From assembly GCA_002839355.1 (NCBI GenBank), contig PGXW01000007.1, positions 1 through 64,000 of the forward strand: 64,000 nt of DNA, in the 5' to 3' direction. The notes under the pieces were generated by a model. The model saw nothing but the letters and a program-made list of their open reading frames with translations, did not search any database and was not told the origin of the DNA. Made by a program: the position numbers and the translations under genes. Of the stretch, positions 1-64,000 are shown piece after piece. Origin of the DNA: Spirochaetae bacterium HGW-Spirochaetae-2 (lineage in GTDB: Bacteria; Spirochaetota; Spirochaetia; Sphaerochaetales; Sphaerochaetaceae). Each line of letters starts with the position of its first letter. Within the stretch, counting starts at the first letter, position 1.

Positions 1-15
1 CACCAACCGGGCTTC

Positions 16-1311
16 TTAAATGGAATACCGGTCTTCAATTGCGGAACGGCTAGGTCTTCCGTTCGCGGAAGACCGGTCTTTAAATGGCGGAAAAAGCACC
101 TGTGTAATATTCCATCCAATTTGTGCTGATAGTTTCTTCTCTTTAACAGCCTTATCAAAATCAACGATTTCTTGCTGTATTCCTATACCACTATAACTTG
201 TAGATTCAAGAAAGATTTGGGTTGAGTCACTAAAAAAGACTTCCAGATATCTTTCACCCGATACACGAGAAGGTGTTGGTGCAGGTGGGACAAAGACCGG
301 TGCAACTGGAGATATAGGGCCAGCTGCTAATGCTTCTACAATGAGAGCAAAAAATGGCTCCACGCTAATAGAAACTCCAGCTATATCATCTACATGTCCA
401 GCGTCATCGATATACCTGATACTTAGTGGGTTTTGGGTTTTTTCCAGATATTTTTCCGCCCTCTCTGTTTGGACATGCCACTCATCACTGGACCCTCCAA
501 ATCTGACCATATCATCGTCACCATCTTTTGACAGGGCTTTCCTAGATTCCCAATCGTCATCTATTGCATCAAAAACAACATTTTCAATCCTCCCGTTTCT
601 AACATCAAATTCCACAATCTCGTACCAACCAGTTGAAGATGCATTATCACTCGTCCAATAATTATCACTAATTGCAAAATAATAACCATCTACATATTGT
701 ATATTCGGTATCACTGATTGCGTGATTTTTTTTCCGTCATCTTTGAATTTAATAAAAATTTGGAAATCCTTAAAATTCATTATTGGGTGGTCAACGGAAA
801 TATGCATTGGCCAAAGCCTTTCATTCCTTAAATATTCCAACGGAGTAATCTGAATGCCTTCATCAACTGTCCTCGATTGGAAAAGTTTTTCTTGTCCGTT
901 AGCTAGCCATTCTTGATAGTGAACGAGTTCCTCTTGTTTCTTTCCTTCTAAGACAGAATAAACTTCAGAAACCTCTGAATTCATCTGATTGGTCAGATTT
1001 GAAATCTCAGATTCTTTTCTCTTCTCAAATTGTCGGTCGGTTTCCCATAACTCAGGGGAGGATTGCTCAATCTTGTTGGAGGCAGGCTGATAAGATTTTT
1101 CAATCGCTTCTTTCTGGGTGTTCCATTCCTTTGCATACTTGTCTTCAATATCACTAATGATTTGCTCTGAAACTGAGATTACCTTCATCAACTCTAAAGG
1201 ATCGGTGGTCTTGGAGTTGTCCTCTAGATATATAATCTCCTTAGCCCCATGTGCCATCCCCATCATCCCGATGGTTATGAGTATCAAGATTACGAATAGT
1301 TTTTTGTTCAT
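16..1311 (-). CDS. Exported protein of unknown function
   Basis: A 431-residue protein with a clear N-terminal signal peptide: a Lys pair, then a hydrophobic run rich in Ile/Leu/Met ending in Ala-His-Gly-Ala near residue 23. Residues 45-150 are rich in charged residues and probably alpha-helical or coiled coil. A Pro/Ala-rich stretch near residue 340 (PVAPVFVPPAP) may be a linker. No lipobox or catalytic motif is recognised. A purine-rich GGGGGTG lies shortly before the ATG. The gene is AT-richer than the chromosome further right, as expected for acquired DNA. It could be an envelope or surface protein; function unknown. Confidence 0.75.
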   Translation of the reverse strand: MNKKLFVILILITIGMMGMAHGAKEIIYLEDNSKTTDPLELMKVISVSEQIISDIEDKYAKEWNTQKEAIEKSYQPASNKIEQSSPELWETDRQFEKRKESEISNLTNQMNSEVSEVYSVLEGKKQEELVHYQEWLANGQEKLFQSRTVDEGIQITPLEYLRNERLWPMHISVDHPIMNFKDFQIFIKFKDDGKKITQSVIPNIQYVDGYYFAISDNYWTSDNASSTGWYEIVEFDVRNGRIENVVFDAIDDDWESRKALSKDGDDDMVRFGGSSDEWHVQTERAEKYLEKTQNPLSIRYIDDAGHVDDIAGVSISVEPFFALIVEALAAGPISPVAPVFVPPAPTPSRVSGERYLEVFFSDSTQIFLESTSYSGIGIQQEIVDFDKAVKEKKLSAQIGWNITQVLFPPFKDRSSANGRPSRSAIEDRYSI

Positions 1312-1863
1312 TATCTACACCCCCCTCTCAAAAAGTTCTATTTACCCTTATATATAAACATACACCCCTAAAACACAGAACTCAACCTTATCAACGATTG
1401 GTAAAGGTTTTGAACAATATCTGGTGTCAGACCCTCTTTTCCCCTCCCTCCCAGCTTTCTTCCGGCGGCCCCCCACCCACGCTTTTTGACCCCTCCACCC
1501 CTTACCCAAGCAATTATGCACATTTTATGCATATTTACCCCTTTATATGCACATTCTATACAGTTTAATTGGTACTAACCCCGTGTATTGTGTCACTTAG
1601 TTTGTATATTTATGCAACCGGTGGCCTATCTATCACGCGCGCGAGGGCCGAGTGACCCCTGAATTAACCGCTTTTTGCTTGGTTTGGTAGCGTGATTGCT
1701 TGTGTCTTGAATGTCGAGCCTCTTTAGTCTGTTGGGTGTCTGTGTTGTTGTGTTGTCTATTGGTGGAAAGCATACCACGGTATCACCCCGCATTGCTTTA
1801 AGTTTAAAGCTTTTCATGTTCCAAAAAACCAACAAAAAATCTTTTTTCAAACTTTTTTTGGTA
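1312..1863. other. Intergenic region, no gene seen
   Basis: About 550 bp without a credible gene. It has C-rich tracts around 1440-1500, runs of A and T around 1820-1860, and no good start with a ribosome binding site. Short open frames here have no protein-like composition. Confidence 0.5.
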
Positions 1864-1917
1864 GGTCACATACCGGCTGCACACTCCCCGTAGGGGAGAT
1901 GTGCTGCCGTATGTGCC
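1864..1917. repeat. 54-nt near-perfect inverted repeat
   Basis: The arms AGG-CACATA, GGC, GCACA and TCCCC on the left pair in order with GGGGA, TGTGC, GCC and TATGTG-CCT on the right around a GTA centre. Only short internal mismatches (for example T opposite T) interrupt the stem. There is no T tract on either strand in the terminator position. It could be a recombination, nicking or replication site, or an RNA hairpin upstream of the 1962 promoter. Confidence 0.7.
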
Positions 1918-1961
1918 TATGTGAGAACACCTTGCAAGCAAAAATATTTTCAAAAAAGTGA

Positions 1962-1991
1962 TTGACAGTTTTTTGGTCCTGTGTGTATGCT
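1962..1991 (+). promoter_or_regulatory. Strong promoter of the candidate large RNA
   Basis: TTGACA at 1962-1967, an 18-bp spacer, and TATGCT at 1986-1991. Transcription should start near 1998, directly at the palindrome 2001-2017. The first good start codon with a Shine-Dalgarno sequence is at 2614, so the transcript would have about 600 nt without a clear gene. Confidence 0.75.
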
Positions 1992-1997
1992 TGGGTC

Positions 1998-2590
1998 ATC
2001 GGTTGGACAGTCCAACCCAATCACAACACAGGAGGTGCCATTAACAGTTTGCTAGTTGCAATAGACCTTGCGGGGTTTAGCAACAGTGATACTTCCGTTT
2101 CAGAATTCGTTCCTTGCGGGGTGCGTTGAATGATTCAGGATTCGACGGTTGGAATACCGTTCCCGACATCAGTGGAATTGTAGCGAAAGCTTGCAAGTAT
2201 GCGGTAGCAAGCAAGTAGGAGGTGTCGGCGGTAGTGTGGATTTTTTTACATAGACCTACAGCATGGTGGGCAATCGCGGTGTAGTCCTTGCGAGGGAAAA
2301 CGAATGTTGGGATAGGACCCGGCAACTACACAAGCGGAATGAACGGGGGATAACCTGAAGCGGACGCTAAACTCATGTGCATAGGGCTGGAGTGATTGCT
2401 AGGTGTGGTATTCCCGATAGCGAAAGCATTATGCCCGAAAGGGAACAATGCAGGGCACAGGATTGTAGGCATACAATGCAAACCCTCTACAGAAAACTGT
2501 AGTCATAGCGACAATATTGTCACGAGCTTTGCATTATTACTTGTTTTGCAGGTAATTGTGGAACGCTTGTGCGTCCATACAACAAACAGC
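1998..2590 (+). ncRNA. Candidate large structured RNA (about 600 nt)
   Basis: Downstream of the 1962 promoter the sequence is crowded with local hairpins and lacks a convincing gene. Clear ones are: TTGCTA/TAGCAA at 2049-2083 enclosing AGACC/GGTTT; CGTTGAAT/ATTCGACG at 2124-2147; GCTTGC/GCAAGC at 2189-2212; GCATT/AATGC near 2426-2451 enclosing CCC-GAAA-GGG; ATTGT/ACAAT near 2462-2477; CTACAG-AAAA-CTGTAG near 2487-2502; and ACGC-TTGT-GCGT near 2563-2574. The motif CCTTGCGRGG occurs three times (about 2066, 2112 and 2287). The size, hairpin density and mobile-element location resemble large ornate phage RNAs such as GOLLD or ROOL, but I recognise no family signature. The 3' end is not marked by a terminator. 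An alternative is a chain of very short ORFs (for example 2396-2617). Confidence 0.5.
2001..2017. promoter_or_regulatory. Operator palindrome, probably for the RHH regulator
   Basis: GGTTGGAC-A-GTCCAACC is a perfect 8-bp inverted repeat with a 1-bp centre, placed at the expected transcription start. One half (CAGTCCAACCC) recurs at 3443-3453 inside the promoter of the ribbon-helix-helix gene 3239-3418. The shared sequence suggests that this small regulator binds both sites. It would also form a 5'-terminal hairpin in the RNA. Confidence 0.6.
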
Positions 2591-2613
2591 CGAAAAGGCA
2601 ATAGGAGTAAACT

Positions 2614-3183
2614 ATGAGCACAGAAAACACCGAAAAAATGACCGAGAAAGACAAGAAGGCCGCAATTGACGCAGTATTGGCATTGATAGCGAAAGATGCC
2701 CAAAAGGGTGTAGCCATGACTACAGGGGAAGTGGGCAAACTGCTTGCTCAGGTCGATGGTGTGCTATCGGATTTGGCCGCGAAAGTAGCAAAAACGGATG
2801 AGAATGCGCCGGTATGGAATTTGGATCTTACCCCTGTGACTATCACCATTGCAGGGGAAAAGCGTCAATGGATTGAAGTATCAGGTTTGGATAAAAATGC
2901 CCGAGTCCAACTGTCTGATGATGGTACGGGGAAAGTGGTGGTCCACGTCACACCCAAGAAGGCAAAAAGCGCGGAAGCCAAAGCATATTTTGACGCTATC
3001 GTTGGCGCTACAAAAGACCTTACTGTTGCGGTGACGGTGAGAAAAGCAGTGGCAGGTAAAACATTCCGGCAGGTGTGGGCAATTGCTGGTGCCCAACAGC
3101 AGAAGCGCGTGGAAAAGAAGTTTGCGGACCTGTGTCCCCCAATGGTCGAGAAAAAAGTAAAGGTGGTCAAGAAAGCGGCATAA
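2614..3183 (+). CDS. Hypothetical element protein, basic C terminus
   Basis: A 189-residue protein starting after AGGAG with a 6-nt spacer. Residues 1-60 are charged and probably helical. The middle (about 65-120) has alternating hydrophobic residues typical of beta structure. The C terminus is strongly basic (KKVKVVKKAA), which suggests nucleic-acid binding. There is no cysteine cluster, membrane segment or catalytic motif that I recognise. It is the first convincing gene after the 1962 promoter, so it would be co-transcribed with the structured leader, and it is followed directly by a tRNA-like fold. It could bind that RNA, but this is only an inference from position and charge. Confidence 0.7.
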   Translation: MSTENTEKMTEKDKKAAIDAVLALIAKDAQKGVAMTTGEVGKLLAQVDGVLSDLAAKVAKTDENAPVWNLDLTPVTITIAGEKRQWIEVSGLDKNARVQLSDDGTGKVVVHVTPKKAKSAEAKAYFDAIVGATKDLTVAVTVRKAVAGKTFRQVWAIAGAQQQKRVEKKFADLCPPMVEKKVKVVKKAA

Positions 3184-3191
3184 CTACCATT

Positions 3192-3238
3192 ACCCCGCAA
3201 CCGGTGTTTCAAGGGTGGTTCAACTCCACCCGCGGGGT
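3192..3238 (+). other. Hairpin resembling tRNA acceptor/T-arm stack
   Basis: GGGTGG-TTCAACT-CCACCC (3213-3231) is a 6-bp stem with a 7-nt loop of T-loop type. Its 3' strand runs directly into GCGGGGT (3232-3238), which pairs with ACCCCGC at 3192-3198. This gives a coaxial 13-bp helix like a tRNA top half, with only 14 nt in place of the D and anticodon arms. It follows the stop codon of the 2614 gene. It lacks a T tract, so it is not an ordinary terminator. Confidence 0.5.
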
Positions 3239-3418
3239 TTATGTGTCCTTGTGTTGCATGTAAAACCGAATAGCATCTTTAACAACACCCTGCATTGAAG
3301 GTTGGGATTCCAACCATTCAATAATGTCAGAATCAGTCGAACGCATTAGGTTAAGGACGACTTTTCGCTTGTGTTGTTTTAAGTATTCAGCATGTTTCTC
3401 TTTATCTTTATAAGGCAT
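3239..3418 (-). CDS. Small ribbon-helix-helix (CopG/Arc-like) regulator
   Basis: A 59-residue protein. The N terminus is basic (YKDKEKHAEYLKQHKRK), followed by a short beta strand (VVLNLMRS) and two predicted helices (DSDIIEWLESQP and MQGVVKDAIRFYMQ), the ribbon-helix-helix order. Such proteins are usually dimeric DNA binders in plasmids and phages. It starts at ATG after TAGGAG. Its promoter spacer contains CAGTCCAACCC, also found in the palindrome 2001-2017, which suggests autoregulation and control of the 1962 promoter. Confidence 0.75.
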   Translation of the reverse strand: MPYKDKEKHAEYLKQHKRKVVLNLMRSTDSDIIEWLESQPSMQGVVKDAIRFYMQHKDT

Positions 3419-3434
3419 TTTAACTCCTACATTT

Positions 3435-3463
3435 AGGATAGTCAGTCCAACCCATTAAATCAA
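3435..3463 (-). promoter_or_regulatory. Promoter of RHH gene with operator half site
   Basis: On the minus strand, TTGATT (3458-3463) and TATCCT (3435-3440) are separated by 17 bp. The spacer contains GGGTTGGACTG, matching half of the palindrome at 2001-2017. This placement would let the RHH protein repress its own promoter. Confidence 0.6.
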
Positions 3464-3483
3464 GGGGAAACCGTATTTTCCCC
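3464..3483. other. Hairpin upstream of the ArdC operon
   Basis: GGGGAAA-CCGTAT-TTTCCCC forms a 7-bp stem, followed by AAAATTTTTA. It could end transcription coming from either side. A second small hairpin, GCCC-AAA-GGGC, precedes the AAGGAGG of the 3518 gene. Confidence 0.4.
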
Positions 3484-3517
3484 AAAATTTTTACGCCCAA
3501 AGGGCAAGGAGGATCGT

Positions 3518-3745
3518 ATGGCAATAGTGTCGATACGTGACGGAAAGTATGTGGACCGGTGGGAAATCAAACCCATCGATATCACTCATTTCAGTATGCG
3601 CATGGCAGGTAGTGACGGCATATGTCTGTCATTCCATGTGGGTGAATTCGCCCATGTGAAAAGCTTCTACGAAGCGTTGAATCAATGGTTGTGTGGGCAA
3701 CAGGATATCGACGGTATGGAATTCGTCAGAGAGGTATGCGCATGA
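3518..3745 (+). CDS. Hypothetical protein
   Basis: A 75-residue protein with AAGGAGG before its ATG. It has mixed beta/alpha composition, with a Gly-Ser-Asp-Gly turn and a C-terminal helix rich in aromatic residues. No family is recognised. Its stop overlaps the next start as ATGA, so it is the first gene of a coupled operon with the SSB-like and ArdC-like genes. Confidence 0.65.
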   Translation: MAIVSIRDGKYVDRWEIKPIDITHFSMRMAGSDGICLSFHVGEFAHVKSFYEALNQWLCGQQDIDGMEFVREVCA

Positions 3746-4032
3746 GAAGTCTAAACAGCATCCTCATCGAGGGCGAATTGTCAACAAATCCCGATTGGGA
3801 CCGCTTGCGGTGTGTGTTCACCTTACGCGTAGCCCAACAGGATTTTGCAGGTGTTGTTACGCACTTTGAGATACCGGTTGTGATTGCCCAACGCAATCTA
3901 GCCCAAAGTGTCATGGTCGCGTTGAAAAGCGGGGATGCAATCAGGTGCGTGGGGAAACTGTCACCGGTGGATGATGTGCTTAGCATCATTCCCGAGCATA
4001 TCGAATACAACCAAGGAGGGAAGGACAGATGA
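3742..4032 (+). CDS. SSB-like OB-fold protein
   Basis: A 96-residue protein starting at the ATGA overlap (3742) rather than at an upstream in-frame codon. The pattern 'LNSILIEGEL..NPDW...VCVFTLRVAQ' (approximate), a central hydrophobic strand, and 'VALKSGDAIRCVGKLS' match the OB fold of single-stranded DNA-binding proteins. It lacks the acidic DDDIPF-like tail of a canonical SSB, unlike the second SSB at 9898. A role at single-stranded intermediates in plasmid or phage replication is likely. It overlaps the ArdC-like gene by ATGA. Confidence 0.6.
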   Translation: MRSLNSILIEGELSTNPDWDRLRCVFTLRVAQQDFAGVVTHFEIPVVIAQRNLAQSVMVALKSGDAIRCVGKLSPVDDVLSIIPEHIEYNQGGKDR

Positions 4033-4910
4033 GTATATACGACAAAGTAACCGAACGGATCGTTGCTTATATAGAGGAGAACAAGGCATTGCCGTGGCGC
4101 AAGCCGTGGGCAATCACCAACGTTACTCCACAATCTCACCGCAACCTTGTCAGTGGCCATGTGTATCGTGGGATGAACATGTTGCTCACCGGTCTATCAG
4201 GATATGAGACGCCCTATTGGTTGACGGTGAAGCAAGCGAACAAGATGGGTGCGAAAATCCGCAAGGGCGAACATGGCACACCGGTGATATTCTGGTCCAC
4301 CTTCGATGCCCAGGATGAGGATGAAGAAAAATTCCGTACCAAGGGATTCTACAAGAGCTACACGGTGTTCAACGTCGCCCAATGCGATAACGTGGCCTAC
4401 GAGCAACCTACTGATACCATAGTCAAACCCTTCGATTCGATAGCACAAGCGGATTCTGTGATAGAGGCAATGCCACTAGCCCCTAAAATCATCCATCGGG
4501 GAAATCGGGCCGCCTATTCGCCCTTGAGCGATGTGGTGAGCATTCCTATCAAAGGCGCGTTCGATACACCGCAGGATTATTACAGCACACTCTTTCACGA
4601 ACTGGCGCACGCTACCGGCCATGAAAAGCGGTTGGGACGGTTCAAGACCGAGAAGGTAAACCATCAATTCGCCTCACGTTCGTACAGCAAGGAGGAACTG
4701 GTAGCCGAAATGGCCTCATGCTTCGTGCTCAATGAGTTGGGTATCGAAACTGAACAAACCGAGTCCAACAGTCTTGCGTATCTGGATGGATGGGTGAAAA
4801 CCCTCAAAGGCGATGCACGGATGATCGTTCAGGCTTCAGGCAAGGCGGTAAAGGCCGCCCAATTCATACTCAATCGATATCAAAGCCAACAACAGGAGGT
4901 GGCAGCATGA
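4029..4910 (+). CDS. ArdC-like antirestriction / ssDNA-binding metallopeptidase
   Basis: A 293-residue protein with the ArdC layout. The N-terminal domain (about 1-120) contains PWRKPW, a 'GHVYRGMNMLLT' segment and 'W.T.KQANKMGAKIRKGEHGTPV'. A C-terminal zincin-like domain carries HELAH at residues 190-194 followed by GHEKRLGR. ArdC proteins bind single-stranded DNA and protect incoming plasmid DNA from restriction. This fits a mobile element that itself carries an Mrr-type nuclease. It is translationally coupled to the SSB-like gene and followed by a chain of small ORFs. Confidence 0.85.
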   Translation: MSIYDKVTERIVAYIEENKALPWRKPWAITNVTPQSHRNLVSGHVYRGMNMLLTGLSGYETPYWLTVKQANKMGAKIRKGEHGTPVIFWSTFDAQDEDEEKFRTKGFYKSYTVFNVAQCDNVAYEQPTDTIVKPFDSIAQADSVIEAMPLAPKIIHRGNRAAYSPLSDVVSIPIKGAFDTPQDYYSTLFHELAHATGHEKRLGRFKTEKVNHQFASRSYSKEELVAEMASCFVLNELGIETEQTESNSLAYLDGWVKTLKGDARMIVQASGKAVKAAQFILNRYQSQQQEVAA

Positions 4911-5071
4911 AACACGCACAAAATTGTGACCGTAAATGGGGAACCAGAAGACTGGTCAGGCATCAGGGACGGCTACGCAAGGAACTGAAGATGTATCCGT
5001 TTGACGGTAGTATCGAACTCGAATTGAGTGAATGCGTATCGCTACTACAGACAAGGAGGAAAGCCTCATGA
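4907..5071 (+). CDS. Small basic hypothetical protein
   Basis: A 54-residue protein with AGGAGGTGGCAGC before its ATG. Its N-terminal half is very basic (DRKWGTRRLVRHQGRLRKELK) and the rest is neutral to acidic. It overlaps the ArdC-like gene by ATGA and the next small ORF in the same way. No family is recognised. Confidence 0.5.
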   Translation: MKHAQNCDRKWGTRRLVRHQGRLRKELKMYPFDGSIELELSECVSLLQTRRKAS

Positions 5072-5154
5072 ACAGCATGAATTATGGACCGGAGGAGTTG
5101 GAAATCATCGCTCAGATTCAGAGCGCGGGAAGCATCGGTGGAAACCGAGTATAG
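5068..5154 (+). CDS. Very small ORF (28 aa)
   Basis: It starts at an ATGA overlap after AAGGAGGAAAGCCTC, which is a good Shine-Dalgarno sequence. The product is acidic to neutral and short. Coupling and the binding site are the only support, so it may not make a stable protein. Confidence 0.4.
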   Translation: MNSMNYGPEELEIIAQIQSAGSIGGNRV

Positions 5155-5161
5155 GAACACT

Positions 5162-5248
5162 ATGAGAATCAGAATCATCGTCATTACAGACATACAAACA
5201 GAAGATATGCCCCTTGAAAACGGTGCGCCAACACCCAAAGCGGCATGA
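5162..5248 (+). CDS. Very small ORF (28 aa)
   Basis: The product begins MRIRIIVITDIQ, one hydrophobic strand, and ends in a Pro/Ala tail. The ribosome binding site is weak (GGAAC). It fills the gap between the 5068 and 5288 genes. Low confidence. Confidence 0.3.
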   Translation: MRIRIIVITDIQTEDMPLENGAPTPKAA

Positions 5249-5287
5249 AGCCCCCACGAAAACTACCAACCAAAGAGGAAACTACAC

Positions 5288-5719
5288 ATGATTGAACACC
5301 AGGAGATTATCAAGTGCCTATCGGAAAAAGAATGCAGAGAAACGCTTGTCAGGATATTGCAGGAGAATCCCGACATCATCAAAGCTAAATATGAACACCT
5401 GCTGGATCTCACCAAAAAGCGTATCGAGCATTTCAAGGCAAATCAGACTGAAAAGGAAACGCCCATTTTGTTCGAACGGATATCGGGCTATGAACATTAT
5501 GCGCCTTATTTCATCAACGGCGATCCAAGTGGTCTCAATGACAAATCCAAGCAGGATGCGGACGAATTCATCCGTCACATGAAGTGGGAATTCGGAGACG
5601 ATGCACTGATTGTGAGTGCCGATGACCAAGCGCGGTTTTCCTATCCCGAATACGGTGGACAAATCGGGTCTGTCATCAACTATACCGTCGCCTATACCCA
5701 AAAGGAGAGATATCGATGA
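5288..5719 (+). CDS. Hypothetical protein
   Basis: A 143-residue protein. The first 60 residues are charged and helical (CLSEKECRETLVRIL...). The second half has aromatic residues and acidic patches (DDALIVSADDQARFSYPEYGG). AAAGAGGAAACTACAC precedes the ATG. No family is recognised. It lies between ArdC-like and RadC-like genes in the same direction, with ATGA overlap to the next small ORF. Confidence 0.6.
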   Translation: MIEHQEIIKCLSEKECRETLVRILQENPDIIKAKYEHLLDLTKKRIEHFKANQTEKETPILFERISGYEHYAPYFINGDPSGLNDKSKQDADEFIRHMKWEFGDDALIVSADDQARFSYPEYGGQIGSVINYTVAYTQKERYR

Positions 5720-5784
5720 ACACCTGTAAAATTGTTGAAGCAAAACCCGATTGCTCGGAGTCAATTGAGAGGAGAGGCCGATGA
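5716..5784 (+). CDS. Very small ORF (22 aa)
   Basis: It begins in an ATGA overlap after AAAGGAGAGATATCG and ends in an ATGA overlap with 5781. It may serve mainly to couple translation along the operon. Confidence 0.3.
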   Translation: MNTCKIVEAKPDCSESIERRGR

Positions 5785-5954
5785 CCATAGAACAGATGTG
5801 CATCATAGAGATTGCAGTGCTCAACGCTTACGATTTTGTCAGTGGTCCGTTGAGTGCTGCACAGGAGGAACTTGAGGACTACGGGTACTCATGGGATGAC
5901 GAATGTGAGCGCTACGCCCTGAAGGTGCTCGAATCGATAGGAGAATGCGCATGA
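5781..5954 (+). CDS. Small acidic hypothetical protein
   Basis: A 57-residue acidic protein (many Glu/Asp, with EELEDYGYSWDDECERYALKV as core). GAGAGGAGAGGCCG precedes the ATG. ATGA overlaps join it to both neighbours. No family is recognised; the acidity could suit a DNA mimic or a partner of the basic 4907 product, but this is speculation. Confidence 0.5.
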   Translation: MTIEQMCIIEIAVLNAYDFVSGPLSAAQEELEDYGYSWDDECERYALKVLESIGECA

Positions 5955-6121
5955 AATGCCGGTTATGCAAAGGTGAGCATATGAACACCTCAGACGAATA
6001 CACTACTTACCATTTGGATGGGACCTGCTTGGTCATCGAAGAGGATTTCAAGCAGGGGGAACCGTACCGCACCTATATAGATATGAACCATTGCCCTGAA
6101 TGCGGAAGGAGATTGATATGA
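5951..6121 (+). CDS. Small zinc-ribbon-like protein
   Basis: A 56-residue protein with a CxxC at residues 3-6 (CRLC) and a CPEC knuckle near the C terminus, a layout expected to bind one zinc ion. The middle is a beta-rich spacer. ATGA overlaps link it to 5781 and to the RadC-like gene. Role unknown; small zinc ribbons in phage operons often contact nucleic acids or proteins. Confidence 0.55.
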   Translation: MKCRLCKGEHMNTSDEYTTYHLDGTCLVIEEDFKQGEPYRTYIDMNHCPECGRRLI

Positions 6122-6576
6122 TTGTAGCGGAAAAATTGATGAGACATACGAAAGCCCAACTGGTGGATATACTAATGAGCAGTGCCGATAGTCAGGTGAT
6201 ATTTCCCAGCGATCTCGTAGAGGTGTTGGCCGACCGCCTCGATCCGTATCGGTTTGCCAAGCAGGAACACTTTCTGGTTGCCACCCTGAATGGAGCACAT
6301 CGGGTGATAAACCTGCATGAGATATCCAAGGGACTGGTCAATCACACCCTAGTCCATCCTCGTGAAGTATACCGAAAAGCGCTTGAGGACAACGCTGTTG
6401 CCATCATATTGGCACACAATCACCCCAGTGGAATTCTGAAGCCCAGTTGCGACGATTTGCATGTGAACGAAAGGTTGAAGAATGCGGGAGAATTGATGGG
6501 AATCACCGTACTGGACCATATCATATTCGGTCCAAACCTCGGATTCTACAGCTTCATGGAATCGGGGGAATTCTGA
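6118..6576 (+). CDS. RadC-family JAB-domain protein
   Basis: A 152-residue protein. The JAMM motif is visible as H100-N-H102-PSG with D112, in 'AHNHPSG...SCDD', and 'HPREVYRKALEDNAVAIILAHNHPSG' (in part) is typical of the RadC/YkfG/phage family. Length fits the catalytic domain alone, without the N-terminal helix-hairpin-helix of chromosomal RadC. Members are common on plasmids and phages, often beside ArdC or ERF genes; their biochemical role is unsettled. The start at the ATGA overlap (6118) is preferred over an upstream in-frame codon. Confidence 0.85.
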   Translation: MIVAEKLMRHTKAQLVDILMSSADSQVIFPSDLVEVLADRLDPYRFAKQEHFLVATLNGAHRVINLHEISKGLVNHTLVHPREVYRKALEDNAVAIILAHNHPSGILKPSCDDLHVNERLKNAGELMGITVLDHIIFGPNLGFYSFMESGEF

Positions 6577-6582
6577 AGCATT

Positions 6583-6618
6583 CCAACGCCTGTTGAACAC
6601 ACGTTCAACGGTTGTTGG
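6583..6618. repeat. Inverted repeat after radC-like gene
   Basis: CCAAC (6583-6587) and GTTGAAC (6592-6598) pair with GTTCAAC (6603-6609) and GTTGG (6614-6618) around an ACAC loop. There is no T tract. It may be part of the adjacent origin or an mRNA 3' end. Confidence 0.55.
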
Positions 6619-6647
6619 GAAGGAGTGCCGATTTGGAGATATTTCAT

Positions 6648-6761
6648 TTATCCACAACGTTTTCCACAAGGCTTTTGACCGGTTGTGGATAACGGCCTAC
6701 CACGTAGTATCTTATAAGAACTCTCTTAGAAGATTATTTAATATATAGTCTTTCTTACTTG
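6648..6761. other. Candidate replication origin: three DnaA boxes and AT-rich DUE
   Basis: TTATCCACA at 6648-6656, TTTTCCACA at 6660-6668, and TTATCCACA on the other strand at 6684-6692 all match the DnaA-box consensus TTWTNCACA. Immediately to the right, 6703-6760 is almost pure A/T with TTATAAGAA, TTAGAAGA and TTTAATATATAG, suitable as an unwinding element. The site lies between two transcription modules and before a terminator, where plasmid or phage origins are often found. It suggests DnaA-dependent autonomous replication when excised. No Rep protein is recognised beside it. Confidence 0.6.
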
Positions 6762-6801
6762 ATAGAGCATAGGAGGTACTAAAGACCTCCTATTGCTCTA
6801 T
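6762..6801. terminator. Bidirectional terminator
   Basis: ATAGAGCATAGGAGGT pairs with ACCTCCTATTGCTCTAT around ACTAAAG with a single bulge. The flanks are A/T-rich on both sides. It can end the RadC-side transcription and that of the leftward repressor gene. Confidence 0.7.
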
Positions 6802-6839
6802 TCAATAAACTGATTTTTAAAAACCAAAGAGAATGCGCG

Positions 6840-7184
6840 TCACAAGCCGAAGGTTTTTAGCAGATTCTCGATAGCTGCAACCTGCAGCTTGTCGGCATCC
6901 TTCAGGCGCTTGATGACTGCAAGCAATCCATTGTCCATCATCACCCCCTCAAGCGACTGTTGGGGTGTAAGACCGGGTTTCTCAGGCTCACCGGTAAGCA
7001 ACCAGCGCACGGACACGCCGAGATAGTCGGCGATCTTCAGTGTAGCGTCGGCTCTTGGGATTCTGTTGTTGGTGACCCATGCGGAAACTTGTGCAGATGA
7101 TGCGCCGATTGCCCTCGCCAATTCGTTCTGACTAACGGCCATCTGGTCAAGTTTCTGCCTCACCCGGACCCACATGTCTATCAT
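6840..7184 (-). CDS. Phage-type XRE/cI-like repressor
   Basis: A 114-residue protein with an N-terminal helix-turn-helix of the XRE family (about residues 8-62: 'QNELARAIGASSAQVSAWVTNNRIPRADATLKIADYLGVSVRWLLTG' in part). The short C-terminal helical tail lacks a LexA-type peptidase domain. It is transcribed leftward, away from the early operon, with palindromic candidate operators between. It probably keeps the early genes silent in the integrated state. Because no self-cleavage domain is present, induction would need another mechanism. Confidence 0.85.
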   Translation of the reverse strand: MIDMWVRVRQKLDQMAVSQNELARAIGASSAQVSAWVTNNRIPRADATLKIADYLGVSVRWLLTGEPEKPGLTPQQSLEGVMMDNGLLAVIKRLKDADKLQVAAIENLLKTFGL

Positions 7185-7241
7185 GGACTCTCCAATGGAA
7201 TTCTAAATTCCGTCATTTGCATGAGTTAGAAACTTGTTCAT

Positions 7242-7271
7242 ATTTTACACGGTTTTGAGTTGACTTTGCAA
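7242..7271 (-). promoter_or_regulatory. Promoter of repressor gene
   Basis: On the minus strand TTGCAA (7266-7271), 18-bp spacer, TAAAAT (7242-7247). It would start a leader of about 50 nt before the repressor ATG. Confidence 0.5.
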
Positions 7272-7300
7272 TTGCTTGTTGGCAATAATGTCGGCGATTA

Positions 7301-7338
7301 CCAACAAACGTTGGCAGTATGGTAAACGTTTGTATACT
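7301..7338 (+). promoter_or_regulatory. Early promoter with overlapping operators
   Basis: TTGGCA (7311-7316), 16-bp spacer, TATACT (7333-7338). Two palindromes overlap it: CCAAC-AAAC-GTTGG at 7301-7314 covers the -35 box, and AAACGTTT at 7324-7331 lies beside the -10 box. TTGTTGG at 7277-7283 mirrors CCAACAA at 7301-7307. These are likely repressor sites. Confidence 0.65.
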
Positions 7339-7389
7339 ATTTTTGAAGTTAGTACAGATTTGGTCATAGCATGGCCGACTATTCTACCT

Positions 7390-7475
7390 GTCCGGTTTCC
7401 CGACGGAGGGAACACTTGCACAGCAGGTTGAACGGGGTTCGACTCCCCGACCGGACTATCGCTTCAGGTGAAGCG
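7390..7475 (+). ncRNA. tRNA-like structure in early-operon leader
   Basis: GTCCGGT (7390-7396) and ACCGGAC (7450-7456) form a perfect 7-bp acceptor-like stem. CGGGG-TTCGACT-CCCCG (7433-7449) is a textbook T arm directly next to it. TTCCC/GGGAA (7397-7412) can form a D-like arm with a loop of six. The middle arm ACTTG/CAGGT (7414-7428) has a loop of only five (CACAG) and no U33, so no decoding anticodon is evident; the total is 67 nt. A hairpin CGCTTCA-GG-TGAAGCG follows (7460-7475). It starts about 45 nt after the expected transcription start and precedes the first gene. It may be a decayed tRNA or a regulatory mimic. Confidence 0.55.
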
Positions 7476-7521
7476 CATACCATAGGTGCCACCGGATACT
7501 AGGGAGGCGAAAGGAGAAATG

Positions 7522-7848
7522 ATGGCGACATTGAAACGCGACAAACAGGGCAATCTGGTCAAGGAATATCCCGGATTGCAAATCACACTCACCGGTCCCC
7601 TTGCCGATCAGGTGAAAGGAATCGATCCACAGTACATCAGCCTGAGTATTTACGATGATTCTGTCTCTCTTTGGGTGAGTCTGTACAAGACCCTCAGGAC
7701 AGATGAATTCGATCAGGAAATGAAAAAAGGCCCGGATGCGCCAACATCCGAAGCCCTCACGAAAACCACAAACCCGACAAAAGCCGTGGTCGATACGACA
7801 AATGTAGTATCTTCCACCGAAATCGTCAAGGAAGGAGATGCCGCATGA
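7522..7848 (+). CDS. Hypothetical early protein
   Basis: A 108-residue protein. The ATG at 7522 is best spaced from AGGAG at 7512-7516 (the ATG just before it is too close). The first 75 residues look like a beta-rich domain (LQITLTGPLADQVKGI...YISLSIYDDSVSLWVSLYKTL in part). The tail from about 76 is Thr/Ser/Pro-rich and probably disordered. It overlaps the nuclease gene by ATGA and is the first gene of the early operon. No family is recognised. Confidence 0.65.
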   Translation: MATLKRDKQGNLVKEYPGLQITLTGPLADQVKGIDPQYISLSIYDDSVSLWVSLYKTLRTDEFDQEMKKGPDAPTSEALTKTTNPTKAVVDTTNVVSSTEIVKEGDAA

Positions 7849-8774
7849 CCATAACAAACAACGCGAATTTACCCCAAGCCTTCTTGGATGCATGTGAGAA
7901 TAAACATGCGAAGATGGGACCGAACGAGTATTCGGTTACCGAACTGAACAAGGGGGTGAAGGAGATTATTCTCCGTCGTCGCCATCAACATGAAATAGAG
8001 CGCGATGCGACCGAGATGTTCTGGGCTGTCATTGGTACGGCCTTCCACTCGATCATGGAGAACGGGACGCTACAGGAGCAGGAAATCGGTGAAAGCCGTC
8101 TATCGATGACGTTCCCCATCTGTGGGACCGATTATGTGGTATCGGGTCAATTCGACCTCTATGATGCCACTACCAAGCAGGTCACCGACTGGAAAACCAC
8201 CAGTGCCTACAGTTTCATCAGATCCTCCGAGCAACCCGAGGAAAGCGATTGGTTTAACCAAATGCGTGCCTATTGGTTATTGCTCAACAAGAATGGCTTT
8301 GAGTGCACCAGTGGCCGTATCATCGCATTGCTTCGGGATTGGACCAGAGGCAAGCTCAGAGGCGACCGGAAATATCCCCGCCTTCCCATGCAGGAATTGG
8401 TCATTCCCTTCAATTATCCCGATGACTATTACGAAGGACGGGCATTTCTCAATGAGAAGCTGGGCCTTATCGACCTGTTCAAGGATACTCCCGATGATTT
8501 CATCCCTCCTTGCAGTTCCAGTGAACGATGGGAACGCGATGAGCATTGGGCGGTGATGAAAAAGGGACGCAAGACAGCGATAAAACGGTGTTCATCGTTT
8601 GAAGAGGCCGACTTGCTTACCGAAACCTATGGCGCCGGTCACTATGTCGAGCACCGCAAGGGAACACCGGTGAAGTGCATGGATTATTGCGACTGCAATA
8701 AATTCTGTCATTTCTATCAGAAATATGTTGCAGTGCAGTCCGAGACAGTTGAGAACAAGGGGGATGCGGCATGA
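7845..8774 (+). CDS. PD-(D/E)XK (RecB/Cas4-like) phage exonuclease
   Basis: A 309-residue protein. 'SGQFDLYD' with D104 and 'VTDWKTT' with D115 and K117 form the PD-(D/E)XK core, and H68 in 'GTAFHSI' matches the upstream His of this family. The C terminus has a Cys group (CMDYCDCNKFC, about residues 280-290) that could hold an iron-sulfur cluster as in Cas4/AddB-type nucleases. It sits directly before an ERF annealase, the usual exonuclease/annealase pair for phage recombination. ATGA overlaps on both sides support co-translation. Confidence 0.8.
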   Translation: MTITNNANLPQAFLDACENKHAKMGPNEYSVTELNKGVKEIILRRRHQHEIERDATEMFWAVIGTAFHSIMENGTLQEQEIGESRLSMTFPICGTDYVVSGQFDLYDATTKQVTDWKTTSAYSFIRSSEQPEESDWFNQMRAYWLLLNKNGFECTSGRIIALLRDWTRGKLRGDRKYPRLPMQELVIPFNYPDDYYEGRAFLNEKLGLIDLFKDTPDDFIPPCSSSERWERDEHWAVMKKGRKTAIKRCSSFEEADLLTETYGAGHYVEHRKGTPVKCMDYCDCNKFCHFYQKYVAVQSETVENKGDAA

Positions 8775-9436
8775 GTGTACACCAGAAGTTGAACAAAGCC
8801 CGGAGTATCCTGCACCAGAAGGCTATGGTCCCATCAGGGCACAACAAGTTTGCCAATTACAAGTATTTCGAACTGGGGGACTTTGTGCCTCCCATCATCG
8901 AGATTTGCAACGATGTCGGTATCATCCCATTGGTATCGTTCACCGATAGCGATGCGAAGATGGATGTGGTCGACGTTGAGGATGGATCTACCATCACCTT
9001 CACTTCTCCGATGAGCACCGCCGAACTCAAGGGGTGTCATCCGGTTCAGAACCTGGGGGCGGTAGAGACCTATGTGCGTCGCTATCTGTATCAGACGGCA
9101 TTCGAAATCGTCGAACATGATGCGCTCAATGCAACCCAAGGGGTGGAACCTCCCAAGGTGGGGAGAAAAACCCAAGCACCGGCAAAGTCCAAAGCGGTAG
9201 AGAAATCCCCTATGTCTGAGGATGATGACGGGGGAAGATCCGGATGGATACCACAACAACGATTCACTCCCAATGATGCGTATAAGCACCTGAGGACCTT
9301 GGCCACTGAAGAAGAAGTCAAGGAAACGTTGAAAAACCTAGGGGCGACCCGATCCAGTGAAATCACCTACGAAATGTACACATCGGCGGTGGGATATCTG
9401 TGCGCATTCCAGGGCGAGGCCCAAGGAGCAGCATGA
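8771..9436 (+). CDS. erf: ERF-family single-strand annealing protein
   Basis: A 221-residue protein. The N-terminal 120 residues carry ERF features: 'L..ARSILHQKAMVPSGHNKFANYKYF' (in part), a central beta region, and 'GCHPVQNLGAVETYVRRYLYQTAFEI' (in part), with the conserved aromatic/Arg run. The C-terminal part is a linker rich in Pro/Lys and a helical tail. ERF proteins anneal complementary strands during phage recombination and circularisation. The upstream exonuclease and downstream NinB-like and SSB genes complete a recombination module. Confidence 0.8.
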   Translation: MSVHQKLNKARSILHQKAMVPSGHNKFANYKYFELGDFVPPIIEICNDVGIIPLVSFTDSDAKMDVVDVEDGSTITFTSPMSTAELKGCHPVQNLGAVETYVRRYLYQTAFEIVEHDALNATQGVEPPKVGRKTQAPAKSKAVEKSPMSEDDDGGRSGWIPQQRFTPNDAYKHLRTLATEEEVKETLKNLGATRSSEITYEMYTSAVGYLCAFQGEAQGAA

Positions 9437-9846
9437 GAATCGAGTTTGTCATAGACAGCAGTTTGTTCGGCGTTCCCGAGGGGTTCGCCGAGCAGTACCG
9501 CAATTTGGTAGCCGAAGCACTCAGAAAGAACAAGGGGTTGCTTCGTATCACTGTAGAACCGCTACCACGTTCACGCACCGTGAAGGAGAATGCCTACTTC
9601 CATGTGCTTTGTGGACGGCTTGCCAGTATGACCGGTGCAAGCAAGGAGCAGGTGAAGCAGATGGCGAAAAAACGTGCTGTCGAGTTGGGTTATCCGATGG
9701 CCACCGATGAGAACGGTTGGCCCATCGAGGATGAGGATGGCTTTGAAGGCCTGCCCTCGAGCGAGTGTTCGGTTGAGCAGTTTGCCCTGCTCATTGAGGC
9801 AGTCAAAGGAATCGCCGCCGAACATGGATATTACTTGGAGGATTGA
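9433..9846 (+). CDS. Possible NinB/Orf-like recombination protein
   Basis: A 137-residue protein starting at the ATGA overlap. The segment 'RSRTVKENAYFHVLCGRLASMTG' (in part) followed by 'VKQMAKKRAVELGYPMATDENGWPI' recalls NinB-like phage proteins, which help load recombinases on SSB-coated DNA. The assignment rests mainly on this weak pattern and position between ERF and SSB genes. Otherwise a hypothetical recombination protein. Confidence 0.5.
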   Translation: MRIEFVIDSSLFGVPEGFAEQYRNLVAEALRKNKGLLRITVEPLPRSRTVKENAYFHVLCGRLASMTGASKEQVKQMAKKRAVELGYPMATDENGWPIEDEDGFEGLPSSECSVEQFALLIEAVKGIAAEHGYYLED

Positions 9847-9848
9847 TT

Positions 9849-9905
9849 GTGAAATACATGGATATAACACCACCAACAAAATGCAGGAGGTCCCGACATG
9901 GCTGA
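9849..9905 (+). CDS. Possible 18-aa coupling peptide
   Basis: A GTG start follows GGAGGATTGATT, and the frame ends 6 bp inside the SSB gene. The SSB has its own AGGAGG, so this peptide is doubtful. It may couple SSB translation to that of the upstream gene. Confidence 0.3.
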   Translation: MKYMDITPPTKCRRSRHG

Positions 9906-10311
9906 TATGTGTTCCTGCATGATGGTAGGCCGTCTGACGGCCAATGCCGATTTGAAATATACCAACAATGGAACTGCCCGTTTGGGCTTCACTGTCGCTG
10001 TGGGGCGCTATGAGAAGGGACAGACAGAAACCAGTTTCTTTGATTGCGTCCAATGGGGGAAAACCGCCGAGATCTTATCACGCCATTTGACCAAAGGACG
10101 ATTGGTGGCGGTAAAAGGTGAACTCAGGCAGAACCGCTGGACAGATAATGAAGGAACCAAACGCCAACAGATCCTGATGGTTGCCGACTCCTATGGTGGC
10201 ATTCAGATGCTCGGTTCGGGCAAGCAAAACAATGACAACGATACTGACGATAGAGGTTCCCAATCCAATGAGCCTTCCTATTCCCGCTTCGATGACGACA
10301 TTCCGTTCTAG
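9898..10311 (+). CDS. ssb: Single-stranded DNA-binding protein
   Basis: A 137-residue SSB. The OB fold covers residues 1-105 with 'VGRLTANADLKYTNNGTARLGFTVAV' (in part), 'TSFFDCVQWGKTAEIL' and 'KGELRQNRW'. A linker rich in Asn/Asp/Ser follows, and the acidic tip DDDIPF binds partner proteins in canonical SSBs. It is preceded by AGGAGGTCCCGAC. It belongs to the phage recombination/replication operon and is distinct from the tail-less SSB-like protein at 3742. Confidence 0.93.
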   Translation: MADMCSCMMVGRLTANADLKYTNNGTARLGFTVAVGRYEKGQTETSFFDCVQWGKTAEILSRHLTKGRLVAVKGELRQNRWTDNEGTKRQQILMVADSYGGIQMLGSGKQNNDNDTDDRGSQSNEPSYSRFDDDIPF

Positions 10312-10320
10312 GGGGTTTAC

Positions 10321-10479
10321 ATGGAAAATCTATGCGCACGATGTGGCAAGAAATGCCGCAATGAGATTGTTAGGGGCGAACGGCTTGCATATTGTTCGCT
10401 CGCACCTGAAATCGAGCGAGAAAAACAAGCCGATATCTATCTGCACAGGGAGGTACGCCGTGGTAAGCGCAAAAGATAA
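10321..10479 (+). CDS. Small Cys-rich basic protein
   Basis: A 52-residue protein starting MENLCARCGKKC, with a third Cys region (YCSL) at about residue 26; these could bind zinc. The C terminus is very basic (REVRRGKRKR). AGGGGG precedes the ATG. It overlaps the next gene by about 20 bp. Probably a nucleic-acid-binding accessory protein; no family is recognised. Confidence 0.5.
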   Translation: MENLCARCGKKCRNEIVRGERLAYCSLAPEIEREKQADIYLHREVRRGKRKR

Positions 10480-10804
10480 CCTCCAGCGGTATTACGATTC
10501 AATTCCGATTGGGGCGAAACATGCGATCAGTCGCGCCGAATTGTGCAAATTGTGGAACATGCATGATCGGAAGGTGCGCAATATCATCGCTGAGCTACGT
10601 GCATGGGACAATGGGGACGACATGGCAATCGTGTCGTCCAGTCATGGCAAAGGCTATTTTCGTACGCGCGATAAGACAGAAATCGATCTGTTCAGAAAAG
10701 AGATGGAAGTGAGGGCACGAAACACATTCGCCCCATTGAAGAAGGTTCGACGTTTGCTATTGCCTCTTGAGGATGAAGATTTGTTCGGTGGCAAGTATGC
10801 CTAG
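10460..10804 (+). CDS. Phage winged-helix-like DNA-binding protein
   Basis: A 114-residue protein. I chose the GTG at 10460 because GGGAGG lies 7 nt before it and a longer frame would run across the previous gene. 'HAISRAELCKLWNMHDRKVRNIIAELRAW' (in part) looks like a helix-turn-helix, followed by a wing-like 'VSSSHGKGYFRTRD'. Similar short proteins occur in replication regions of Gram-positive phages. It probably binds phage DNA; exact role unknown. Confidence 0.55.
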   Translation: MVSAKDNLQRYYDSIPIGAKHAISRAELCKLWNMHDRKVRNIIAELRAWDNGDDMAIVSSSHGKGYFRTRDKTEIDLFRKEMEVRARNTFAPLKKVRRLLLPLEDEDLFGGKYA

Positions 10805-11249
10805 TGCCCGAGAAAAAGCGCTGAAGGCCTTTCAACGGCTCAGACGCTACCAATGTTCCGATGGTAACGGAATTGTCCGTTGCATCTCTTGTGGTGTCTC
10901 TATCGAGGCCAAACGCTGTGATGGTGGACATTACGAGGGACGAAGCAATCGGGCGACCGAGTTGGAAAATGACAATGTGTGGGGTCAGTGCAAACGCTGC
11001 AACGGTCCACTTGGTGGCAACACCATCGCATATCGCAATCGTTTAATCGCCCGTATCGGTTTGGATCGGGTGGAACGCGTCGAGCACATGGCGCTTGCCT
11101 ATCGGGGAGATGAAAGTGCTTTACAGCTTCTGAGTGAGGTGGATGCACACAGGGTCAAGACAAAACGGACGAACAAGGAATATGAACAGTTGGCCAAAGC
11201 CTACACGGTACTGGCCAACCAACTGGCGAAGGAGAAATGCATTGATTAG
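10797..11249 (+). CDS. NinG/Rap-like recombination nuclease
   Basis: A 150-residue protein beginning at ATG 10797, overlapping the previous stop. Cys residues are arranged as RCISCG (about 28-33), with 'RCDGGHYEGRSNRATELENDNV' (in part) and 'GQCKRCNGPLGGN', the zinc-binding His/Cys core of NinG (lambda Rap) proteins. NinG nicks branched DNA such as D-loops and Holliday junctions. The basic C-terminal helix is also typical. It completes the recombination set with exonuclease, ERF and SSB. Confidence 0.75.
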   Translation: MPSAREKALKAFQRLRRYQCSDGNGIVRCISCGVSIEAKRCDGGHYEGRSNRATELENDNVWGQCKRCNGPLGGNTIAYRNRLIARIGLDRVERVEHMALAYRGDESALQLLSEVDAHRVKTKRTNKEYEQLAKAYTVLANQLAKEKCID

Positions 11250-11634
11250 CTTGTACTATTTTCGGCATTTGCCGAATGAAATGGATAACCCCAAGATCAA
11301 GAAACTGATAAACAAGTATGGGATGACTGGGTATGGATTTTACTGGTTCATGTGTGAACAACTCTATTTCACCTCTACCCATCAACTCACTCTTACCAAT
11401 TTGCGTATGCGACATCTTGCTGTCAGTGCAAATATAAGGCGACGAAAGGCTCGCCGTATGCTTGATTGGATGATTAACATTGGTCTGTTCGGGATGAGAG
11501 GGCAACAGGTTTATTCCCAACGTGTTGACGAAGAGGTGAAGGAGGTTGTCACCGCACTTGAACGGAAAAAGGAATCGGCTCGGAAAGCTGGACTCGCTTC
11601 GGCGGCAAAACGGCGAGCAGGAGGTGCGGCATGA
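11242..11634 (+). CDS. Lin1244/Lin1753-type phage replication-region protein
   Basis: A 130-residue protein. The start is taken as TTG 11242, with GGAG 7 nt upstream, overlapping NinG. 'YYFRHLPNEMDNPKIKKLINKYGMTGYGFYWFMCEQL' (in part) matches the conserved N-terminal domain often found in phage DnaD-like replication proteins. A basic HTH-like middle (ANIRRRKARRMLDWMIN) follows. It lacks a long C-terminal domain, so it may be a truncated or minimal replisome organiser. An ATG at codon 13 is a possible alternative start. Confidence 0.6.
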   Translation: MISLYYFRHLPNEMDNPKIKKLINKYGMTGYGFYWFMCEQLYFTSTHQLTLTNLRMRHLAVSANIRRRKARRMLDWMINIGLFGMRGQQVYSQRVDEEVKEVVTALERKKESARKAGLASAAKRRAGGAA

Positions 11635-11813
11635 GTTTGCAGAACGCGCGCAAGCGGATTCTTGTGTTTCACTATGGAAGGCTCCTGGGCATTTACATCG
11701 GATATGAATCGGTGGTAATCGCCACCAATGTATCAGAGTGGCAGATACGTAAACGTTTGGAGGATGGCAAAGAGACTAAACAGGGGTACTCGTTCGATAT
11801 TCCCTGTGATTGA
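11631..11813 (+). CDS. Small NUMOD-like HTH protein
   Basis: A 60-residue protein coupled by ATGA. 'GYESVVIATNVSEWQIRKRLEDGKETKQGYSFD' (in part) has the pattern of nuclease-associated modular (NUMOD1-like) DNA-binding units: a short strand, a helix-turn-helix and a basic/aromatic end. It stands alone without a GIY-YIG or HNH nuclease domain. A similar protein is encoded at 12966. Inference: DNA-binding accessory protein. Confidence 0.5.
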   Translation: MSLQNARKRILVFHYGRLLGIYIGYESVVIATNVSEWQIRKRLEDGKETKQGYSFDIPCD

Positions 11814-11828
11814 TATGACGGAGGATAC

Positions 11829-12164
11829 ATGGAGAGAGAAAGAATTAAAGAGCTCACCCACGAGATCGCTGGCTTGGTGTTGGAGATGACCAACATCTAT
11901 CAATTCAACTTTCTTGCTGCTCTCATGCAGGAGAATTTCCCCCAACAGATGATGGGTGATGAAAAGCAATGTGAACAGGCCAAGTGGATTTACGATCAAA
12001 TGAAACTGGTCGCTGAACAGCGTATCTCAGACTTGGCAGAGTGTCTCGAATGCGATGAGCAGGATCTCAGCGAATTGTCCAATATGTTGGAACAAGCTTC
12101 TGGTGGTCAATCCTTCGAGATGGCACATTATACCTATATGGAGAAATTGATTGGAACAGCCTAA
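11829..12164 (+). CDS. Hypothetical helical protein
   Basis: A 111-residue protein, acidic and almost entirely alpha-helical by composition, with Gln/Met/Leu-rich stretches. GACGGAGGATAC precedes the ATG. It overlaps the next gene by 14 bp. No family is recognised. Confidence 0.6.
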   Translation: MERERIKELTHEIAGLVLEMTNIYQFNFLAALMQENFPQQMMGDEKQCEQAKWIYDQMKLVAEQRISDLAECLECDEQDLSELSNMLEQASGGQSFEMAHYTYMEKLIGTA

Positions 12165-12492
12165 GAGAAAAATTGAACAAAGTTGCAGGCATTACAAGTC
12201 CTGCAAGATATCCGAGAAGGAATCATGCGGACCTGATTGCAAACAGTTTTTCTGGGATGAGATTCACTATCCTACATTGGATAGCCGACTCTCATCATTT
12301 CAGAAGCGATTGATTGAGGCGATGGTTCGCATGAATCATGATATCCTTGATTTGGCCAAAGCTTCCGGACTTCCGGTACACACAGTTCAGATGAGTACCA
12401 AGGGGGGCTGGGAACCGATTCAGGAGAAGAAGGTGGCACTCGCAAAAGGATTGCGCTTGCCTGAAGATTACTTTGATGACAAAGCGAGTTGA
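12151..12492 (+). CDS. Hypothetical Cys-containing HTH-like protein
   Basis: A 113-residue protein with a TTG start inside the previous gene. The N terminus has five Cys (CRHYKSCKISEKESCGPDCKQF in part), possibly zinc-binding. The C-terminal half (HDILDLAKASGLPVHTVQ...WEPIQEKKVALAKGLRLPEDYF in part) resembles an XRE-like helix-turn-helix. It may be a phage regulator. The start is uncertain because the ribosome binding site is weak. Confidence 0.5.
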   Translation: MEQPKRKIEQSCRHYKSCKISEKESCGPDCKQFFWDEIHYPTLDSRLSSFQKRLIEAMVRMNHDILDLAKASGLPVHTVQMSTKGGWEPIQEKKVALAKGLRLPEDYFDDKAS

Positions 12493-12510
12493 GCGCAAAG
12501 GAGTACAACA

Positions 12511-12903
12511 GTGACGGTTAACAAAATGGTGAAAGTAGCCCATGAAGGTGCGAAAAACAAAGGATTTCATGATAAGAAGGTGGAAATGGGTACTTTGCTT
12601 GCCCTCATTCATAGCGAGGTGTCTGAAGCTTTGGAAGCCCACCGATCGGGGAAGATGATGAGTGAGGAACACGTTGGGACCCTCCAGCATTTCATCGATG
12701 ATCCTGTTGATGAGATTGAGACCACAGGCGGAATCGATTGGTTTGAGAACAACTTGAAGGAGACCTTCGAAATGGAACTGGCGGATATCGTCATACGCGT
12801 GGCCGACCTGTGCGGTCTATACGGTATAGATTTGGAGTCCTGCATTATCGCAAAGATGCGATACAACAGTACGCGCGCGTATAAGCATGGGAAGGAGTAT
12901 TGA
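12511..12903 (+). CDS. MazG-like nucleotide pyrophosphohydrolase
   Basis: A 130-residue protein with a GTG start after AAAGGAG. 'LIHSEVSEALEAHR' and 'ELADIVIRVADLCGLYGIDLE' (in part) give the EXXE...EXXD metal-binding pattern of all-alpha NTP pyrophosphatases of the MazG/dUTPase group. Length matches single-domain phage MazG proteins. These hydrolyse NTPs or alarmones and may tune host nucleotide pools during replication. Confidence 0.75.
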   Translation: MTVNKMVKVAHEGAKNKGFHDKKVEMGTLLALIHSEVSEALEAHRSGKMMSEEHVGTLQHFIDDPVDEIETTGGIDWFENNLKETFEMELADIVIRVADLCGLYGIDLESCIIAKMRYNSTRAYKHGKEY

Positions 12904-12913
12904 GAGGAGATGA

Positions 12914-12973
12914 ATGAGATTGAAAATTGTATCTGATAATCATGTTCTGAGTAGAGGCTTTTTGGTTGCCTAA
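12914..12973 (+). CDS. Possible 19-aa coupling ORF
   Basis: An ATG follows GAGAGGAGATGA, a good ribosome binding site. The frame ends 8 bp inside the next gene, whose TTG start lacks a strong site of its own. Coupling to 12966 is plausible. Confidence 0.35.
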   Translation: MRLKIVSDNHVLSRGFLVA

Positions 12974-13175
12974 GGCTCGGAAGGTGATAGCTTTCTCAAG
13001 GGATGGAAGCCATGTGTTTCCTTCCCTGTGGGAAGCAGCGATCGCTTACGGCGTGAATCGGAAAATCATCCATGACAAGATTAACGACGGTACGACCTTG
13101 AAACAAGATGGTTACACCACGTTCGATTGGTTGTTCGATGGGAAGATTGAAAACGTTGAGAAAGGAGTCCCTTGA
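12966..13175 (+). CDS. Small NUMOD-like HTH protein
   Basis: A 69-residue protein, probably from TTG 12966. 'VIAFSRDGSHVFPSLWEAAIAYGVNRKIIHDKINDGTTLKQDGYTTFDW' (in part) is a clear NUMOD1-like unit: strand, 'S..EAA..YGVN...I...I' helix-turn-helix, then an aromatic end. It has no nuclease domain. A degenerate copy of the same gene lies at 15262-15492, beyond the Mrr-type gene. It is last in the early operon and ends within a terminator. Confidence 0.55.
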   Translation: MPKARKVIAFSRDGSHVFPSLWEAAIAYGVNRKIIHDKINDGTTLKQDGYTTFDWLFDGKIENVEKGVP

Positions 13176-13185
13176 GGCTCCTTTT
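13161..13185 (+). terminator. Terminator of early operon
   Basis: AAAGGAG-TCCCTTGAGG-CTCCTTT followed by T. It overlaps the last codons of the 12966 gene and ends the operon begun at 7311. Confidence 0.65.
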
Positions 13186-13707
13186 CTTGTTGTGTGCCGA
13201 ACATGATGCTTATCCAGGAGGTAAAATCCTCTGTGGACGTTAGATCGCCTCCCACTTGATGGAGGCAATCGTATCTATCGTGGTGTGGAATTTGAAGGAA
13301 GCCGGAGGATAAATCGTGATTTGAGGTATATGGGTATTTTATAGCTAATGGAAGGCGGAACGGTGATTCAGTACAGATGTGCAGAGGAACCACGAATATT
13401 ATTTCTTGTGATCATTATGGAAAACTACACTTTGCGGTGAAAGAAATTTTGGAACCGCTTGCTGGGTAGTGTGCAATGATGGGTGCTAAAGGCATTCCCG
13501 TGCCCCTCCTATCCGAATAATTACTGATTGAGAATTCAAAACTCTACAGTTATACTGAGGTTTGAAATCCCTAGTGAATTCCCACTTAGGGGTATCTGGG
13601 TAACGATAATAATAGAGAGAACCTAACAATTCTAGTATAGCTCTTTTTTAGCAGTTAATTACTCGTGGAGAATATCTGAAAAAGTAATTTGAAAGGAGAA
13701 GTAAGAA
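13186..13707. other. Intergenic region between early operon and Mrr-type gene
   Basis: About 520 bp with no convincing gene. Base composition shifts from balanced to A/T-rich near 13500. AAAGGAGAAGTAAGA before 13708 is the ribosome binding site of the next gene. Short frames have neither ribosome sites nor protein-like composition. Confidence 0.5.
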
Positions 13708-15210
13708 ATGAAAATGCATTACAGGCTAAATAAATATGCTTTACTGAGAGAAGCATTGCGTGAATTTAATACAGAATTGGATTTATTTCTGAGACCACTT
13801 GAATGCTCAAGAAATGACGAAATTAGAGAATGGAGTATTTTTAGAATATCTCCATTTACTTCCGAAGAATTAATTAGTAAATATTCGCCGGAAGAGATGA
13901 AACAACTCTGTATAGAAATCGATAATGAAATATCTTCGGAAGAATGCTTAGATGTGTTCGAAGGAAATGATAAAAGCGTATATGAATTTGCGTTTGAATA
14001 TTTTAAAGAAAGTAGCTCCTGGAAGGAATTCAAATTGAACAAAGGAGAAAAATGGCAAGAACTCGAAGAAAATATTAAGTCAGGGAATTGGAGGTATTGT
14101 ATCAGGTTATTATCGAATGTGATTGGATATTTACCATCAACTATAACTCAAGTTAGCAGAGTAGCTGACATCGTCCCAGTAAACGAGATGGAAAAAGAAT
14201 TGTTGAGTCTTGAAGATGTTCAAAGCCTACAAAATTATCGTGATAAAATATTCGCCTCGCGCTTCTTTGATTCCAAGTCTACTTTGTCTGGAAAATCATT
14301 ACCAATAGATAGTTTAAAAGCAAGAAAGAATGCCAAAATAATATTTTTTTATTTTTATGGCAAACTTATTGATTCTCTCAGCTTAGCTGTAAAAGACCAT
14401 GTACTATTTATAGAAGAAATTATCGGTCAATATTGGGAAATAATAAAAAGTAAGAAAAAAAGAACTACATATAATGATGAATGGGGAGTACAACATGAGG
14501 AGGGCTGGATTAAAGAATTGGAATATTTTATAGAGAGGGTTGTTAGTCCTCGAGTAGTTGTTGATGATGATTTAATCTATCGATTAGGAGTGGATGAGTG
14601 GTGTTTATGGTTACTAAAACCTGATTACCCAGAGGAGGAGTTTATAATGAGCCTCTCGCTGGCACCACCGGAGGATATTGAAAATCGGCTCACAAATTCA
14701 CAGTATTTTGATAATTTGCAGTACTATAAAAATAAATGGCTTGTTTCATTAAGCAAGGTAATAATTGAGGTTAGGTTATTATCGGAGAGGACAAATCATG
14801 AGAATGAAAAAGTTGCAGAAAAAGAGGGGAATGCCCGTGGTGATTTAGTAGATGAGAATGTAGATGAAGAATCTGAATATAAGAATATAGGAGTCGAATA
14901 TGAATTTTTCGTCAAGGATTTACTCGAAGCAAATGATTATAAAATCGAATTAACCCCAACTACAGGTGATCAAGGTGTTGACATAATTGCAATTCGAAAT
15001 GGGAAAAAAATTGCAATTCAATGTAAGTCCTATTCTAGTTTGGTTGGTAATACTGCTATACAGGAAGTAATTTCAGGAAAGCTATTTTATGATTGTGAAA
15101 TAGCTTGCGTGATTACCAATTCATCATTTACTCGTTCTGCAATGCAATTAGCCAATAAAGCTGGAGTAATTCTTTGTTCGTATAATGACCTAAGACCATT
15201 AATTTTATAA
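13708..15210 (+). CDS. Mrr-type restriction endonuclease-like protein with unknown N-terminal region
   Basis: A 500-residue protein. The last 107 residues (about 394-500) form an Mrr_cat domain: 'YEFFVKDLLEANDY', 'TTGDQGVDIIA' with the catalytic Asp, and 'IAIQCKSY' as the QxK motif. 'GVILCSYNDL' closes the fold. The first 390 residues are long, charged and helical, with no recognised domain; they may recognise the target or sense infection. The coding sequence is strikingly A/T-rich relative to its neighbours, so it probably arrived separately. No methyltransferase is encoded nearby, which points to a type IV (modified-DNA) enzyme or an abortive-infection effector. Confidence 0.8.
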   Translation: MKMHYRLNKYALLREALREFNTELDLFLRPLECSRNDEIREWSIFRISPFTSEELISKYSPEEMKQLCIEIDNEISSEECLDVFEGNDKSVYEFAFEYFKESSSWKEFKLNKGEKWQELEENIKSGNWRYCIRLLSNVIGYLPSTITQVSRVADIVPVNEMEKELLSLEDVQSLQNYRDKIFASRFFDSKSTLSGKSLPIDSLKARKNAKIIFFYFYGKLIDSLSLAVKDHVLFIEEIIGQYWEIIKSKKKRTTYNDEWGVQHEEGWIKELEYFIERVVSPRVVVDDDLIYRLGVDEWCLWLLKPDYPEEEFIMSLSLAPPEDIENRLTNSQYFDNLQYYKNKWLVSLSKVIIEVRLLSERTNHENEKVAEKEGNARGDLVDENVDEESEYKNIGVEYEFFVKDLLEANDYKIELTPTTGDQGVDIIAIRNGKKIAIQCKSYSSLVGNTAIQEVISGKLFYDCEIACVITNSSFTRSAMQLANKAGVILCSYNDLRPLIL

Positions 15211-15261
15211 AAATTTTTTACCATTGCAAAGAAACTATTATGCGAAAAAAAGTTAAGAATA

Positions 15262-15492
15262 ATATCAACCGATGGTATCATTTTCTTAGTGATGGAATCC
15301 CCGTGATTCTCTAGCCATGTCTGTAAGAAGTTATGATTCTTTACGGTGTGATTAGCGAAATCATCTGTGACAATATCTACAATGGCACTACTTTTAAACA
15401 AGAATGGTAAAGAACGGTTGATTGGTCGTTCGACGGTCAACCAAATTGGCTAGTATTTGATAAATGGAAGACTCAAGACGGGCTCCTTTTAG
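15262..15492 (+). pseudogene. Decayed copy of the 12966 NUMOD-like gene
   Basis: The DNA matches 12990-13185 along its length: TTTCTTAGTGATGGAA against TTTCTCAAGGATGGAA-type sequence, then TTACGGTGTGATTAGC..AAATCATC, and CTACTTTTAAACAAGAATGG, but with several in-frame stops and frameshifts. Even the GGCTCCTTTT of the terminator is kept. The copy and its parent flank the Mrr-type gene. This may reflect the insertion event that brought the nuclease. Confidence 0.65.
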
Positions 15493-15674
15493 TAGCGAAA
15501 ACCCTGAAAATCTCCAGTTTCTCCCCGTAAAAAATTGCTAAAAATCAATCTCTTTATATCTATAAAAACCATCAAATAGTAATTTTTTTGCCTATTAGTT
15601 TATAGGAATAATTTGCCATATAAGAACACTAAAATAGGTCGTATTAGAAGTCGTAAAAAAGTCGAAAAATTGCC

Positions 15675-15704
15675 TTGACTACTTATGATATATACTGTTA
15701 TCAT
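15675..15704 (+). promoter_or_regulatory. Promoter of candidate small RNA
   Basis: TTGACT (15675-15680), 18-bp spacer, extended -10 TGT-TATCAT (15699-15704). No gene with a start codon follows; three hairpins and a terminator do. Confidence 0.55.
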
Positions 15705-15710
15705 GTGCTT

Positions 15711-15795
15711 AACAGATTTGGTAAAAGCTCGTTGAGCTATATAAAATTATGACACTTTTTGATAGTGTTTGACTTTTGCTGAAAAGCAATTTTTT
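15711..15795 (+). ncRNA. Candidate small RNA, about 85 nt
   Basis: After the 15675 promoter come three hairpins: AGCTC-GTT-GAGCT (15726-15738), ACACT-N7-AGTGT (15752-15768), and TTGCT-GAAA-AGCAA (15776-15789) followed by six T. The last is a compact rho-independent terminator. No ORF of note fits inside. It sits between the decayed HTH gene and the attachment site, at the edge of the element. Confidence 0.55.
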
Positions 15796-15803
15796 CATTT
15801 TGA

Positions 15804-15851
15804 GGTGCTAGTGGGCGAGAGCTTGTGCTGGTTCAAGTCCAGTCTGCCGCA
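15804..15851 (+). other. 3' half of a class II tRNA gene, right attachment site (attR)
   Basis: The T arm GCTGG-TTCAAGT-CCAGT is at 15827-15843, the 3' acceptor strand CTGCCGC at 15844-15850, and discriminator A at 15851. A long variable-arm-like hairpin (GGGC-GAGA-GCTT) precedes it, as in tRNA-Leu or tRNA-Ser; Leu is more likely. There is no 5' acceptor GCGGCAG or anticodon arm upstream. Phage integration restores the tRNA at one end and leaves such a fragment at the other, so the intact gene should be left of this window. Confidence 0.75.
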
Positions 15852-15859
15852 ACTACATA

Positions 15860-15900
15860 GACCCTTTCGTAGTATTAATTTACTTCGAAGGGGTTTTCTT
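15860..15900 (+). terminator. Terminator after tRNA fragment
   Basis: ACCCTTTCGTAG pairs imperfectly with CTTCGAAGGGGT around TATTAATTTA, followed by TTTTCTTTTT. It was probably the terminator of the original tRNA gene. Confidence 0.55.
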
Positions 15901-15973
15901 TTTATTCGTTGTTCCTACCCCTTCTCAAAATGATTGCATCAAAAATCGCATCAATTTGGTTTGGAGGTACAGC

Positions 15974-16086
15974 TTGAAACATGAATTTACCATCACAAAG
16001 GTTACTGGGGAAAGGGACCGTGAAATGCTCCCTCTCCCGAGCGAGTTCAGGAAATGCAAGTTAAAGAATTGACACCTTGCATTTCC
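15974..16086 (+). repeat. Dispersed structured repeat, copy A, with adjoining inverted repeat
   Basis: The core at 16009-16050 (AAAGGGACC-TG-ATG-TC, then CTCTCCCGAGCGAGT-CAGG) recurs at 29100-29142. Both copies also share GAAACATG upstream. The core folds as a hairpin of about 14 bp with a GAA-type loop. Next to it GGAAATGCAAG (16050-16060) and CTTGCATTTCC (16076-16086) form a perfect 11-bp inverted repeat, between the attachment site and the pepF stop. Confidence 0.55.
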
Positions 16087-16096
16087 GGGTACGTTC

Positions 16097-17911
16097 TTAC
16101 ATAACCAGCGATTCGAACTTGTCGAGCAATCCCGCGAATGCCTCCAGAGCCTTTGAGACAGGTTCCGGAGTAGACATGTCCACACCCGCCAACCGTAGCG
16201 ATTCCATGGGATACCGTGAGCCACCCGATTGCAGGAACGCAAGATAACGGTCGCGGTCCTCGGCAGCCCCGTGCATGACCTTGTCGGCCAACGCGATTGC
16301 GGCACTGATTCCGGTAGCGTATTTGTAGACATAGAAGGCCCGATAGAAATGGGGAATCCTCAAACCTTCCATATCGCTGGCTTTTGAGAATACCACGTTG
16401 GGACCGAAATAGGTCTTCAGCAACTTCCGGTAGGTGGAACGCAAGGAATCGACCGTTATGGGCTCGCCTTGTTCGACCTGGCGGTGCACCAGCATCTCAT
16501 ACTCGGCGAACATGGTCTGCCGGAACAACGTCGCCACGACATCGTCTATCTGTTTGCCCAGGACATAGGCAGCCATCTCCTTGCTGTCGGCATGCCGCAA
16601 CAAATGGTCGGCAAGCAATTGCTCGTTGAATGTGGAGGCCACCTCGGCTTCGAAGATCGTATAGTCGTAGGAAGGGAAGGGGTTGTTCCTCGCGCTGTAG
16701 TAGGAGTGCATGGAATGCCCACCCTCATGAGCCAAGGTGAACACATCCCGCAGGACATCCTCCTGATAGTTCATGAGGATATAGGGAAGTCCGCTGTAGA
16801 TTCCCGAAGAGAATGCACCCGACCGCTTGCCCTTGTTCTCGTACTTGTCCACCCACCGGGCAGAAGTCAGCCCTTCGCGCAACGTGGCCACATAGTCGAT
16901 GCCCAAAGGAGACAGTGCGGCGCAGATCACATCGACCGCCTCGTCGTAGGAGTGTGTCACCTCGATACCCTTGACCAGTGGAACATACACATCGTAGTGC
17001 GCAAGCTTGTCCAATCCCAGCATACGTCGCCGGATATCGTAGTAGCGGTGCAGCTGGGGCAATGCCGAATGCACAGCCGCGATCAAGTTATCATACACCG
17101 AACCATCCACATTGTCGGGAAACAGGAACATGGACCTCGAATCGGGATACGAGCGGACCTTGGCCCTGAACAGATCCTGCTTCACACTCGCATCGTACAG
17201 ATTGGCCAAGACATGCTTGTGTCCCTCGAACACCCGATAGAATTTCCGATAGGTACGTTCACGGACCTTCCGATCCGGGTTCTGCAGCAGATATCCATAC
17301 GTGCTCTGGGTCAAGGGAACCATACCCTCTGCAGTCCTGATGGATCCGAAATTGAAATCGACATTGGTCAATGCCCCGAATGTCTCGTGCGCCTTGTTGG
17401 CAACCTCTCCCTGGAGAGCCATGATCTTCTCTTCATCCGGTCCCAACACATGGGGCTTGAAGCGCAGCATCTTCTCCACCATGATCCGGTAGTCGGCGAA
17501 TCCAGGCTGTTCCAACCAGGAGGCTATTGTCCCCGTATCGACAGCAAGAATCTCGGGCTCGATGAAACTGGTTGCGGCGGAGAACCGTGTCATGATCCGG
17601 TTGGAGATACTTTGCCGACGTTGGTTGGCCGAATCGCTGCCATCGGCAGCGTGCAACAGGAATGCATATTGCATGACCCGTTCGGCAATCTGTCCGTTCG
17701 TAGACATCCAGGTGACCACTTCGAGCAACGACTCGGCACCATCGGCGACGTGCCCCTTGAAACGGGACGACTCTTCCAGAGCCTCTTCGATACGGTTGCA
17801 ATCCTGTTCCCAGGCCTTCTCATCGATATAGAGTGCGCTGAGATCCCACGTGTCCTGTACGGCGACGTGTTTCCTCTCCGGTATGGTTTTCTTCGGTGTA
17901 TCAGCAGACAT
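16097..17911 (-). CDS. pepF: Oligoendopeptidase F (M3B family)
   Basis: A 604-residue metallopeptidase. The HEGGH zinc motif is present in 'TLAHEGGHSMHSYY', with the downstream Glu in 'IFEAEVASTFNEQLL' and the late 'LRIPHFYRAFYVYKYATGISAA' (in part) characteristic of PepF. It degrades peptides of roughly 7-17 residues in the cytoplasm. I place the start at 17911, where AGGAGG is well spaced, rather than a longer frame that would invade rdgB. The start region overlaps the end of rdgB by about 11 bp, so the two are probably co-transcribed. Confidence 0.9.
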   Translation of the reverse strand: MSADTPKKTIPERKHVAVQDTWDLSALYIDEKAWEQDCNRIEEALEESSRFKGHVADGAESLLEVVTWMSTNGQIAERVMQYAFLLHAADGSDSANQRRQSISNRIMTRFSAATSFIEPEILAVDTGTIASWLEQPGFADYRIMVEKMLRFKPHVLGPDEEKIMALQGEVANKAHETFGALTNVDFNFGSIRTAEGMVPLTQSTYGYLLQNPDRKVRERTYRKFYRVFEGHKHVLANLYDASVKQDLFRAKVRSYPDSRSMFLFPDNVDGSVYDNLIAAVHSALPQLHRYYDIRRRMLGLDKLAHYDVYVPLVKGIEVTHSYDEAVDVICAALSPLGIDYVATLREGLTSARWVDKYENKGKRSGAFSSGIYSGLPYILMNYQEDVLRDVFTLAHEGGHSMHSYYSARNNPFPSYDYTIFEAEVASTFNEQLLADHLLRHADSKEMAAYVLGKQIDDVVATLFRQTMFAEYEMLVHRQVEQGEPITVDSLRSTYRKLLKTYFGPNVVFSKASDMEGLRIPHFYRAFYVYKYATGISAAIALADKVMHGAAEDRDRYLAFLQSGGSRYPMESLRLAGVDMSTPEPVSKALEAFAGLLDKFESLVM

Positions 17912-18521
17912 GAAAAACCTCCTTCTGCTCAATGGTGTCCAGGATCGCAAGCATGCTCCGTGCAGCAAGACCCCTATGGCTTATGGCATTCTTTTCCGTA
18001 TCGGTAAGCTCTGCCATGGTCCTATCCGTTTCTCCAATCAGGAATACCGGGTCGTACCCGAATCCTCCATCGCCGAACGGCTTGTCGGCGATATAGCCTT
18101 CGACCGTTTCCTGTACGACATAGCGGCGATAGGGCGATACCACCAGTGCCATGGCACAGACAAACCGTGCGGTACGCAGGTGCCGGGGAACCTGTTTCAG
18201 GTTGTCCAAAAGATACCGGTTCTTTTCGGTCGAGTCCAAGGTACTTCCAAAAACATCAGTACCATATCGTGCGCTGAATATACCTGGGGCACCGTCCAAC
18301 GCATCCACAACCAGACCGGAATCATCGGCTATCGAAGGTTTGCCGGTGAGGTTGAACAGATGGTCCGCTTTTCCGAGCGCATTTCCGATGAATGTCGGTT
18401 CGGTCTCGTCGAATGAGAATTCCAGGCCGAAATCCTTTGGCATGGAAATTTCATGGGGAATCAGCAACGATGCCATTTCAAGGCGCTTATGGGTATTTTG
18501 GGATGCGAATAGGAGTATCAT
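17901..18521 (-). CDS. rdgB: XTP/dITP diphosphatase (HAM1/RdgB)
   Basis: A 206-residue enzyme. Begins 'ILLFASQNTHKRLEM', the SxNxxK signature; 'SIADDSGLVVDALDGAPGIFSARYG' (in part), 'GFGYDPVF' and 'SHRGLAARSM' are all diagnostic. It removes pyrophosphate from non-canonical purine nucleotides such as dITP and XTP, sanitising the pool. It lies between the sigma-like gene (18 bp upstream) and pepF. Confidence 0.93.
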   Translation of the reverse strand: MILLFASQNTHKRLEMASLLIPHEISMPKDFGLEFSFDETEPTFIGNALGKADHLFNLTGKPSIADDSGLVVDALDGAPGIFSARYGTDVFGSTLDSTEKNRYLLDNLKQVPRHLRTARFVCAMALVVSPYRRYVVQETVEGYIADKPFGDGGFGYDPVFLIGETDRTMAELTDTEKNAISHRGLAARSMLAILDTIEQKEVFHVC

Positions 18522-18539
18522 AGTAGGAACATAGCTGAT

Positions 18540-19487
18540 TTACCCGGAACCGTCCATAATCCCATCGAGGAAACTGCGGATTGTGGACAAACCCGAATCG
18601 ACAGTACCTTTTGGAATCCCGCTCAACAAGGCTAGTTGGCGGTGCGTAATGGAATTCGGACGATCCTGCACTTCCTTGCACCGTTCCTTGAAATAGCGAT
18701 CCTCATAGGCATAATGTCTGCGCAGCGGATCGAGGAAGAGCGGGTCGGCATGGTACGATTCCAGCATCGCCAGTTCCCGATGGTAGAACATCTTCCGACA
18801 GAAATGCATATTCCTGATACCGGCAAGATGACGGGTCCGCTCGCGTTTGTCCACCGAGCATTCATGGGCTCCCGATATGAGTCTAGCCAATTCCTGCTCA
18901 CCCATCCCTAGGTATTCGGCCAAGAAGGCTATATGCTGTGCACTGAGGGCATCGCAACTGAGTAGAATCAAATGGATGAACCGTCGACGGAAAATCTTGC
19001 TGCGCTTGATCTTCTGTCGGACCAGTTCACTGGCTTTTGTCTCAGTCGACCAATTCAGCTCGGGGTTTGCTTCAACCCTGGTCGCTTCCAACACTTCATA
19101 GGGATAGGGGGAGTCGGAAGCGAAACAATCGTCGATATCATTGATAGGGGAGAATTCATACCATATCCTACGCTCGTTACGTTTCTTTCGCTTGAGGAAA
19201 CACTTGGTCTGCAGGTATGCGATTTTCCGCAGATACAGATCGAACGAGATCCTGTCGTATCGGAATGTCCGGATCATGGTGGGGATGCGCGGAGCGATAT
19301 AGATAAGCAGCTCGGATGCATCCTCTTCCTTCAACATTCGGATTTTTACCGGATAGGTATAGAAGAAAATATGACAGGTGTTGACAAGAGAGCGAAAAAG
19401 CTTGTTCCTCCGAACTTGGTCCCGTTTGTCCTTTGATTTGAGCAACTGTTGATATAACAGAACTTTGCGAGTCAAATCCGTGCTCAT
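18540..19487 (-). CDS. Sigma-factor-like protein
   Basis: A 315-residue protein after AAGGAGGTACGGCC. The N-terminal third ('EEDASELLIYIAPRIPTMIRTFRYDRISFDLYLRKIAYLQTKCFLKRKKR' in part) resembles sigma region 2, with acidic/hydrophobic helices then a basic helix. The end 'SGIPKGTVDSGLSTIRSFL' resembles sigma region 4.2 ('GTVKSRL...'). The middle is unfamiliar. I infer a divergent sigma-70-type or sigma-like regulator; without a profile search this remains tentative. Basic, no membrane segment. It precedes rdgB by 18 bp. Confidence 0.45.
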   Translation of the reverse strand: MSTDLTRKVLLYQQLLKSKDKRDQVRRNKLFRSLVNTCHIFFYTYPVKIRMLKEEDASELLIYIAPRIPTMIRTFRYDRISFDLYLRKIAYLQTKCFLKRKKRNERRIWYEFSPINDIDDCFASDSPYPYEVLEATRVEANPELNWSTETKASELVRQKIKRSKIFRRRFIHLILLSCDALSAQHIAFLAEYLGMGEQELARLISGAHECSVDKRERTRHLAGIRNMHFCRKMFYHRELAMLESYHADPLFLDPLRRHYAYEDRYFKERCKEVQDRPNSITHRQLALLSGIPKGTVDSGLSTIRSFLDGIMDGSG

Positions 19488-19588
19488 GGCCGTACCTCCT
19501 TACTCTAGTAGGACAACCAGTACGCACAAATTATGCCAAGCTACAATTCCATTACATTGCAATGTTTTTTCAGGAAAGGATTTGCATA

Positions 19589-20572
19589 TCAGTCGAGGAG
19601 ACTTCTCAATATCTCGATCAGTTTTGACTTCAGTTCGGCAAGCGTGCCCTTGACAGTCGCGCCCGCAGCTTTGCGGTGTCCGCCACCACCTAGGCTGGCA
19701 CTGATGGCACCTACATCCAAGGAGGATGCATGGGAAGCCCTGAAACCGATTTCCCACAGGTCTTCTCCCGAGATCTTGAAGTAGAGGACAGCTTCGACAT
19801 CATCGACACTAAGCAAATGTGCATACAACGTATCGGAGGGGCGATCCTTCGATGAGAACTCCTCCAAATCGGAAGGCTCCTCGATTACGCACATGATCCT
19901 GCCTTCAAGCAAAGGCTCGGCCCGTTGCAGCAATCTTCCCAAGAATCGTTGGGAAGCGAAGGTGTTTCCACCTTCCATTCGACTATAGATGTCGTTGGGA
20001 GAAACACCCAATTCGACCAATTCCCCCATGAGCTGGAAGGTCTCCCCCCGATACGGTCCGATGAATTTCAAGAATCCTGTGTCGGTGGCGAGTCCAAAGA
20101 AGATATGGTCTGCGATTTCGTACGTCATCTCGACATCGAGGGCCTTGTACAATTGCATGACGCACAGCGAGGTGGAGAATGATTTGGGAACGATATACGT
20201 CAGGTCCCCGAACTTGGACCCGGAGGCATGGTGGTCGATCGTGAGCAGGGTCAGCCCTTTGATTTCGTCACCAAGATACCCTATCCGATCCAATGTGGAG
20301 CAATCGACCATGACCACGAGCGGATTGCGGTCGTACAACTGCTTGTCCACATGGGGTGCGAACAAAGGTTCGTATTTCTTGATCTCCTTGCGGGAGAAGG
20401 GGCCTGCATTGGCCAGGTGCACCTCCACGCCCAACCGCTGCAACAGTTTCTGCATGGCAATCTGGGAGTGGATGCAATCGCCGTCGGGGCCGACATGGCC
20501 GACCACAACGGCAACCGAACAGCTACGGATCTCGTCGATGATCTTTGGAGATACATCGGGGTAGGTAAACAT
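19589..20572 (-). CDS. nrnA: DHH-family phosphoesterase (NrnA-like)
   Basis: A 327-residue protein. The DHH domain shows 'GHVGPDGDC' (usual form HxxPDGDA), 'MVDCS' and 'TIDHHASG'; the DHHA1 domain ends in 'ASLGGGGHRKAAG'. NrnA-type enzymes degrade nanoRNA and may act on pAp or cyclic dinucleotide products. The start at 20572 has GGAGAATCGGC upstream and follows the clpX stop by 13 bp. A longer frame into clpX is less likely. Confidence 0.85.
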   Translation of the reverse strand: MFTYPDVSPKIIDEIRSCSVAVVVGHVGPDGDCIHSQIAMQKLLQRLGVEVHLANAGPFSRKEIKKYEPLFAPHVDKQLYDRNPLVVMVDCSTLDRIGYLGDEIKGLTLLTIDHHASGSKFGDLTYIVPKSFSTSLCVMQLYKALDVEMTYEIADHIFFGLATDTGFLKFIGPYRGETFQLMGELVELGVSPNDIYSRMEGGNTFASQRFLGRLLQRAEPLLEGRIMCVIEEPSDLEEFSSKDRPSDTLYAHLLSVDDVEAVLYFKISGEDLWEIGFRASHASSLDVGAISASLGGGGHRKAAGATVKGTLAELKSKLIEILRSLLD

Positions 20573-20585
20573 TGCCGATTCTCCG

Positions 20586-21827
20586 TTACGCCGTTTCTGC
20601 CGAATCGATTTCCAGCTCGGGGAGTTTTGCCTTTTCAACCGTATCCCGATTTACTGTGACACGCTTGATCCCCTTGCGGGATGGAATATCGTACATGACC
20701 TCGATCATGATGTTCTCGACAATCGATCGGAGGCCTCGGGCACCGGTCTTCTGTGCAATGGATTTCTCCGCAATCGCTTCGATCGCATCGGGTTTGAAGA
20801 CCAGGTCCACGTCATCCAACTTGAACGAGGCGGTATATTGCCTGATTATGGAATTCTTCGGTTCGGTGATGATCCTCATCAGGTCTTCCTTGTCCAGGTT
20901 GTCCAGGGCGACATGGATGGGAAGACGGCCGATGAACTCGGGAATCAGGCCGAATTTGATCAGGTCGTCGGGATGCAGTTGCTTGAACAACTTGGCCGTG
21001 TCCTTCTCTTGTCCGCCGATTATCGTGGCACCGAAACCCATCTGGTGTGCGGAAACACGCTTTTCGATCACCTTGTCCAGACCGACAAATGCTCCGCCGC
21101 ATATGAACAGGATGTTGCGTGTATTGATCTTGAGCATCTCCTGGTTCGGATGCTTGCGTCCTCCCTGGGGTGGTACGCTGGCATCTGTTCCCTCGATGAT
21201 CTTCAACAGTGCCTGTTGGACACCTTCTCCGGAAACGTCACGTGTAATGGATACGTTCTCGCCCTTCTTGGCAATCTTGTCGATCTCATCGACAAAGACA
21301 ATACCATGTTCGGCAGCCGAAATATCGTCATTCGCATTCTGGATCAATTTGAGCAGGATGTTCTCGACATCCTCACCGACATACCCGGCTTCGGTAAGGG
21401 TAGTGGCATCGGCGATCGCAAATGGGACCTGGAGTTTTTTCGCCAGGGTTTTCGCAAGCAATGTCTTTCCCGTACCGGTCGGGCCGATCATGAGGATGTT
21501 GGACTTGTCCATCTCAAGACCTTCGGCCTTGAACTTCTCCTGGAACTTCACCCGTTTGTAGTGGTTGTACACGGCAACAGACAACACTTTCTTCGCATCG
21601 TCCTGACCGATCACATATTCATCGAGATAATCATGGATCTCTTTCGGGGTTGGGATTACCCCCAGCAGTTCGTCTGGTACCGCACTGGGACTGGGGTCTG
21701 CCTTGAGAATGTCATTGCAGGTGTGGATACAATCCTCACATATCGCTACCCCAGGGCCATCTATCAGTCGTTTCACTTCTTTGGAACTTCGCCCACAGAA
21801 AGAACAGACTTTGCTATTGCGTGCCAT
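20586..21827 (-). CDS. clpX: ATP-dependent Clp protease ATP-binding subunit ClpX
   Basis: A 413-residue AAA+ unfoldase. The N-terminal zinc-binding domain has 'CSFCGRS' and 'CEDCIHTC'. Walker A is 'GPTGTGKT' (about residue 115), Walker B '[11 protein letters not shown]', and the pore and sensor motifs follow ('[19 protein letters not shown]' in part, 'GARGLRS'). It feeds substrates to ClpP, encoded just upstream (1-bp gap). AACATGGCACGC marks the start. Confidence 0.97.
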
Positions 21828-21828
21828 G

Positions 21829-22437
21829 TTAACTCCTCTTCATGATATGGTCGGCCAGCCCGTATGAGACAGCCTCGTCGGCAGTGAAGAAGAAATCCCT
21901 CTCCAAGTCCGCGGCTATCGTCTCATAGCTTTTACCCGTGTGTCTTGAGAAGTACTCGATACTCATCTTCTTGATTCTGAGCAATTCACGGGCATGTATC
22001 GCGATATCGGAGACTTGTCCGTTAACGCCGCCCCAAGGCTGGTGGATCATGACCCGTGCGGACGGTAGGATATACCGTTTCCCGGCAGTTCCCGCGGCGA
22101 GCAGCAAAGCTCCCATGGATGCGGCCTGACCGAGACATATGGTTTGGACATCGCTTTTAATATATTGGATCGTATCGTAGATCGCCAAGCCGGCGGTCAC
22201 ACTCCCGCCCGGGCTGTTGATGTACAAGCTGATATCCTTGGTCGGATCCTCGGATTCCAAGAACAACAACTGTGCAACCACCACATTGGCGATGGTTGCG
22301 TTGATTTCTTCCCCGAGAATGATAATTCGGTCCCGCAAGAGCCGTGAGAAAATATCGAATGAACGCTCACCTACGCCCGAGTGTTCTATGACAACCGGAA
22401 CGAGAGATGATTTTGGTTCAGTCCTTTGATCAAGCAT
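21829..22437 (-). CDS. clpP: ATP-dependent Clp protease proteolytic subunit ClpP
   Basis: A 202-residue serine peptidase. The catalytic Ser is in '[13 protein letters not shown]' and His in 'MIHQPWGG'; the Asp lies near 'ERDFFF'. '[19 protein letters not shown]' is the oxyanion loop. It forms the tetradecameric chamber with ClpX. It is located between tig and clpX, the classic tig-clpP-clpX order. Confidence 0.97.
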
Positions 22438-22463
22438 GTGTCCCCCATTGAATCCTTTTGGAA

Positions 22464-23807
22464 TCAGTGTTGATGACCGGCCATGAAATCTTCGTACGAT
22501 ACAGCCGTTCCTTCCGTGATGGTGTTGTTCCCGAGCAAGTACTCGCCGGCCTTCTTGGTCTTCATATCGTCTTCGATCATGGTGCGGTAGTATTCCTTGG
22601 TCTCTTCATCGGTAATGTCCTTGAGCTGTGCTTCGACTTCGGCATCCAACTCGGCGGCATCCACAGTGAAGTTCTCCTTCTCCTTGATCTTTTCCATGAC
22701 CAGCTGGATCCGGATGTTCTTGCCTGCGGATTCCCTCCACGATGCGGTGAAATCCTCTTTGGTCTGTCCCTGGAATTCCAGGAACTTCAAGATCTGGGCT
22801 TCGGGCATACCGGATTGCGACACGAACCGTCTCCACGAGGAATCGACTTCAATATCGATCATCGATTGGGGAACTGCGATCGTCACCTCTTCGAGCATCT
22901 TGTCGAGCAGAACGCTCAACCGAGTCTCCTTGAGGTGGCTTTCGAGGCTGGCCGCAAGTTTTGCCTTGGTGGATGAGACGAGGTCGTCGACAGTCTTGTA
23001 CTCTTCGCTGACATCCTGGGCGAACTCGTCGTCGAGCTCGGGAACTTCACGAACCTTGATCTGCTTGACTTCCATCTTCAGCGAGACGGTCTTACCGGCA
23101 TACTCGGAGTATTCGTAATCTTCAGGGAAGGACTTCTCCACGGTCTTCGAGTCGCCCTTGGCCATGCCGACAACTTCGTCGTCGAGCTTGTAGAAGTTCG
23201 TGCCGCTTCCGACGGTGAACACAAAATCCTTGCGTTCTGTACCGGCGACATCATTTCCTTCGGAGTCGAGCTCAACGTAATCCAATGTGACAATGTCCCC
23301 ATTTTCGACGCTCTTGTCCTTCTCGACCACAAGGGCATTCTGGTCGCGGAGCTTATCGATTTCCTTGGTTACGGTTTCATCGGAAATCTCGACTTTGGGA
23401 ACTTCCACAGAAAGTCCGGTATAGGTGGGCAGTTCGAACAACGGCATGATATCGTAGGTCACGGCAAACTGCAGATCCTTCTCGATATCGGTGGAGATGT
23501 TTTCCTCGTCGACCAGACTGGGAGAACTGTACGGCAACGGCTTGTACTTGTCCTCGACCTGCTTCAAGGCTTCCTGGACAGCCTCGTCAATAATGGTGTA
23601 GACACTTTCTTCCCGTATGCCGGTTCCAAACTTCTGTTCCAAAACCGATGCGGGAGCCTTTCCCTTACGGAATCCAGGCAACTGGAGTGTACTTACGTAT
23701 TTCTGCAACACCTTGGTGTACGATTTGGCAATAGCCTCTTGCTTGACCGTAATGGCCAGCTCTACTACTGAGTTCTCAAGTTCTTTGACTTTCTGTTCAG
23801 CGATCAT
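22464..23807 (-). CDS. tig: Trigger factor, ribosome-associated chaperone
   Basis: A 447-residue protein. The ribosome-binding domain contains '[10 protein letters not shown]' (the GFRxGxxP signature), followed by an FKBP-like PPIase domain ('[18 protein letters not shown]' in part) and a helical C-terminal domain. The start at 23807 (MIAEQKV) follows GAGGAAATAGG and matches the family N terminus. It heads the operon with clpP and clpX and folds nascent chains. Confidence 0.95.
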
Positions 23808-23912
23808 CCTATTTCCTCTTTCTCTTGGTTTATCTATAGTAAGCATGCCAAAGCTCCTCGGCAAGGGCCATGCGGTTTAACCGAAACAATCATAACAAAT
23901 ACCGAATAAAAA

Positions 23913-23940
23913 AGCGACCCGGGTTTCCGGGTCGCTCAAG
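23913..23940 (-). terminator. Terminator of tRNA operon
   Basis: On the minus strand AGCGACCC-GGAAACC-CGGGTCGCT is followed by TTTTTTA. It lies 3 nt beyond the tRNA-Gly gene. Confidence 0.85.
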
Positions 23941-23942
23941 AG

Positions 23943-24014
23943 AGCGAGAGACGGGACTTGAACCCGCGACATCCACCTTGGCAAGGTGGAGCTCTACCAC
24001 TGAGCTACTCTCGC
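23943..24014 (-). tRNA. tRNA-Gly (GCC)
   Basis: Acceptor GCGAGAG/CTCTCGC, D arm with GTAGCTCAGTGGTAGAGC, anticodon loop CTTGCCAAG with GCC, T arm CGGGTTCAAGTCCCG. It is 72 nt with no encoded CCA. Last gene of the five-tRNA operon. Confidence 0.93.
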
Positions 24015-24057
24015 AAACATTCGTTGCATAGTACTGACTTACGCCCCCAAGGTCAAG

Positions 24058-24138
24058 TGCGAGAGGAGGGATTTGAACCCTCACACCTACGGTACTAGAT
24101 CCTAAGTCTAGCGTGTCTGCCAATTCCACCACTCTCGC
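24058..24138 (-). tRNA. tRNA-Leu (TAG)
   Basis: A class II tRNA with long variable arm. Acceptor GCGAGAG/CTCTCGC, anticodon loop ACTTAGGAT with TAG, T arm GAGGGTTCAAATCCCTC. CCA is not encoded. Confidence 0.92.
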
Positions 24139-24178
24139 AGTGGTCTCCATCCGTTTGACCGGATGATTATGCATGTTA

Positions 24179-24251
24179 TGAGCCGCAAAGGGATCGAACC
24201 TTTGACCCGCAGATTAAGAGTCTGCTGCTCTACCAGCTGAGCTAGCGGCCC
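24179..24251 (-). tRNA. tRNA-Lys (CTT)
   Basis: Acceptor GGGCCGC pairs with GCGGCTC with one G-T pair. Anticodon loop ACTCTTAAT with CTT; T arm AAAGGTTCGATCCCTTT. Discriminator A, no CCA. Confidence 0.92.
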
Positions 24252-24273
24252 AAATACTTGTAAAAAACCAATT

Positions 24274-24347
<74 letters not shown>

Positions 24348-24382
24348 ATCACTACCACGTATGCACAGCAATGCTATACAAG

Positions 24383-24455
24383 GGTGGATGACGGGGCTCG
24401 AACCCGCAACAACCAGATCCACAATCTGGTGCTCTACCATTGAACTACATCCACC
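24383..24455 (-). tRNA. tRNA-His (GTG)
   Basis: Acceptor GTGGATG/CATCCAC with the extra G at -1 facing C73, the His identity element. Anticodon loop ATTGTGGAT with GTG; T arm CGGGTTCGAGCCCCG. First gene of the tRNA operon. Confidence 0.93.
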
Positions 24456-24500
24456 AAGATGTCTTTGCAGTCCGGTTCCACCAGCGCAAATCAACGTACG

Positions 24501-24531
24501 ATAATCTGTCCGATTCATGCTTTTTTGTCAA
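24501..24531 (-). promoter_or_regulatory. Candidate promoter of tRNA operon
   Basis: On the minus strand TTGACA (24526-24531), 19-bp spacer, GATTAT (24501-24506). The -35 box is perfect, the -10 box less so. It lies about 45 nt upstream of tRNA-His. Confidence 0.5.
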
Positions 24532-24588
24532 TAGCAATCCGAAGAAGTTACTGAAAAAAAGCAAAACCGCAGGAAACTTTCCAGACCA

Positions 24589-26772
24589 TCAATCGGCGGC
24601 AGGGGTGCAGGAAAGGACTATCACCACCTGTCTCCATGCCACAAACCGGTTTGCGCATGTCGCGGCCAAATGGGCCCCAATTCCGTCCCTGTCGACAACG
24701 GTTCCGAGTTGTCGCCATGCGGGAACATAGCTTTTATCGAGCCAACGGTCAAGCCCCTCTGTGGTGATAAAGCGGTTCTCCATTCCCGTCAGCTTGTGCG
24801 ACTGAACAGAAAATCCCGAGGATCGGACCATTCCCATCAGGTCGGAGTCGTTCCAGGAGGACATGGGATTTCCCCCAGGACTGTATATATGCGACTCGGC
24901 CTGCTCAAGAAGGCTTCGGATCGCGGGATCGACAGCGAATTCCGATAGGCGGGAACCCGCGGATGGGATGGTCTCCGCCGTTGCAAGTATCCCTTGGGCC
25001 CCAAGCCTGCTTTTGATGGATCGCATGAGGGGCAGGCTTTCCGAGAGTCTGGTCGCGATATTGCGACCGAGGACCAACTCGAACTTCAAGCCGCTTTCCA
25101 TGGAATCCAACAGTTCGGTCGCCTGACCCAAGAGTATCTTCGGCTGCTCAAGCTCATCGAGCGTCTTAGCGTAATGGAGCATGTGTTGGTAGTGCTCCTC
25201 TTCCGAAGTCATTGCCACCACAAGGCCTTCCGGAGCCCGCCTGAACGCTTCCCAGACGAACATGCCATGTCCCGCATTCAACACCAGTATCCTATGGTGC
25301 CGCTGGATCTGGAGCTCTCCGAACAAGGCGATCCTGATTCGTTCCAGGAACGTACCCCGCTCTCCGGTGGTCCGTTGGGCCCACCGTTCCCGTTGGGTGT
25401 CGTTGGGAGAATAGGTGAGATTGCCCACATAGGCGTCCGGAACCACAGCTTCCAGCTGGGATTCCCGCTTGCGCAGGACCTCCTCGCGGACCTTCTCCTC
25501 GTATCCCATATGGGAAGGGTGGTAGAACACCTTGCCCTGAAGTTCTCCGGGCAGATATTGTTGCGGTACCCAGTGGTTGTGGTATGCATGCGGATAGAGG
25601 TACCCCTCGCCATGGCCGAACCCCTTCTTGTCGCGGCTACCGTCCTTCAAATGGTTCGGGACCTCGGCATTCTGTTCATCCTCGACCGATTTCAAGGCAT
25701 CGAAGAAACCCAATGCGGTATTCGATTTTGGAGCTGTGGAGAGATACAACGCAGCATGGGTCAGGTGGTATCTTCCTTCCGGAAGTCCTATGCGCTCGAA
25801 TGCCGCGGCATCTGCCTCGACCACCATGATCGCATAGGGATCGGCCATGCCGACATCCTCGCAAGCACTGATCATCATCCTGCGGAAGATGAATTTGGGA
25901 TCCTCTCCCGCGGCGACCATCCTCGCCATCCAATAGAGTGCCGCATCGGGATCGCTGCCCCGAATCGACTTGATGAACGCACTGATGATGTCGAAATGGT
26001 AATCGCCCTCCTTGTCGTACAGGACCACTTTCCGTTGGATGCTCTCTTCCGCTGCTTCCTTCGAGATCACGATGACCGAACCCTCTTGTGGAGGGAATTT
26101 CTCGCCACTGGTCTCCACCGCCAGTTCCAATGCGTTGAGGAGCGATCTGGCATCACCATTAGCGATATCGACAAGGTGGTCCAATGCCCCCTTCTCGAAT
26201 TCGACCTGCCATTTCCCGTATCCCCGTTCGGAATCGGCCAATGCCTGCCTCGCAATCGCCATGAGTTCCTTCGATCCCAACGGAACAAGTTGGAATATGC
26301 GTGAACGGGAGACGAGCGCCGAGTTGACCTCGAAATAAGGATTCTCGGTAGTCGCTCCCACCAGGATGAACGTTCCGTTCTCGACCCAGGGGAGCAGCGC
26401 ATCCTGCTGGCTCTTGTTCCACCGGTGCACTTCGTCCACAAACAGGATGGTCCTCTTTCCGTAATGGGTAAGGCGGGTCTTGGCTTCGTCGATTTCGTAG
26501 CGCAACTCCTTGACCCCCGAAAGCACGGCGTTCAAGGTGCTGAAGTGGCTGCGGGTGGTGTTTGCGATTACACGGGCGAGTGTGGTCTTGCCAGTTCCCG
26601 GAGGTCCGTACAAGATGATGGAGGAAAGTTGGTCCGCCTGGATCGCCCTGCGAAGCAACCGACCTTTGCCGACAATATGGTCCTGTCCCACATATTCGTC
26701 GAGCGTCCTGGGACGCATACGATAGGCCAAGGGCTGATGTGCATTGCCTGTGTTCTGTTCAAAGAGGTTCAT
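24589..26772 (-). CDS. rarA: RarA (MgsA) AAA+ ATPase fused to a methyltransferase-like domain
   Basis: A 727-residue protein. Residues 1 to about 430 are RarA: 'LAYRMRPRTLDEYVGQDHI', Walker A 'GPPGTGKTT', Walker B 'LFVDEVHRW', 'RSLLNALE' and 'GSDPDAALYW'. RarA acts at stalled replication forks. From about 520 the sequence 'ILVLNAGHGMFVWEAFR' and 'DALLGR' type patterns suggest a Rossmann-fold SAM-dependent methyltransferase-like domain. Such fusions are known in some bacteria, for example cyanobacteria. The start (ATG 26772) has no Shine-Dalgarno sequence but a promoter 6 nt upstream. Confidence 0.9.
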   Translation of the reverse strand: MNLFEQNTGNAHQPLAYRMRPRTLDEYVGQDHIVGKGRLLRRAIQADQLSSIILYGPPGTGKTTLARVIANTTRSHFSTLNAVLSGVKELRYEIDEAKTRLTHYGKRTILFVDEVHRWNKSQQDALLPWVENGTFILVGATTENPYFEVNSALVSRSRIFQLVPLGSKELMAIARQALADSERGYGKWQVEFEKGALDHLVDIANGDARSLLNALELAVETSGEKFPPQEGSVIVISKEAAEESIQRKVVLYDKEGDYHFDIISAFIKSIRGSDPDAALYWMARMVAAGEDPKFIFRRMMISACEDVGMADPYAIMVVEADAAAFERIGLPEGRYHLTHAALYLSTAPKSNTALGFFDALKSVEDEQNAEVPNHLKDGSRDKKGFGHGEGYLYPHAYHNHWVPQQYLPGELQGKVFYHPSHMGYEEKVREEVLRKRESQLEAVVPDAYVGNLTYSPNDTQRERWAQRTTGERGTFLERIRIALFGELQIQRHHRILVLNAGHGMFVWEAFRRAPEGLVVAMTSEEEHYQHMLHYAKTLDELEQPKILLGQATELLDSMESGLKFELVLGRNIATRLSESLPLMRSIKSRLGAQGILATAETIPSAGSRLSEFAVDPAIRSLLEQAESHIYSPGGNPMSSWNDSDLMGMVRSSGFSVQSHKLTGMENRFITTEGLDRWLDKSYVPAWRQLGTVVDRDGIGAHLAATCANRFVAWRQVVIVLSCTPAAD

Positions 26773-26778
26773 GGCGCG

Positions 26779-26807
26779 ATTATACTCCACGTATGTCGAC
26801 GATACAA
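26779..26807 (-). promoter_or_regulatory. Promoter for probable leaderless rarA mRNA
   Basis: TTGTAT (26802-26807), 17-bp spacer, TATAAT (26779-26784), then six bases to the ATG at 26772. Transcription should begin at or next to the start codon. Confidence 0.65.
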
Positions 26808-26844
26808 CCGAGATTCAGGACCGGATCGGGTCGGTGCCGACCCG

Positions 26845-27600
26845 TCAACGTCCGGCATAGATGGTGATCAACGGGTTGTCGTATGCGGGGGCCATGGTCC
26901 GCACCAACGCTTCCTGGGAGGTCATGACCGATAGCAGTGCCCTGAGCATCGACACCAGGACGGTACGGATGGGATCAGCATCGAGCAATTCCCATTCGAG
27001 GTCGGGATCTCCGGCATGCAGGAGATTTTGCGACTTGGCATAGGTGTTGTAGGTCCGGACCATGGTATTCCATGCCAGCACTGCCTGGGCACCCTGTTCT
27101 CCGGTCAGCCTGGATCCGATCCACTTCTCCAAATCCCCCGACACAGTGGTGGCGAAATACCGTGTGACCGCATCGCTTTGTCCTTCGATGAGCCGGAACG
27201 GGTCGGCGATCTCCAAATCGGGAAAGACTTCGTCCTTCAAGTACTGGGGAATATCCTTGGCGATGGACGCGATAGCGCGATTCATACCGGTCAGGTAATT
27301 GTCCATAAGCCGACGGATTCCCGGTATCGTTTCCATGGAGGGGAGGATCTCGGCTGCCTGGGGAGGTACAAGTTCGGCGAACGAGCCGTTCCACGTGCCG
27401 TTCTGCTGGAAATTGTCGGCTGCGGCTTTCGTCGTAACCTCCATCATCTCCACAACGGCCAACCGGGCAAAAGCTATTTCCTCAGGGGTCCTGACGACAA
27501 TCTCCTGGGTCCTGCAACCCGAGATCATGAGGATTGCCAGACCGGCAACGAGCAGGTGCCGGAGCTTTCGCGCAGTCGGACTTTGGATCGGTGATTTCAT
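26845..27600 (-). CDS. Lipoprotein of unknown function
   Basis: A 251-residue protein. The signal peptide ends in LMISGC, a lipobox with Cys at about residue 26. The remainder is mostly helical with conserved-looking 'MEVTTKAAADNFQQNG' and a C-terminal 'SVMTSQEAL'. No enzymatic motif. The start MKSPIQ at 27600 fits the signal peptide; a longer frame would not. It has no Shine-Dalgarno sequence and a -10 box (TATATT, 27608-27613) 7 nt from the ATG. Confidence 0.7.
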   Translation of the reverse strand: MKSPIQSPTARKLRHLLVAGLAILMISGCRTQEIVVRTPEEIAFARLAVVEMMEVTTKAAADNFQQNGTWNGSFAELVPPQAAEILPSMETIPGIRRLMDNYLTGMNRAIASIAKDIPQYLKDEVFPDLEIADPFRLIEGQSDAVTRYFATTVSGDLEKWIGSRLTGEQGAQAVLAWNTMVRTYNTYAKSQNLLHAGDPDLEWELLDADPIRTVLVSMLRALLSVMTSQEALVRTMAPAYDNPLITIYAGR

Positions 27601-27607
27601 GTCTGGA

Positions 27608-27656
27608 AATATACCACGTGTATCAGCTTGTGGAAACACATTGCGCGTGATAAAGT
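27608..27656. promoter_or_regulatory. Divergent promoters for lipoprotein and MATE genes
   Basis: Rightward: TTGTGG (27628-27633), 17 bp, TAAAGT (27651-27656), 8 nt to the ATG at 27665. Leftward: extended -10 TGG-TATATT (27608-27613) 7 nt from the ATG at 27600, with a weak -35 17 bp upstream. Both would give leaderless mRNAs. Confidence 0.55.
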
Positions 27657-27664
27657 AATCCGCC

Positions 27665-29038
27665 ATGTCCCCGAAACACCTTCAAGACCTTACTACAGGT
27701 TCTGTGAATGCCCAAATTCTCAGGCTCTCGTTTCCCACGATGATCGGGATGCTTCTACAGGCTGTCTACGACCTGGTGGATATGCTCTGGATCGGTTTCA
27801 TCAATCCCTCCGCGATCGCCGCCGCCACCTTGTTCAACACCTTTTTCTGGATGGTCGAGGTACTCAACGAGATCGTCGGAACCAGCAGCGTTTCCTTGAT
27901 TTCCCAGAGTTATGGGGCCAATGACACGAAACGGACACAGAAGATCGTCGAACAGGTCCTCGGTTTCAAATTCGTACTGGCCGTGATCGGTGCCCTGGTG
28001 CTCGGCGCCAGCCTGAAGACACTCTTCCAGATATTCACCTCCGACCAGTCGGTCATAGCCTATGGCATGGAATACGGTTTGATCAGGGTATTTTTCCTCC
28101 CATTCTTCTTCTCATCCTACAGTGTGAACACCATTTTTCGCTGTACGGGTGATGGAAAGACGCCGATGAAACTCATGGTCGGAGCCTCGCTGCTCAACAT
28201 GGTGGCCGACCCGCTGCTCATGTTCGAAACGATTCCCGGAACTTCCTTGCGGGGGTTGGGGTGGGGGATGCGCGGAGCCGCGATAGCTACGGTCGGTTCC
28301 ATAACCCTCGCCTTTACTGTCGGCATGGTCCTGTTGGTTGCCGGAAAGGCAGCCGTCCGGGTGAACCCCAGGAACCTGTTCCGATTGGACAAGGAAATCG
28401 CAAGGAAACTCTTTTCCATCGGATTGCCTTCCGGAATGAACCTGTTGCTGAGAAACCTCTCGATCGCCATGTTCCTTCGGATGGTGGCGATATATGGAAC
28501 CCAGGCGATTGCTGTAGCCGGTATCGTCTTCCGGGTCTACTCGTTCGGGATGATGCCCGGTTGGGGACTCATGATGGGTAGTGGTATCATCATCGGACAG
28601 AACCTTGGTGCGGGGAAACCCGATCGAGCCCTACGCGCGGTATGGCTGTCGACGGTGGACTGCCTGTTGTTTGTCGGACTACTCGCCCTGCCGATCATGC
28701 TGTTTCCAGGTCAAATCCTCTCGATATTCATGGGTGGCCAGACGGTCGGACCGGAAGGGGTGCTGATCATGCGGATAATCGGACCGGCACTGTTGATCGG
28801 GGCGGCGATGAGCGGCATGGGAGCGGCATTCACCGGTTCGGGAAGAAACCAGCCCCTGTTGATAGCAAGCATAGTGGGGCAGTGGGGGGTCATGATACCG
28901 TTCGCATTGATCGCAACACTGGTCATGAAAGGTCCCATACTCTGGCTATGGCTGGCGATCCTTTTCGGTGATGTCGGCGAATTGGCAACAAGATATATCC
29001 TGTACAGGAAATCCAATTGGATGAACCATCGCGTATGA
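27665..29038 (+). CDS. MATE-family efflux transporter
   Basis: A 457-residue protein with about twelve hydrophobic segments in two similar halves. 'TTGSVNAQILRLSFPTMIGMLLQAVYDLVDMLWIGF' (in part) and 'SISQSYGAN'-like 'SLISQSYGANDTKR' are MATE hallmarks. Members export cationic drugs or metabolites using Na+ or H+. No Shine-Dalgarno sequence; the promoter lies 8 nt upstream. The stop is followed directly by the dispersed repeat copy B. Confidence 0.9.
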   Translation: MSPKHLQDLTTGSVNAQILRLSFPTMIGMLLQAVYDLVDMLWIGFINPSAIAAATLFNTFFWMVEVLNEIVGTSSVSLISQSYGANDTKRTQKIVEQVLGFKFVLAVIGALVLGASLKTLFQIFTSDQSVIAYGMEYGLIRVFFLPFFFSSYSVNTIFRCTGDGKTPMKLMVGASLLNMVADPLLMFETIPGTSLRGLGWGMRGAAIATVGSITLAFTVGMVLLVAGKAAVRVNPRNLFRLDKEIARKLFSIGLPSGMNLLLRNLSIAMFLRMVAIYGTQAIAVAGIVFRVYSFGMMPGWGLMMGSGIIIGQNLGAGKPDRALRAVWLSTVDCLLFVGLLALPIMLFPGQILSIFMGGQTVGPEGVLIMRIIGPALLIGAAMSGMGAAFTGSGRNQPLLIASIVGQWGVMIPFALIATLVMKGPILWLWLAILFGDVGELATRYILYRKSNWMNHRV

Positions 29039-29042
29039 GTTG

Positions 29043-29149
29043 ACGTTGTGGCCGAAACATGTGAAATTAGGAACAGTACTGATTGCCAAACGAAGCGAGA
29101 GGAAAGGGACCATGGGATGGTCACTCTCCCGAGCGAGTACAGGCAACGT
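29043..29149 (+). repeat. Dispersed structured repeat, copy B
   Basis: The same core as at 16009-16050: AAAGGGACC-TG, ATG-TC and CTCTCCCGAGCGAGT-CAGG. GACCAT-GGG-ATGGTC forms the tip of a 13-bp hairpin with two mismatches. ACGTTG near 29043 can pair with CAACGT near 29143 to close the whole unit. It lies between the MATE and Bax-inhibitor genes. Confidence 0.55.
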
Positions 29150-29251
29150 AAGGATCCATACCCCGCCCCTTGGGGCGAAAAAGGAGGCGAAGCCTCCACT
29201 TTCCTGGGCTTGCCCTGGGGGTATTGATACCTTTCATTTGGAGGTGTTCCC

Positions 29252-29959
29252 ATGACCGATCAACGCGCCCAGATGCTCTCGCAGGTGAAAAGCCGAGAAC
29301 GGAGCATATTGAAGAATGTGTACCTTTGGATGACTGCCGGTCTCGCCCTGACGGGTGTGGTTTCGTATCTCGTGGCGACGAATGAATCGCTCATGCGGAT
29401 GTTCCTCGGCAGTACTGTCAGTTTCCTGTTCATTGTGATCGCGCAATTCGCTGTGGTGTTCTTCCTCATGGCACGGTTGGACAAGATGACCTCGACTACT
29501 GCGATAGCATCGTTCGGGGCCTATTCGATCCTGACCGGAATAACACTTTCGGTCATTTTCTACGCATACAGCGGACTGGTGATCTCACGGGCATTCTTCA
29601 CCACCGCGGCGGCATTCGGAGGCATGAGCTTCTATGGCATGACGACAAAGCGGGATCTCGATGGTATCGGTCACTATCTTGTCATGGGACTGTGGGGGAT
29701 CATCATAGCCTCGCTGATAAACATGTTCCTCGGGAGTGCCAACGTATACTACATCGTTTCCATTATCGGCGTGCTGGTGTTCCTCGGTCTGACCGCTTGG
29801 GATACCCAGAAGATCCGACGCATGAACGACGCGTATGCCTCGCATATGGATGAGGAGACGTTCATCAAGCTGTCTATCATCGGTGCGTTGATGCTGTACC
29901 TCGATTTCATAAACATATTTCTCTTCCTGCTCAGGATCTTTGGACGAAACAACCGCTAA
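29252..29959 (+). CDS. Bax inhibitor-1/YccA family membrane protein
   Basis: A 235-residue protein with seven hydrophobic segments. 'SFGAYSILTGITLSVIFYAYS' (in part), 'ALMLYLDFINIFLFLLRIFGR' (in part) and the Asp pair region match the BI-1/YccA family, possible Ca2+ or proton channels interacting with FtsH-type proteases. TTGGAGGTGTTCCC precedes the ATG. Twelve bases separate it from the nitroreductase gene, so they may share a transcript. Confidence 0.88.
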   Translation: MTDQRAQMLSQVKSRERSILKNVYLWMTAGLALTGVVSYLVATNESLMRMFLGSTVSFLFIVIAQFAVVFFLMARLDKMTSTTAIASFGAYSILTGITLSVIFYAYSGLVISRAFFTTAAAFGGMSFYGMTTKRDLDGIGHYLVMGLWGIIIASLINMFLGSANVYYIVSIIGVLVFLGLTAWDTQKIRRMNDAYASHMDEETFIKLSIIGALMLYLDFINIFLFLLRIFGRNNR

Positions 29960-29971
29960 CGGAGGACTCGC

Positions 29972-30526
29972 ATGGCAGATGCCCTTGAAGTTTTGATGAC
30001 ACGACGTTCAGTCAGGAATTTTCTTGCCGACCAGGTGAGTGACGAGGATATCCGAAAAATCGTCGATGCCGGTTTGCATGCCGCGACTGCAATGAACCGC
30101 CAGAGTTGGCATCTCACGGTTGTCCAGGACAAGGAGTTGCTCGAAGCCCTTTCGGGGGCGGTCGGGGCCGTACTGGTGGATTCCGGCGTCCCCTCCTTGA
30201 TCGAGCGTGCGCGAAGCAGCGGTTTCAGCAGTTTCCACCATGCCCCGACGGTAGTATTCGTAGCCGGTGACGGCAGCCACTATTCGGCGGCGGATTGTGC
30301 GAACGCCAGCCAGAACATGTGTCTTGCGGCAACAGCACTCGGTATGGGCTCCTGTTATATCGGATCGTTCGTCCAGGCCTTCGAGCATCCCTCCGGAAAA
30401 AGGTTGTTGGACAGGTTTTCCCTTCCCGTAGGATACAAGCCGGTATTCGCCATTGCCCTCGGGTACCCTGCACAGACCGAAACATCGGCCAAGACCAGGG
30501 ATTGGAAAGTCTCCTACATCAGGTAG
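29972..30526 (+). CDS. Nitroreductase-family flavoprotein
   Basis: A 184-residue protein. 'LMTRRSVRNFLADQVSDEDI', 'GLHAATAMNRQSWHLTVVQD' (both in part), 'ASQNMCLAATALGMGSCYIGSF' and 'GYPAQTE' are typical FMN-binding nitroreductase motifs. It would reduce nitro compounds or quinones with NAD(P)H; the true substrate cannot be read from sequence. CGGAGGACTCGC precedes the ATG. Confidence 0.88.
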   Translation: MADALEVLMTRRSVRNFLADQVSDEDIRKIVDAGLHAATAMNRQSWHLTVVQDKELLEALSGAVGAVLVDSGVPSLIERARSSGFSSFHHAPTVVFVAGDGSHYSAADCANASQNMCLAATALGMGSCYIGSFVQAFEHPSGKRLLDRFSLPVGYKPVFAIALGYPAQTETSAKTRDWKVSYIR

Positions 30527-30603
30527 TCTGGTATTCATGTAATTTCACCATGCGTGGGTCCATCGGAAGGATGGGCCGTATGTTTTTGAGTATAGACGAG
30601 ATA

Positions 30604-31314
30604 TCAGAACCCCAAATACGATACGGTTCCTGCCGTCAGAGCCGACCGTAATCCGGAAAATCCATCGGAAGCCGATTCGATAAAGCAACGCCTTCTTCCA
30701 ATGTGCTCGATATAGTGGGCATCGGATCCTTGTGTGACCGTATATCCAAGAGTCTCCACCGTGGGCGGCATGGCGATCGATTCGACAGCCGAGTAGGGCA
30801 GTTCGGGGAGAAAGCCGAGGTTGGCCGTGACACTGTTGGCCGGCCGGTCGATATGGGCGGGGATTGCCAGTCCTCCATGCACCAGCGTCTGATCGATCAG
30901 AGCGTCGAAGGTGATATCCGCCGGCCCGTATAGAAACAGGTCGGCTTCTTCGATTATGGCTCCCCGCAAATCGCAGACAAACTGGTTGCCGAACAATCTT
31001 GCCGAATTGTGGACACGGGGAAGGATGGATTCGATCCATTGGCCGAATTCAAGCGCTTCCCGTACTGTTTCGAACAAGGTCAGCACATGGATTTCCTCGA
31101 GCGTGGTGACCTCCAACCCGAAGATACCCGTTATGCCCACAATCTCGCAGGCTTCGGCGAAAGCAGGAAGGTTCCTGCCGCTGTTGTGGTCGGTCAACGC
31201 AAGCATATCGATCCCCTTGTCCGCCGCCTCCATGGCCAATACAGCAGGCAACATGGAATCGCTCCCGCAGGGAGAGAGGCAGGAATGGTTGTGCAGATCG
31301 ATGCAGTACCGCAT
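30604..31314 (-). CDS. PHP-domain metal-dependent phosphoesterase
   Basis: A 236-residue PHP protein. 'DLHNHSCLSPCG', 'LALTDHNS', 'FGLEVTTLEEIHVL', 'IPAHIDRP' and 'GSDAHYIEHIG' supply the metal ligands of the PHP fold. Related single-domain proteins act on phosphoesters such as small nucleotides. It is the last gene of a three-gene unit with the DRTGG and CBS-ATPase genes; this trio often accompanies [FeFe]-hydrogenase genes in anaerobes, but none lies in this window. Confidence 0.85.
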   Translation of the reverse strand: MRYCIDLHNHSCLSPCGSDSMLPAVLAMEAADKGIDMLALTDHNSGRNLPAFAEACEIVGITGIFGLEVTTLEEIHVLTLFETVREALEFGQWIESILPRVHNSARLFGNQFVCDLRGAIIEEADLFLYGPADITFDALIDQTLVHGGLAIPAHIDRPANSVTANLGFLPELPYSAVESIAMPPTVETLGYTVTQGSDAHYIEHIGRRRCFIESASDGFSGLRSALTAGTVSYLGF

Positions 31315-31317
31315 GTA

Positions 31318-31656
31318 TCAGGAAATTCCCAGGGCGGCGGCGATACGATACGAGGTGGTGAATTGGTTTTCCGCAGTTCCCAAGAGGGCGACAGTCTCCT
31401 GTTCGGCCGCAACCACCATGTCGGGAGAAGGCGTCCTGCCATTGCACAGGACAATCGCCTTGATACCGATCAACGATGCGACAGCTATGGTATTCCTATG
31501 GGCCTGTATGGTGATCAGCACACTATCCTCGGCAGCGTTGCCCATGACGTCGGAAAGCAGATCGGAGGTGTACCCGTTTACAACTTGGGCCGCGGGATCG
31601 GGCAGGGCGAATACCGTGTATTCCAGCTTGGTCGACAGTTCCTTAACGTTCATCAT
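31318..31656 (-). CDS. DRTGG-domain protein
   Basis: A 112-residue protein with the DRTGG fold: 'VNGYTSDLLSDVMGNAAEDSVLITIQAHRNTIAVASLIGIKAIVLCNGRTP' (in part). Such domains occur in phosphotransacetylases and standalone beside hydrogenase genes. It overlaps the CBS-ATPase gene by 14 bp and precedes the PHP gene by 3 bp. Probably a ligand-binding regulator of the unit. Confidence 0.8.
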   Translation of the reverse strand: MMNVKELSTKLEYTVFALPDPAAQVVNGYTSDLLSDVMGNAAEDSVLITIQAHRNTIAVASLIGIKAIVLCNGRTPSPDMVVAAEQETVALLGTAENQFTTSYRIAAALGIS

Positions 31657-32617
31657 TCGTTTCGTTCTCCTTGGTTGGATCTTTGGTGGTTTTTGGTTTC
31701 AACTCATTGTCGCTGAACCGTATGGTGGAAATGACAGTCGTTCCCGAAGGACTGGAGGTGATGGAGAAGTCGTCGGAGACCGACCGTACATTCGGCAGTC
31801 CCATACCGGCTCCGAAACCGAGGGAGCGTATCCATTCGTTTGCCGTGGAGAACCCCTCTTCCATAGCCTTGTCGATATCGGGAATCCCCGGTCCACTGTC
31901 CTCGCTGGTGATCACCACTTCGTGGGGTCCGTACTCGGCCGTGATCCTCCCTCCATTGGAATGCACGACAATGTTCATTTCCAGCTCGTACGAGGCAATG
32001 GCCGCCCGGCGGATGGTCCTGGGAAACACATTGCTCTGCTTCAACTTCTTCTTCACTTCTGTCGATGCGAACCCGGCGTTCTCGAAATCGTGTTTGAGGA
32101 TGGCGAACGATTGGATATCGCGGGAAAGTCCGTCGGTTACCTTGGTCGACTGGTTCATGCGCTCCAGATTCTCGACTTCGTGGTTGATTTCCCATAAGAG
32201 TCGGGTGGAGATGTCGCGTGTCGTGACCATTCCCACCAGTGCCTTGTCCTTGCTGAGCACAGGGAAGCGGTGGTACCGGTACCGGTCGAAATAGCTTATG
32301 GCGAACGAGACGGGCATGTCGTCTTCCAACACAATCAGGTTTTTCGTCATATGCAGCTCGACCGGTTCGTTGATGTACCCGAAGTCGAGCGCCTGGATGA
32401 TATCGTCCATGCTCACGATACCCAACAACCGTTTGTCGGATACTACGGGAACACCGGTAATCGATTTTTCGCGCATGAGATGCTGGACAGCCCGCATGGT
32501 GGTTCCCAGGGGGACACTCACCAGTGAACGGGTCATGACATCCTTCACCTTCAACCGGTAGATGAGCTCCAGGATGACAGTCGGCGAATTATACGTATTG
32601 ATAGGTATCGTCTGCAT
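31643..32617 (-). CDS. Twin-CBS protein with serine-kinase-type ATPase domain
   Basis: A 324-residue protein. Two CBS motifs (about 23-80 and 85-145) begin 'VKDVMTRSLVSVPLGTTM' (in part) and contain 'GVPVVSD..LLGIVSMDDI' and 'RFPVLSKDKALVGMVTTRDI'. The C-terminal domain is an HATPase of the anti-sigma (RsbW/SpoIIAB) type: 'ASYELEMNIVVHSNGG', 'EDSGPGIPD' and 'GFGAGMGLPNVRSVSDDF' (in part). It likely senses adenine nucleotides and phosphorylates or binds a partner. No Shine-Dalgarno sequence; TATACT lies 6 nt upstream of the ATG. Confidence 0.85.
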   Translation of the reverse strand: MQTIPINTYNSPTVILELIYRLKVKDVMTRSLVSVPLGTTMRAVQHLMREKSITGVPVVSDKRLLGIVSMDDIIQALDFGYINEPVELHMTKNLIVLEDDMPVSFAISYFDRYRYHRFPVLSKDKALVGMVTTRDISTRLLWEINHEVENLERMNQSTKVTDGLSRDIQSFAILKHDFENAGFASTEVKKKLKQSNVFPRTIRRAAIASYELEMNIVVHSNGGRITAEYGPHEVVITSEDSGPGIPDIDKAMEEGFSTANEWIRSLGFGAGMGLPNVRSVSDDFSITSSPSGTTVISTIRFSDNELKPKTTKDPTKENETNDER

Positions 32618-32623
32618 AGACCT

Positions 32624-32669
32624 AGTATACTACAGGTCCATGGTGCAAGAGAAGCGATTCTGGTATGCT
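32624..32669. promoter_or_regulatory. Divergent -10 boxes for leaderless CBS-ATPase and RluA genes
   Basis: Leftward TATACT (32624-32629) lies six bases before ATG 32617. Rightward extended -10 TGG-TATGCT (32664-32669) lies seven bases before ATG 32677. Their -35 regions are weak, and only 59 bp separate the two genes. Confidence 0.5.
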
Positions 32670-32676
32670 ACAGAGC

Positions 32677-33429
32677 ATGCATTCCTTTTCCTATGACCTG
32701 GTGGTCGAACATTCGCGCTTCCTCGTGGTGGCAAAACCCGGTGGAATCCCGACAGTGCCCCTGGCACACGGACAAGACGGAACCTCCCTGTTGGCTTTGG
32801 TCGGCGTTGATTTTCCCGAGGTCCTGCACCCCATGGGACGGTACGGACACGAAGGTGGTGTCCTGCACCGATTGGATACCGACACCTGCGGTCTGGTATT
32901 GGTAGCACGGGATCCTGAGGCCTATGCATCACTCCAACAAGCCCAACTCTCCGGCAATTTTGTCAAGACCTATATGGCGGCGGTGTCGTGTGCACAACCT
33001 TTGGAGGGGTTTCCTCCGTTTCCTCTCAGGGAGCACGGTGATGCGCAGATGTGCATTTCAAGCAAATTCAGAGCGTATGGAAGTGGAAGGAAAGTAGTTC
33101 GGCCGGTCACCGTGGATTCTTCACCTCTGGCGCAGGCAAAAAGTGGGGATCGGACCTATACCACGCGAGTCTTGGAATCTGGTGCCAACGCCAGTGGTCT
33201 CCAGCTGGTTTCCTGTTCGCTGGACAACGGGTTCAGACATCAAGTGCGGTGCCATTTGGCTTGGATGGGAATCCCAATTGTAGGGGATGCCGTGTACGGA
33301 GGACTTCATGCCGATTCCTTGCATTTGGCGGCACTGGAGATCCGATTTCCGAGTCCCGATGGTGGAGAGTTGCTGACCATACACTGGACAAGCCCCCCAG
33401 ATTGGGCAACCCCTTTCGAAACACGATAA
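32677..33429 (+). CDS. RluA-family pseudouridine synthase
   Basis: A 250-residue protein. 'GGVLHRLDTDTCGLVLVAR' is the RluA catalytic region containing the essential Asp. 'HQVRCHLAWMGIPIVGDAVYGG' (in part) is the conserved C-terminal motif. The target RNA is not evident; it lacks an S4 domain. The start at 32677 is preferred because an upstream ATG overlaps the -10 box; there is no Shine-Dalgarno sequence. Confidence 0.85.
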   Translation: MHSFSYDLVVEHSRFLVVAKPGGIPTVPLAHGQDGTSLLALVGVDFPEVLHPMGRYGHEGGVLHRLDTDTCGLVLVARDPEAYASLQQAQLSGNFVKTYMAAVSCAQPLEGFPPFPLREHGDAQMCISSKFRAYGSGRKVVRPVTVDSSPLAQAKSGDRTYTTRVLESGANASGLQLVSCSLDNGFRHQVRCHLAWMGIPIVGDAVYGGLHADSLHLAALEIRFPSPDGGELLTIHWTSPPDWATPFETR

Positions 33430-33532
33430 GTTGCGCTATAGTAGTTGGCGGGGCCAATAAGTCTGACAGGTTTTACACGTTTCAGACCCATAGCAGCCCA
33501 CATTGAAGCATGATACTGAGGAGAACCATAGT

Positions 33533-34639
33533 ATGACTGATCCTAGGGAACGGGAATTGGCCCGGTTGTTGGTGCGCTTTTCCGTAGATCTCCAACCTGG
33601 AGAGAATTGTCTGATCAACGCCGTGGATGTGCCGCTTCCCATGGTCGAGGAATTGGTGGCTGCCGTGTACGAGGTTGGTGGGAATCCCCAGGTGAACCTC
33701 ACCTCCATTCGGATCGAACGGGCCATGGCTGCCGGTGCGACCGACGAGAGTCTGGCGGTGTGGGCGGACTGCGATGCCTATCGTATGAAGAAGATGGATG
33801 CGTTCATCGGCATCCGTGGAATCGTGAACCCGCGCGAGACGGCGACCTTGGGCGCTTCGTATGCCAATTACATGCAGAAATACAATACACCCGTACATCA
33901 TGAGATACGGGTTCCCCAAACGAAGTGGGTGGTGCTACGCTATCCGACACAACTCATGGCCTACCAAGCCAACATGTCTACCCGTGAATTCGAGGACTTC
34001 TTCTACAAGGTCACAGCCGGCGTCGACTACAAGGCAATGTCCTTGGCCATGGACAAGGCAAAACTGTTCTTGGACAAGGCGGACAAGGTCCATATCCTGG
34101 CGAACGGGACGGACCTCTCCTTCTCCATCAAGGGAATGGGTTCGGTCCCCTGCAGCGGCCATAGGAACATTCCGGATGGCGAGATATACAGTTGCCCTAT
34201 CCGGAATAGTGTGAACGGCACCATCTCCTACAACACCGCATCGACCTACAATGGGCATTGTTTTTCCGATGTCAAGTTCACCATCAAGGACGGAAAGATC
34301 GTGGAAGCGAGCGCCGACGATACCGAAGCGATCAACGCATTGCTCGACACCGATGAAGGTGCCCGCTATTTCGGTGAATTCGCACTGGGATGCAATCCGC
34401 ACATAACCTTTGCCATGGACAATACCCTGTTCGATGAAAAGATCGCCGGTTCGATCCATTTCACTCCAGGCAACGCGTATGCGGAGTGTGACAACGGAAA
34501 CCGCAGCGACGTCCATTGGGATCTCGTCCAGATACAGACACCGGAATATGGTGGTGGTGAGGTCTGGATCGATGGCGTATTGATCAGGAAAGATGGGGTA
34601 TTCGTGCACGAGGCGTTCGCGGATCTCAATTTCGTGTAA
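33533..34639 (+). CDS. M29-family aminopeptidase
   Basis: A 368-residue metalloaminopeptidase. 'RLLVRFSVDLQPGENCLINA' (in part), 'FEDFFY..T.GVDYKAM', 'LSFSIKGM' and the metal-binding C-terminal 'EFALGCNPHITFAMDNTLFDEKIAGSIHFTPGNAY' (in part) fit aminopeptidase PepS/AmpS. The ATG at 33533 is 8 nt after GAGGAGA; an upstream in-frame codon is less likely. It degrades small peptides in the cytoplasm. Confidence 0.9.
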   Translation: MTDPRERELARLLVRFSVDLQPGENCLINAVDVPLPMVEELVAAVYEVGGNPQVNLTSIRIERAMAAGATDESLAVWADCDAYRMKKMDAFIGIRGIVNPRETATLGASYANYMQKYNTPVHHEIRVPQTKWVVLRYPTQLMAYQANMSTREFEDFFYKVTAGVDYKAMSLAMDKAKLFLDKADKVHILANGTDLSFSIKGMGSVPCSGHRNIPDGEIYSCPIRNSVNGTISYNTASTYNGHCFSDVKFTIKDGKIVEASADDTEAINALLDTDEGARYFGEFALGCNPHITFAMDNTLFDEKIAGSIHFTPGNAYAECDNGNRSDVHWDLVQIQTPEYGGGEVWIDGVLIRKDGVFVHEAFADLNFV

Positions 34640-34647
34640 CGATTTAG

Positions 34648-34678
34648 CGGTCTGTAAAGGGGAATGGACTACAGACCG
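34648..34678. terminator. Hairpin between convergent genes
   Basis: CGGTCTGTA (34648-34656) pairs with TACAGACCG (34670-34678). It sits between convergent M29 and purU genes and may end both transcripts, although T tracts are short. Confidence 0.6.
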
Positions 34679-34685
34679 TTGCTGC

Positions 34686-35546
34686 TCAATGCTCCGCGTT
34701 GAATACGATTGTCCGATTGTTGAATATGATGATCCGGTGCTCGAGATGTGCTTGGACGGCACGCGAGAGCACCTGGCGTTCGACGTCCTTTCCCACTTGG
34801 CGCAATCCTTCCGGACTCAGCTCGTGGTTGACCCGCACCACATCCTGCTCGATGATCGGACCCTGGTCGAGGTCTTCGGAGGCGTAGTGTGCCGTGGCCC
34901 CGATCATTTTCACCCCGCGTTCATATGCACGCATATACGGGTTGGCGCCTTGGAATGCGGGGAGGAACGCATGGTGGATGTTGATGATCTTGCCTGACCA
35001 CTCGGCGGTGAATTCGGCAGTCAGGATTTGCATGTAGCGGGCCAGTACGACCAAGTCCACATCGTGTTTGGCGAGCAGCTCGCGGATCTTCTCCTCCTGC
35101 TCGGGCTTGCGGTCCTTGGTGATCGGCAAATAGTAATATGGAATCCTGAATTGGTCGGCGATATACTCCAGATCGGGATGGTTGCTGATGATCAGCGGAA
35201 TATCGCATACCAGATCGCCCTCGTGTTGGCGGCTGAGCAGGTCGAAGAGGCAATGGCTGGTCTTGGAGACCAGGACTGCCACGCGATTGCGATAGTCGGT
35301 GAAATGGCATTCCCAGGTAAGCTCAAGATCCTGCGCGAATCGGGCAAAATCGGATTGCAGTTCCTTGCGGGTGGTCTTGAGATCCGCCAGGTCGAGTTCG
35401 ACACGCATGTAATAGCGTTTGGCCCGAGTATCGGAATGCTGTTGGCAATGGAGGATGTTGTACCCACGCGAATAGAAGTACTGTGATATCGCGGCCAACA
35501 ACCCTTTGCGATCATTGCACTGTATGAGGAATATGATTTTATGCAT
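34686..35546 (-). CDS. purU: Formyltetrahydrofolate deformylase
   Basis: A 286-residue protein. An N-terminal ACT domain ('IIFLIQCNDRKGLLAAISQYFYSRGYNI' in part) is followed by a formyltransferase-type domain with 'VARYMQIL', 'INIHHAFLPAFQGANPY' and 'IGATAHYASEDLDQGPII' (in part). It releases formate from 10-formyl-THF, supplying PurT-type purine synthesis and balancing one-carbon pools. The start MHKIIF at 35546 matches the family length. Confidence 0.93.
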   Translation of the reverse strand: MHKIIFLIQCNDRKGLLAAISQYFYSRGYNILHCQQHSDTRAKRYYMRVELDLADLKTTRKELQSDFARFAQDLELTWECHFTDYRNRVAVLVSKTSHCLFDLLSRQHEGDLVCDIPLIISNHPDLEYIADQFRIPYYYLPITKDRKPEQEEKIRELLAKHDVDLVVLARYMQILTAEFTAEWSGKIINIHHAFLPAFQGANPYMRAYERGVKMIGATAHYASEDLDQGPIIEQDVVRVNHELSPEGLRQVGKDVERQVLSRAVQAHLEHRIIIFNNRTIVFNAEH

Positions 35547-35626
35547 GATAACGAGCTCCTCTCGGACCGGTGTCGGCCTGTGATTTCGCAATAGTATACT
35601 GGTCAACGCGTTGTGTTGCAACAGTC

Positions 35627-35863
35627 CTAGCGGGTTTCCGCATCCGCGAACGGTGCCAAAGTCGGTTGCTGTGCAGATGTGTCGTCCGTGGGTGTGAGCA
35701 ATATCTCCACCTTCCGTTCTATCTCGGTCAGTTGTTTTTCGACCGACCTGGCGATTCCCACCCCTTCCTCGAACAATGCTATCGCCTCCTCCAGGGGAGT
35801 CTCGTTGCTTTTCAACTTTTCGGTGATCGATTCCATCCGTTTCATATCCTGTTCAAAACCCAT
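35627..35863 (-). CDS. xseB: Exodeoxyribonuclease VII small subunit
   Basis: A 78-residue protein with the XseB motif 'LESI...L....TPLEEAIALFEEGV' in 'MESITEKLKSNETPLEEAIALFEEG' (in part), two helices forming a coiled pair. GGAGGTTCACCC precedes the ATG. A 22-bp gap separates it from xseA, encoded just upstream. Confidence 0.9.
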   Translation of the reverse strand: MGFEQDMKRMESITEKLKSNETPLEEAIALFEEGVGIARSVEKQLTEIERKVEILLTPTDDTSAQQPTLAPFADAETR

Positions 35864-35885
35864 GGGTGAACCTCCAATCGTAGTT

Positions 35886-37103
35886 TCAATTCTCTTGCCC
35901 AACCGTATCGGTTGTGGCGGTGACCGAACCCTTCGCGAAGCGTACCGCAAAGGTGTCGCCGGGTGACAGGGTATTCGCATCCCTTACAATCCGCTTTTCA
36001 CCGGCGGTCGTCACGATCGAATAGCCCCTGTCCAATATGGCCAGCGGCGATAGGTTTTCCAATTGCCTGTCCAAAAGCAACAACGCGGAACGGGTCGATT
36101 TCAACCGGTCGACCACGAGAGAGGACATGGATTGTCGCAAGTCGTCGGTCTTCAGGTGTGCCTGTTCCATGCGTCGGGAGAAATATTCTGTCATGCGGCT
36201 GGGCGTGAACAGCGCCGTCCGACTCTTTGCCAAGGAGATGCGGCTCTGCAGGATTTCCGCCATGGAAACCACCGATTGCCGAATCGTACGGGTGATATCC
36301 TCCAACGGTTGGCTTACGAGTTCAGCCGCGGCCGATGGGGTGGGGGCACGAAGATCCGCTGCAAAATCACTCAAAGCCCAGTCGATCTCATGGCCTACCG
36401 CACTCACAATCGGAATCTCGGAGGAGACGATCGCCTCGATGACGATCTTCTCGCTGAACGGAAGCAGGTCCTCAAGGGAACCGCCACCTCTTCCGATTAT
36501 GAGGATATCGGCCAATCGCCACCTGTTCGCCGCTTCGATTTGTGCACAGATTGTTTTGGCTGCACCATCTCCCTGGACCACTGCGGGCAACACCACGATA
36601 TCTATGGAGGGATTCCTCCGCATCAGCACTTGCAGGATATCCCGCACCGCCGCACCGGTCGGGCTGGTGACGACTCCGATCCGTTTGGGATGCGCCGGAA
36701 GTGGTCGCTTCCTCTCGGCGTCGAAGTACCCTGCCGCTGCGAATTCCTGCTTCCTTTTCTCCAGGATCGCAAGGATGTCGCCTGTGCCACTACGGGTCAT
36801 GGTTTCACAGATGATCTGGTACGAGCCTCTTCTGGCATATACCGAGACATTTCCCGTGACAATGACCCGGTCTCCGTCCTTTGGGACGAAAGGAAGCCTC
36901 CACGACTTTTGCTTGAACATGACACCTTGGATCGAGGCCTCGGAATCGTTTAGCTGGAAATACCAGTGTCCACTCGATGCCGGGCGGAAATTGGAGATTT
37001 CTCCCGCGACAGTAAGGCCATAAAAGGAACCTTCCAATGTCTGTTTGATCAATGTCGTGAGATCGTCGACCGAGAACACATGGTTCTCGAACAGTTCGTT
37101 CAT
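35886..37103 (-). CDS. xseA: Exodeoxyribonuclease VII large subunit
   Basis: A 405-residue protein. The N-terminal OB fold ('VFSVDDLTTLIKQTLEGSFYGLTVAGEISNF' in part) binds ssDNA. 'GVVTSPTGAAVRDIL', 'IIGRGGGSLEDL', 'VSAVGHEIDWALSDFAADLRAPTPSAAAEL' (in part) form the catalytic domain; the C-terminal helix and barrel follow. With XseB it degrades ssDNA from both ends. The start at 37103 has GGAGAGGAATCGGC; the frame runs open further upstream through the previous gene without coding sense. Confidence 0.95.
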   Translation of the reverse strand: MNELFENHVFSVDDLTTLIKQTLEGSFYGLTVAGEISNFRPASSGHWYFQLNDSEASIQGVMFKQKSWRLPFVPKDGDRVIVTGNVSVYARRGSYQIICETMTRSGTGDILAILEKRKQEFAAAGYFDAERKRPLPAHPKRIGVVTSPTGAAVRDILQVLMRRNPSIDIVVLPAVVQGDGAAKTICAQIEAANRWRLADILIIGRGGGSLEDLLPFSEKIVIEAIVSSEIPIVSAVGHEIDWALSDFAADLRAPTPSAAAELVSQPLEDITRTIRQSVVSMAEILQSRISLAKSRTALFTPSRMTEYFSRRMEQAHLKTDDLRQSMSSLVVDRLKSTRSALLLLDRQLENLSPLAILDRGYSIVTTAGEKRIVRDANTLSPGDTFAVRFAKGSVTATTDTVGQEN

Positions 37104-37756
37104 GCCGATTCCTCTCCTTTCATGATGCGTTCGGTTTTCATCCTGTTGGTGTATCCCAAGGTTTGTGAGACGATGCCCGAGACGCTGAACAGCGTGGTCA
37201 GCCCCAGAAACACCCACAGCGGCAGGAAGTAGAACCGTGTGAACAGCAGTGCCGCCACAGTCCCCCCGGTCAACGAGCTCGTCCATATCAGGAATACCGT
37301 CGGCTTGGCCACATGCACAGCCATGGCTAGAATCCCGGCGGCGGCCATGATGATGAGTACTGTCGGCATGGACAGGGAAATCCACCCTTCGGCAAAGGGT
37401 ATCGAAGCGAGCAGCGGGAACAGGACCAGGTCTGCTGCCGCTTCGGCGAGCTTGTGGACCTTTTCTTGCAAGAGAATCCCTCCGGCAGAAATTGCCGCGG
37501 TGGCACTGGCGAGCAGTACGATTCCCCAAGCGCTTTCGGTGTGAAGCAGGATATCGAGGGCCGAGCGGGTACCGGATCCCTGGACCAGGATTCCTAGCAA
37601 CTGCTGCGGATACCTGGCTATGGCGAGTACCACAAGCGCTGTGGTGACAGAGGCCAGAACTATCCGGGCATAGGCAAGGTATCTCTCGAGCCGAAGCCCG
37701 AGAAACAATACGAGGTATGCACAAATGACACCACCGATCATGACGAGTGAATTCAC
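37100..37756 (-). CDS. Membrane protein of unknown function
   Basis: A 218-residue protein with six to seven hydrophobic segments and little soluble sequence. I chose GTG 37756 because AAGAGGAG is 8 nt upstream; the open frame further up is non-coding. It overlaps the xseA start by ATGA. Ala/Leu-rich; no transporter signature is recognised. Confidence 0.65.
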   Translation of the reverse strand: MNSLVMIGGVICAYLVLFLGLRLERYLAYARIVLASVTTALVVLAIARYPQQLLGILVQGSGTRSALDILLHTESAWGIVLLASATAAISAGGILLQEKVHKLAEAAADLVLFPLLASIPFAEGWISLSMPTVLIIMAAAGILAMAVHVAKPTVFLIWTSSLTGGTVAALLFTRFYFLPLWVFLGLTTLFSVSGIVSQTLGYTNRMKTERIMKGEESA

Positions 37757-37797
37757 CCTGTCTTCTCCTCTTCTTGTACAGCATACGCCATAGAAAC

Positions 37798-37826
37798 AAA
37801 AAAGACAGCCCGTTCGAGCTGCCTTC
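37798..37826 (-). terminator. Terminator after ferredoxin gene
   Basis: On the minus strand AAGGCAGC-TCGAACG-GGCTGTC is followed by TTTTTTG. It lies about 35 nt past the ferredoxin stop. Confidence 0.8.
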
Positions 37827-37859
37827 TTGATGCAAACGGATGAGCCCATCCGCAAAATG

Positions 37860-38027
37860 TCAGTCGGCGAGGATTGCACCGGTGGGACAAGCGTCGGCAC
37901 AGGCACCGCAACTGATGCACAAATCGGCATCAATCACATAGATATCTCCCTCTGAAATCGCCTCGACTGGACATTCAGGGAGACAAGATCCGCAAGCGAC
38001 ACACGCATCGGTAATTGTGTAAGCCAT
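37860..38027 (-). CDS. Ferredoxin, 2[4Fe-4S]
   Basis: A 55-residue protein with two CxxCxxCxxxCP motifs: '[12 protein letters not shown]' and '[12 protein letters not shown]'. Typical clostridial-type ferredoxin carrying electrons between anaerobic oxidoreductases. GGAGTCTACT precedes the ATG, and a strong terminator follows, so it is monocistronic. Confidence 0.93.
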
Positions 38028-38161
38028 AGTAGACTCCTTAGGTTTTTTATACGCGTTCGACTATATACCCATACTGTATCGACGTCAAGGCTTGCTTTGG
38101 GTTCTCCTTCCCGATATAGTCCACAATCATATGAAGCTTCATAGTTTTGGGGGATTACGCA

Positions 38162-40510
38162 ATGGGCAAACAACTGGTATTGGCGGAAAAACCGAGCGTT
38201 GGACGAGAACTTGCACGTGTCTTGGGATGTCGGGGTCGTGAACGGGGATACAGCGAGGGGGACCGGTATGTGGTTACCTGGGCGTTGGGCCACCTTGTGG
38301 AACTTGCCCAACCTGCCGAATACAGCGACCGGTACAAACGATGGTCGATGCAGGATCTTCCCATGTTGCCGGCCCAATTGCGCCAAAGTGTCATGGAGCA
38401 GACCGCCGACCAGTATAGGGTAGTGGAATCGCTTATGCGTCGTCCCGATATCGACTCGCTGGTCATAGCCACCGACGCCGGTAGGGAAGGCGAACTTGTA
38501 GCCAGATGGATCATGAAGATGGCCGGGTGGGACAAGGATGTGAAACGGTTGTGGATCAGCAGCCAGACCGATGCGGCGATCACCCAAGGGTTCGGGAAGT
38601 TAAAGGATGGGCATCTCTACGAAAACCTCTATGCGGCCGCCGAAGCTCGTGCGACAGCCGATTGGTATATCGGTATGAATGTCACGAGGGCCTTGACCTG
38701 CCGCTACGATGCCAAATTGTCGGCTGGACGGGTCCAGACACCCACGCTGGCCTTGATGACCGACAGGGAAGATGAACGTGAGACCTTCTCCGGAGGCTTC
38801 TATTGGACCATCCGTGCCGATTTCGACGGATTCACCGCCTCTTGGCAGGATGCGCAAGGATCGGTGCGTATCCCCTCCGAGGAACTGTCCGAAAAGATTT
38901 CAACGGAAATCAAAGGCAAGCAGGGAACGATTGTCTCGGTCGATACCGTCGAGAAGACGGAACAGCCGCCGTTGGCATACGATTTGACCGAACTGCAGCG
39001 CGATGCGAACCTCCAGCTTTCGTTCAGCGCGAAGGATACGTTGGATATCCTGCAGAAGTTGTACGAGAACCATAAGATCGTCACCTATCCCCGGACCGAC
39101 AGCCGCTATATCACCAATGACATCGTACCCACCCTTTCCGGTAGGTTGAAGGCACTCGACGCCACTCCCTTCGGTCAGATAGCGGGAGTATATATCGACC
39201 ATGGATACCGACAGGACATGGATCGTTTCGTCATGGAGAGCGGTGTGACCGACCACCATGCGATAATTCCCACCGAACAGCGGGTGGACCTGGCAAGACT
39301 ATCGAAGGATGAACGGTCCCTTTGGGAGCTGATTGCGCTCAGGTTCATGGAAGTCCTCTCCGGCGATTACCTCTATCGGACCACAACTGTCGAAGTAACG
39401 GTTGAAGCCCACAGGTTCTTGACCCGCATGACCGTACCGGTCATGCAGGGCTGGCGTGACATGGCCCGTCTGATAGGTCGTCGAAGTGCCGCGGCCCTGG
39501 CCGACGATGCACTTTCCGATAGTACGCTCTCGGTGGAAAAGCCGATCGAAATAGGGCAGTCTGTGACCGTGGGTGCGGTACGGACGAGGCGAAACACCAC
39601 CAATCCACCCGACCGGTATACCGAGGCGACACTCTTGTCCGCAATGGAGCACGCAGGTCGTTTCGTTGAGGATGTGGATCTCAAGAAACGGTTGGGTAGC
39701 GGACTGGGGACACCGGCGACCCGCGCCGATATCATCGAGAAGTTGTTGCAGAACCATTATATCGAGCGTGAGGGGCGGTATCTCGTGCCGACCCCAAAAG
39801 GACGGGAATTGGTCCGTCTCTCCCCTGTGGAACTCCGCTCACCGGAGCTGACGGCACGTTGGGAAGCCAGGTTGGCCGCAATAGCAGACGGGAAGGAGTC
39901 GCAGCAGTCGTTTGTCGAGGATATCAAACGGAATGCAAGGACACTCGTATCCGAGGTCTCGGCGAATAGGGAGCGGTTTGCCCCGAAATTTCCCAACGGC
40001 AAGACGTGTCCCTTCTGCAATACCGCGATGATGAATATTGTCGACGAGTTCGGACAGGTGCACTATATCTGCCAGAAGCTCTCCTGTTCCTATGAGGAGG
40101 CCCTGGTGAAGCGACGAAAACCGCTTGAAGGGAACGTCGTGTCTCCAAACGGTGATGCACAGCCGGCCGCGAAGAAGGTTCTGGTGAAGGTCAAGACAAT
40201 GCCGGCCTCCTCCGCAACAGGGAAAAAAGTCGTGGTGGTGAAGAAAAGCGGGAAAGCTCCCGCCGAAAGTGCCGAGCAGTGGGAGACCGTGGTCGAAGTC
40301 ATACGCCCCTCCAAACTAGCCGGTCGAAGGGACTATCCGCAGGACTCCAGAAGGGAAACGCGCCCGGCAAAACCGGTTGCTCCCATGCAACGGAGAGAAC
40401 CTATTCCCAGTTCCTACACCAGCTCCTCTGAAGGGGGTGCGACCTTTGCCGATCTGCTCGCCGCGAGTGAAAAACGGAAAAAAGAGCGCGATGGGAAGCG
40501 GAAAAAGTAA
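38162..40510 (+). CDS. topB: DNA topoisomerase III-like type IA topoisomerase
   Basis: A 782-residue protein. The Toprim domain begins 'LVLAEKPSVGRELA' and contains 'IATDAGREGELVA'. The catalytic Tyr is in 'KIVTYPRTDSRYI', and 'AEARATADWYIGMNVTRAL' and 'LSAGRVQTPTLAL' are type IA motifs. A C-terminal zinc ribbon (CPFC...C) and a basic Lys/Pro-rich tail follow. It resolves single-stranded links during replication or recombination. ATG 38162 follows GGGGGATT; an ATG 15 bp upstream is less well placed. Confidence 0.9.
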   Translation: MGKQLVLAEKPSVGRELARVLGCRGRERGYSEGDRYVVTWALGHLVELAQPAEYSDRYKRWSMQDLPMLPAQLRQSVMEQTADQYRVVESLMRRPDIDSLVIATDAGREGELVARWIMKMAGWDKDVKRLWISSQTDAAITQGFGKLKDGHLYENLYAAAEARATADWYIGMNVTRALTCRYDAKLSAGRVQTPTLALMTDREDERETFSGGFYWTIRADFDGFTASWQDAQGSVRIPSEELSEKISTEIKGKQGTIVSVDTVEKTEQPPLAYDLTELQRDANLQLSFSAKDTLDILQKLYENHKIVTYPRTDSRYITNDIVPTLSGRLKALDATPFGQIAGVYIDHGYRQDMDRFVMESGVTDHHAIIPTEQRVDLARLSKDERSLWELIALRFMEVLSGDYLYRTTTVEVTVEAHRFLTRMTVPVMQGWRDMARLIGRRSAAALADDALSDSTLSVEKPIEIGQSVTVGAVRTRRNTTNPPDRYTEATLLSAMEHAGRFVEDVDLKKRLGSGLGTPATRADIIEKLLQNHYIEREGRYLVPTPKGRELVRLSPVELRSPELTARWEARLAAIADGKESQQSFVEDIKRNARTLVSEVSANRERFAPKFPNGKTCPFCNTAMMNIVDEFGQVHYICQKLSCSYEEALVKRRKPLEGNVVSPNGDAQPAAKKVLVKVKTMPASSATGKKVVVVKKSGKAPAESAEQWETVVEVIRPSKLAGRRDYPQDSRRETRPAKPVAPMQRREPIPSSYTSSSEGGATFADLLAASEKRKKERDGKRKK

Positions 40511-40715
40511 AAGATTCGAACGAATTCATATGTATTAATAATGCAAAATAGTGTATAAATATACATATATCAGCCCTAATAGTTTTATGGGTAATGAAAT
40601 AAAAATATCAATTATTTCATTGACAAGTGGGGTGCTCGTGATATGATGTAGTTGCTACTCATACTGTAAGAAGTAGCAGATGTTATAAGGAACATCGAAA
40701 CGACAGGAGGAAAAC
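40511..40715. promoter_or_regulatory. Promoter and operator-like site of TAXI transporter operon
   Basis: TTGACA (40620-40625), 16-bp spacer, TATGAT (40642-40647). Six bases downstream is TGCTACT-N12-AGTAGCA (40653-40678). The left half TACTCAT matches the asd/dapA operators, but the right half is spaced 3 bp further away. ACAGGAGGAAAAC is the ribosome site. The region before it is A/T-rich with no gene. Confidence 0.6.
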
Positions 40716-41759
40716 ATGAAGAAGATTTTGAAAGGATTGCTGGTACTGTCACTCGTACTGGTATCGGGAATGTTGTTTGCTGCCGCTCAGGGAGAAGCCA
40801 TGGCATCTGATGCTCAAGTTCTTACTCCTGCGACCTACTCATGGACAGCAGGTGGTATGGGTGGTGGCTGGTACACCCAGGCTGGTGGAATGGCTGCTAT
40901 CGTAAAAAACAATGTCCCCGAAATTACCATCAAGGTTATTCCTGGTGGCGGTACGGTCAACCCTGCCAAGCTTGATGCCGCACAGGACGACTTCGGATGG
41001 GGAGTAGGGTATGTCGACAAAGCCGCTTATAATGGTACAGCACCATTGTTTGACAAGGCTTATGCGAATATCCGTGGTTTGGCGGGAAACTTCTCGGTGG
41101 ACTTCTACCACTTCCTGGCTGCCAAGAACACCGGTATCACCACCATCGACGAACTCGTAGCCAAAGTCAAAGCTGGAGAGAAGGTCAACCTCGCAGGCCC
41201 CATGGTCGGAACCAGCGAACGTGCGCTCACCTCGCTTTTGTTTGAGAACTACTACGGAATTTCCTACGAACAGATCGAAAAGAATGGCGGACGGGTCATT
41301 TATGCCGCGTATGGTGATATGGTCAACCTCTACAAGGACCGTCACGTGGATTACGTGATCGCTTGTTTGGGTCTACCCGGATCGGCAATCACCGAAATGT
41401 CCATTTCCCGCGACTCTGTCCTGCTGAAGGCTTCAGACGACCTGGTCAAATTCTCCGACAACACCTATGGTACAGTCGCATTCTCTTCCGGTCTGAACAA
41501 GATTCCTGCAGGGACCTACAAGGGCATTAATGTCGACACGCAGGCTATCGGCCACTCGACAGAAATTATCGCACGCGTGGGATTGCCGGAAATCGTAGCG
41601 TACAACTTCGTGAAGGCCCTTATGGAAAACCTTGACGAGGTCCAGTCCCTCACTCCGTCCTTCGCGAAGTATTTCTCGAAGGAAATGGCTCCAAAGACTA
41701 TGGTTCCCCTGCACCCGGGTGCCGAACGTTACTATCGTGAGATCGGAGTCATCAAGTAA
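40716..41759 (+). CDS. TAXI-family TRAP transporter substrate-binding protein
   Basis: A 347-residue exported protein with a signal peptide (KKILKGLLVLSLVLVSGMLFAAA). 'YSWTAGGMGGGWYTQAGGMAAIVK' (in part), a GTVNPAKLDAAQ region, and 'LAGPMVGTSERALTSLLFENYYG' (in part) match TAXI solute receptors. It captures an organic acid or amino acid in the periplasm for the permease encoded next. Substrate is not readable from sequence; the shared operator suggests a link to aspartate/lysine metabolism. Confidence 0.88.
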   Translation: MKKILKGLLVLSLVLVSGMLFAAAQGEAMASDAQVLTPATYSWTAGGMGGGWYTQAGGMAAIVKNNVPEITIKVIPGGGTVNPAKLDAAQDDFGWGVGYVDKAAYNGTAPLFDKAYANIRGLAGNFSVDFYHFLAAKNTGITTIDELVAKVKAGEKVNLAGPMVGTSERALTSLLFENYYGISYEQIEKNGGRVIYAAYGDMVNLYKDRHVDYVIACLGLPGSAITEMSISRDSVLLKASDDLVKFSDNTYGTVAFSSGLNKIPAGTYKGINVDTQAIGHSTEIIARVGLPEIVAYNFVKALMENLDEVQSLTPSFAKYFSKEMAPKTMVPLHPGAERYYREIGVIK

Positions 41760-41789
41760 GTACTTTCTATAAGTAGGTTTCGTATCATT

Positions 41790-41827
41790 GGGAGCGCGCT
41801 TATCTTCTGGGGAAGGTTCGCGCTCCC
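41790..41827 (+). other. Intercistronic hairpin between receptor and permease genes
   Basis: GGGAGCGCG (41790-41798) pairs with CGCGCTCCC (41819-41827), a perfect 9-bp stem without a T tract. Likely stabilises the 3' end of the receptor mRNA and lowers permease expression. Confidence 0.65.
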
Positions 41828-41856
41828 CTACATTCAGAATCAGTGGAGTGATCCGT

Positions 41857-43764
41857 ATGCGTGAAATAAAAGGTTGGATGAAATGGTTGGTGAGTATCTG
41901 TCTGGTGGGCGTTGCCCTGTTCCACCTGTATACTGCGATTTTCGGTGTGTTCCAGCCTCGGATACAGCGGGGAATCCACCTCATGGTGTTGCTTCCCATG
42001 GCATTTCTCCTGTACCCGGCTACAAAGAAGTCACCTAAGGATCGTCCCTCGATTTTCGATACTGTCTTTGCCTTAATATCGGTTGTTCCGCCGATCTACC
42101 TCATGTTCATGAACAATACATTGAACATGCGCCTGGAAATGTTCGATCCGGTTTCCCCGTTGCAGACGATTCTCGGATGGATCAACATTATCCTGATCAT
42201 CGAAGCGGTCAGACGGACCGTTGTTCCAGCCATGGCCATATTGATCAGCATTTTCTTCGTATACATATTCACAGCTCCATGGATGGGAGGCATATTCTAT
42301 TCCAAGCCTCTTGCGTTGGGCCGTATCGCGGAGATGAACTACCTGGTGACCAGCGATGGTATCTATGGGTCGATTGTGGGAGTCACCGCAACCTTTGTAG
42401 CTGTATTCGTCATATTCGGTGCATTCATGCAAAATACGAAGACCGGTGAATACTTTACGAACCTTGCCGTTTCCTTGGCAGGCAAGAGCGCAGGTGGCCC
42501 TGCGAAGATCGCCGTCATCTCTTCCGGCCTGTTCGGATCGATCAGCGGAGTTGCCGCAGCAAATGTCTACGCGACCGGCGTATTCACCATTCCCTTGATG
42601 AAGCGTCTCGGGTATCGCTCACAGTTCGCCGGAGCGGTCGAATCGGCCGCCTCGACTGGTGGTCTGCTCATGCCGCCCATCATGGGGGCCGGAGCGTTCG
42701 TCATGTCGGAGATTACCGGGATCGCCTATGTGCATATCATCAAAGCCGCCCTTTTGGGAGCTATTTTCTATTATGTGAGCATTCTCCTTCGTGTACACTT
42801 CGTCGCGAAGAAAGATGGTCTGGTTGGGATGGACAAGGATGAAGTCATTTCCACCAAGCAGATACTGAAGGATTCCTACCAGCTTATTCCCCTGATTGTC
42901 CTGGTCATTCTTCTGGTTATCGGATACTCCCCGTTCATCGCCGCTGTCTATGGTATCTTTTCGACGTTCCTGTTGACCTTCCTCAACAAGGAAACCATGA
43001 TGACTCCCGCAAAACTCTGGAACACGTTCGAGCTATCGGGCAAGAACCTGATCATGTTGGGTGTTTCCTGCGCAGGAGCGGGCATGGTGATCAGTATCGT
43101 GACCAACACCGGGTTGGCCCTTGGTATCGCCTCGGTTATCCAATCCTGGTCCGGTGGTGTCCTGTTGCCGGCTTTGATGCTCATTATGATCACCTCGATC
43201 CTCATGGGCATGGGCATGCCATGTACTCCAGCCTATATCGTGGCAGTCACAATCGGTGGACCAGCGCTGCAAGCTATGGGTATCGATGTGCTGACCGCCC
43301 ACCTGTTCGTGTTCTACTTCGCCATCCTAGCGGAAATCACACCTCCGGTAAGTATCGCCTCCTACTGTGGCGCCGCGATCGCCGGATCCGATCCATTGAA
43401 GACCGGCTTCGAAGCCATGCGAATGGCGATTGTCGGATTCATCATCCCCTATATCTTCGTGTTCAACCCGGCTTTGATGCTCAACGGTTCGCCATTGGAA
43501 GTGATCACACTCATTATTGTGGTCATGTATGCAGTGGTCACATTGGCTTCCGCCTTCCGTGGCTATTTGCATAGGATACTGAACAAGGTCGAACGGGCCC
43601 TTATGGGCTTGCTCGCGGCGGCATTGATTGTCGTCTCCTGCAACCTGGGCATCATGCACAACATGGCGTTCCAGATCGCTATCCTGGCATCTGCCGGATT
43701 AATCGTGCTGCTGTTCGTATTGGCGAAGATCAAATTGTCAAAAGGCACCGCTATCGCAGCGTAA
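41857..43764 (+). CDS. TRAP transporter fused permease (DctQ-DctM)
   Basis: A 635-residue membrane protein with many hydrophobic segments. The first about 170 residues resemble the small 4-TM subunit; 'GSISGVAAANVYATGVFTIPLMKRLGY' (in part), 'ASTGGLLMPPIMGAGAFVMSE' (in part) and 'MGMGMPCTPAYIVAV' are hallmarks of the large subunit. It is typical of TAXI systems and probably sodium- or proton-driven. ATG 41857 is 8 nt after GGAG; a longer frame is not needed. Confidence 0.9.
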   Translation: MREIKGWMKWLVSICLVGVALFHLYTAIFGVFQPRIQRGIHLMVLLPMAFLLYPATKKSPKDRPSIFDTVFALISVVPPIYLMFMNNTLNMRLEMFDPVSPLQTILGWINIILIIEAVRRTVVPAMAILISIFFVYIFTAPWMGGIFYSKPLALGRIAEMNYLVTSDGIYGSIVGVTATFVAVFVIFGAFMQNTKTGEYFTNLAVSLAGKSAGGPAKIAVISSGLFGSISGVAAANVYATGVFTIPLMKRLGYRSQFAGAVESAASTGGLLMPPIMGAGAFVMSEITGIAYVHIIKAALLGAIFYYVSILLRVHFVAKKDGLVGMDKDEVISTKQILKDSYQLIPLIVLVILLVIGYSPFIAAVYGIFSTFLLTFLNKETMMTPAKLWNTFELSGKNLIMLGVSCAGAGMVISIVTNTGLALGIASVIQSWSGGVLLPALMLIMITSILMGMGMPCTPAYIVAVTIGGPALQAMGIDVLTAHLFVFYFAILAEITPPVSIASYCGAAIAGSDPLKTGFEAMRMAIVGFIIPYIFVFNPALMLNGSPLEVITLIIVVMYAVVTLASAFRGYLHRILNKVERALMGLLAAALIVVSCNLGIMHNMAFQIAILASAGLIVLLFVLAKIKLSKGTAIAA

Positions 43765-43782
43765 TGTGCAACCACACACTTT

Positions 43783-43820
43783 GCCAGATGCTTCATTTTG
43801 TCGCATCTGGCATTTTTTTT
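43783..43820 (+). terminator. Terminator of transporter operon
   Basis: GCCAGATGC (43783-43791) pairs with GCATCTGGC (43803-43811), followed by A and eight T. It separates the transporter from the asd promoter. Confidence 0.9.
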
Positions 43821-43823
43821 CGC

Positions 43824-43878
43824 TTGACAAGACGTGAATGCATGGTACAATTTTGATACTACTCATCAAATGAGTAGT
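43824..43878 (+). promoter_or_regulatory. asd promoter with perfect operator palindrome
   Basis: TTGACA (43824-43829), 16-bp spacer, TACAAT (43846-43851). ACTACTCAT-CAA-ATGAGTAGT (43858-43878) is a perfect 9-bp inverted repeat at the expected start of transcription. It is repeated before dapA (50599-50619). Binding here would block initiation. The leader is too short for a lysine riboswitch. Confidence 0.8.
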
Positions 43879-43890
43879 TAGAGGTGAAAC

Positions 43891-44910
43891 ATGAAGAAAC
43901 CATTGTGTGTTGCAGTAGTAGGAGCTCTTGGTGCCGTCGGCCAGGAAATGACCAGGGTCCTTGAGCATTCATCGCTCGATGTCGGGACATTCAAACCGCT
44001 GGATGTGGTTTCCAATGTCGGGAAAACCGTTGTATTCCGTGGAAAGACCTGGACGGTACAAGAGTCTGGCGCCGGTAAGTTTACCGATGTCGATATAGCA
44101 TTGTTCTCAGCCGGCGCATCTGCCAGCGAAGTATTGGCTCCCCTTGCTGTCGCCGAAGGGGCTATAGTAATCGACAACTCGAGCCAGTGGCGGATGACCG
44201 ACGGAGTGCCCTTGGTGATTCCCGAAGTGAATCCCCAGGCATTGAAGACCCACAAGGGGCTTATTGCCAATCCGAATTGTTCGACTATCCAGATGCTGGT
44301 TGCCCTGAAACCCCTGCATGACAGGTTCAAGATTCGTCGGGTCGTCGTTTCCACCTACCAGGCTGTCAGTGGAAGCGGCACACCGGCAATCGAGGAATTG
44401 AAACTACAGAGTGCTGCCTTTTCCAATGGACAGAAACCGCAAGTCGCGGTGTACCCGCATCAGATAGCCTTCAACGCGATCCCGCATATCGATGTGTTCG
44501 AGGAAAACAGGTACACCAAGGAAGAGATGAAGATGGTACACGAGACGCACAAGATGCTGGACCCCGCCATCGCTGTCTCTCCGACTGCAGTACGGATCCC
44601 CGTGTTCCGGGGCCACTCCGAGTCGTTGAACATCGAATTTGTGAAGTCCTACGAATTGGAAGAGGTCTTCGCAATCCTGTCGAAGGCTCCCGGTATCGAG
44701 GTTGTCGATGATCCGCAGAATGCACGGTATCCGTTGGCACTCGAAGCCGAGGGAAAGGATCCCGTGTACGTCGGAAGGATCCGAAGGGACGTCTCATTGG
44801 AAAATGGATTGAATCTTTGGGTTGTCTCCGATAATCTGCGCAAAGGCGCGGCACTGAACGCGGTGCAGATAGCTCAGAAGTTGGTGGAGATGGATCTATT
44901 GTCCCGCTAG
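43891..44910 (+). CDS. asd: Aspartate-semialdehyde dehydrogenase
   Basis: A 339-residue enzyme. The NAD(P)-binding start is 'AVVGALGAVGQEM', the catalytic Cys is in 'ANPNCSTIQMLV', and 'GSGTPAIEEL' and 'RIPVFRGHSESLNIEF' complete the family pattern. It converts aspartyl phosphate to aspartate semialdehyde, the branch point to lysine, threonine and methionine. TAGAGGTGAAAC precedes the ATG. It is first in an operon with a flavin dehydrogenase complex, an unusual association, under the palindromic operator. Confidence 0.9.
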   Translation: MKKPLCVAVVGALGAVGQEMTRVLEHSSLDVGTFKPLDVVSNVGKTVVFRGKTWTVQESGAGKFTDVDIALFSAGASASEVLAPLAVAEGAIVIDNSSQWRMTDGVPLVIPEVNPQALKTHKGLIANPNCSTIQMLVALKPLHDRFKIRRVVVSTYQAVSGSGTPAIEELKLQSAAFSNGQKPQVAVYPHQIAFNAIPHIDVFEENRYTKEEMKMVHETHKMLDPAIAVSPTAVRIPVFRGHSESLNIEFVKSYELEEVFAILSKAPGIEVVDDPQNARYPLALEAEGKDPVYVGRIRRDVSLENGLNLWVVSDNLRKGAALNAVQIAQKLVEMDLLSR

Positions 44911-44951
44911 CGGACAGTAACGTTCGTGCCATTTGGCAAAAGGAACTACGC

Positions 44952-46142
44952 ATGGTTCAATCATATGATGTACTGGTTATCGGCGGAGGTATCATAGGCC
45001 TCTCGTGCGGTTATTACCTGACCAAGCAAGGCAAGAGGGTCGTGGTATTGGAATCGGGTGGATTCGCCGATGGCGCCTCCGGTGCCTGCGACGACATGAT
45101 ACTGTTCCAGTCGAAGAAGCCGGGCATCAACCTCGAGCTGGCTTTCGAAAGCCTGGAACTGTACAAGTCCCTGGTGGGGGAATTGGAAGATTCCCTCGGT
45201 TTCGCCAACTATGGGGGCATGGTACTTATCGAGAATGAACGGGAGTTGGAGGTGATGGAGGAATTCGTCATGCAACAACGCTCCTATGGTCTCGATGTGG
45301 AGATTCTCACCAAGGCCGCCATGCGCAAGAAGCAACCGTTCCTGCACGAACGGTTCATCGCATCGACCTACAGTCCCATGGATTCCCAGGCATATCCCTT
45401 CGCGGTCATGCATAAGTTTGCCCGCAAAGGACGCCAAATGGGCATGCAGGTCGTGCACAAGTCTCCGGTAGTCGGCATCCAAAAGGATGGTACGGGGGAT
45501 TTCCTTGTGACCACAGCCCAGAATATGCAGTACCGGGCACCCCATGTGGTCAATGCGGCGGGAGCTTGGGCCGGCAAGGTCGCCGATCTGATCGGATTGA
45601 ACGTTCCCATGGAACCTAGGAGGGGACAGATCATCATAACGGAAAAGATTCCCGCGATCGGTGAGACCAACCTGTGGAGTGCAAAATATCTCGTGACCAA
45701 ACTGAAACCCGGTATCCAGATCGATTCGACCGAAGAGGAGAAGCGATTGGGATTGGCCTTCGCGCTTACCCGGACCGAAGGCGATTCCTATCTTATCGGC
45801 AGCACGAGGGAGTTCGTCGGATATGACAAGCGGACAACCATGGAAGGGATCCGTGCGATCATCAACCAGGCGGTCTCCTTTATCCCTGTCCTCAAGGATG
45901 TAAACTTCATACGTGCGATCGCAGGATTGCGGCCCGCCACTCCCGACGGCAAGATGGTCCTTGGGGAACACGCGGGTGTCTCCGGTTTCTTCACCGCAGC
46001 CGGACATGAGGGTGATGGTATCAGCCTCGCACCGATCACCGGCAAGCTCTTGGCAGACATGGTCTGCGAGGGAAGGTCCGATGCCCGTCTGGAAGAACTG
46101 TCACCGAATCGATTTGCGAGCAATGCCAAGGAGGTCTCCTGA
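44952..46142 (+). CDS. FAD-dependent D-amino-acid/imino-acid dehydrogenase (DadA/HcnC-like)
   Basis: A 396-residue flavoprotein. It begins with the dinucleotide motif 'DVLVIGGGIIGLSCGYYL', followed by 'RVVVLESG'. The DAO-type middle includes 'VVNAAGAWAG' and the C terminus 'AGLRPATPDGKMVLG...GFFTAAGHEGDGISLAP' (in part). Homologues are the catalytic subunits of hydroxyproline, D-proline and related dehydrogenases working with BFD and ferredoxin-like partners, which follow here. It overlaps the BFD-like gene by 1 bp. Confidence 0.8.
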   Translation: MVQSYDVLVIGGGIIGLSCGYYLTKQGKRVVVLESGGFADGASGACDDMILFQSKKPGINLELAFESLELYKSLVGELEDSLGFANYGGMVLIENERELEVMEEFVMQQRSYGLDVEILTKAAMRKKQPFLHERFIASTYSPMDSQAYPFAVMHKFARKGRQMGMQVVHKSPVVGIQKDGTGDFLVTTAQNMQYRAPHVVNAAGAWAGKVADLIGLNVPMEPRRGQIIITEKIPAIGETNLWSAKYLVTKLKPGIQIDSTEEEKRLGLAFALTRTEGDSYLIGSTREFVGYDKRTTMEGIRAIINQAVSFIPVLKDVNFIRAIAGLRPATPDGKMVLGEHAGVSGFFTAAGHEGDGISLAPITGKLLADMVCEGRSDARLEELSPNRFASNAKEVS

Positions 46143-46435
46143 TGGCAAACGACAAGGATTTCTTTATTTGCCGATGTGAGGAAGTAACCCTGAGGGAAAT
46201 AGAAGAGGTCATCGATGAAGGGTACCATACCATCGATGATGTGAAACGTATAACCCGGGCTGGAATGGGATTGTGTCAGGGCCGCAGTTGCGGAAAGGTA
46301 ATTGCCCGTATCATTTCCCAGAAGACGGGAAAGCCCCTTGAAGAGGTATTGCAGACCGGCTACCGGTTCCCCGTCCGTACGGAGAAGCTGAAGGCGTTGG
46401 AAGAGGAGGGCCCCTCAGATGCAGAGAATAATTGA
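46142..46435 (+). CDS. BFD-like [2Fe-2S] subunit
   Basis: A 97-residue protein with CRC at residues 10-12 and CQGRSC near 45-50, the four ligands of bacterioferritin-associated-ferredoxin-type [2Fe-2S] domains. 'VTLREIEEVIDEGYHTIDDVKRITRAGMGLCQG' (in part) is typical of the version in HcnABC-like dehydrogenases. It sits between two flavoprotein genes with short overlaps. Confidence 0.85.
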   Translation: MANDKDFFICRCEEVTLREIEEVIDEGYHTIDDVKRITRAGMGLCQGRSCGKVIARIISQKTGKPLEEVLQTGYRFPVRTEKLKALEEEGPSDAENN

Positions 46436-46739
46436 ACATCCGGTACTCGGACCACTTCCCGAGGTTCCCATGGTGAAGATCATCGTCGACGGCGAACAGA
46501 TGGAAGCCCGCGAGGGTGAGATGATTGCGGCTGCGTTGATCGCAACCGGCAAGAAATATTTCAGGAAAACCATCAAGACCCACGAGCCGCGGGGTATCTA
46601 CTGCGGAATAGGCCGATGCACGGACTGCGTCATGACTGTCAATGGCATTCCCAATGTCCGGACCTGCATCACCCCGGTCGAGGAAGGGATGGTCATAGAA
46701 ACCCAGATGGGCTACGGCGTCTGGAAACAGGAGCAATAA
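46419..46739 (+). CDS. [2Fe-2S] ferredoxin-like subunit (HcnA-like)
   Basis: A 106-residue protein. 'VKIIVDGEQMEAREGEMIAAALIATG' (in part) followed by 'PRGIYCGIGRCTDCVMTVNGIPNVRTC' (in part) supplies the plant-type [2Fe-2S] ligands. This is the gamma/alpha small subunit of hydroxyproline or sarcosine-type dehydrogenases. It overlaps both neighbours and so is likely made stoichiometrically. Confidence 0.85.
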   Translation: MQRIIEHPVLGPLPEVPMVKIIVDGEQMEAREGEMIAAALIATGKKYFRKTIKTHEPRGIYCGIGRCTDCVMTVNGIPNVRTCITPVEEGMVIETQMGYGVWKQEQ

Positions 46740-46741
46740 CG

Positions 46742-47833
46742 ATGGAAGAGAGAGAAGTCGTAGTAATCGGGGCTGGACCGGCAGGGCTTTCCGCTGCCTT
46801 GGAGGCCGCACGTTCTGGTGCGCATGTATTGTTGGTGGATGAGAACAGCAAGCCAGGTGGGCAGCTGTTCAAGCAGATACACAAGTTTTTCGGTTCCCGA
46901 GACCATAGGGCCGGGGTCCGTGGTATCGATATCGGGACGCAACTGCTCGAGGAAGCCGATGCCCTGCGGATCGAGGTTTGGTTGGATGCAGAGGTGTGTG
47001 GAATCTTCAACCAACGGGATGTCTGGATAGTCAGGAACAAGGAAAAGTCCGTGAATGTCCGTGCACAGCGGATCATCATCGCCACCGGTGCGGTGGAGAA
47101 CTCGGTGAATTTTCCCGGTTGGTCGCTTCCAGGAGTCATGGGGGCAGGTGCTGCACAGACGATGATCAACTTGCATCGCGTGCTTCCCGGATACAAGGTG
47201 CTCATGGTGGGTTCCGGAAATGTCGGCGTCATCGTTTCCTACCAGTTGCTGCAGGCCGGAGCCGATGTGAAGGCAATCGTTGAGGCCGCTCCCCGACTTG
47301 GCGGCTATGGTGTCCATACGGCGAAAGTACGTCGTGCCGGTGTCCCATTCCACACAAGCCACACGGTGCTGGAGGCACGGGGAACCGATCATGTGGAATC
47401 CGCCACGATCGTACAGATCGACGACAAGTGGCAACCGATTCCCGGAACCGAGAAGGTCCTCGATGTCGATACTATCTGTATCGCCGCGGGATTGACTCCG
47501 TTGGTGGAGTTGGCGTTCGCCGCCGGGTGTGAACCGTTGTACAGCCCTCTATTGGGCGGTATGGTTCCTTGGCACGATGCGAGCATGTGCACCAGCATAC
47601 CGAGTATCTATATTGCTGGCGATATCTCCGGAGTCGAGGAGGCAAGCACTGCCATGGAAGAGGGGAGGATGGCCGGATTGTCTGCCGCCCATTCGCTCGG
47701 ATACGTTGCCGAACATGACTACGAGGTTGGATTCAAGGCCGCCGAGCAACGGATGCTGGCCCTGCGTTCCGGCTTGTTCGGACAAAAGCGACGTGATGCG
47801 AAAGCTGCGATAATGGCGCAAACGAGAGGATGA
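46742..47833 (+). CDS. FAD/NAD(P)-binding oxidoreductase subunit (HcnB-like)
   Basis: A 363-residue protein. 'VVVIGAGPAGLSAALEAARSG' is the FAD motif, 'LMVGSGNVGVIVSYQLLQAGADV' (in part) the second nucleotide motif, and 'IYIAGDISGVEEASTAMEEGRMAGLSAA' (in part) the C-terminal FAD contact. It matches the diaphorase-like subunit of HcnABC/hydroxyproline dehydrogenases. It shortly follows the ferredoxin-like gene and overlaps the next by ATGA. Confidence 0.85.
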   Translation: MEEREVVVIGAGPAGLSAALEAARSGAHVLLVDENSKPGGQLFKQIHKFFGSRDHRAGVRGIDIGTQLLEEADALRIEVWLDAEVCGIFNQRDVWIVRNKEKSVNVRAQRIIIATGAVENSVNFPGWSLPGVMGAGAAQTMINLHRVLPGYKVLMVGSGNVGVIVSYQLLQAGADVKAIVEAAPRLGGYGVHTAKVRRAGVPFHTSHTVLEARGTDHVESATIVQIDDKWQPIPGTEKVLDVDTICIAAGLTPLVELAFAAGCEPLYSPLLGGMVPWHDASMCTSIPSIYIAGDISGVEEASTAMEEGRMAGLSAAHSLGYVAEHDYEVGFKAAEQRMLALRSGLFGQKRRDAKAAIMAQTRG

Positions 47834-48366
47834 ATAGTATGGAACATACCATGAGTGACGATAAGGGATTGAAAGTCTCCGGTGCGCCGAATCTGGCTGA
47901 ATTGCACGCCAGCCCTTGCTACCAGTTGCCGGCCGAGGATAGACGGGCTCTCGCTGCTGTGATCGAGTGCATCGAAGGCATTCCCTGCAACCCTTGCGAG
48001 ACTGCTTGTCCCCAGCATGCCATTATTGTCGGCGATGAGATCACGAATCTGCCGATAGTCGATCTGGACAAGTGCAATGGATGTGGCATATGCGTCGCCG
48101 CATGTCCCGGTCTGGCGATATACTTGAAAAAGCATACGTTCAAGGAGGGTTTGGCCTATATCGCCTTCCCCTATGAATATGTTCCATTGCCGGTCGAGGG
48201 CCAGACGATCAAGATGGTCGACAGGCTTGGCCAGGTTGTCTGCGACGGCACGGTGTTGCGTGTGGTCAAGATCAAGAAGAACGACAGGACAGCAGTGGTG
48301 CATGCCACCTACCCGAATGGATATTACGAGCAGGTGGTGAACATGCAACGGTTGGCAACCGACTAA
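47830..48366 (+). CDS. 4Fe-4S electron-carrier subunit
   Basis: A 178-residue protein. 'CNPCETACPQHAI' and 'CNGCGICVAACPGLAI' are two [4Fe-4S] motifs in the first half. The second half is a beta-rich domain. Similar genes accompany amino-acid dehydrogenase complexes in anaerobes and probably pass electrons to a ferredoxin or quinone-like acceptor. It overlaps the previous gene by ATGA and converges on dapB-ACT. Confidence 0.8.
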   Translation: MNSMEHTMSDDKGLKVSGAPNLAELHASPCYQLPAEDRRALAAVIECIEGIPCNPCETACPQHAIIVGDEITNLPIVDLDKCNGCGICVAACPGLAIYLKKHTFKEGLAYIAFPYEYVPLPVEGQTIKMVDRLGQVVCDGTVLRVVKIKKNDRTAVVHATYPNGYYEQVVNMQRLATD

Positions 48367-49581
48367 TCAGATACCGAATTCTTCCTTGATTATCGCCACC
48401 GCCCGATCGACGTCGCTTGTCGGAGAGATATAGGAAATCTTGCTCTCCGACGTAGTTACCGCAAGTATCGGAATTCCGGCCTTTGCCATGCAGGAAAACA
48501 CCCGGTAGGCGACACCGGACTGGAATTCCATTCCCGGACCTTCGACTGTCAACTTGGTGATGTTGTCCACGATACCCAGATGGACACCGTCATGCGCTGA
48601 AACCAAGTCCCTGAGCAGCGCTTCAGTCTTGACCCGGTCCTTCGCATTGATTGTGAAGGAAACGGACAAATGTCCATTCGTCGCACCCGTATGGCTGATC
48701 ATATCGATGAACACATCATTCTCTGCCAAAACGCCATACAGATGGGAAATCACGGACATGTCGCGGGGAAGGTCTTCCAAGGAAACCAGGACTTCCTCGG
48801 GATAAGTGTAGAGGGTGGTCACCGCGCTCGATTCGTTTATCATGTCCTGCATCGAATAGATCCCGGGTTTCTGCCGAACGATATAGGCGGCCGCAGCTAT
48901 GGCACCCGTCGCGAATACTTGGCGGGAGAAGGCCTGGTGGCCGATCGATATGATCTCGTCCTGGCCAGCGAACGTCACTTCGTGCTGACCGACTATCGTT
49001 CCTCCACGCAACGAGTGGATTCCCAATTCGTCCGGCTTGCGAAGCGTGTCGGCACCTTCGCGACCACAAACGTAGCGCATTTTTTTGATCCTGACCGCAT
49101 TGATGGAGTCTGCCAACATGAGCGCGGTACCGCTGGGTGAATCCTTCTTCAGATTGTGGTGCTTCTCGATTATCTCGATATCAAACCGTTCTCCCAGTAC
49201 TTTTGTGGTGCTTTGAAGCAATTGCTGTACAAGGTTGATGCCCAGCGACATGTTTCCCGACCGGAATATGGCGATTTCTGTACTGGCCTGTGCGAGCAGG
49301 TCAAGTTCGACTTGGGTCAAGCCGGTCGTAGCCACCACAATGCCAAGTTTGCGTGCAACGGCAATGGGGAGAAACCCATGGAGTGTCTTCGGGGATGTGA
49401 AGTCGACGACCACATCGGCATCTATCGTGCATGCTTCCAAAGAGGCGAAGGTGGGGTAGGGACGGCTGACTTCGACAATGTCGATTCCAGCGACGATTTT
49501 CATATCCGACATATCTCCGATGAGGTTTGTCAGGACTGTTCCCATGCGACCGCCGCAACCGTTGAGAATTACTCTTACCAT
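48367..49581 (-). CDS. dapB: DapB fused to aspartokinase-type tandem ACT domains
   Basis: A 404-residue fusion. Residues 1 to about 250 are 4-hydroxy-tetrahydrodipicolinate reductase: 'GCGGRMG', 'DVVVDFTSP', 'VVATTGL', 'SGNMSLGINL', and the catalytic 'EKHHNLKKDSPSGTA' with both His and Lys. Residues about 265-404 resemble the regulatory end of lysine-sensitive aspartokinase: 'ISHTGATNGHLSVSFTI' and 'GPGMEFQSGVAYRVFSCMAKAGIPILAVTTSESKIS' (in part). The usual DapB is about 250-270 residues. The ACT pair suggests feedback control by lysine at this step. It lies downstream of dapA on the same strand. Confidence 0.9.
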   Translation of the reverse strand: MVRVILNGCGGRMGTVLTNLIGDMSDMKIVAGIDIVEVSRPYPTFASLEACTIDADVVVDFTSPKTLHGFLPIAVARKLGIVVATTGLTQVELDLLAQASTEIAIFRSGNMSLGINLVQQLLQSTTKVLGERFDIEIIEKHHNLKKDSPSGTALMLADSINAVRIKKMRYVCGREGADTLRKPDELGIHSLRGGTIVGQHEVTFAGQDEIISIGHQAFSRQVFATGAIAAAAYIVRQKPGIYSMQDMINESSAVTTLYTYPEEVLVSLEDLPRDMSVISHLYGVLAENDVFIDMISHTGATNGHLSVSFTINAKDRVKTEALLRDLVSAHDGVHLGIVDNITKLTVEGPGMEFQSGVAYRVFSCMAKAGIPILAVTTSESKISYISPTSDVDRAVAIIKEEFGI

Positions 49582-49681
49582 ACATCACTCCCTGTTATTG
49601 TAGTGACGTTGATGTTATATTAAAAACAAAAAAGAATCAATAATAACATTTAGTTTTAATTATATGGTTTTAAAAGAACGA

Positions 49682-49701
49682 CCTCCGAAAAGTATCGGAG
49701 G
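49682..49701 (-). terminator. Partial terminator or attenuator between dapA and dapB-ACT
   Basis: CCTCCGA pairs with TCGGAGG around a 6-nt loop, followed on the minus strand by TCGTTCTTTTAAAA. The T tract is imperfect, so some read-through into dapB-ACT is likely. Confidence 0.5.
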
Positions 49702-49711
49702 CCATGTGTGC

Positions 49712-50572
49712 TCAACCAAAGGTTGCAAGCAACGTCTTTCTGTTCTGCTCACGCAATTCGCACAACGGGAGTCTGAACACCTCTTCCATCATGCCCTTGC
49801 TTGCCATGTAGGTCTTTATCGGTACCGGGTTTGTCTCTATGAATTGGTTCACAAAGAACGGGTACAGGTGATTGTGGATCTGCAAGGCGGTGCGCATATC
49901 TCCTGCCAGAGCGGCATGGGTCATGTCTACCATTTCCTTGGGGAACATGTTGCTGGCGACACTGATGATACCCTGCGCTCCGCAGGCAACCATGGGCAGG
50001 GTCAAGGCATCGTCCCCGGAAAGGACCGAGAAGGTTGTCGGGCGCTGGTTCAATAGGTCTTCGATCTGGGACATGCTGCCACTCGCTTCCTTCACCGCAA
50101 CGATCCCGGGATGCTGTGCCAATCTGAGCAACAGGGACACCGACATGTTCACGGAGCTTCTTCCCGGAACATTGTAGAGGACAACCGGCAATGCCCCTTC
50201 ATCCGCGATTGTGGTGAAGTGCCGGTACAACCCCTCCTCGGAAGGCTTGTTGTAATAGGGTGCGACCTGCAGCGTCATGTCGGCACCCAAGTCTTTTGCC
50301 CTTTTTGTGGCTTCGACCGCGGCATTGGTGTTGTTGGCACCGGTGCCTGCTATGACCGGTATCTTCTTGTCGGCCATATCAACCGCTACCTGAATCAGCA
50401 ATTCCTTTTCCTTGGCATCGAGGGTCGGGCTCTCTCCGGTTGTACCTACAGGAACAAGCCCATCGATACCTTGGGTGATTTGAAATTCGATCAGAGCTTT
50501 GTAAGCGCCGAGATCTATACTCCCATCCTTATTGAAGGGACTTACCAATGCAGTGAATACACCTTGGATCAT
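49712..50572 (-). CDS. dapA: 4-hydroxy-tetrahydrodipicolinate synthase (copy 1)
   Basis: A 286-residue enzyme. 'GTTGESPTL', 'YNVPGRSS' (Tyr and Arg of the active site) and 'VAVKEASG' with the Schiff-base Lys are present. It condenses aspartate semialdehyde with pyruvate. A palindromic operator lies at its promoter. It is followed by dapB-ACT. Homologues act in hydroxyproline or sialic-acid breakdown, but conserved DapA residues favour lysine synthesis. Confidence 0.9.
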   Translation of the reverse strand: MIQGVFTALVSPFNKDGSIDLGAYKALIEFQITQGIDGLVPVGTTGESPTLDAKEKELLIQVAVDMADKKIPVIAGTGANNTNAAVEATKRAKDLGADMTLQVAPYYNKPSEEGLYRHFTTIADEGALPVVLYNVPGRSSVNMSVSLLLRLAQHPGIVAVKEASGSMSQIEDLLNQRPTTFSVLSGDDALTLPMVACGAQGIISVASNMFPKEMVDMTHAALAGDMRTALQIHNHLYPFFVNQFIETNPVPIKTYMASKGMMEEVFRLPLCELREQNRKTLLATFG

Positions 50573-50598
50573 GTGCTTGCTCCTTGCCGTACATGTTT

Positions 50599-50651
50599 AC
50601 TACTCATACTATGAGTGGTAGTAGTTTATAATGAATATTACGACCAGTCAA
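50599..50651 (-). promoter_or_regulatory. dapA promoter with operator palindrome
   Basis: On the minus strand TTGACT (50646-50651) and TATAAA (50625-50630, 15-bp spacer) or TAAACT (17-bp spacer). ACTACTCAT-ACT-ATGAGTGGT (50599-50619) follows 5 bp downstream, 17 of 18 arm positions equal to the asd operator. Same geometry as at asd. Confidence 0.75.
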
Positions 50652-50708
50652 GGTAAAACATTGACAAAATGCGTGGAGATTGTGCGTAAGTAAGGCTTTG
50701 TCTCGGCA

Positions 50709-50725
50709 ACTACTCATCTTATTAG
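50709..50725. promoter_or_regulatory. Operator half site before the FCD regulator
   Basis: ACTACTCAT at 50709-50717 followed by CTT-ATTAGG, a degenerate second half. It is about 110 bp upstream of the regulator start and may allow autoregulation. The -10 box TATACT is at 50770-50775. Confidence 0.5.
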
Positions 50726-50829
50726 GAACTCTTTTGCGGTTAGTTCTGGAACTTGCAACGACTATGTATTATACTTGATATGCGCCGGTTTGCCTGTGGT
50801 CGATAGGCATGCTGCATAGGAGGCTATTT

Positions 50830-51585
50830 TTGGATATTGCCAAAGACAAATGGAAGAAACCGATCCTAGAGATCATCAACGAATCCGAAGATCCTGTCGG
50901 ATCCTGGTTCATAGTCAATGCATTTACGGAGCGTGGGATCGAAGTCAGCAGTGCGACAATAGGGAGGGAGTTGAACCAGCTCGAGGTCCTTGGATATGTC
51001 GAGAAGCATGGCTTCAAGGGACGTTCCATAACGGTATTGGGAAAGCAAGTCGTCGAGGCGGCCAATACCAGCCTTGAATTGGATTATTACAAGAAGAGTT
51101 TGGATGACTTGATCAATAGCGATGTGCTGGAGAATTTCCTCATGGTGCTTGAGGCGCGGTTGGCAATCGAGCGACAGACCGCAAGGCTTGCAGCCCAACG
51201 TATCACCGATGCGGAGTTGGATGAGCTCGAATCGTGTTTGAGAAACCAGCACTCCCACTCGATCGACCACCAGAGCATCGCCAACGACGATATCGCTTTC
51301 CACGGCGGTATTGCCAAGGCATCCAAGAACAAGGCGCTGTTTTCCCTGTACATGATGCTCTCTGCCATGGGGCAGCAATCGCAGCTGTTCGAGCAATTGC
51401 GGTATCGTGTGGGTGACAATTATTCGAACTTCCACGGCCGTATCCTCACCGCACTCCAGTCACGGAACGCCGAGGAAGCGGAACAATGTATGATCGACCA
51501 CATAACCAAGCTCACCCGCGATGTCGACCAATACTGGCACGAATACCAGCGGACCAAGAATGAAAGCGATGGAAGGGTTCTGTAA
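50830..51585 (+). CDS. FCD-domain transcriptional regulator, probably of the asd/dapA/TAXI regulon
   Basis: A 251-residue protein from TTG 50830 (AGGAGG is 6 nt upstream; an ATG 21 bp earlier overlaps that site). The N-terminal winged helix ('GSWFIVNAFTERGIEVSSATIGRELNQLEVLGYVEKHG' in part) resembles NrpR/HrcA-type HTH rather than classical GntR. The C-terminal half is FCD-like, with 'LEARLAIERQTARLAAQRI' and 'DDIAFHGGIAKASKNKALF' (in part) containing Asp/His ligand residues. The adjacent operators suggest it controls these promoters; ligand unknown. Confidence 0.75.
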   Translation: MDIAKDKWKKPILEIINESEDPVGSWFIVNAFTERGIEVSSATIGRELNQLEVLGYVEKHGFKGRSITVLGKQVVEAANTSLELDYYKKSLDDLINSDVLENFLMVLEARLAIERQTARLAAQRITDAELDELESCLRNQHSHSIDHQSIANDDIAFHGGIAKASKNKALFSLYMMLSAMGQQSQLFEQLRYRVGDNYSNFHGRILTALQSRNAEEAEQCMIDHITKLTRDVDQYWHEYQRTKNESDGRVL

Positions 51586-51599
51586 CTGGTATCAATTTT

Positions 51600-51631
51600 T
51601 GTTATTATAAAAACATTTTGTTATTAATATA
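51600..51631 (+). repeat. Direct repeats before second dapB
   Basis: TGTTATTATAA (51600-) and TGTTATTAATA (51619-) are 19 bp apart in an A/T-rich stretch. TGTTATTATTG also occurs on the minus strand at 49638-49648, upstream of dapB-ACT. They may be sites of a common regulator. Confidence 0.4.
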
Positions 51632-51693
51632 GACACAATGTTGTGATTCTGGTACACTGCCTCCAATCGAATTATTGGGGGCGAGGAGGCTAT

Positions 51694-52449
51694 ATGCGAA
51701 TTGCTATCGTGGGATTTGGAAAGATGGGACATGTGGTTCGAGAAGCCGCATTGCGGTCCGGGCATGAGGTGGTTTCAGTGATCGACCCTCATGCGCAAGG
51801 ACCTGAAGTCACATCCCGAACCTGTGATGCAGCCTCTCTTGCCAATGCGGATGTCGTTGTCGAATTCTCTGTACCCGAAGGAATAGAGGAACGCATGATA
51901 ACCTATGCGCAGGCGAAGGTTCCCGCAGTCGTGGCGACAACAGGGTGGTATGGAAATATGGATCGCATCCGGCAAAGGCTGGAGGAAACGGAATGCTCGA
52001 TCATCTGGTCGGGAAATTTCGCCATTGGAGTGCACCTGTTTTTCAGCCTGGTACGGAGTACCGCCCGGCTCATGGAACGGTTTCCCGAGTACGATCCTGT
52101 CGTTCAGGAATTGTTCCATGCCGGCAAGGGTGACAGCCCGTCGGGTACATCGATCATGTTGGGTAACATCCTGTTGGAAGAACTGACCCGCAAGGATAGT
52201 TTGGAGACCGCACGGTTGGACCGCAAGCGCTCGGATTCGGAGATCCATCTCAGTTCCGCACGCGGAGGATCCCACCCCGGTACCCACACGGTGATCTTCG
52301 ACAGTCCAGTCGATTCGATTGAGATAACCCACCGGGCACGTAGCCGGGAAGGGTTCGCAACCGGGGCACTGCAAGCGGCGGCATGGGTAAGAGATGGTAG
52401 AAAAGGTTTTTTCAAGCTTGACGATATGCTTGCCGAATTGATGGGCTGA
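51694..52449 (+). CDS. Second DapB-like reductase with altered active-site motif
   Basis: A 251-residue protein of normal DapB length. 'AIVGFGKMG' and 'SGNFAIGVHLFF' fit the family. The active-site motif reads 'LFHAGKGDSPSGTS' where classical enzymes have HH-x-x-K-x-D(A/S)PSGT: the first His of the pair is Phe, while the second His and the Lys remain. It may be catalytically different or structural. GAGGAGGCTAT precedes ATG 51694. Lies in an operon with dapA2, dapL and lysA. Confidence 0.8.
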   Translation: MRIAIVGFGKMGHVVREAALRSGHEVVSVIDPHAQGPEVTSRTCDAASLANADVVVEFSVPEGIEERMITYAQAKVPAVVATTGWYGNMDRIRQRLEETECSIIWSGNFAIGVHLFFSLVRSTARLMERFPEYDPVVQELFHAGKGDSPSGTSIMLGNILLEELTRKDSLETARLDRKRSDSEIHLSSARGGSHPGTHTVIFDSPVDSIEITHRARSREGFATGALQAAAWVRDGRKGFFKLDDMLAELMG

Positions 52450-52488
52450 ATACTGTAGGGCGCGAGATCTATCGCAAAGGAGTTGGAG

Positions 52489-53385
52489 ATGAAAAGATTC
52501 AAGGGCGTGTACACGGCACTGATTACACCGTTTACAGAATATGGGCTAGTGGATGAGAAGGCGTTCAAGCAGATTATCGAATTCCAGATTGCCCAAGGTG
52601 TCGACGGCCTGGTCCCCTGTGGAACCACCGGGGAAAGCCCGACACTCAGCCACGCGGAACATGACCGGGTGATCGCCTCCACTGTCGAAACCTCTGCGGG
52701 CCGGGTTCCCGTCATAGCTGGAACCGGATCGAATGCCACCAGCGAGGCAGTCCGCTTGTCGAAACATGCCGAATCGGCCGGAGTCGATGCATTGCTGTTG
52801 GTAAATCCATATTACAACAAGCCCACACAGAAGGGGTTGTACCTGCATTTCCGGACCATCGCCGATTCGGTTGGAATTCCCTGCGTCCTGTACAATATCA
52901 AGGGAAGGACAGGTGTCAATATCGAAACGGATACCCTGGTACGGCTTGCCAACGATTGCCCCAACATTGTGGCTGTCAAGGAGGCCTCGGGTAACCTGGA
53001 TCAGATGAAGGATGTGATCGCCCGCTCCCCAGAGGATTTCTCGGTACTCAGCGGAGATGACAACATGGCGGTCGATTTGATCGAAGCAGGCGGGGACGGT
53101 GTCATTTCCGTGGCATCCAACCTCATTCCTGCCCAGATGCGTGCGATGATCCATACCGCCCTATCCGGTGATTTTGGGCAGGCCAGGGGATGGGAGAAGA
53201 ATCTTTCCCCATTCTTCGCAGCATGTTTCTGCGAGACCAATCCTATTCCGATAAAGACCGCCATGGCCGCATACGGGTGGTGCAAGGAAGAATTCAGGCT
53301 TCCCATGTGTTCATTGGAATTTGAAGAACACCGACAGCAGATCCTGACCGCATTGGCCCCATTGGACATCAAGAGAAACAAGTGA
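52489..53385 (+). CDS. dapA: 4-hydroxy-tetrahydrodipicolinate synthase (copy 2)
   Basis: A 298-residue enzyme. 'GTTGESPTLS', 'YNIKGRTGVNI' and 'VAVKEASGN' carry the active-site Tyr, Arg and Lys. ATG 52489 follows AGGAG with six bases. It is 39 bp after the second dapB and 28 bp before dapL. The second dapA in this window; the operon position with dapL and lysA makes it the likely main lysine-pathway copy. Confidence 0.9.
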   Translation: MKRFKGVYTALITPFTEYGLVDEKAFKQIIEFQIAQGVDGLVPCGTTGESPTLSHAEHDRVIASTVETSAGRVPVIAGTGSNATSEAVRLSKHAESAGVDALLLVNPYYNKPTQKGLYLHFRTIADSVGIPCVLYNIKGRTGVNIETDTLVRLANDCPNIVAVKEASGNLDQMKDVIARSPEDFSVLSGDDNMAVDLIEAGGDGVISVASNLIPAQMRAMIHTALSGDFGQARGWEKNLSPFFAACFCETNPIPIKTAMAAYGWCKEEFRLPMCSLEFEEHRQQILTALAPLDIKRNK

Positions 53386-53413
53386 AATACTAGCGAATTA
53401 GGAAGGAATATAC

Positions 53414-54661
53414 ATGGCTACCATTAACAGGAATTTTCGGAAACTGTCCGCAGGATATTTGTTTCCAGAGATTGCACGTCGCGCAAAGACCTATCAGGCG
53501 GCACATCCGGGAGTTGTCTTGCATAAGCTTGGGATCGGCAACACCACCGAACCGTTGCCACCGGCAGTGCTTGCGGGTCTCCACGCCAAGGTGGATGGCT
53601 TGGGACACGCCGACACCTACACGGGATATGGGGATGAACAGGGCGATACGCCGCTTCGCGAGGCGTTGTCGGGGTATTATCGGCAATTTGGTGTCAAGAT
53701 CGATCCCGAGGAATTCTTCGTCAGCGATGGAGCGAAGGCAGATGCGGCCAATATCCAGGCGATATTCGACACCGGCAACGTGGTGGCGATCCAGGATCCG
53801 GCATATCCGGTATATGTGGACTCGAATGTCGTCTCGGGAAGGACCGGTCTGTTCAACCGCACATTGGGTCAGTATGACGGCTTCGTCTATTTGCCGGGAA
53901 CGGAGGAGAACGGATTTTTCCCTGAACCACCGCACCAGAAGGTCGATCTGATCTATCTGTGTAGTCCCAACAATCCCACCGGAGCGGTCGCGACGCATGC
54001 GCAGCTCCAAGCTTTCGTGGATTATGCCCGCAAACACAAGGCAGTGATCATATTCGATGCCGCCTATGCGGAATATATCGGCGATTCCAGCTTGCCTCGG
54101 ACCATCTATGAAATTCCCGGAGCACGGGAGTGTGCGATCGAAATCAACAGTTTCTCCAAGTTCGCCGGCTTCACCGGTGTCCGGCTGGGGTGGACAATCG
54201 TCCCCAAGGAACTGGTTGCCGAAGATTCCCAACCAGGGGAACTGCATACCATGTGGTTCCGCCGTCAGGTGACCTTCTTCAACGGTGCAAGCAATATCGC
54301 GCAGGCAGGTGGTATCGCCGTATTGTCTCCTGAGGGACTGTCGCAATCGCGCGCGGTCATAGCCTACTATATGGAGAATGCACGGATTATCCGCGACGGT
54401 CTCCGCTCTGTGGGCCTGACTGTTTTCGGTGGTGACAACGCGCCGTACCTTTGGGTCAAGACGCCCGGTTCCCTGTCTTCGTGGGATTTCTTCGACCAGT
54501 TGCTCAACCAATGCCAGGTGATTGCTACTCCTGGAGCCGGTTTCGGTGCCGCAGGAGGACAGTATATCCGTGTCAGTGCGTTCGGACATCGGGAGAATAT
54601 CGTGAAGGCTGTCGCGAGTATCAAGAACAATCTGGTTATCACCGAGGAGGCCCGGTCATGA
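53414..54661 (+). CDS. dapL: LL-diaminopimelate aminotransferase
   Basis: A 415-residue PLP enzyme. 'LGIGNTTEPLPPAV', 'GYGDEQGDTPLREAL', 'YLCSPNNPTGAV' and 'EINSFSKFAGFTGVRLGW' with the PLP Lys are characteristic. It converts tetrahydrodipicolinate directly to LL-DAP, the DapL route known in spirochaetes, plants and some other bacteria. GGAAGGAATATAC precedes the ATG. It overlaps lysA by ATGA. Confidence 0.95.
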   Translation: MATINRNFRKLSAGYLFPEIARRAKTYQAAHPGVVLHKLGIGNTTEPLPPAVLAGLHAKVDGLGHADTYTGYGDEQGDTPLREALSGYYRQFGVKIDPEEFFVSDGAKADAANIQAIFDTGNVVAIQDPAYPVYVDSNVVSGRTGLFNRTLGQYDGFVYLPGTEENGFFPEPPHQKVDLIYLCSPNNPTGAVATHAQLQAFVDYARKHKAVIIFDAAYAEYIGDSSLPRTIYEIPGARECAIEINSFSKFAGFTGVRLGWTIVPKELVAEDSQPGELHTMWFRRQVTFFNGASNIAQAGGIAVLSPEGLSQSRAVIAYYMENARIIRDGLRSVGLTVFGGDNAPYLWVKTPGSLSSWDFFDQLLNQCQVIATPGAGFGAAGGQYIRVSAFGHRENIVKAVASIKNNLVITEEARS

Positions 54662-55899
54662 GCACGAAGAGTTTACCTGTCGATGAAGCGACAATGCTTT
54701 CGTTGGCTGCAGCATATCCAACACCGTTCCACTTGTATGACGAGCAGGCGATCCGTGCCAACGCACGGGCATTCATGCAAGCCTTCGCCTGGGTTCCTGG
54801 ATTCAAGAACTATTTCGCCGTTAAGGCTTGTCCCAATCCCTCCATTCTCAAGATCATGAAGGAGGAGGGGTTCGGCTCCGATTGCAGCTCGCTGCCGGAA
54901 CTGGTGCTCTCCCAACAGGCTGGCATTGTCGGTGAGGATATCATGTTCACCAGCAACGATACCCCCGATGAGGAATTTGCCGCCGCATACGAGATGGGTG
55001 CGGTGGTCAACCTCGACGATATCACCCATATCGACTCGTTGGTGCGCAGCGCGAAGATGCCCGAACTTATCTCGTTCCGCTACAATCCCGGACCGGATAG
55101 GACTGGCAATGCGATCATCGGAAATCCGGTGGAAGCAAAATACGGTGTGACCACCGAACAATTGGTGCCTTGCTATCTCAAGGCCAAAAAGTTGGGTGCA
55201 AAGCGATTCGCGTTGCATACCATGGTGGCCTCCAACGAACTGGACGGTAGCTATATAGTCGAGACCGCACGCATGTTGTTCGCCCAGGCGATTCGCCTCA
55301 AGGAAGAGGCTGGTATCAGGTTGGAGTTCGTGAACATGGGCGGAGGCATCGGTATTCCCTATCGCCCCGATCAAAAGGCCATGGATATCGCATGGGTCAG
55401 TTCCGAAATCAAGAAACTCTACGACCAGATGATTGTTCCGGCAGGTCTCGATCCCCTACGGATCGTGTTCGAATGCGGACGTATGGTCACCGGCCCGTAT
55501 GGATACCTGGTGACCCATGTTCGGCACGTGACCAGCAAGTACAAGAATTATGTCGGTCTGGATGCGAGCATGGCGAACCTGATGCGCCCCGCCCTCTATG
55601 GTGCCTATCATCACCTGACCGTTGTAGGCAAAAGCCCATCGGATAGTGACGGAGTGTACGACGTGACCGGTTCGCTGTGTGAGAACAACGACAAGTTCGC
55701 GATCGACCGGAAGCTGCCCGAAATGGTTCCGGGTGATGTGGTGGTGATCCATGACGCCGGTGCCCATGGGCATGCCATGGGGTTCAATTACAATGCGAAG
55801 TTGCGCTCAGCCGAGTACCTGTTGCAATCCGATGGATCGGTGCGTATGATCAGACGTGCGGAGACAATGGACGATTTGTTCGCGACACTGGATTTCTAG
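54658..55899 (+). CDS. lysA: Diaminopimelate decarboxylase
   Basis: A 413-residue PLP enzyme, ATG 54658 in the dapL overlap. The PLP Lys is in 'NYFAVKACPNPSIL', the glycine loop 'NMGGGIGIPY', and 'FECGRMVTGPYG' and 'GSLCENNDKFAID' contain substrate and catalytic Cys residues. It makes lysine from meso-DAP. No dapF (epimerase) is nearby, so it must be elsewhere. Confidence 0.92.
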   Translation: MSTKSLPVDEATMLSLAAAYPTPFHLYDEQAIRANARAFMQAFAWVPGFKNYFAVKACPNPSILKIMKEEGFGSDCSSLPELVLSQQAGIVGEDIMFTSNDTPDEEFAAAYEMGAVVNLDDITHIDSLVRSAKMPELISFRYNPGPDRTGNAIIGNPVEAKYGVTTEQLVPCYLKAKKLGAKRFALHTMVASNELDGSYIVETARMLFAQAIRLKEEAGIRLEFVNMGGGIGIPYRPDQKAMDIAWVSSEIKKLYDQMIVPAGLDPLRIVFECGRMVTGPYGYLVTHVRHVTSKYKNYVGLDASMANLMRPALYGAYHHLTVVGKSPSDSDGVYDVTGSLCENNDKFAIDRKLPEMVPGDVVVIHDAGAHGHAMGFNYNAKLRSAEYLLQSDGSVRMIRRAETMDDLFATLDF

Positions 55900-55912
55900 A
55901 TAGAGGTTCCCG

Positions 55913-56320
55913 ATGGCCCACGAGTTTTCTCTGAGAGTCTATTATAGTGATACCGATGCCGGTGGCATCGTGTATCACGCCAAGTATCTCGATTTTGCAG
56001 AACATGCGCGTACCGAAATGTTGCGTTCGGTGTCGGTGGGAAGACTGGGACAAGTCGAATTGATGGCACAGAAGCGGATCGCGTACGTCGTCAAATCTGT
56101 TTCTGTCGAATACCACACGCCGGCGTTGCTCGACGACGAGTTGCGTGTCTTGACCACCCTCGAGCAGGCGAAACGGTTCTCTATGGTTTTCCTCCAGCGG
56201 GTCATGCGGGGCGAAGACGAAATCGCGACACTGAGGGTCAGGGTGGCATCGGTCAATCTCGATACCCTACGGCCAGAGGCTTTTGGATCCTGGTTTGCCG
56301 ACGCAGTCGCGAACCTATGA
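55913..56320 (+). CDS. ybgC: YbgC-family acyl-CoA thioesterase
   Basis: A 135-residue hotdog-fold protein. 'LRVYYSDTDAGGIVYHAKYLDFAEHARTEML' (in part) contains the catalytic Asp and the YbgC signature. It hydrolyses short acyl-CoA thioesters and is often tied to the Tol-Pal or lipid system. It follows lysA by 13 bp, likely by transcription read-through. Confidence 0.88.
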   Translation: MAHEFSLRVYYSDTDAGGIVYHAKYLDFAEHARTEMLRSVSVGRLGQVELMAQKRIAYVVKSVSVEYHTPALLDDELRVLTTLEQAKRFSMVFLQRVMRGEDEIATLRVRVASVNLDTLRPEAFGSWFADAVANL

Positions 56321-56321
56321 C

Positions 56322-57095
56322 CTATACCGGTTGACCCGCCTGCTTTTGTGCAAGCAATTGGAAAATCGCCTCGTGCCCCACACGTAATCCGAACATTCCG
56401 GTTATGCTGGGGAGACTGCCCAACACTTTCCGTACCCGTCCGCGGTCCAAAATCTGCTCATTGTAGTCGAAATGCTGCTCTTCGTGCGGCTCTCTGTATT
56501 CGAAGTCTACCGGTTCCGAGGAAAAGACTGTCCTGATACCGGTTCCGACACCCCGTCGACGCAATTTTGTGCGGACTTGCTTTGCCAATGGGCATCCGAA
56601 TGTCTCCATAAGGTCACCGGTCGTGATTTTGGTCGGATCGGTGCGCAATGCTGCTCCCATCGAGGATATCACTGGAATATTGCGTTTCCAAACACCTTCG
56701 AGCAAGGCAAGTTTGGGTGCAAGCGAATCTATCGCATCGATCACCAGGTCGACCGGATAGTCGAGTATGGTCTCGAGGGTATCCTCATGCGCGAACATAT
56801 CCAAGGATTCGACCATGGCATCGGGATTGATGTCCAATATGCGGCGTCGGGCGACTTCCACCTTCTTGATACCTATGGTCGAGTCGGTTGCAAGCAACTG
56901 CCTGTTTATGTTGGTGATTCCCACCGTGTCGAAATCGACGATCCGCAGATGTCCGACACCACTTCGAGCCAACACCTCGAGTGCATACGATCCGACCGCG
57001 CCCATACCTACCACAACCACATGGCAATCCGAGAGCGCGGTAACCGCCTCCTCGCCCAGCAATCTACCAATCCGTAAGAATCGTCGCGAGTCCAT
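56322..57095 (-). CDS. tcdA: TcdA/CsdL-like E1 enzyme, tRNA t6A dehydratase
   Basis: A 257-residue ThiF-fold protein. 'VVVVGMGAVGSYALEVLARSGVG' (in part) is the nucleotide loop, 'DFDTVGITNINRQLLA' and 'DAIDSLAPKLAL' the ATP site. TcdA makes the cyclic form of tRNA t6A37. ATG 57095 follows GGAGAAGATGC; the longer open frame upstream lies inside the tatD-like gene and is non-coding. It overlaps that gene by 32 bp. Confidence 0.88.
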   Translation of the reverse strand: MDSRRFLRIGRLLGEEAVTALSDCHVVVVGMGAVGSYALEVLARSGVGHLRIVDFDTVGITNINRQLLATDSTIGIKKVEVARRRILDINPDAMVESLDMFAHEDTLETILDYPVDLVIDAIDSLAPKLALLEGVWKRNIPVISSMGAALRTDPTKITTGDLMETFGCPLAKQVRTKLRRRGVGTGIRTVFSSEPVDFEYREPHEEQHFDYNEQILDRGRVRKVLGSLPSITGMFGLRVGHEAIFQLLAQKQAGQPV

Positions 57096-57801
57096 GCATC
57101 TTCTCCTCAAGGTCAGTCTGCTGTAGGTGCAACCGTTGGGCCACTTCCCGGTAATGGCTGGCCAAAATCTGTTCGTACCCCAAGCTCTGCGCCAAAAGAT
57201 CGGGCACATGCGGATAATCGGTTTCCAACACGAACGGAATGTCGATTTCAGCAAGCCTGTTTCCCAGTTTCGTCTGGTGTGCCCACACATTCGGGCCAAT
57301 GGATATCGTACATCCCCGATTGGAAAGGTGCCGGGCGGTTTCCAACGAACCCAGGAACCCATGGACAATTATCGGGATCCCGACATCCGCGCCCTCCAAC
57401 AAGTTTTCCAATAGCGTAATGCTGCCGACATGATGGATAGCCACTGGACGGCTTGTCCTGTCAGCCAAATCCAACAGCCGACCGGCGATAGAGAGCTGTA
57501 CGTCCAGGGGAACCAGGTTCGCGAAGCGCTCGTCGATACCGATTTCACCGATATAGCCGTGGGGATCGTGCCGCAACAGTGCCTCCACATGGGCAATCAT
57601 ATCGAAGATTGCCGTCTGGTCATGGGGATGCTCCGACAACCACTGTGGCAGTAGACCATACCCGTGTTTCCATTGGGGCGGGGAGGAAAGCGTTTGGAAC
57701 AGGGCCCACTCGTCGGGACCTGAGGTGGCGAACCAAATGTGTTGACCCGAAGAGGGGCGATGCTCTCCCGATATGGGGAGATGCCGGTGTGCGTCGAACA
57801 T
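57064..57801 (-). CDS. TatD-like metal-dependent hydrolase
   Basis: A 245-residue protein. 'FDAHRHLP' (HxH), 'GEIGIDERF', 'AIHHVGS', 'IVHGFLGS' and 'LETDYPHVP' are the metal ligands of the TatD barrel. TatD proteins have 3'-5' exonuclease or related activity. It begins immediately after the mntP stop with AAGGGGATTTGA as ribosome site. Confidence 0.85.
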   Translation of the reverse strand: MFDAHRHLPISGEHRPSSGQHIWFATSGPDEWALFQTLSSPPQWKHGYGLLPQWLSEHPHDQTAIFDMIAHVEALLRHDPHGYIGEIGIDERFANLVPLDVQLSIAGRLLDLADRTSRPVAIHHVGSITLLENLLEGADVGIPIIVHGFLGSLETARHLSNRGCTISIGPNVWAHQTKLGNRLAEIDIPFVLETDYPHVPDLLAQSLGYEQILASHYREVAQRLHLQQTDLEEKMHGLATILTDW

Positions 57802-58413
57802 TCAAATCCCCTTGACCATGTGCTCGATGAGTATTTTTATTCCCAAAAGCACGAGCACCACTCCTCCAATCATTTCCATCTTGTCCCCAAGGAGCGGACC
57901 TGTCCTTTTTCCGATGTATACCCCGACGGTGGAGAGGATGAAAGTCGTTAGACCGATGATGAGGATGCTCAACCAGATATCGATGCCAAGCATCCCGAAG
58001 GTGACTCCGACTGCCAATGCATCGATACTGGTGGCGATTCCCATCATCACAAGGTCGTGGAATTGCAGTATGCCACCGCACTTGACTTCACAGGACATCC
58101 CGTTCGCCTGTGCATGCTTCTTGCGTCGGTAATCCAAGAACCCATCCGCAAACAATTTGATCCCGATAATGCCCAAGAGGACTACCGCTACCCAATGGTC
58201 AACATGTTGGATCATGGAACTGAATGTGGTTCCGGCAAGCCATCCGAGCACGGGCATGGCGGCTTGGAATAGACCGAAGGTTATTCCGATGGCCAGCGGG
58301 TAGCGGAGGGTTCGGATGTCGAGACAAGCCCCTTGTGTTATCGAAACAGCGAAGGCATCCATGGACAATCCCAACGCAATACCGAAAACAGTTAGAAATT
58401 CAGCCCAATTCAT
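57802..58413 (-). CDS. mntP: Putative manganese efflux pump MntP
   Basis: A 203-residue protein with six membrane segments and two DUF204-type repeats. 'GLSMDAFAVSITQG' and 'GIATSIDALAVGVTFG' hold the conserved Asp residues. It exports Mn2+. ATG 58413 has no Shine-Dalgarno sequence; a promoter lies 8 nt upstream. In other bacteria mntP carries a Mn riboswitch; here there is no leader to hold one. Confidence 0.9.
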   Translation of the reverse strand: MNWAEFLTVFGIALGLSMDAFAVSITQGACLDIRTLRYPLAIGITFGLFQAAMPVLGWLAGTTFSSMIQHVDHWVAVVLLGIIGIKLFADGFLDYRRKKHAQANGMSCEVKCGGILQFHDLVMMGIATSIDALAVGVTFGMLGIDIWLSILIIGLTTFILSTVGVYIGKRTGPLLGDKMEMIGGVVLVLLGIKILIEHMVKGI

Positions 58414-58421
58414 AGGGTGCC

Positions 58422-58450
58422 ATTCTAACCATAAACAAGGTTCGGGACAA
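58422..58450 (-). promoter_or_regulatory. Promoter for probable leaderless mntP mRNA
   Basis: TTGTCC (58445-58450), 17-bp spacer, TAGAAT (58422-58427), then eight bases to ATG 58413. Confidence 0.6.
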
Positions 58451-58546
58451 GTGTTCCGGTGCTCGGGCAGGAGAACTTGGAGGCGCTTGGAGAGCCATGG
58501 AACAATTGGCCGAGCTCTGCTACGATACAAGCCTTGGAGGTGGCCG

Positions 58547-59365
58547 ATGCCTGTTTTTGTGCGGAATCTCGCTTTGGAATATCTTGTCGAGGATGGTGTC
58601 CTTGACTCAGCCAAGATGCTTGCGATGTATAGCAAGGCGAAGTGGCGCCATGCGCATGGAGCGTTCTATTTGAACCATACATTGCCTTCGGGTGTCGAAT
58701 TCATCTTCAGGGCGATCAAGGAAGGCGAAGAGGTGAGGATCTTGGGGACCGACACGCATCTTACGGGTAGATGCATGTGGAATGCCATTCCCTTCTTCAA
58801 TGCCACCCCGAAGGAAGCCGACGATCTTTGTGCGGTCGTCGCGTGCACGAACCAGGCGCAGGATGGTGTGTTTGTCACCCACCTGGTAAACGCTGCCGTC
58901 TTGCCCGAGTTGCAGGAAGGGAATTCGATATCCATGCAGGTGGTTGCCTTTCCGTTTGCACTTGAGATCTATGCCTCCAGGGAAGATTACGAGCGGGCAT
59001 ATGCCAACAATCCCGAGATGTCCAATTTCCCCATGCTGTTGACCGACAAGCGGGTATTCCCCTTGAATTTCATGCTCAAGCATGATCCGGACTTGCCCGA
59101 GGAGAAACGCAACAGGAACCTACCGGATGATGTCGTATTGGTCTGTGGTCCCGTCCTGGCAGTCAGGGAAGCCCCAAAATCGGATGAGGCGCAAGAAGTC
59201 TCGTTCGTTGTTGCGACAATCGCGACACAATTCGGACACCTCGATGTTGCCTTTACTGGTGATATGGCCCTCGGAATACCTTGCGTGAAGGGCTCCTATA
59301 TCGTATTCAGCGGAATGTTGTCTGCCGATGTTGCGGTGGAAGGCTTGGAGAATTGGTTGGAATAA
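58547..59365 (+). CDS. Hypothetical protein
   Basis: A 272-residue soluble protein, ATG 58547 after TTGGAGGTGGCCG. No membrane segment or recognised motif. It is acidic, with several aromatic residues and mixed alpha/beta character. It is convergent with the C69 peptidase gene, whose stop lies 1 bp away. The longer open frame upstream crosses the mntP region and is not credible. Confidence 0.7.
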   Translation: MPVFVRNLALEYLVEDGVLDSAKMLAMYSKAKWRHAHGAFYLNHTLPSGVEFIFRAIKEGEEVRILGTDTHLTGRCMWNAIPFFNATPKEADDLCAVVACTNQAQDGVFVTHLVNAAVLPELQEGNSISMQVVAFPFALEIYASREDYERAYANNPEMSNFPMLLTDKRVFPLNFMLKHDPDLPEEKRNRNLPDDVVLVCGPVLAVREAPKSDEAQEVSFVVATIATQFGHLDVAFTGDMALGIPCVKGSYIVFSGMLSADVAVEGLENWLE

Positions 59366-59366
59366 G

Positions 59367-60644
59367 CTACCCGCAACGGTAGAAGCTGTCCGGTTTTTCG
59401 TAGAGGCTCTTGGATTCGGCTCCAAACTCGATCAATATATCCTGCACGTTCGTGCGAAAGGTCTGCTCTTCGGCGAGGGCTGCGGTGCAGTCTTGTGCCA
59501 GTTGAGCCGATGCGCCCTGCCTCCACGAACCTTCTACCATGGTTCGGCAGCTGGTTTCGATTTCCCTCGCGAGGGCACCAATTTTCTGCTTTGCCTTCAC
59601 CGGAGCGGCAAGTATCAACTTGGTCAGTTCGGTCCGTTCCTGTGAAAACCTATAGCCGAAACGGAGATCGGCATGTGGGGCAAGGTCCCAGGCCTCGGGT
59701 CCGACCGCAAACGGTATGAACGGGCTATACACTGGTAGCGGTGAGCCGGTGAACCATGCCAACGGCATGCCGTTGTGGTATTCGACAATCATCGAAGCCG
59801 CCGTCCGGCTTTTCACAAATCCGGTCGCGTCCATGCAAATCGATCGCATGGTGTGGTCGATTTCCCCGGTTGTTCCCCGCGTATGGCACAATGTGTCGCG
59901 CATGGTTTCCCATGATGCTCCACCGTTTTCCAACAGGCGGGTGGTGGTCTGTTGCCTGATATCGCCTTTGGTGAACCATCGGTACAAGGTGCTGGCGTTG
60001 GAGCGGGCGAAATCCGGGTGTGTCAATTCCGTACGATCGTCCGCATCATCGTATGCGTTGCCTATGGTATAGGCGTTCGAGATGGTAGCCGTGCCTTCGA
60101 CCTTCTTGGCAACCCATGTGCGTGCGGCGCTCTCAACCACCCAGGCCGATGTCGGATCGGTAATGAGGAACGAGTTGTGGTAGGTGAGTTTTCCTGAATA
60201 GCTTCCATTCCCACCTTGTCCGAAGGTTTCGAGCAGGCCTGCGATTATTTGTACGGCTTGCTGTGCACTCGACGCATTGTGTAGGGTGAGCCTGAGGATA
60301 TCCATACCGAGCAAACCGTCCTTTTCGGGTTTGCTGGTAGCGAAGACAGCCTCATTTCCGATAGCTACTCCAGCTTCGTTGATTCCCATTTCCGCGCCCC
60401 ACATCCATGAGGGGCGGCTAACCAGTGCCTTCAACGGATTGGGAAGCGAGGCTGCGGCCTTCTTAAGCCGGGGATACTGCACCAGGTCGTAGGATTTGCG
60501 ATGTTCCGGATGGGTAGGGGTTCCCAAACCCTCCGAGGCTTCACAGTACTGGATGAACTGGGGTTCGCCGGGATCCCTATCCGAATTTTTCGCAAACAGC
60601 ATCGATCCAGTCGAGGAATCGGTTGTTACCATCGTGTCGCACAT
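59367..60644 (-). CDS. C69-family (dipeptidase-like) Ntn hydrolase
   Basis: A 425-residue protein beginning MCDTMV, so Cys2 would be the N-terminal nucleophile after Met removal. 'FAKNSDRDPGEPQF', 'WGAEMGINEAGVAIGNEA', 'GLLGMDILRLTLHNASSA' (in part) and 'TDPTSAWVVESA' fit the C69/acyl-peptide hydrolase group. It probably cleaves dipeptides or N-acyl amino acids. The start at 60644 overlaps the end of the msrBA frame by none but abuts it. Confidence 0.85.
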   Translation of the reverse strand: MCDTMVTTDSSTGSMLFAKNSDRDPGEPQFIQYCEASEGLGTPTHPEHRKSYDLVQYPRLKKAAASLPNPLKALVSRPSWMWGAEMGINEAGVAIGNEAVFATSKPEKDGLLGMDILRLTLHNASSAQQAVQIIAGLLETFGQGGNGSYSGKLTYHNSFLITDPTSAWVVESAARTWVAKKVEGTATISNAYTIGNAYDDADDRTELTHPDFARSNASTLYRWFTKGDIRQQTTTRLLENGGASWETMRDTLCHTRGTTGEIDHTMRSICMDATGFVKSRTAASMIVEYHNGMPLAWFTGSPLPVYSPFIPFAVGPEAWDLAPHADLRFGYRFSQERTELTKLILAAPVKAKQKIGALAREIETSCRTMVEGSWRQGASAQLAQDCTAALAEEQTFRTNVQDILIEFGAESKSLYEKPDSFYRCG

Positions 60645-60645
60645 A

Positions 60646-61656
60646 TCAAAACCTTTTGGTCCACGCATGGCAATAGGGTAGCGTTCCTTTCAACTCGTAA
60701 TAGTCCTGATGGTATTCCTCGGCAGGCCAGAACACCGCGGCAGGAAGTATTTTTGTCGCAATATCCATTCCGTTGCCCTCGAGGATTCCGATCAGGTCGA
60801 TCGCTGTATCATATTCCACGCGATTTCTGTAATAGATGGCCGAGAGATATTGGTTCCCGATATCCGGACCTTGCCCGTCCGATTGTGTCGGATCGTGGAT
60901 TTCAAAAAAGTACTTGGCCAGCTGTTCATAGGATATGATGCGGGGGTCATATCGGACTTCGACCGCCTCCAGATGACCTGTCGTATGGGTGAGGACCTGA
61001 CGGTACGTGGGGTTTTCTGTGTGACCTCCGGTATATCCGGATATGGCGGCATGGACCCCTTCGAGTTTCTCAAACAGGTATTCGACACCCCAGAAGCATC
61101 CTCCGGCGAACACTGCCTTGGCAACAGGAGGGCCCGGTTTGAACACGAGGGAAATCGAGTTCACGCAATGGCGAATATCCTTGTCTGTATATCCCTCTCC
61201 AACAAAAACATGGCCAAGGTGTCCCTCGCAGGTGGCACAGACGATTTCAGTACGCATGCCGTCGGGGTCGGGGAATTTGCGTACTGCTTCCGGCAATTCA
61301 TCATCGAACGAGGGCCATCCGCAGTTCGAATGGAATTTATCCTCCGAGTAGTACAACGGTGTATCGCATTGTCGGCAATAGTAGGTGCCTTCATCGGTCG
61401 TATCGGTATATTTTCCGGTGAATGCCCGCTCCGTTCCTTTCTGGAGGATGATATGTGATTCCAATACATTGAGCTTCGCCAACAGTTCGTCTTGTATCGG
61501 TATGAAGAAAAACCGTTCTTCTCGGGTGGTCGTGGTCATTGGAGCCTCTCTTTCAGCAACTTCAGGTTGTTCTTTTTTTCCTGCCGCCACTAGGGTCGAC
61601 ATGCACAGGAGCATAACCAATGCCAAAGGGAAAAACCGTCTCATCAAAGCATGCAT
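60646..61656 (-). CDS. Exported bifunctional methionine sulfoxide reductase MsrB-MsrA
   Basis: A 336-residue protein. A signal peptide (FFPLALVMLLCMSTLVAAG) is followed by MsrB (CRQC...CGWPSF...CATCEGHLGHVF with catalytic Cys in 'RHCVNSISLVF') and then MsrA ('FAGGCFWGVEYLF', 'TGGHTENPTY', 'GQGPDIGNQYLSAIYY' in part). The fusion order is B then A. It repairs oxidised Met in envelope proteins. GGAGGTACGGG precedes the ATG. Confidence 0.92.
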   Translation of the reverse strand: MHALMRRFFPLALVMLLCMSTLVAAGKKEQPEVAEREAPMTTTTREERFFFIPIQDELLAKLNVLESHIILQKGTERAFTGKYTDTTDEGTYYCRQCDTPLYYSEDKFHSNCGWPSFDDELPEAVRKFPDPDGMRTEIVCATCEGHLGHVFVGEGYTDKDIRHCVNSISLVFKPGPPVAKAVFAGGCFWGVEYLFEKLEGVHAAISGYTGGHTENPTYRQVLTHTTGHLEAVEVRYDPRIISYEQLAKYFFEIHDPTQSDGQGPDIGNQYLSAIYYRNRVEYDTAIDLIGILEGNGMDIATKILPAAVFWPAEEYHQDYYELKGTLPYCHAWTKRF

Positions 61657-61695
61657 CCCGTACCTCCAATATAGACAAGAAACAGCACAGCGGCA

Positions 61696-62592
61696 TCACC
61701 AGAGTTTCGGAAAAATCGGCCAGACATCTTTGCGGTACTCGGAATACCCCGGATATTTGCTGGTCGTGATGCCCTCGGTGAAGATTGTCGAGCCTATGAA
61801 TAGCAAGGTCAACAGCAACGGACCAGCGATACTCCAATGCACTAGCGATCCCATACCTATAGCTCCAAGCAAATACATGCTCCACCAGACGCCCAGTTCC
61901 CCGAGATAGTTCGGATGCCGTGAGCGGGAAAACAATCCCGATGTCCTGAAACCACGTTCATAGTCGGATCGGAACTCCTCCCGCTTGGAGAGCAGACCAT
62001 ATTTCGATTGTTGGAATTCGAATTGCTGTTGGTCGGCAATGGTTTCCAACGTAAGGAATGCCAGTAGCAGAACGGCTGCTGCGATCGCACCGGGAGAGAG
62101 TCGAGCACCGGTCAATGAGGACATGGTGTACAGGGGGAGGGTGAAGCAGATGAATAGGAACTGCTGGTACCCTGCAACGAACAGGAGGTTGAACAATTGC
62201 CAGCCGACCGGGTTTCCTATCCGTTCGCGAAGAATCGGCCAACGGTAATCCTCTCCCCCCGTATATCCTCCCCGCCGGGCGAAGTTGAACGTGAGCCGAC
62301 CTCCCCATATGGTGACCAGGATTGCTGCCAGGGTGACAATCGGATTGAAGGCGCCCGCGGCAGCATATATCCACGCATACCCGACAGGAGTGGTGCTCCA
62401 TAGGCGATCGGTCCACGAATAGTCATGGGTTGCCAGGCCAAAGGCAAAACTGAGGACGGCTGTTCCCGCGGTTATCGCAATGACAGTACGCAACGGTCCC
62501 TGTGAGCCGACAGGTACAAGGGCAATTGCCAGGACAAAGCATCCGGCAACCAATACAAAGAATAGTATTACAGTTTTTCCCGATGTGTTCAT
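61696..62592 (-). CDS. DUF1295 family membrane protein
   Basis: A 298-residue protein with about seven hydrophobic segments. 'DYSWTDRLWSTTPVGYAW', 'RRGGYTGGEDYRWPILRE', 'FQQSKYGLLS', 'GLFSRSRHPNYLGE' and 'KYPGYSEYRKDVWPIFP' are typical of the family, related to steroid 5-alpha-reductases and isoprenylcysteine methyltransferases. Substrate unknown. ATG 62592 has no Shine-Dalgarno sequence and a promoter 6 nt upstream. Confidence 0.85.
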   Translation of the reverse strand: MNTSGKTVILFFVLVAGCFVLAIALVPVGSQGPLRTVIAITAGTAVLSFAFGLATHDYSWTDRLWSTTPVGYAWIYAAAGAFNPIVTLAAILVTIWGGRLTFNFARRGGYTGGEDYRWPILRERIGNPVGWQLFNLLFVAGYQQFLFICFTLPLYTMSSLTGARLSPGAIAAAVLLLAFLTLETIADQQQFEFQQSKYGLLSKREEFRSDYERGFRTSGLFSRSRHPNYLGELGVWWSMYLLGAIGMGSLVHWSIAGPLLLTLLFIGSTIFTEGITTSKYPGYSEYRKDVWPIFPKLW

Positions 62593-62598
62593 AAAACC

Positions 62599-62627
62599 AC
62601 TATATCTAGGGATAGTGGGGGTGGCAA
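62599..62627 (-). promoter_or_regulatory. Promoter for probable leaderless DUF1295 mRNA
   Basis: TTGCCA (62622-62627), 17-bp spacer, TATAGT (62599-62604), then six bases to ATG 62592. One of the clearest examples of this layout in the window. Confidence 0.65.
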
Positions 62628-62655
62628 GTAAAAATGATATGTTTCCAGAAACGAC

Positions 62656-63861
62656 TTATGAGCCGACGGCTTGGCTCCGTCCGTTTTCCTTTGCGGTATA
62701 GAGGTTCAGGTCGGCTCTCCTAAGGATCTTTCGCTTGGATTCCGCGCCGGAGCAGGTCGTGAACCCGCTGGAAATCGAGACCTTGGTATCCTTGGTATGG
62801 ATCGCACTCTTCCAATCGTAGGAATCCACGGCTTGATGCAGACGATGTACCAGAACGGTGGCCTGTTCGGGTGTGATCTCCTTGTGGATAAAAAGGAATT
62901 CATCGCCTCCCCATCTGCCTACCGTATCGCGCTCGCGGATGCATGTGGAAAATATGTTTGCAAGGTGGACCAGCACCATGTCGCCGCATTCGTGGCCGTA
63001 GGTATCGTTGATCTGTTTGAAATTGTCGATATCAACCAGAGTGACCATGCATGGGCAACCGCTCTTTGCCTGTTCGATCGCACTATCCAGATACTGTTCC
63101 ACGGCGTTCCTATTGAAAAGACCGGTCAAACCGTCGCGCTGTGCCAATATCTTGAGCTTATCCATCATCTTGTCCTTCTCCAAGCTGTCGTTTGCCAGAT
63201 CCTTGAGCAATGCGTTGTTGGAAAGGATAAGGATGCAAAAGTTTACGATCGATAGGATGATCAGAGCGAACAATTGGCTCATACGCAATTGTGGCGAATC
63301 GAACGCTGGGAGTAGGTCCCCATTATACAATGCGATGGTATCGAATACGGTCCTCATGATGAAGGTGACCGTGAATACACCATACACCAGTAGGAGAACC
63401 ATATACGGACGACGGTACCAAGGGTTGGCGTTGCGGTTCTTCCAGATGAGCACAAGGTACCGGGAAGTGATGAACAGGATGGCAACATCGGCGACAATCG
63501 AACGCACGTATTGGTTTTCGATGAAACTGCTGCTCCATACGCTGGCAATGGCCAGGATCACCAGAAAGGAGTAGTAGAAGTTCTTGTTGATGGTGGTCTT
63601 GGTGAAAGCCGCGAGTCCAAAATAGAATAGGACAGCTCCGATACCTGTCGAGAGGTTTCCGACTACCGCACCTATTTGTGTTGATTGGGATACGTCGGTG
63701 AGTACAACAATCCGTCCGAAGACGTGGAAGAGGAGATTTATGGTCCAATACCCCAATCCCGCGACATGGTCACGATTGCTGAGCCAGAGGGTGAAGTACA
63801 CGATCGCAAACAATCCATGGAAAACCAAACCAAAGAAAGCTATGGTGGACTGATCATACAT
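62656..63861 (-). CDS. Membrane-bound diguanylate cyclase (GGDEF)
   Basis: A 401-residue protein. The N-terminal half has about seven hydrophobic segments forming a membrane sensor. The GGDEF domain (about 235-395) has 'RDGLTGLFNRNAVEQYL', 'DIDNFKQINDTYGHECGD' and 'RERDTVGRWGGDEFLF'; RxxD is five residues before GGDEF, so product inhibition is possible. It should make cyclic di-GMP. No EAL domain is present. Confidence 0.92.
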   Translation of the reverse strand: MYDQSTIAFFGLVFHGLFAIVYFTLWLSNRDHVAGLGYWTINLLFHVFGRIVVLTDVSQSTQIGAVVGNLSTGIGAVLFYFGLAAFTKTTINKNFYYSFLVILAIASVWSSSFIENQYVRSIVADVAILFITSRYLVLIWKNRNANPWYRRPYMVLLLVYGVFTVTFIMRTVFDTIALYNGDLLPAFDSPQLRMSQLFALIILSIVNFCILILSNNALLKDLANDSLEKDKMMDKLKILAQRDGLTGLFNRNAVEQYLDSAIEQAKSGCPCMVTLVDIDNFKQINDTYGHECGDMVLVHLANIFSTCIRERDTVGRWGGDEFLFIHKEITPEQATVLVHRLHQAVDSYDWKSAIHTKDTKVSISSGFTTCSGAESKRKILRRADLNLYTAKENGRSQAVGS

Positions 63862-64000
63862 ACGTTCGATTTGGTTCTCCCTCTTGCTTTTGGATATGCA
63901 CCTATTCTATGGGGTTTCGCTCGTGCAGTAAACCTTTATCTGCTTTTTCGGTTCGGTACCGTCTTTCTCCTTGGATCAGGGACGAAGAAGCCGCGAGAAC
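63862..64000. other. Region to window end, no gene seen
   Basis: 139 bp upstream of the GGDEF gene. AGAGGGAGAACC near 63875 may be its distant ribosome site. No start or end of another gene is identifiable. Confidence 0.4.

Follow-up and report, generated by a model that had tools for sequence, protein, structure and literature searches.

A large structured RNA with a co-occurring protein gene in spirochaete prophages, not detectably related to GOLLD or ROOL

The large phage RNAs GOLLD and ROOL assemble into cages; no function is known for either, and a protein partner of ROOL has not been identified (PMC12286853). Another kind of phage RNA is represented by HK022 put, which acts in the nascent early transcript to suppress pausing and termination (PMC9378689). 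The current study concerns a prophage in a spirochaete genome, of which a stretch of 64 kb was analyzed (the window, to which all coordinates refer unless a locus is named). An initial annotation, made from the sequence alone, had recognized in this mobile element a candidate structured RNA of about 600 nt and had left open whether it is new or a divergent giant phage RNA of the GOLLD or ROOL kind. Rfam 15 gave no match in the window at the gathering score, none at positions 1400 to 3300 with E values up to 5, and none in six homologous loci with E values up to 1. At the level of these searches, the RNA is not detectably GOLLD, ROOL, or OLE and is assigned to neither of the first two families; the suggestion of a divergent GOLLD or ROOL member is unsupported. 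An earlier report of the RNA was not found in the open literature, i.e., outside subscription journals.

Apart from the missing Rfam match, which separates the RNA from both families, the comparison is a mixed one. GOLLD is similar in size, in its prophage setting, and in combining a conserved 3' region with a variable 5' region (PMC12286853), but it often exceeds 800 nt and often lies near a tRNA island, whereas the RNA described here has about 600 nt and shares an early operon with the partner gene and the tRNA-like hairpin. Five tRNAs of the window (23942 to 24454) lie outside the attachment site of the prophage at about 15.85 kb, and no tRNA island adjoins the RNA. ROOL is comparable in size (659 nt in one example), is likewise encoded by phages or prophages, and is highly structured (PMC12286853), but differs in that a protein co-occurs with the RNA reported here. 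Like put and the EAR antiterminator RNAs, which lead early phage or operon transcripts and precede terminators (for put, PMC9378689), the RNA of this study is found early in its transcript; it is, however, much larger and can follow a gene, as in the relative G103.

The mobile element of the initial annotation is borne out as a prophage. Genes for the terminase large subunit and a head-tail connector are located close to the RNA in homologous loci, the window itself carries early recombination genes, and the RNA is positioned between the terminase and the early genes. A 52-bp repeat at 15800 to 15851 corresponds to the 3' part of a tRNA-Leu(GAG), an identical copy of which is found on contig C60; judged by its sequence, this repeat is the attachment site of the prophage, which accordingly spans at least two contigs. 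At the prophage end, positions 13708 to 15210 encode a 500-aa protein with an Mrr-type restriction endonuclease domain, possibly a defense gene. The neighborhood of the RNA is conserved as well: a repressor gene with operators and a TTGACA promoter accompany it, together with the partner protein gene, the tRNA-like hairpin, and usually a terminator (Table 1).

Table 1. Features of the RNA locus (window coordinates unless a homologous locus is named)
Feature	Position	Strand	Remarks
Structured RNA unit	~1998-2605	+	In prophage; ends inferred
Sigma-70-type promoter TTGACA-N18-TATGCT	1962-1991	+	10/12 match; inferred transcription start ~1998
Perfect palindromic operator GGTTGGACAGTCCAACC	2001-2017		Predicted; at inferred transcription start
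AGGAGG, Shine-Dalgarno-like hexamer	2030-2035	+	Near RNA 5' end; no start codon behind
UNCG-type (UGCG) capped hairpin, first CCTTGCGGGG	2062-2079	+	5' domain; CCTTGCGRGG copy at 2066-2075
Second CCTTGCGGGG copy	2112-2121	+	CCTTGCGRGG motif
Third UGCG-capped hairpin, CCTTGCGAGG	2285-2296	+	CCTTGCGRGG copy at 2286-2295
Conserved 3' core	2401-2578	+	End-to-end match to covariance model R1
Stem GCATT/AATGC around CCC-GAAA-GGG hairpin	2426-2451	+	Hairpin at 2434-2443 conserved in homologues
Hairpin AUUGUA-GGCA-UACAAU	2462-2477	+	CUGUA/UACAG and GCGUA/UACGC in homologues
Hairpin CUACAG-AAAA-CUGUAG	2487-2502	+	Conserved; 5/5 counted pairs covary across members
Long 3' hairpin ACGAGC..AUUAC..GUAAU..GCUUGU	2522-2570	+	From alignment with longer 3' hairpin
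Partner protein gene, 189 aa	2614-3183	+	First credible gene; homologues in family
tRNA-like hairpin, 48 nt	3191-3240	+	7-bp acceptor-like stem and T-arm (UUCAACU loop); anticodon arm absent
tRNA-like hairpin homologues	L023 5329-5376; L022 5392-5439; L030 2208-2255 (-); L031 2047-2094 (-); L033 3269-3316 (-)		
Putative ribbon-helix-helix repressor, 59 aa	3239-3418	-	Fold inferred from sequence
Second operator, imperfect	3436-3452		Predicted; 3 mismatches; upstream of repressor gene
Terminator-like hairpin	3464-3483	+	Weak, scored on both strands; between unit and early gene at 3518

Relatives of the partner protein occur in three genomes of a sister genus (G117, G095, and G103) among 139 genomes of the order. 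In G117 and G095, a homologous RNA lies directly upstream of the partner gene; in G103, it lies downstream, the order being partner gene, tRNA-like hairpin, and RNA. The G117 RNA as a DNA query retrieved two more genomes, namely, G094 with two copies and G110, and a motif scan located the RNA in three IMG/VR contigs (L032 to L034), one of the carriers being Sphaerochaeta halotolerans. Most other matches of the pattern scan were rejected as not homologous after checking with covariance model R1 or by reading. Model R1 matched 6 of the 139 genomes at the level of the order; of the genomes sampled more widely, it matched 5 of 395 for the class and 3 of 393 for the phylum. All matches fall within two genera of one family, but these samples are partial and relatives elsewhere are possible. 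G103, which had been left out of the model, scored with an E value of 1e-4. Independent members are few (about eight loci in two genera), and no match was obtained when phage and plasmid records were searched at the DNA level.

Compensatory base changes support an RNA. In the alignment of the 3' core, which comprises six members (G117 and G095 trimmed of an insertion of about 41 nt, G110 ending at a contig end), both sides have changed in 13 of the 34 pairs of the named helices, and 94.9% of the cells are paired versus 32 to 49% after sliding, a control that is somewhat favorable because the structures were partly derived from the same sequences. Once the longer 3' hairpin is counted too, two-sided compensation is seen in 15 of 36 pairs, with 94.2% of the cells paired versus 31 to 46% under the same control. 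Pairing as high as that observed was reached in none of 500 shuffles; neither this result nor the count of two-sided changes is readily accounted for by the partial derivation of the structures from these sequences. Another stem, CCAG-UACGA/UCGUA-UGG with its variants, belongs to the middle region; it is paired in 100% of the cells, and five of its nine pairs covary. In the 3' part of the RNA, conservation exceeds that of the partner gene between G117 and G095 (96.9 versus 90.8% identity) and between the two G094 copies (98.3 versus 93.0%), but this relation does not hold for pairs with L033, where the RNA has insertions. Thermodynamic folding favors the plus strand, for which positions 1998 to 2613 have a minimum free energy of -205.2 kcal/mol and a z score of -5.3 (20 shuffles) or -3.5 (60 shuffles), against only -2.0 (first test) and -1.4 (60 shuffles) for the minus strand of the region; weak z scores (-0.9 to -1.3) were obtained for the members from G094 and G110. 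That the region is a real and conserved structured RNA, as had been proposed, we regard as almost certain.

With respect to its predicted structure, the aligned members show a fixed architecture in which a conserved 3' core is joined to a faster-changing 5' domain. Since the covariance model spans the whole core, the RNA extends to at least 2578, and its 3' end is probably the hairpin at about 2590 to 2600, directly before the ribosome-binding site of the partner gene. The hairpins with GAAA and AAAA loops that had been noticed in the window are conserved in the homologues. All three CCTTGCGRGG copies of the initial annotation are present, and their nature can now be added: because the U[UGCG]G caps are replaced by UUCG caps in the G094 members, the motif represents a UNCG-type hairpin cap. 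The AGGAGG hexamer near the 5' end is kept in five of the seven promoter-bearing loci and may bind ribosomes. Other elements are less constant, e.g., a perfect complement of 9 to 10 nt between a U6 tract and an A-rich loop, which is found only in L033 and G094. In G103 (L005/L022), the GTTTTTTGACAG element is situated at the RNA 5' end and not in the middle, as if domains had been rearranged. The stretch TGATTCAGGATTCGACGG at 2131 to 2148 is similar to the beginning of canonical tmRNAs; it is absent from the host tmRNA and from the homologues and was treated as a chance likeness.

Promoter matches of the quality seen upstream of the RNA are frequent by chance (5 found versus 3.6 expected in the region). 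The predicted promoter is credible because a TTGACA promoter recurs in seven of the eight homologous loci, 543 to 692 nt upstream of the next gene or the contig end. The palindrome that the initial annotation had placed at the RNA start is perfect, and at up to three mismatches its sole further copy in the 64 kb is the one by the repressor gene. Operator-like repeats stand at the equivalent place in the homologues, with a sequence that differs from locus to locus. Repressor homologues of 59 to 88 aa adjoin the RNA in all eight loci and share a conserved beta-helix-helix pattern with adjacent operators, and the putative repressor of the window had no Pfam match at the cut-off and matched no curated ribbon-helix-helix profile.

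The unit formed by the RNA and the gene behind it, which had been named as the first credible one, escaped the initial annotation. The partner protein has no match in Pfam, PHROGs, or NCBIfam, and as a single-sequence query it found none in phages, plasmids, or IMG/VR and genome contigs; the partner alignment as a query retrieved only the two already known IMG/VR contigs. Every partner gene in the 395 genomes of the class is located at an RNA locus, and from the arrangement we infer that RNA and partner gene are cotranscribed. Behind the partner gene or near it lies the tRNA-like hairpin, in which six of 13 pairs show two-sided changes in four members. A model made without the window finds the hairpin there with an E value of 8e-8 (4.5e-6 for the genome) as the sole match below 0.01 in its own genome, and among the 139 genomes of the order its matches with E values of <1e-5 occur only at RNA loci, in RNA-bearing prophages. 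No such hairpin was found near the partner gene of G095. Its acceptor-like stem stacked on a T-arm, its canonical UUCRANY loop, and the lack of an anticodon arm recall tmRNA and viral tRNA-like structures, but it differs from them by a T-stem of 6 bp, a linker of 12 to 14 nt, its place behind an ordinary protein gene, and the absence of an Rfam match. ARAGORN and Rfam did not find it in the regions scanned, and for RF00023 only the host tmRNA passes the cut-off in this genome, with no match inside the window. In six homologues, the place of the weak terminator-like hairpin is taken by a strong intrinsic terminator, and the next early gene comes directly after it. The loop AGGTTAA of these terminator hairpins (L023 5383 to 5403 and equivalents) is kept similar, and their stems change.

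The reading that we prefer, at about an even chance, is a stand-alone large structured phage RNA that is made from a repressor-controlled early prophage promoter and acts with its partner. In the dormant prophage, the small ribbon-helix-helix-like protein would sit on operators at the promoter. Once it leaves, a single transcript comprising the RNA, the partner message, and the tRNA-like hairpin would be made, mostly up to the terminator, and the RNA would act in trans early in induction, probably by forming an RNA assembly or by working together with the partner protein. The tRNA-like hairpin would probably recruit tRNA-processing enzymes, e.g., RNase P, so that the transcript is cleaved or protected. 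Whether the RNA works in trans as a separate molecule or in cis is, in our estimate, evenly balanced. It is not itself ended by a terminator and, wherever the locus is complete, continues into a gene; it could therefore act in cis.

The main rival builds on this possibility and interprets the RNA as a processive antiterminator like HK022 put: the nascent RNA would let the polymerase pass the terminator, and the early operon would be expressed. All six homologous loci that were tested have a strong intrinsic terminator behind the unit, directly succeeded by the ribosome-binding site of the next gene, so that there is no room for a promoter and read-through must occur; moreover, the RNA is always upstream of the terminator, G103 included. 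Yet leaky termination predicts the same gene order, the terminator of the window is weak, about 600 nt is far more than the small two-stem element put, and both the partner protein, present one to one, and the tRNA-like hairpin are left unexplained. We consider antitermination unlikely, albeit a serious competitor. A role in cis could also be that of a translational or riboswitch-like leader of the partner gene, since the RNA stops just before the partner ribosome-binding site in six loci and the predicted fold of the window pairs AGUUUGCU with AGUAAACU beside that site. This closing helix was, however, not found by eye in other members, and the ribosome-binding site lies outside the conserved core. 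In G103, the RNA comes after the partner gene and before another gene and is therefore not simply a leader of the former, which renders this explanation distinctly improbable.

A function in phage DNA replication or packaging, as an origin transcript or packaging RNA, appears quite improbable too. What suggests it is the location: the terminase lies on one side and the early genes on the other, and upstream there are conserved TATGCA iterons beside a C-rich block CCGCCGCCCCCCCTGCC (about 1515 to 1560 in the window, 3337 to 3386 in L023, and 3900 to 3947 in L022). The iterons, spaced 11-19-11 nt in the homologues and located upstream of the repressor and RNA region, are together with the C-rich block a candidate phage origin, pac, or cos site. 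RNA-based origins in extrachromosomal mycobacterial prophages provide a precedent (PMC7157519). Against this stands the distance of 400 to 780 nt between iterons and promoter, and nothing ties the RNA to packaging. Known packaging RNAs, e.g., the pRNA of phi29, are also far shorter than 600 nt. The idea that the region consists of short protein genes instead of an RNA has a negligible probability. Short open frames are present by chance, but no frame is shared across the members; the longest one common to G117 and G095 has 50 aa, differs at 2 first, 3 second, and 5 third codon positions, and is broken in L033, and the strong compensatory base-pair changes speak for structure. Of the two outcomes that the initial annotation had named as refuting the RNA, missing covariation and conserved reading frames, neither was observed.

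If the stand-alone RNA with its partner is taken one step further, the locus would represent a further family of large "ornate" RNAs in phages that is independent of, and unrelated to, GOLLD and ROOL, i.e., an induced ribonucleoprotein with a dedicated partner whose transcript bears a mini tRNA-like tail. We put this forward tentatively, at somewhat less than an even chance. If true, such a family, similar to GOLLD and ROOL in size but not related to them, would make a shared purpose of these RNAs testable, as it offers a co-occurring protein, a defined repressor switch, and a host genus in culture (Sphaerochaeta); the tRNA-like hairpin would offer a second handle on the processing of these large RNAs.
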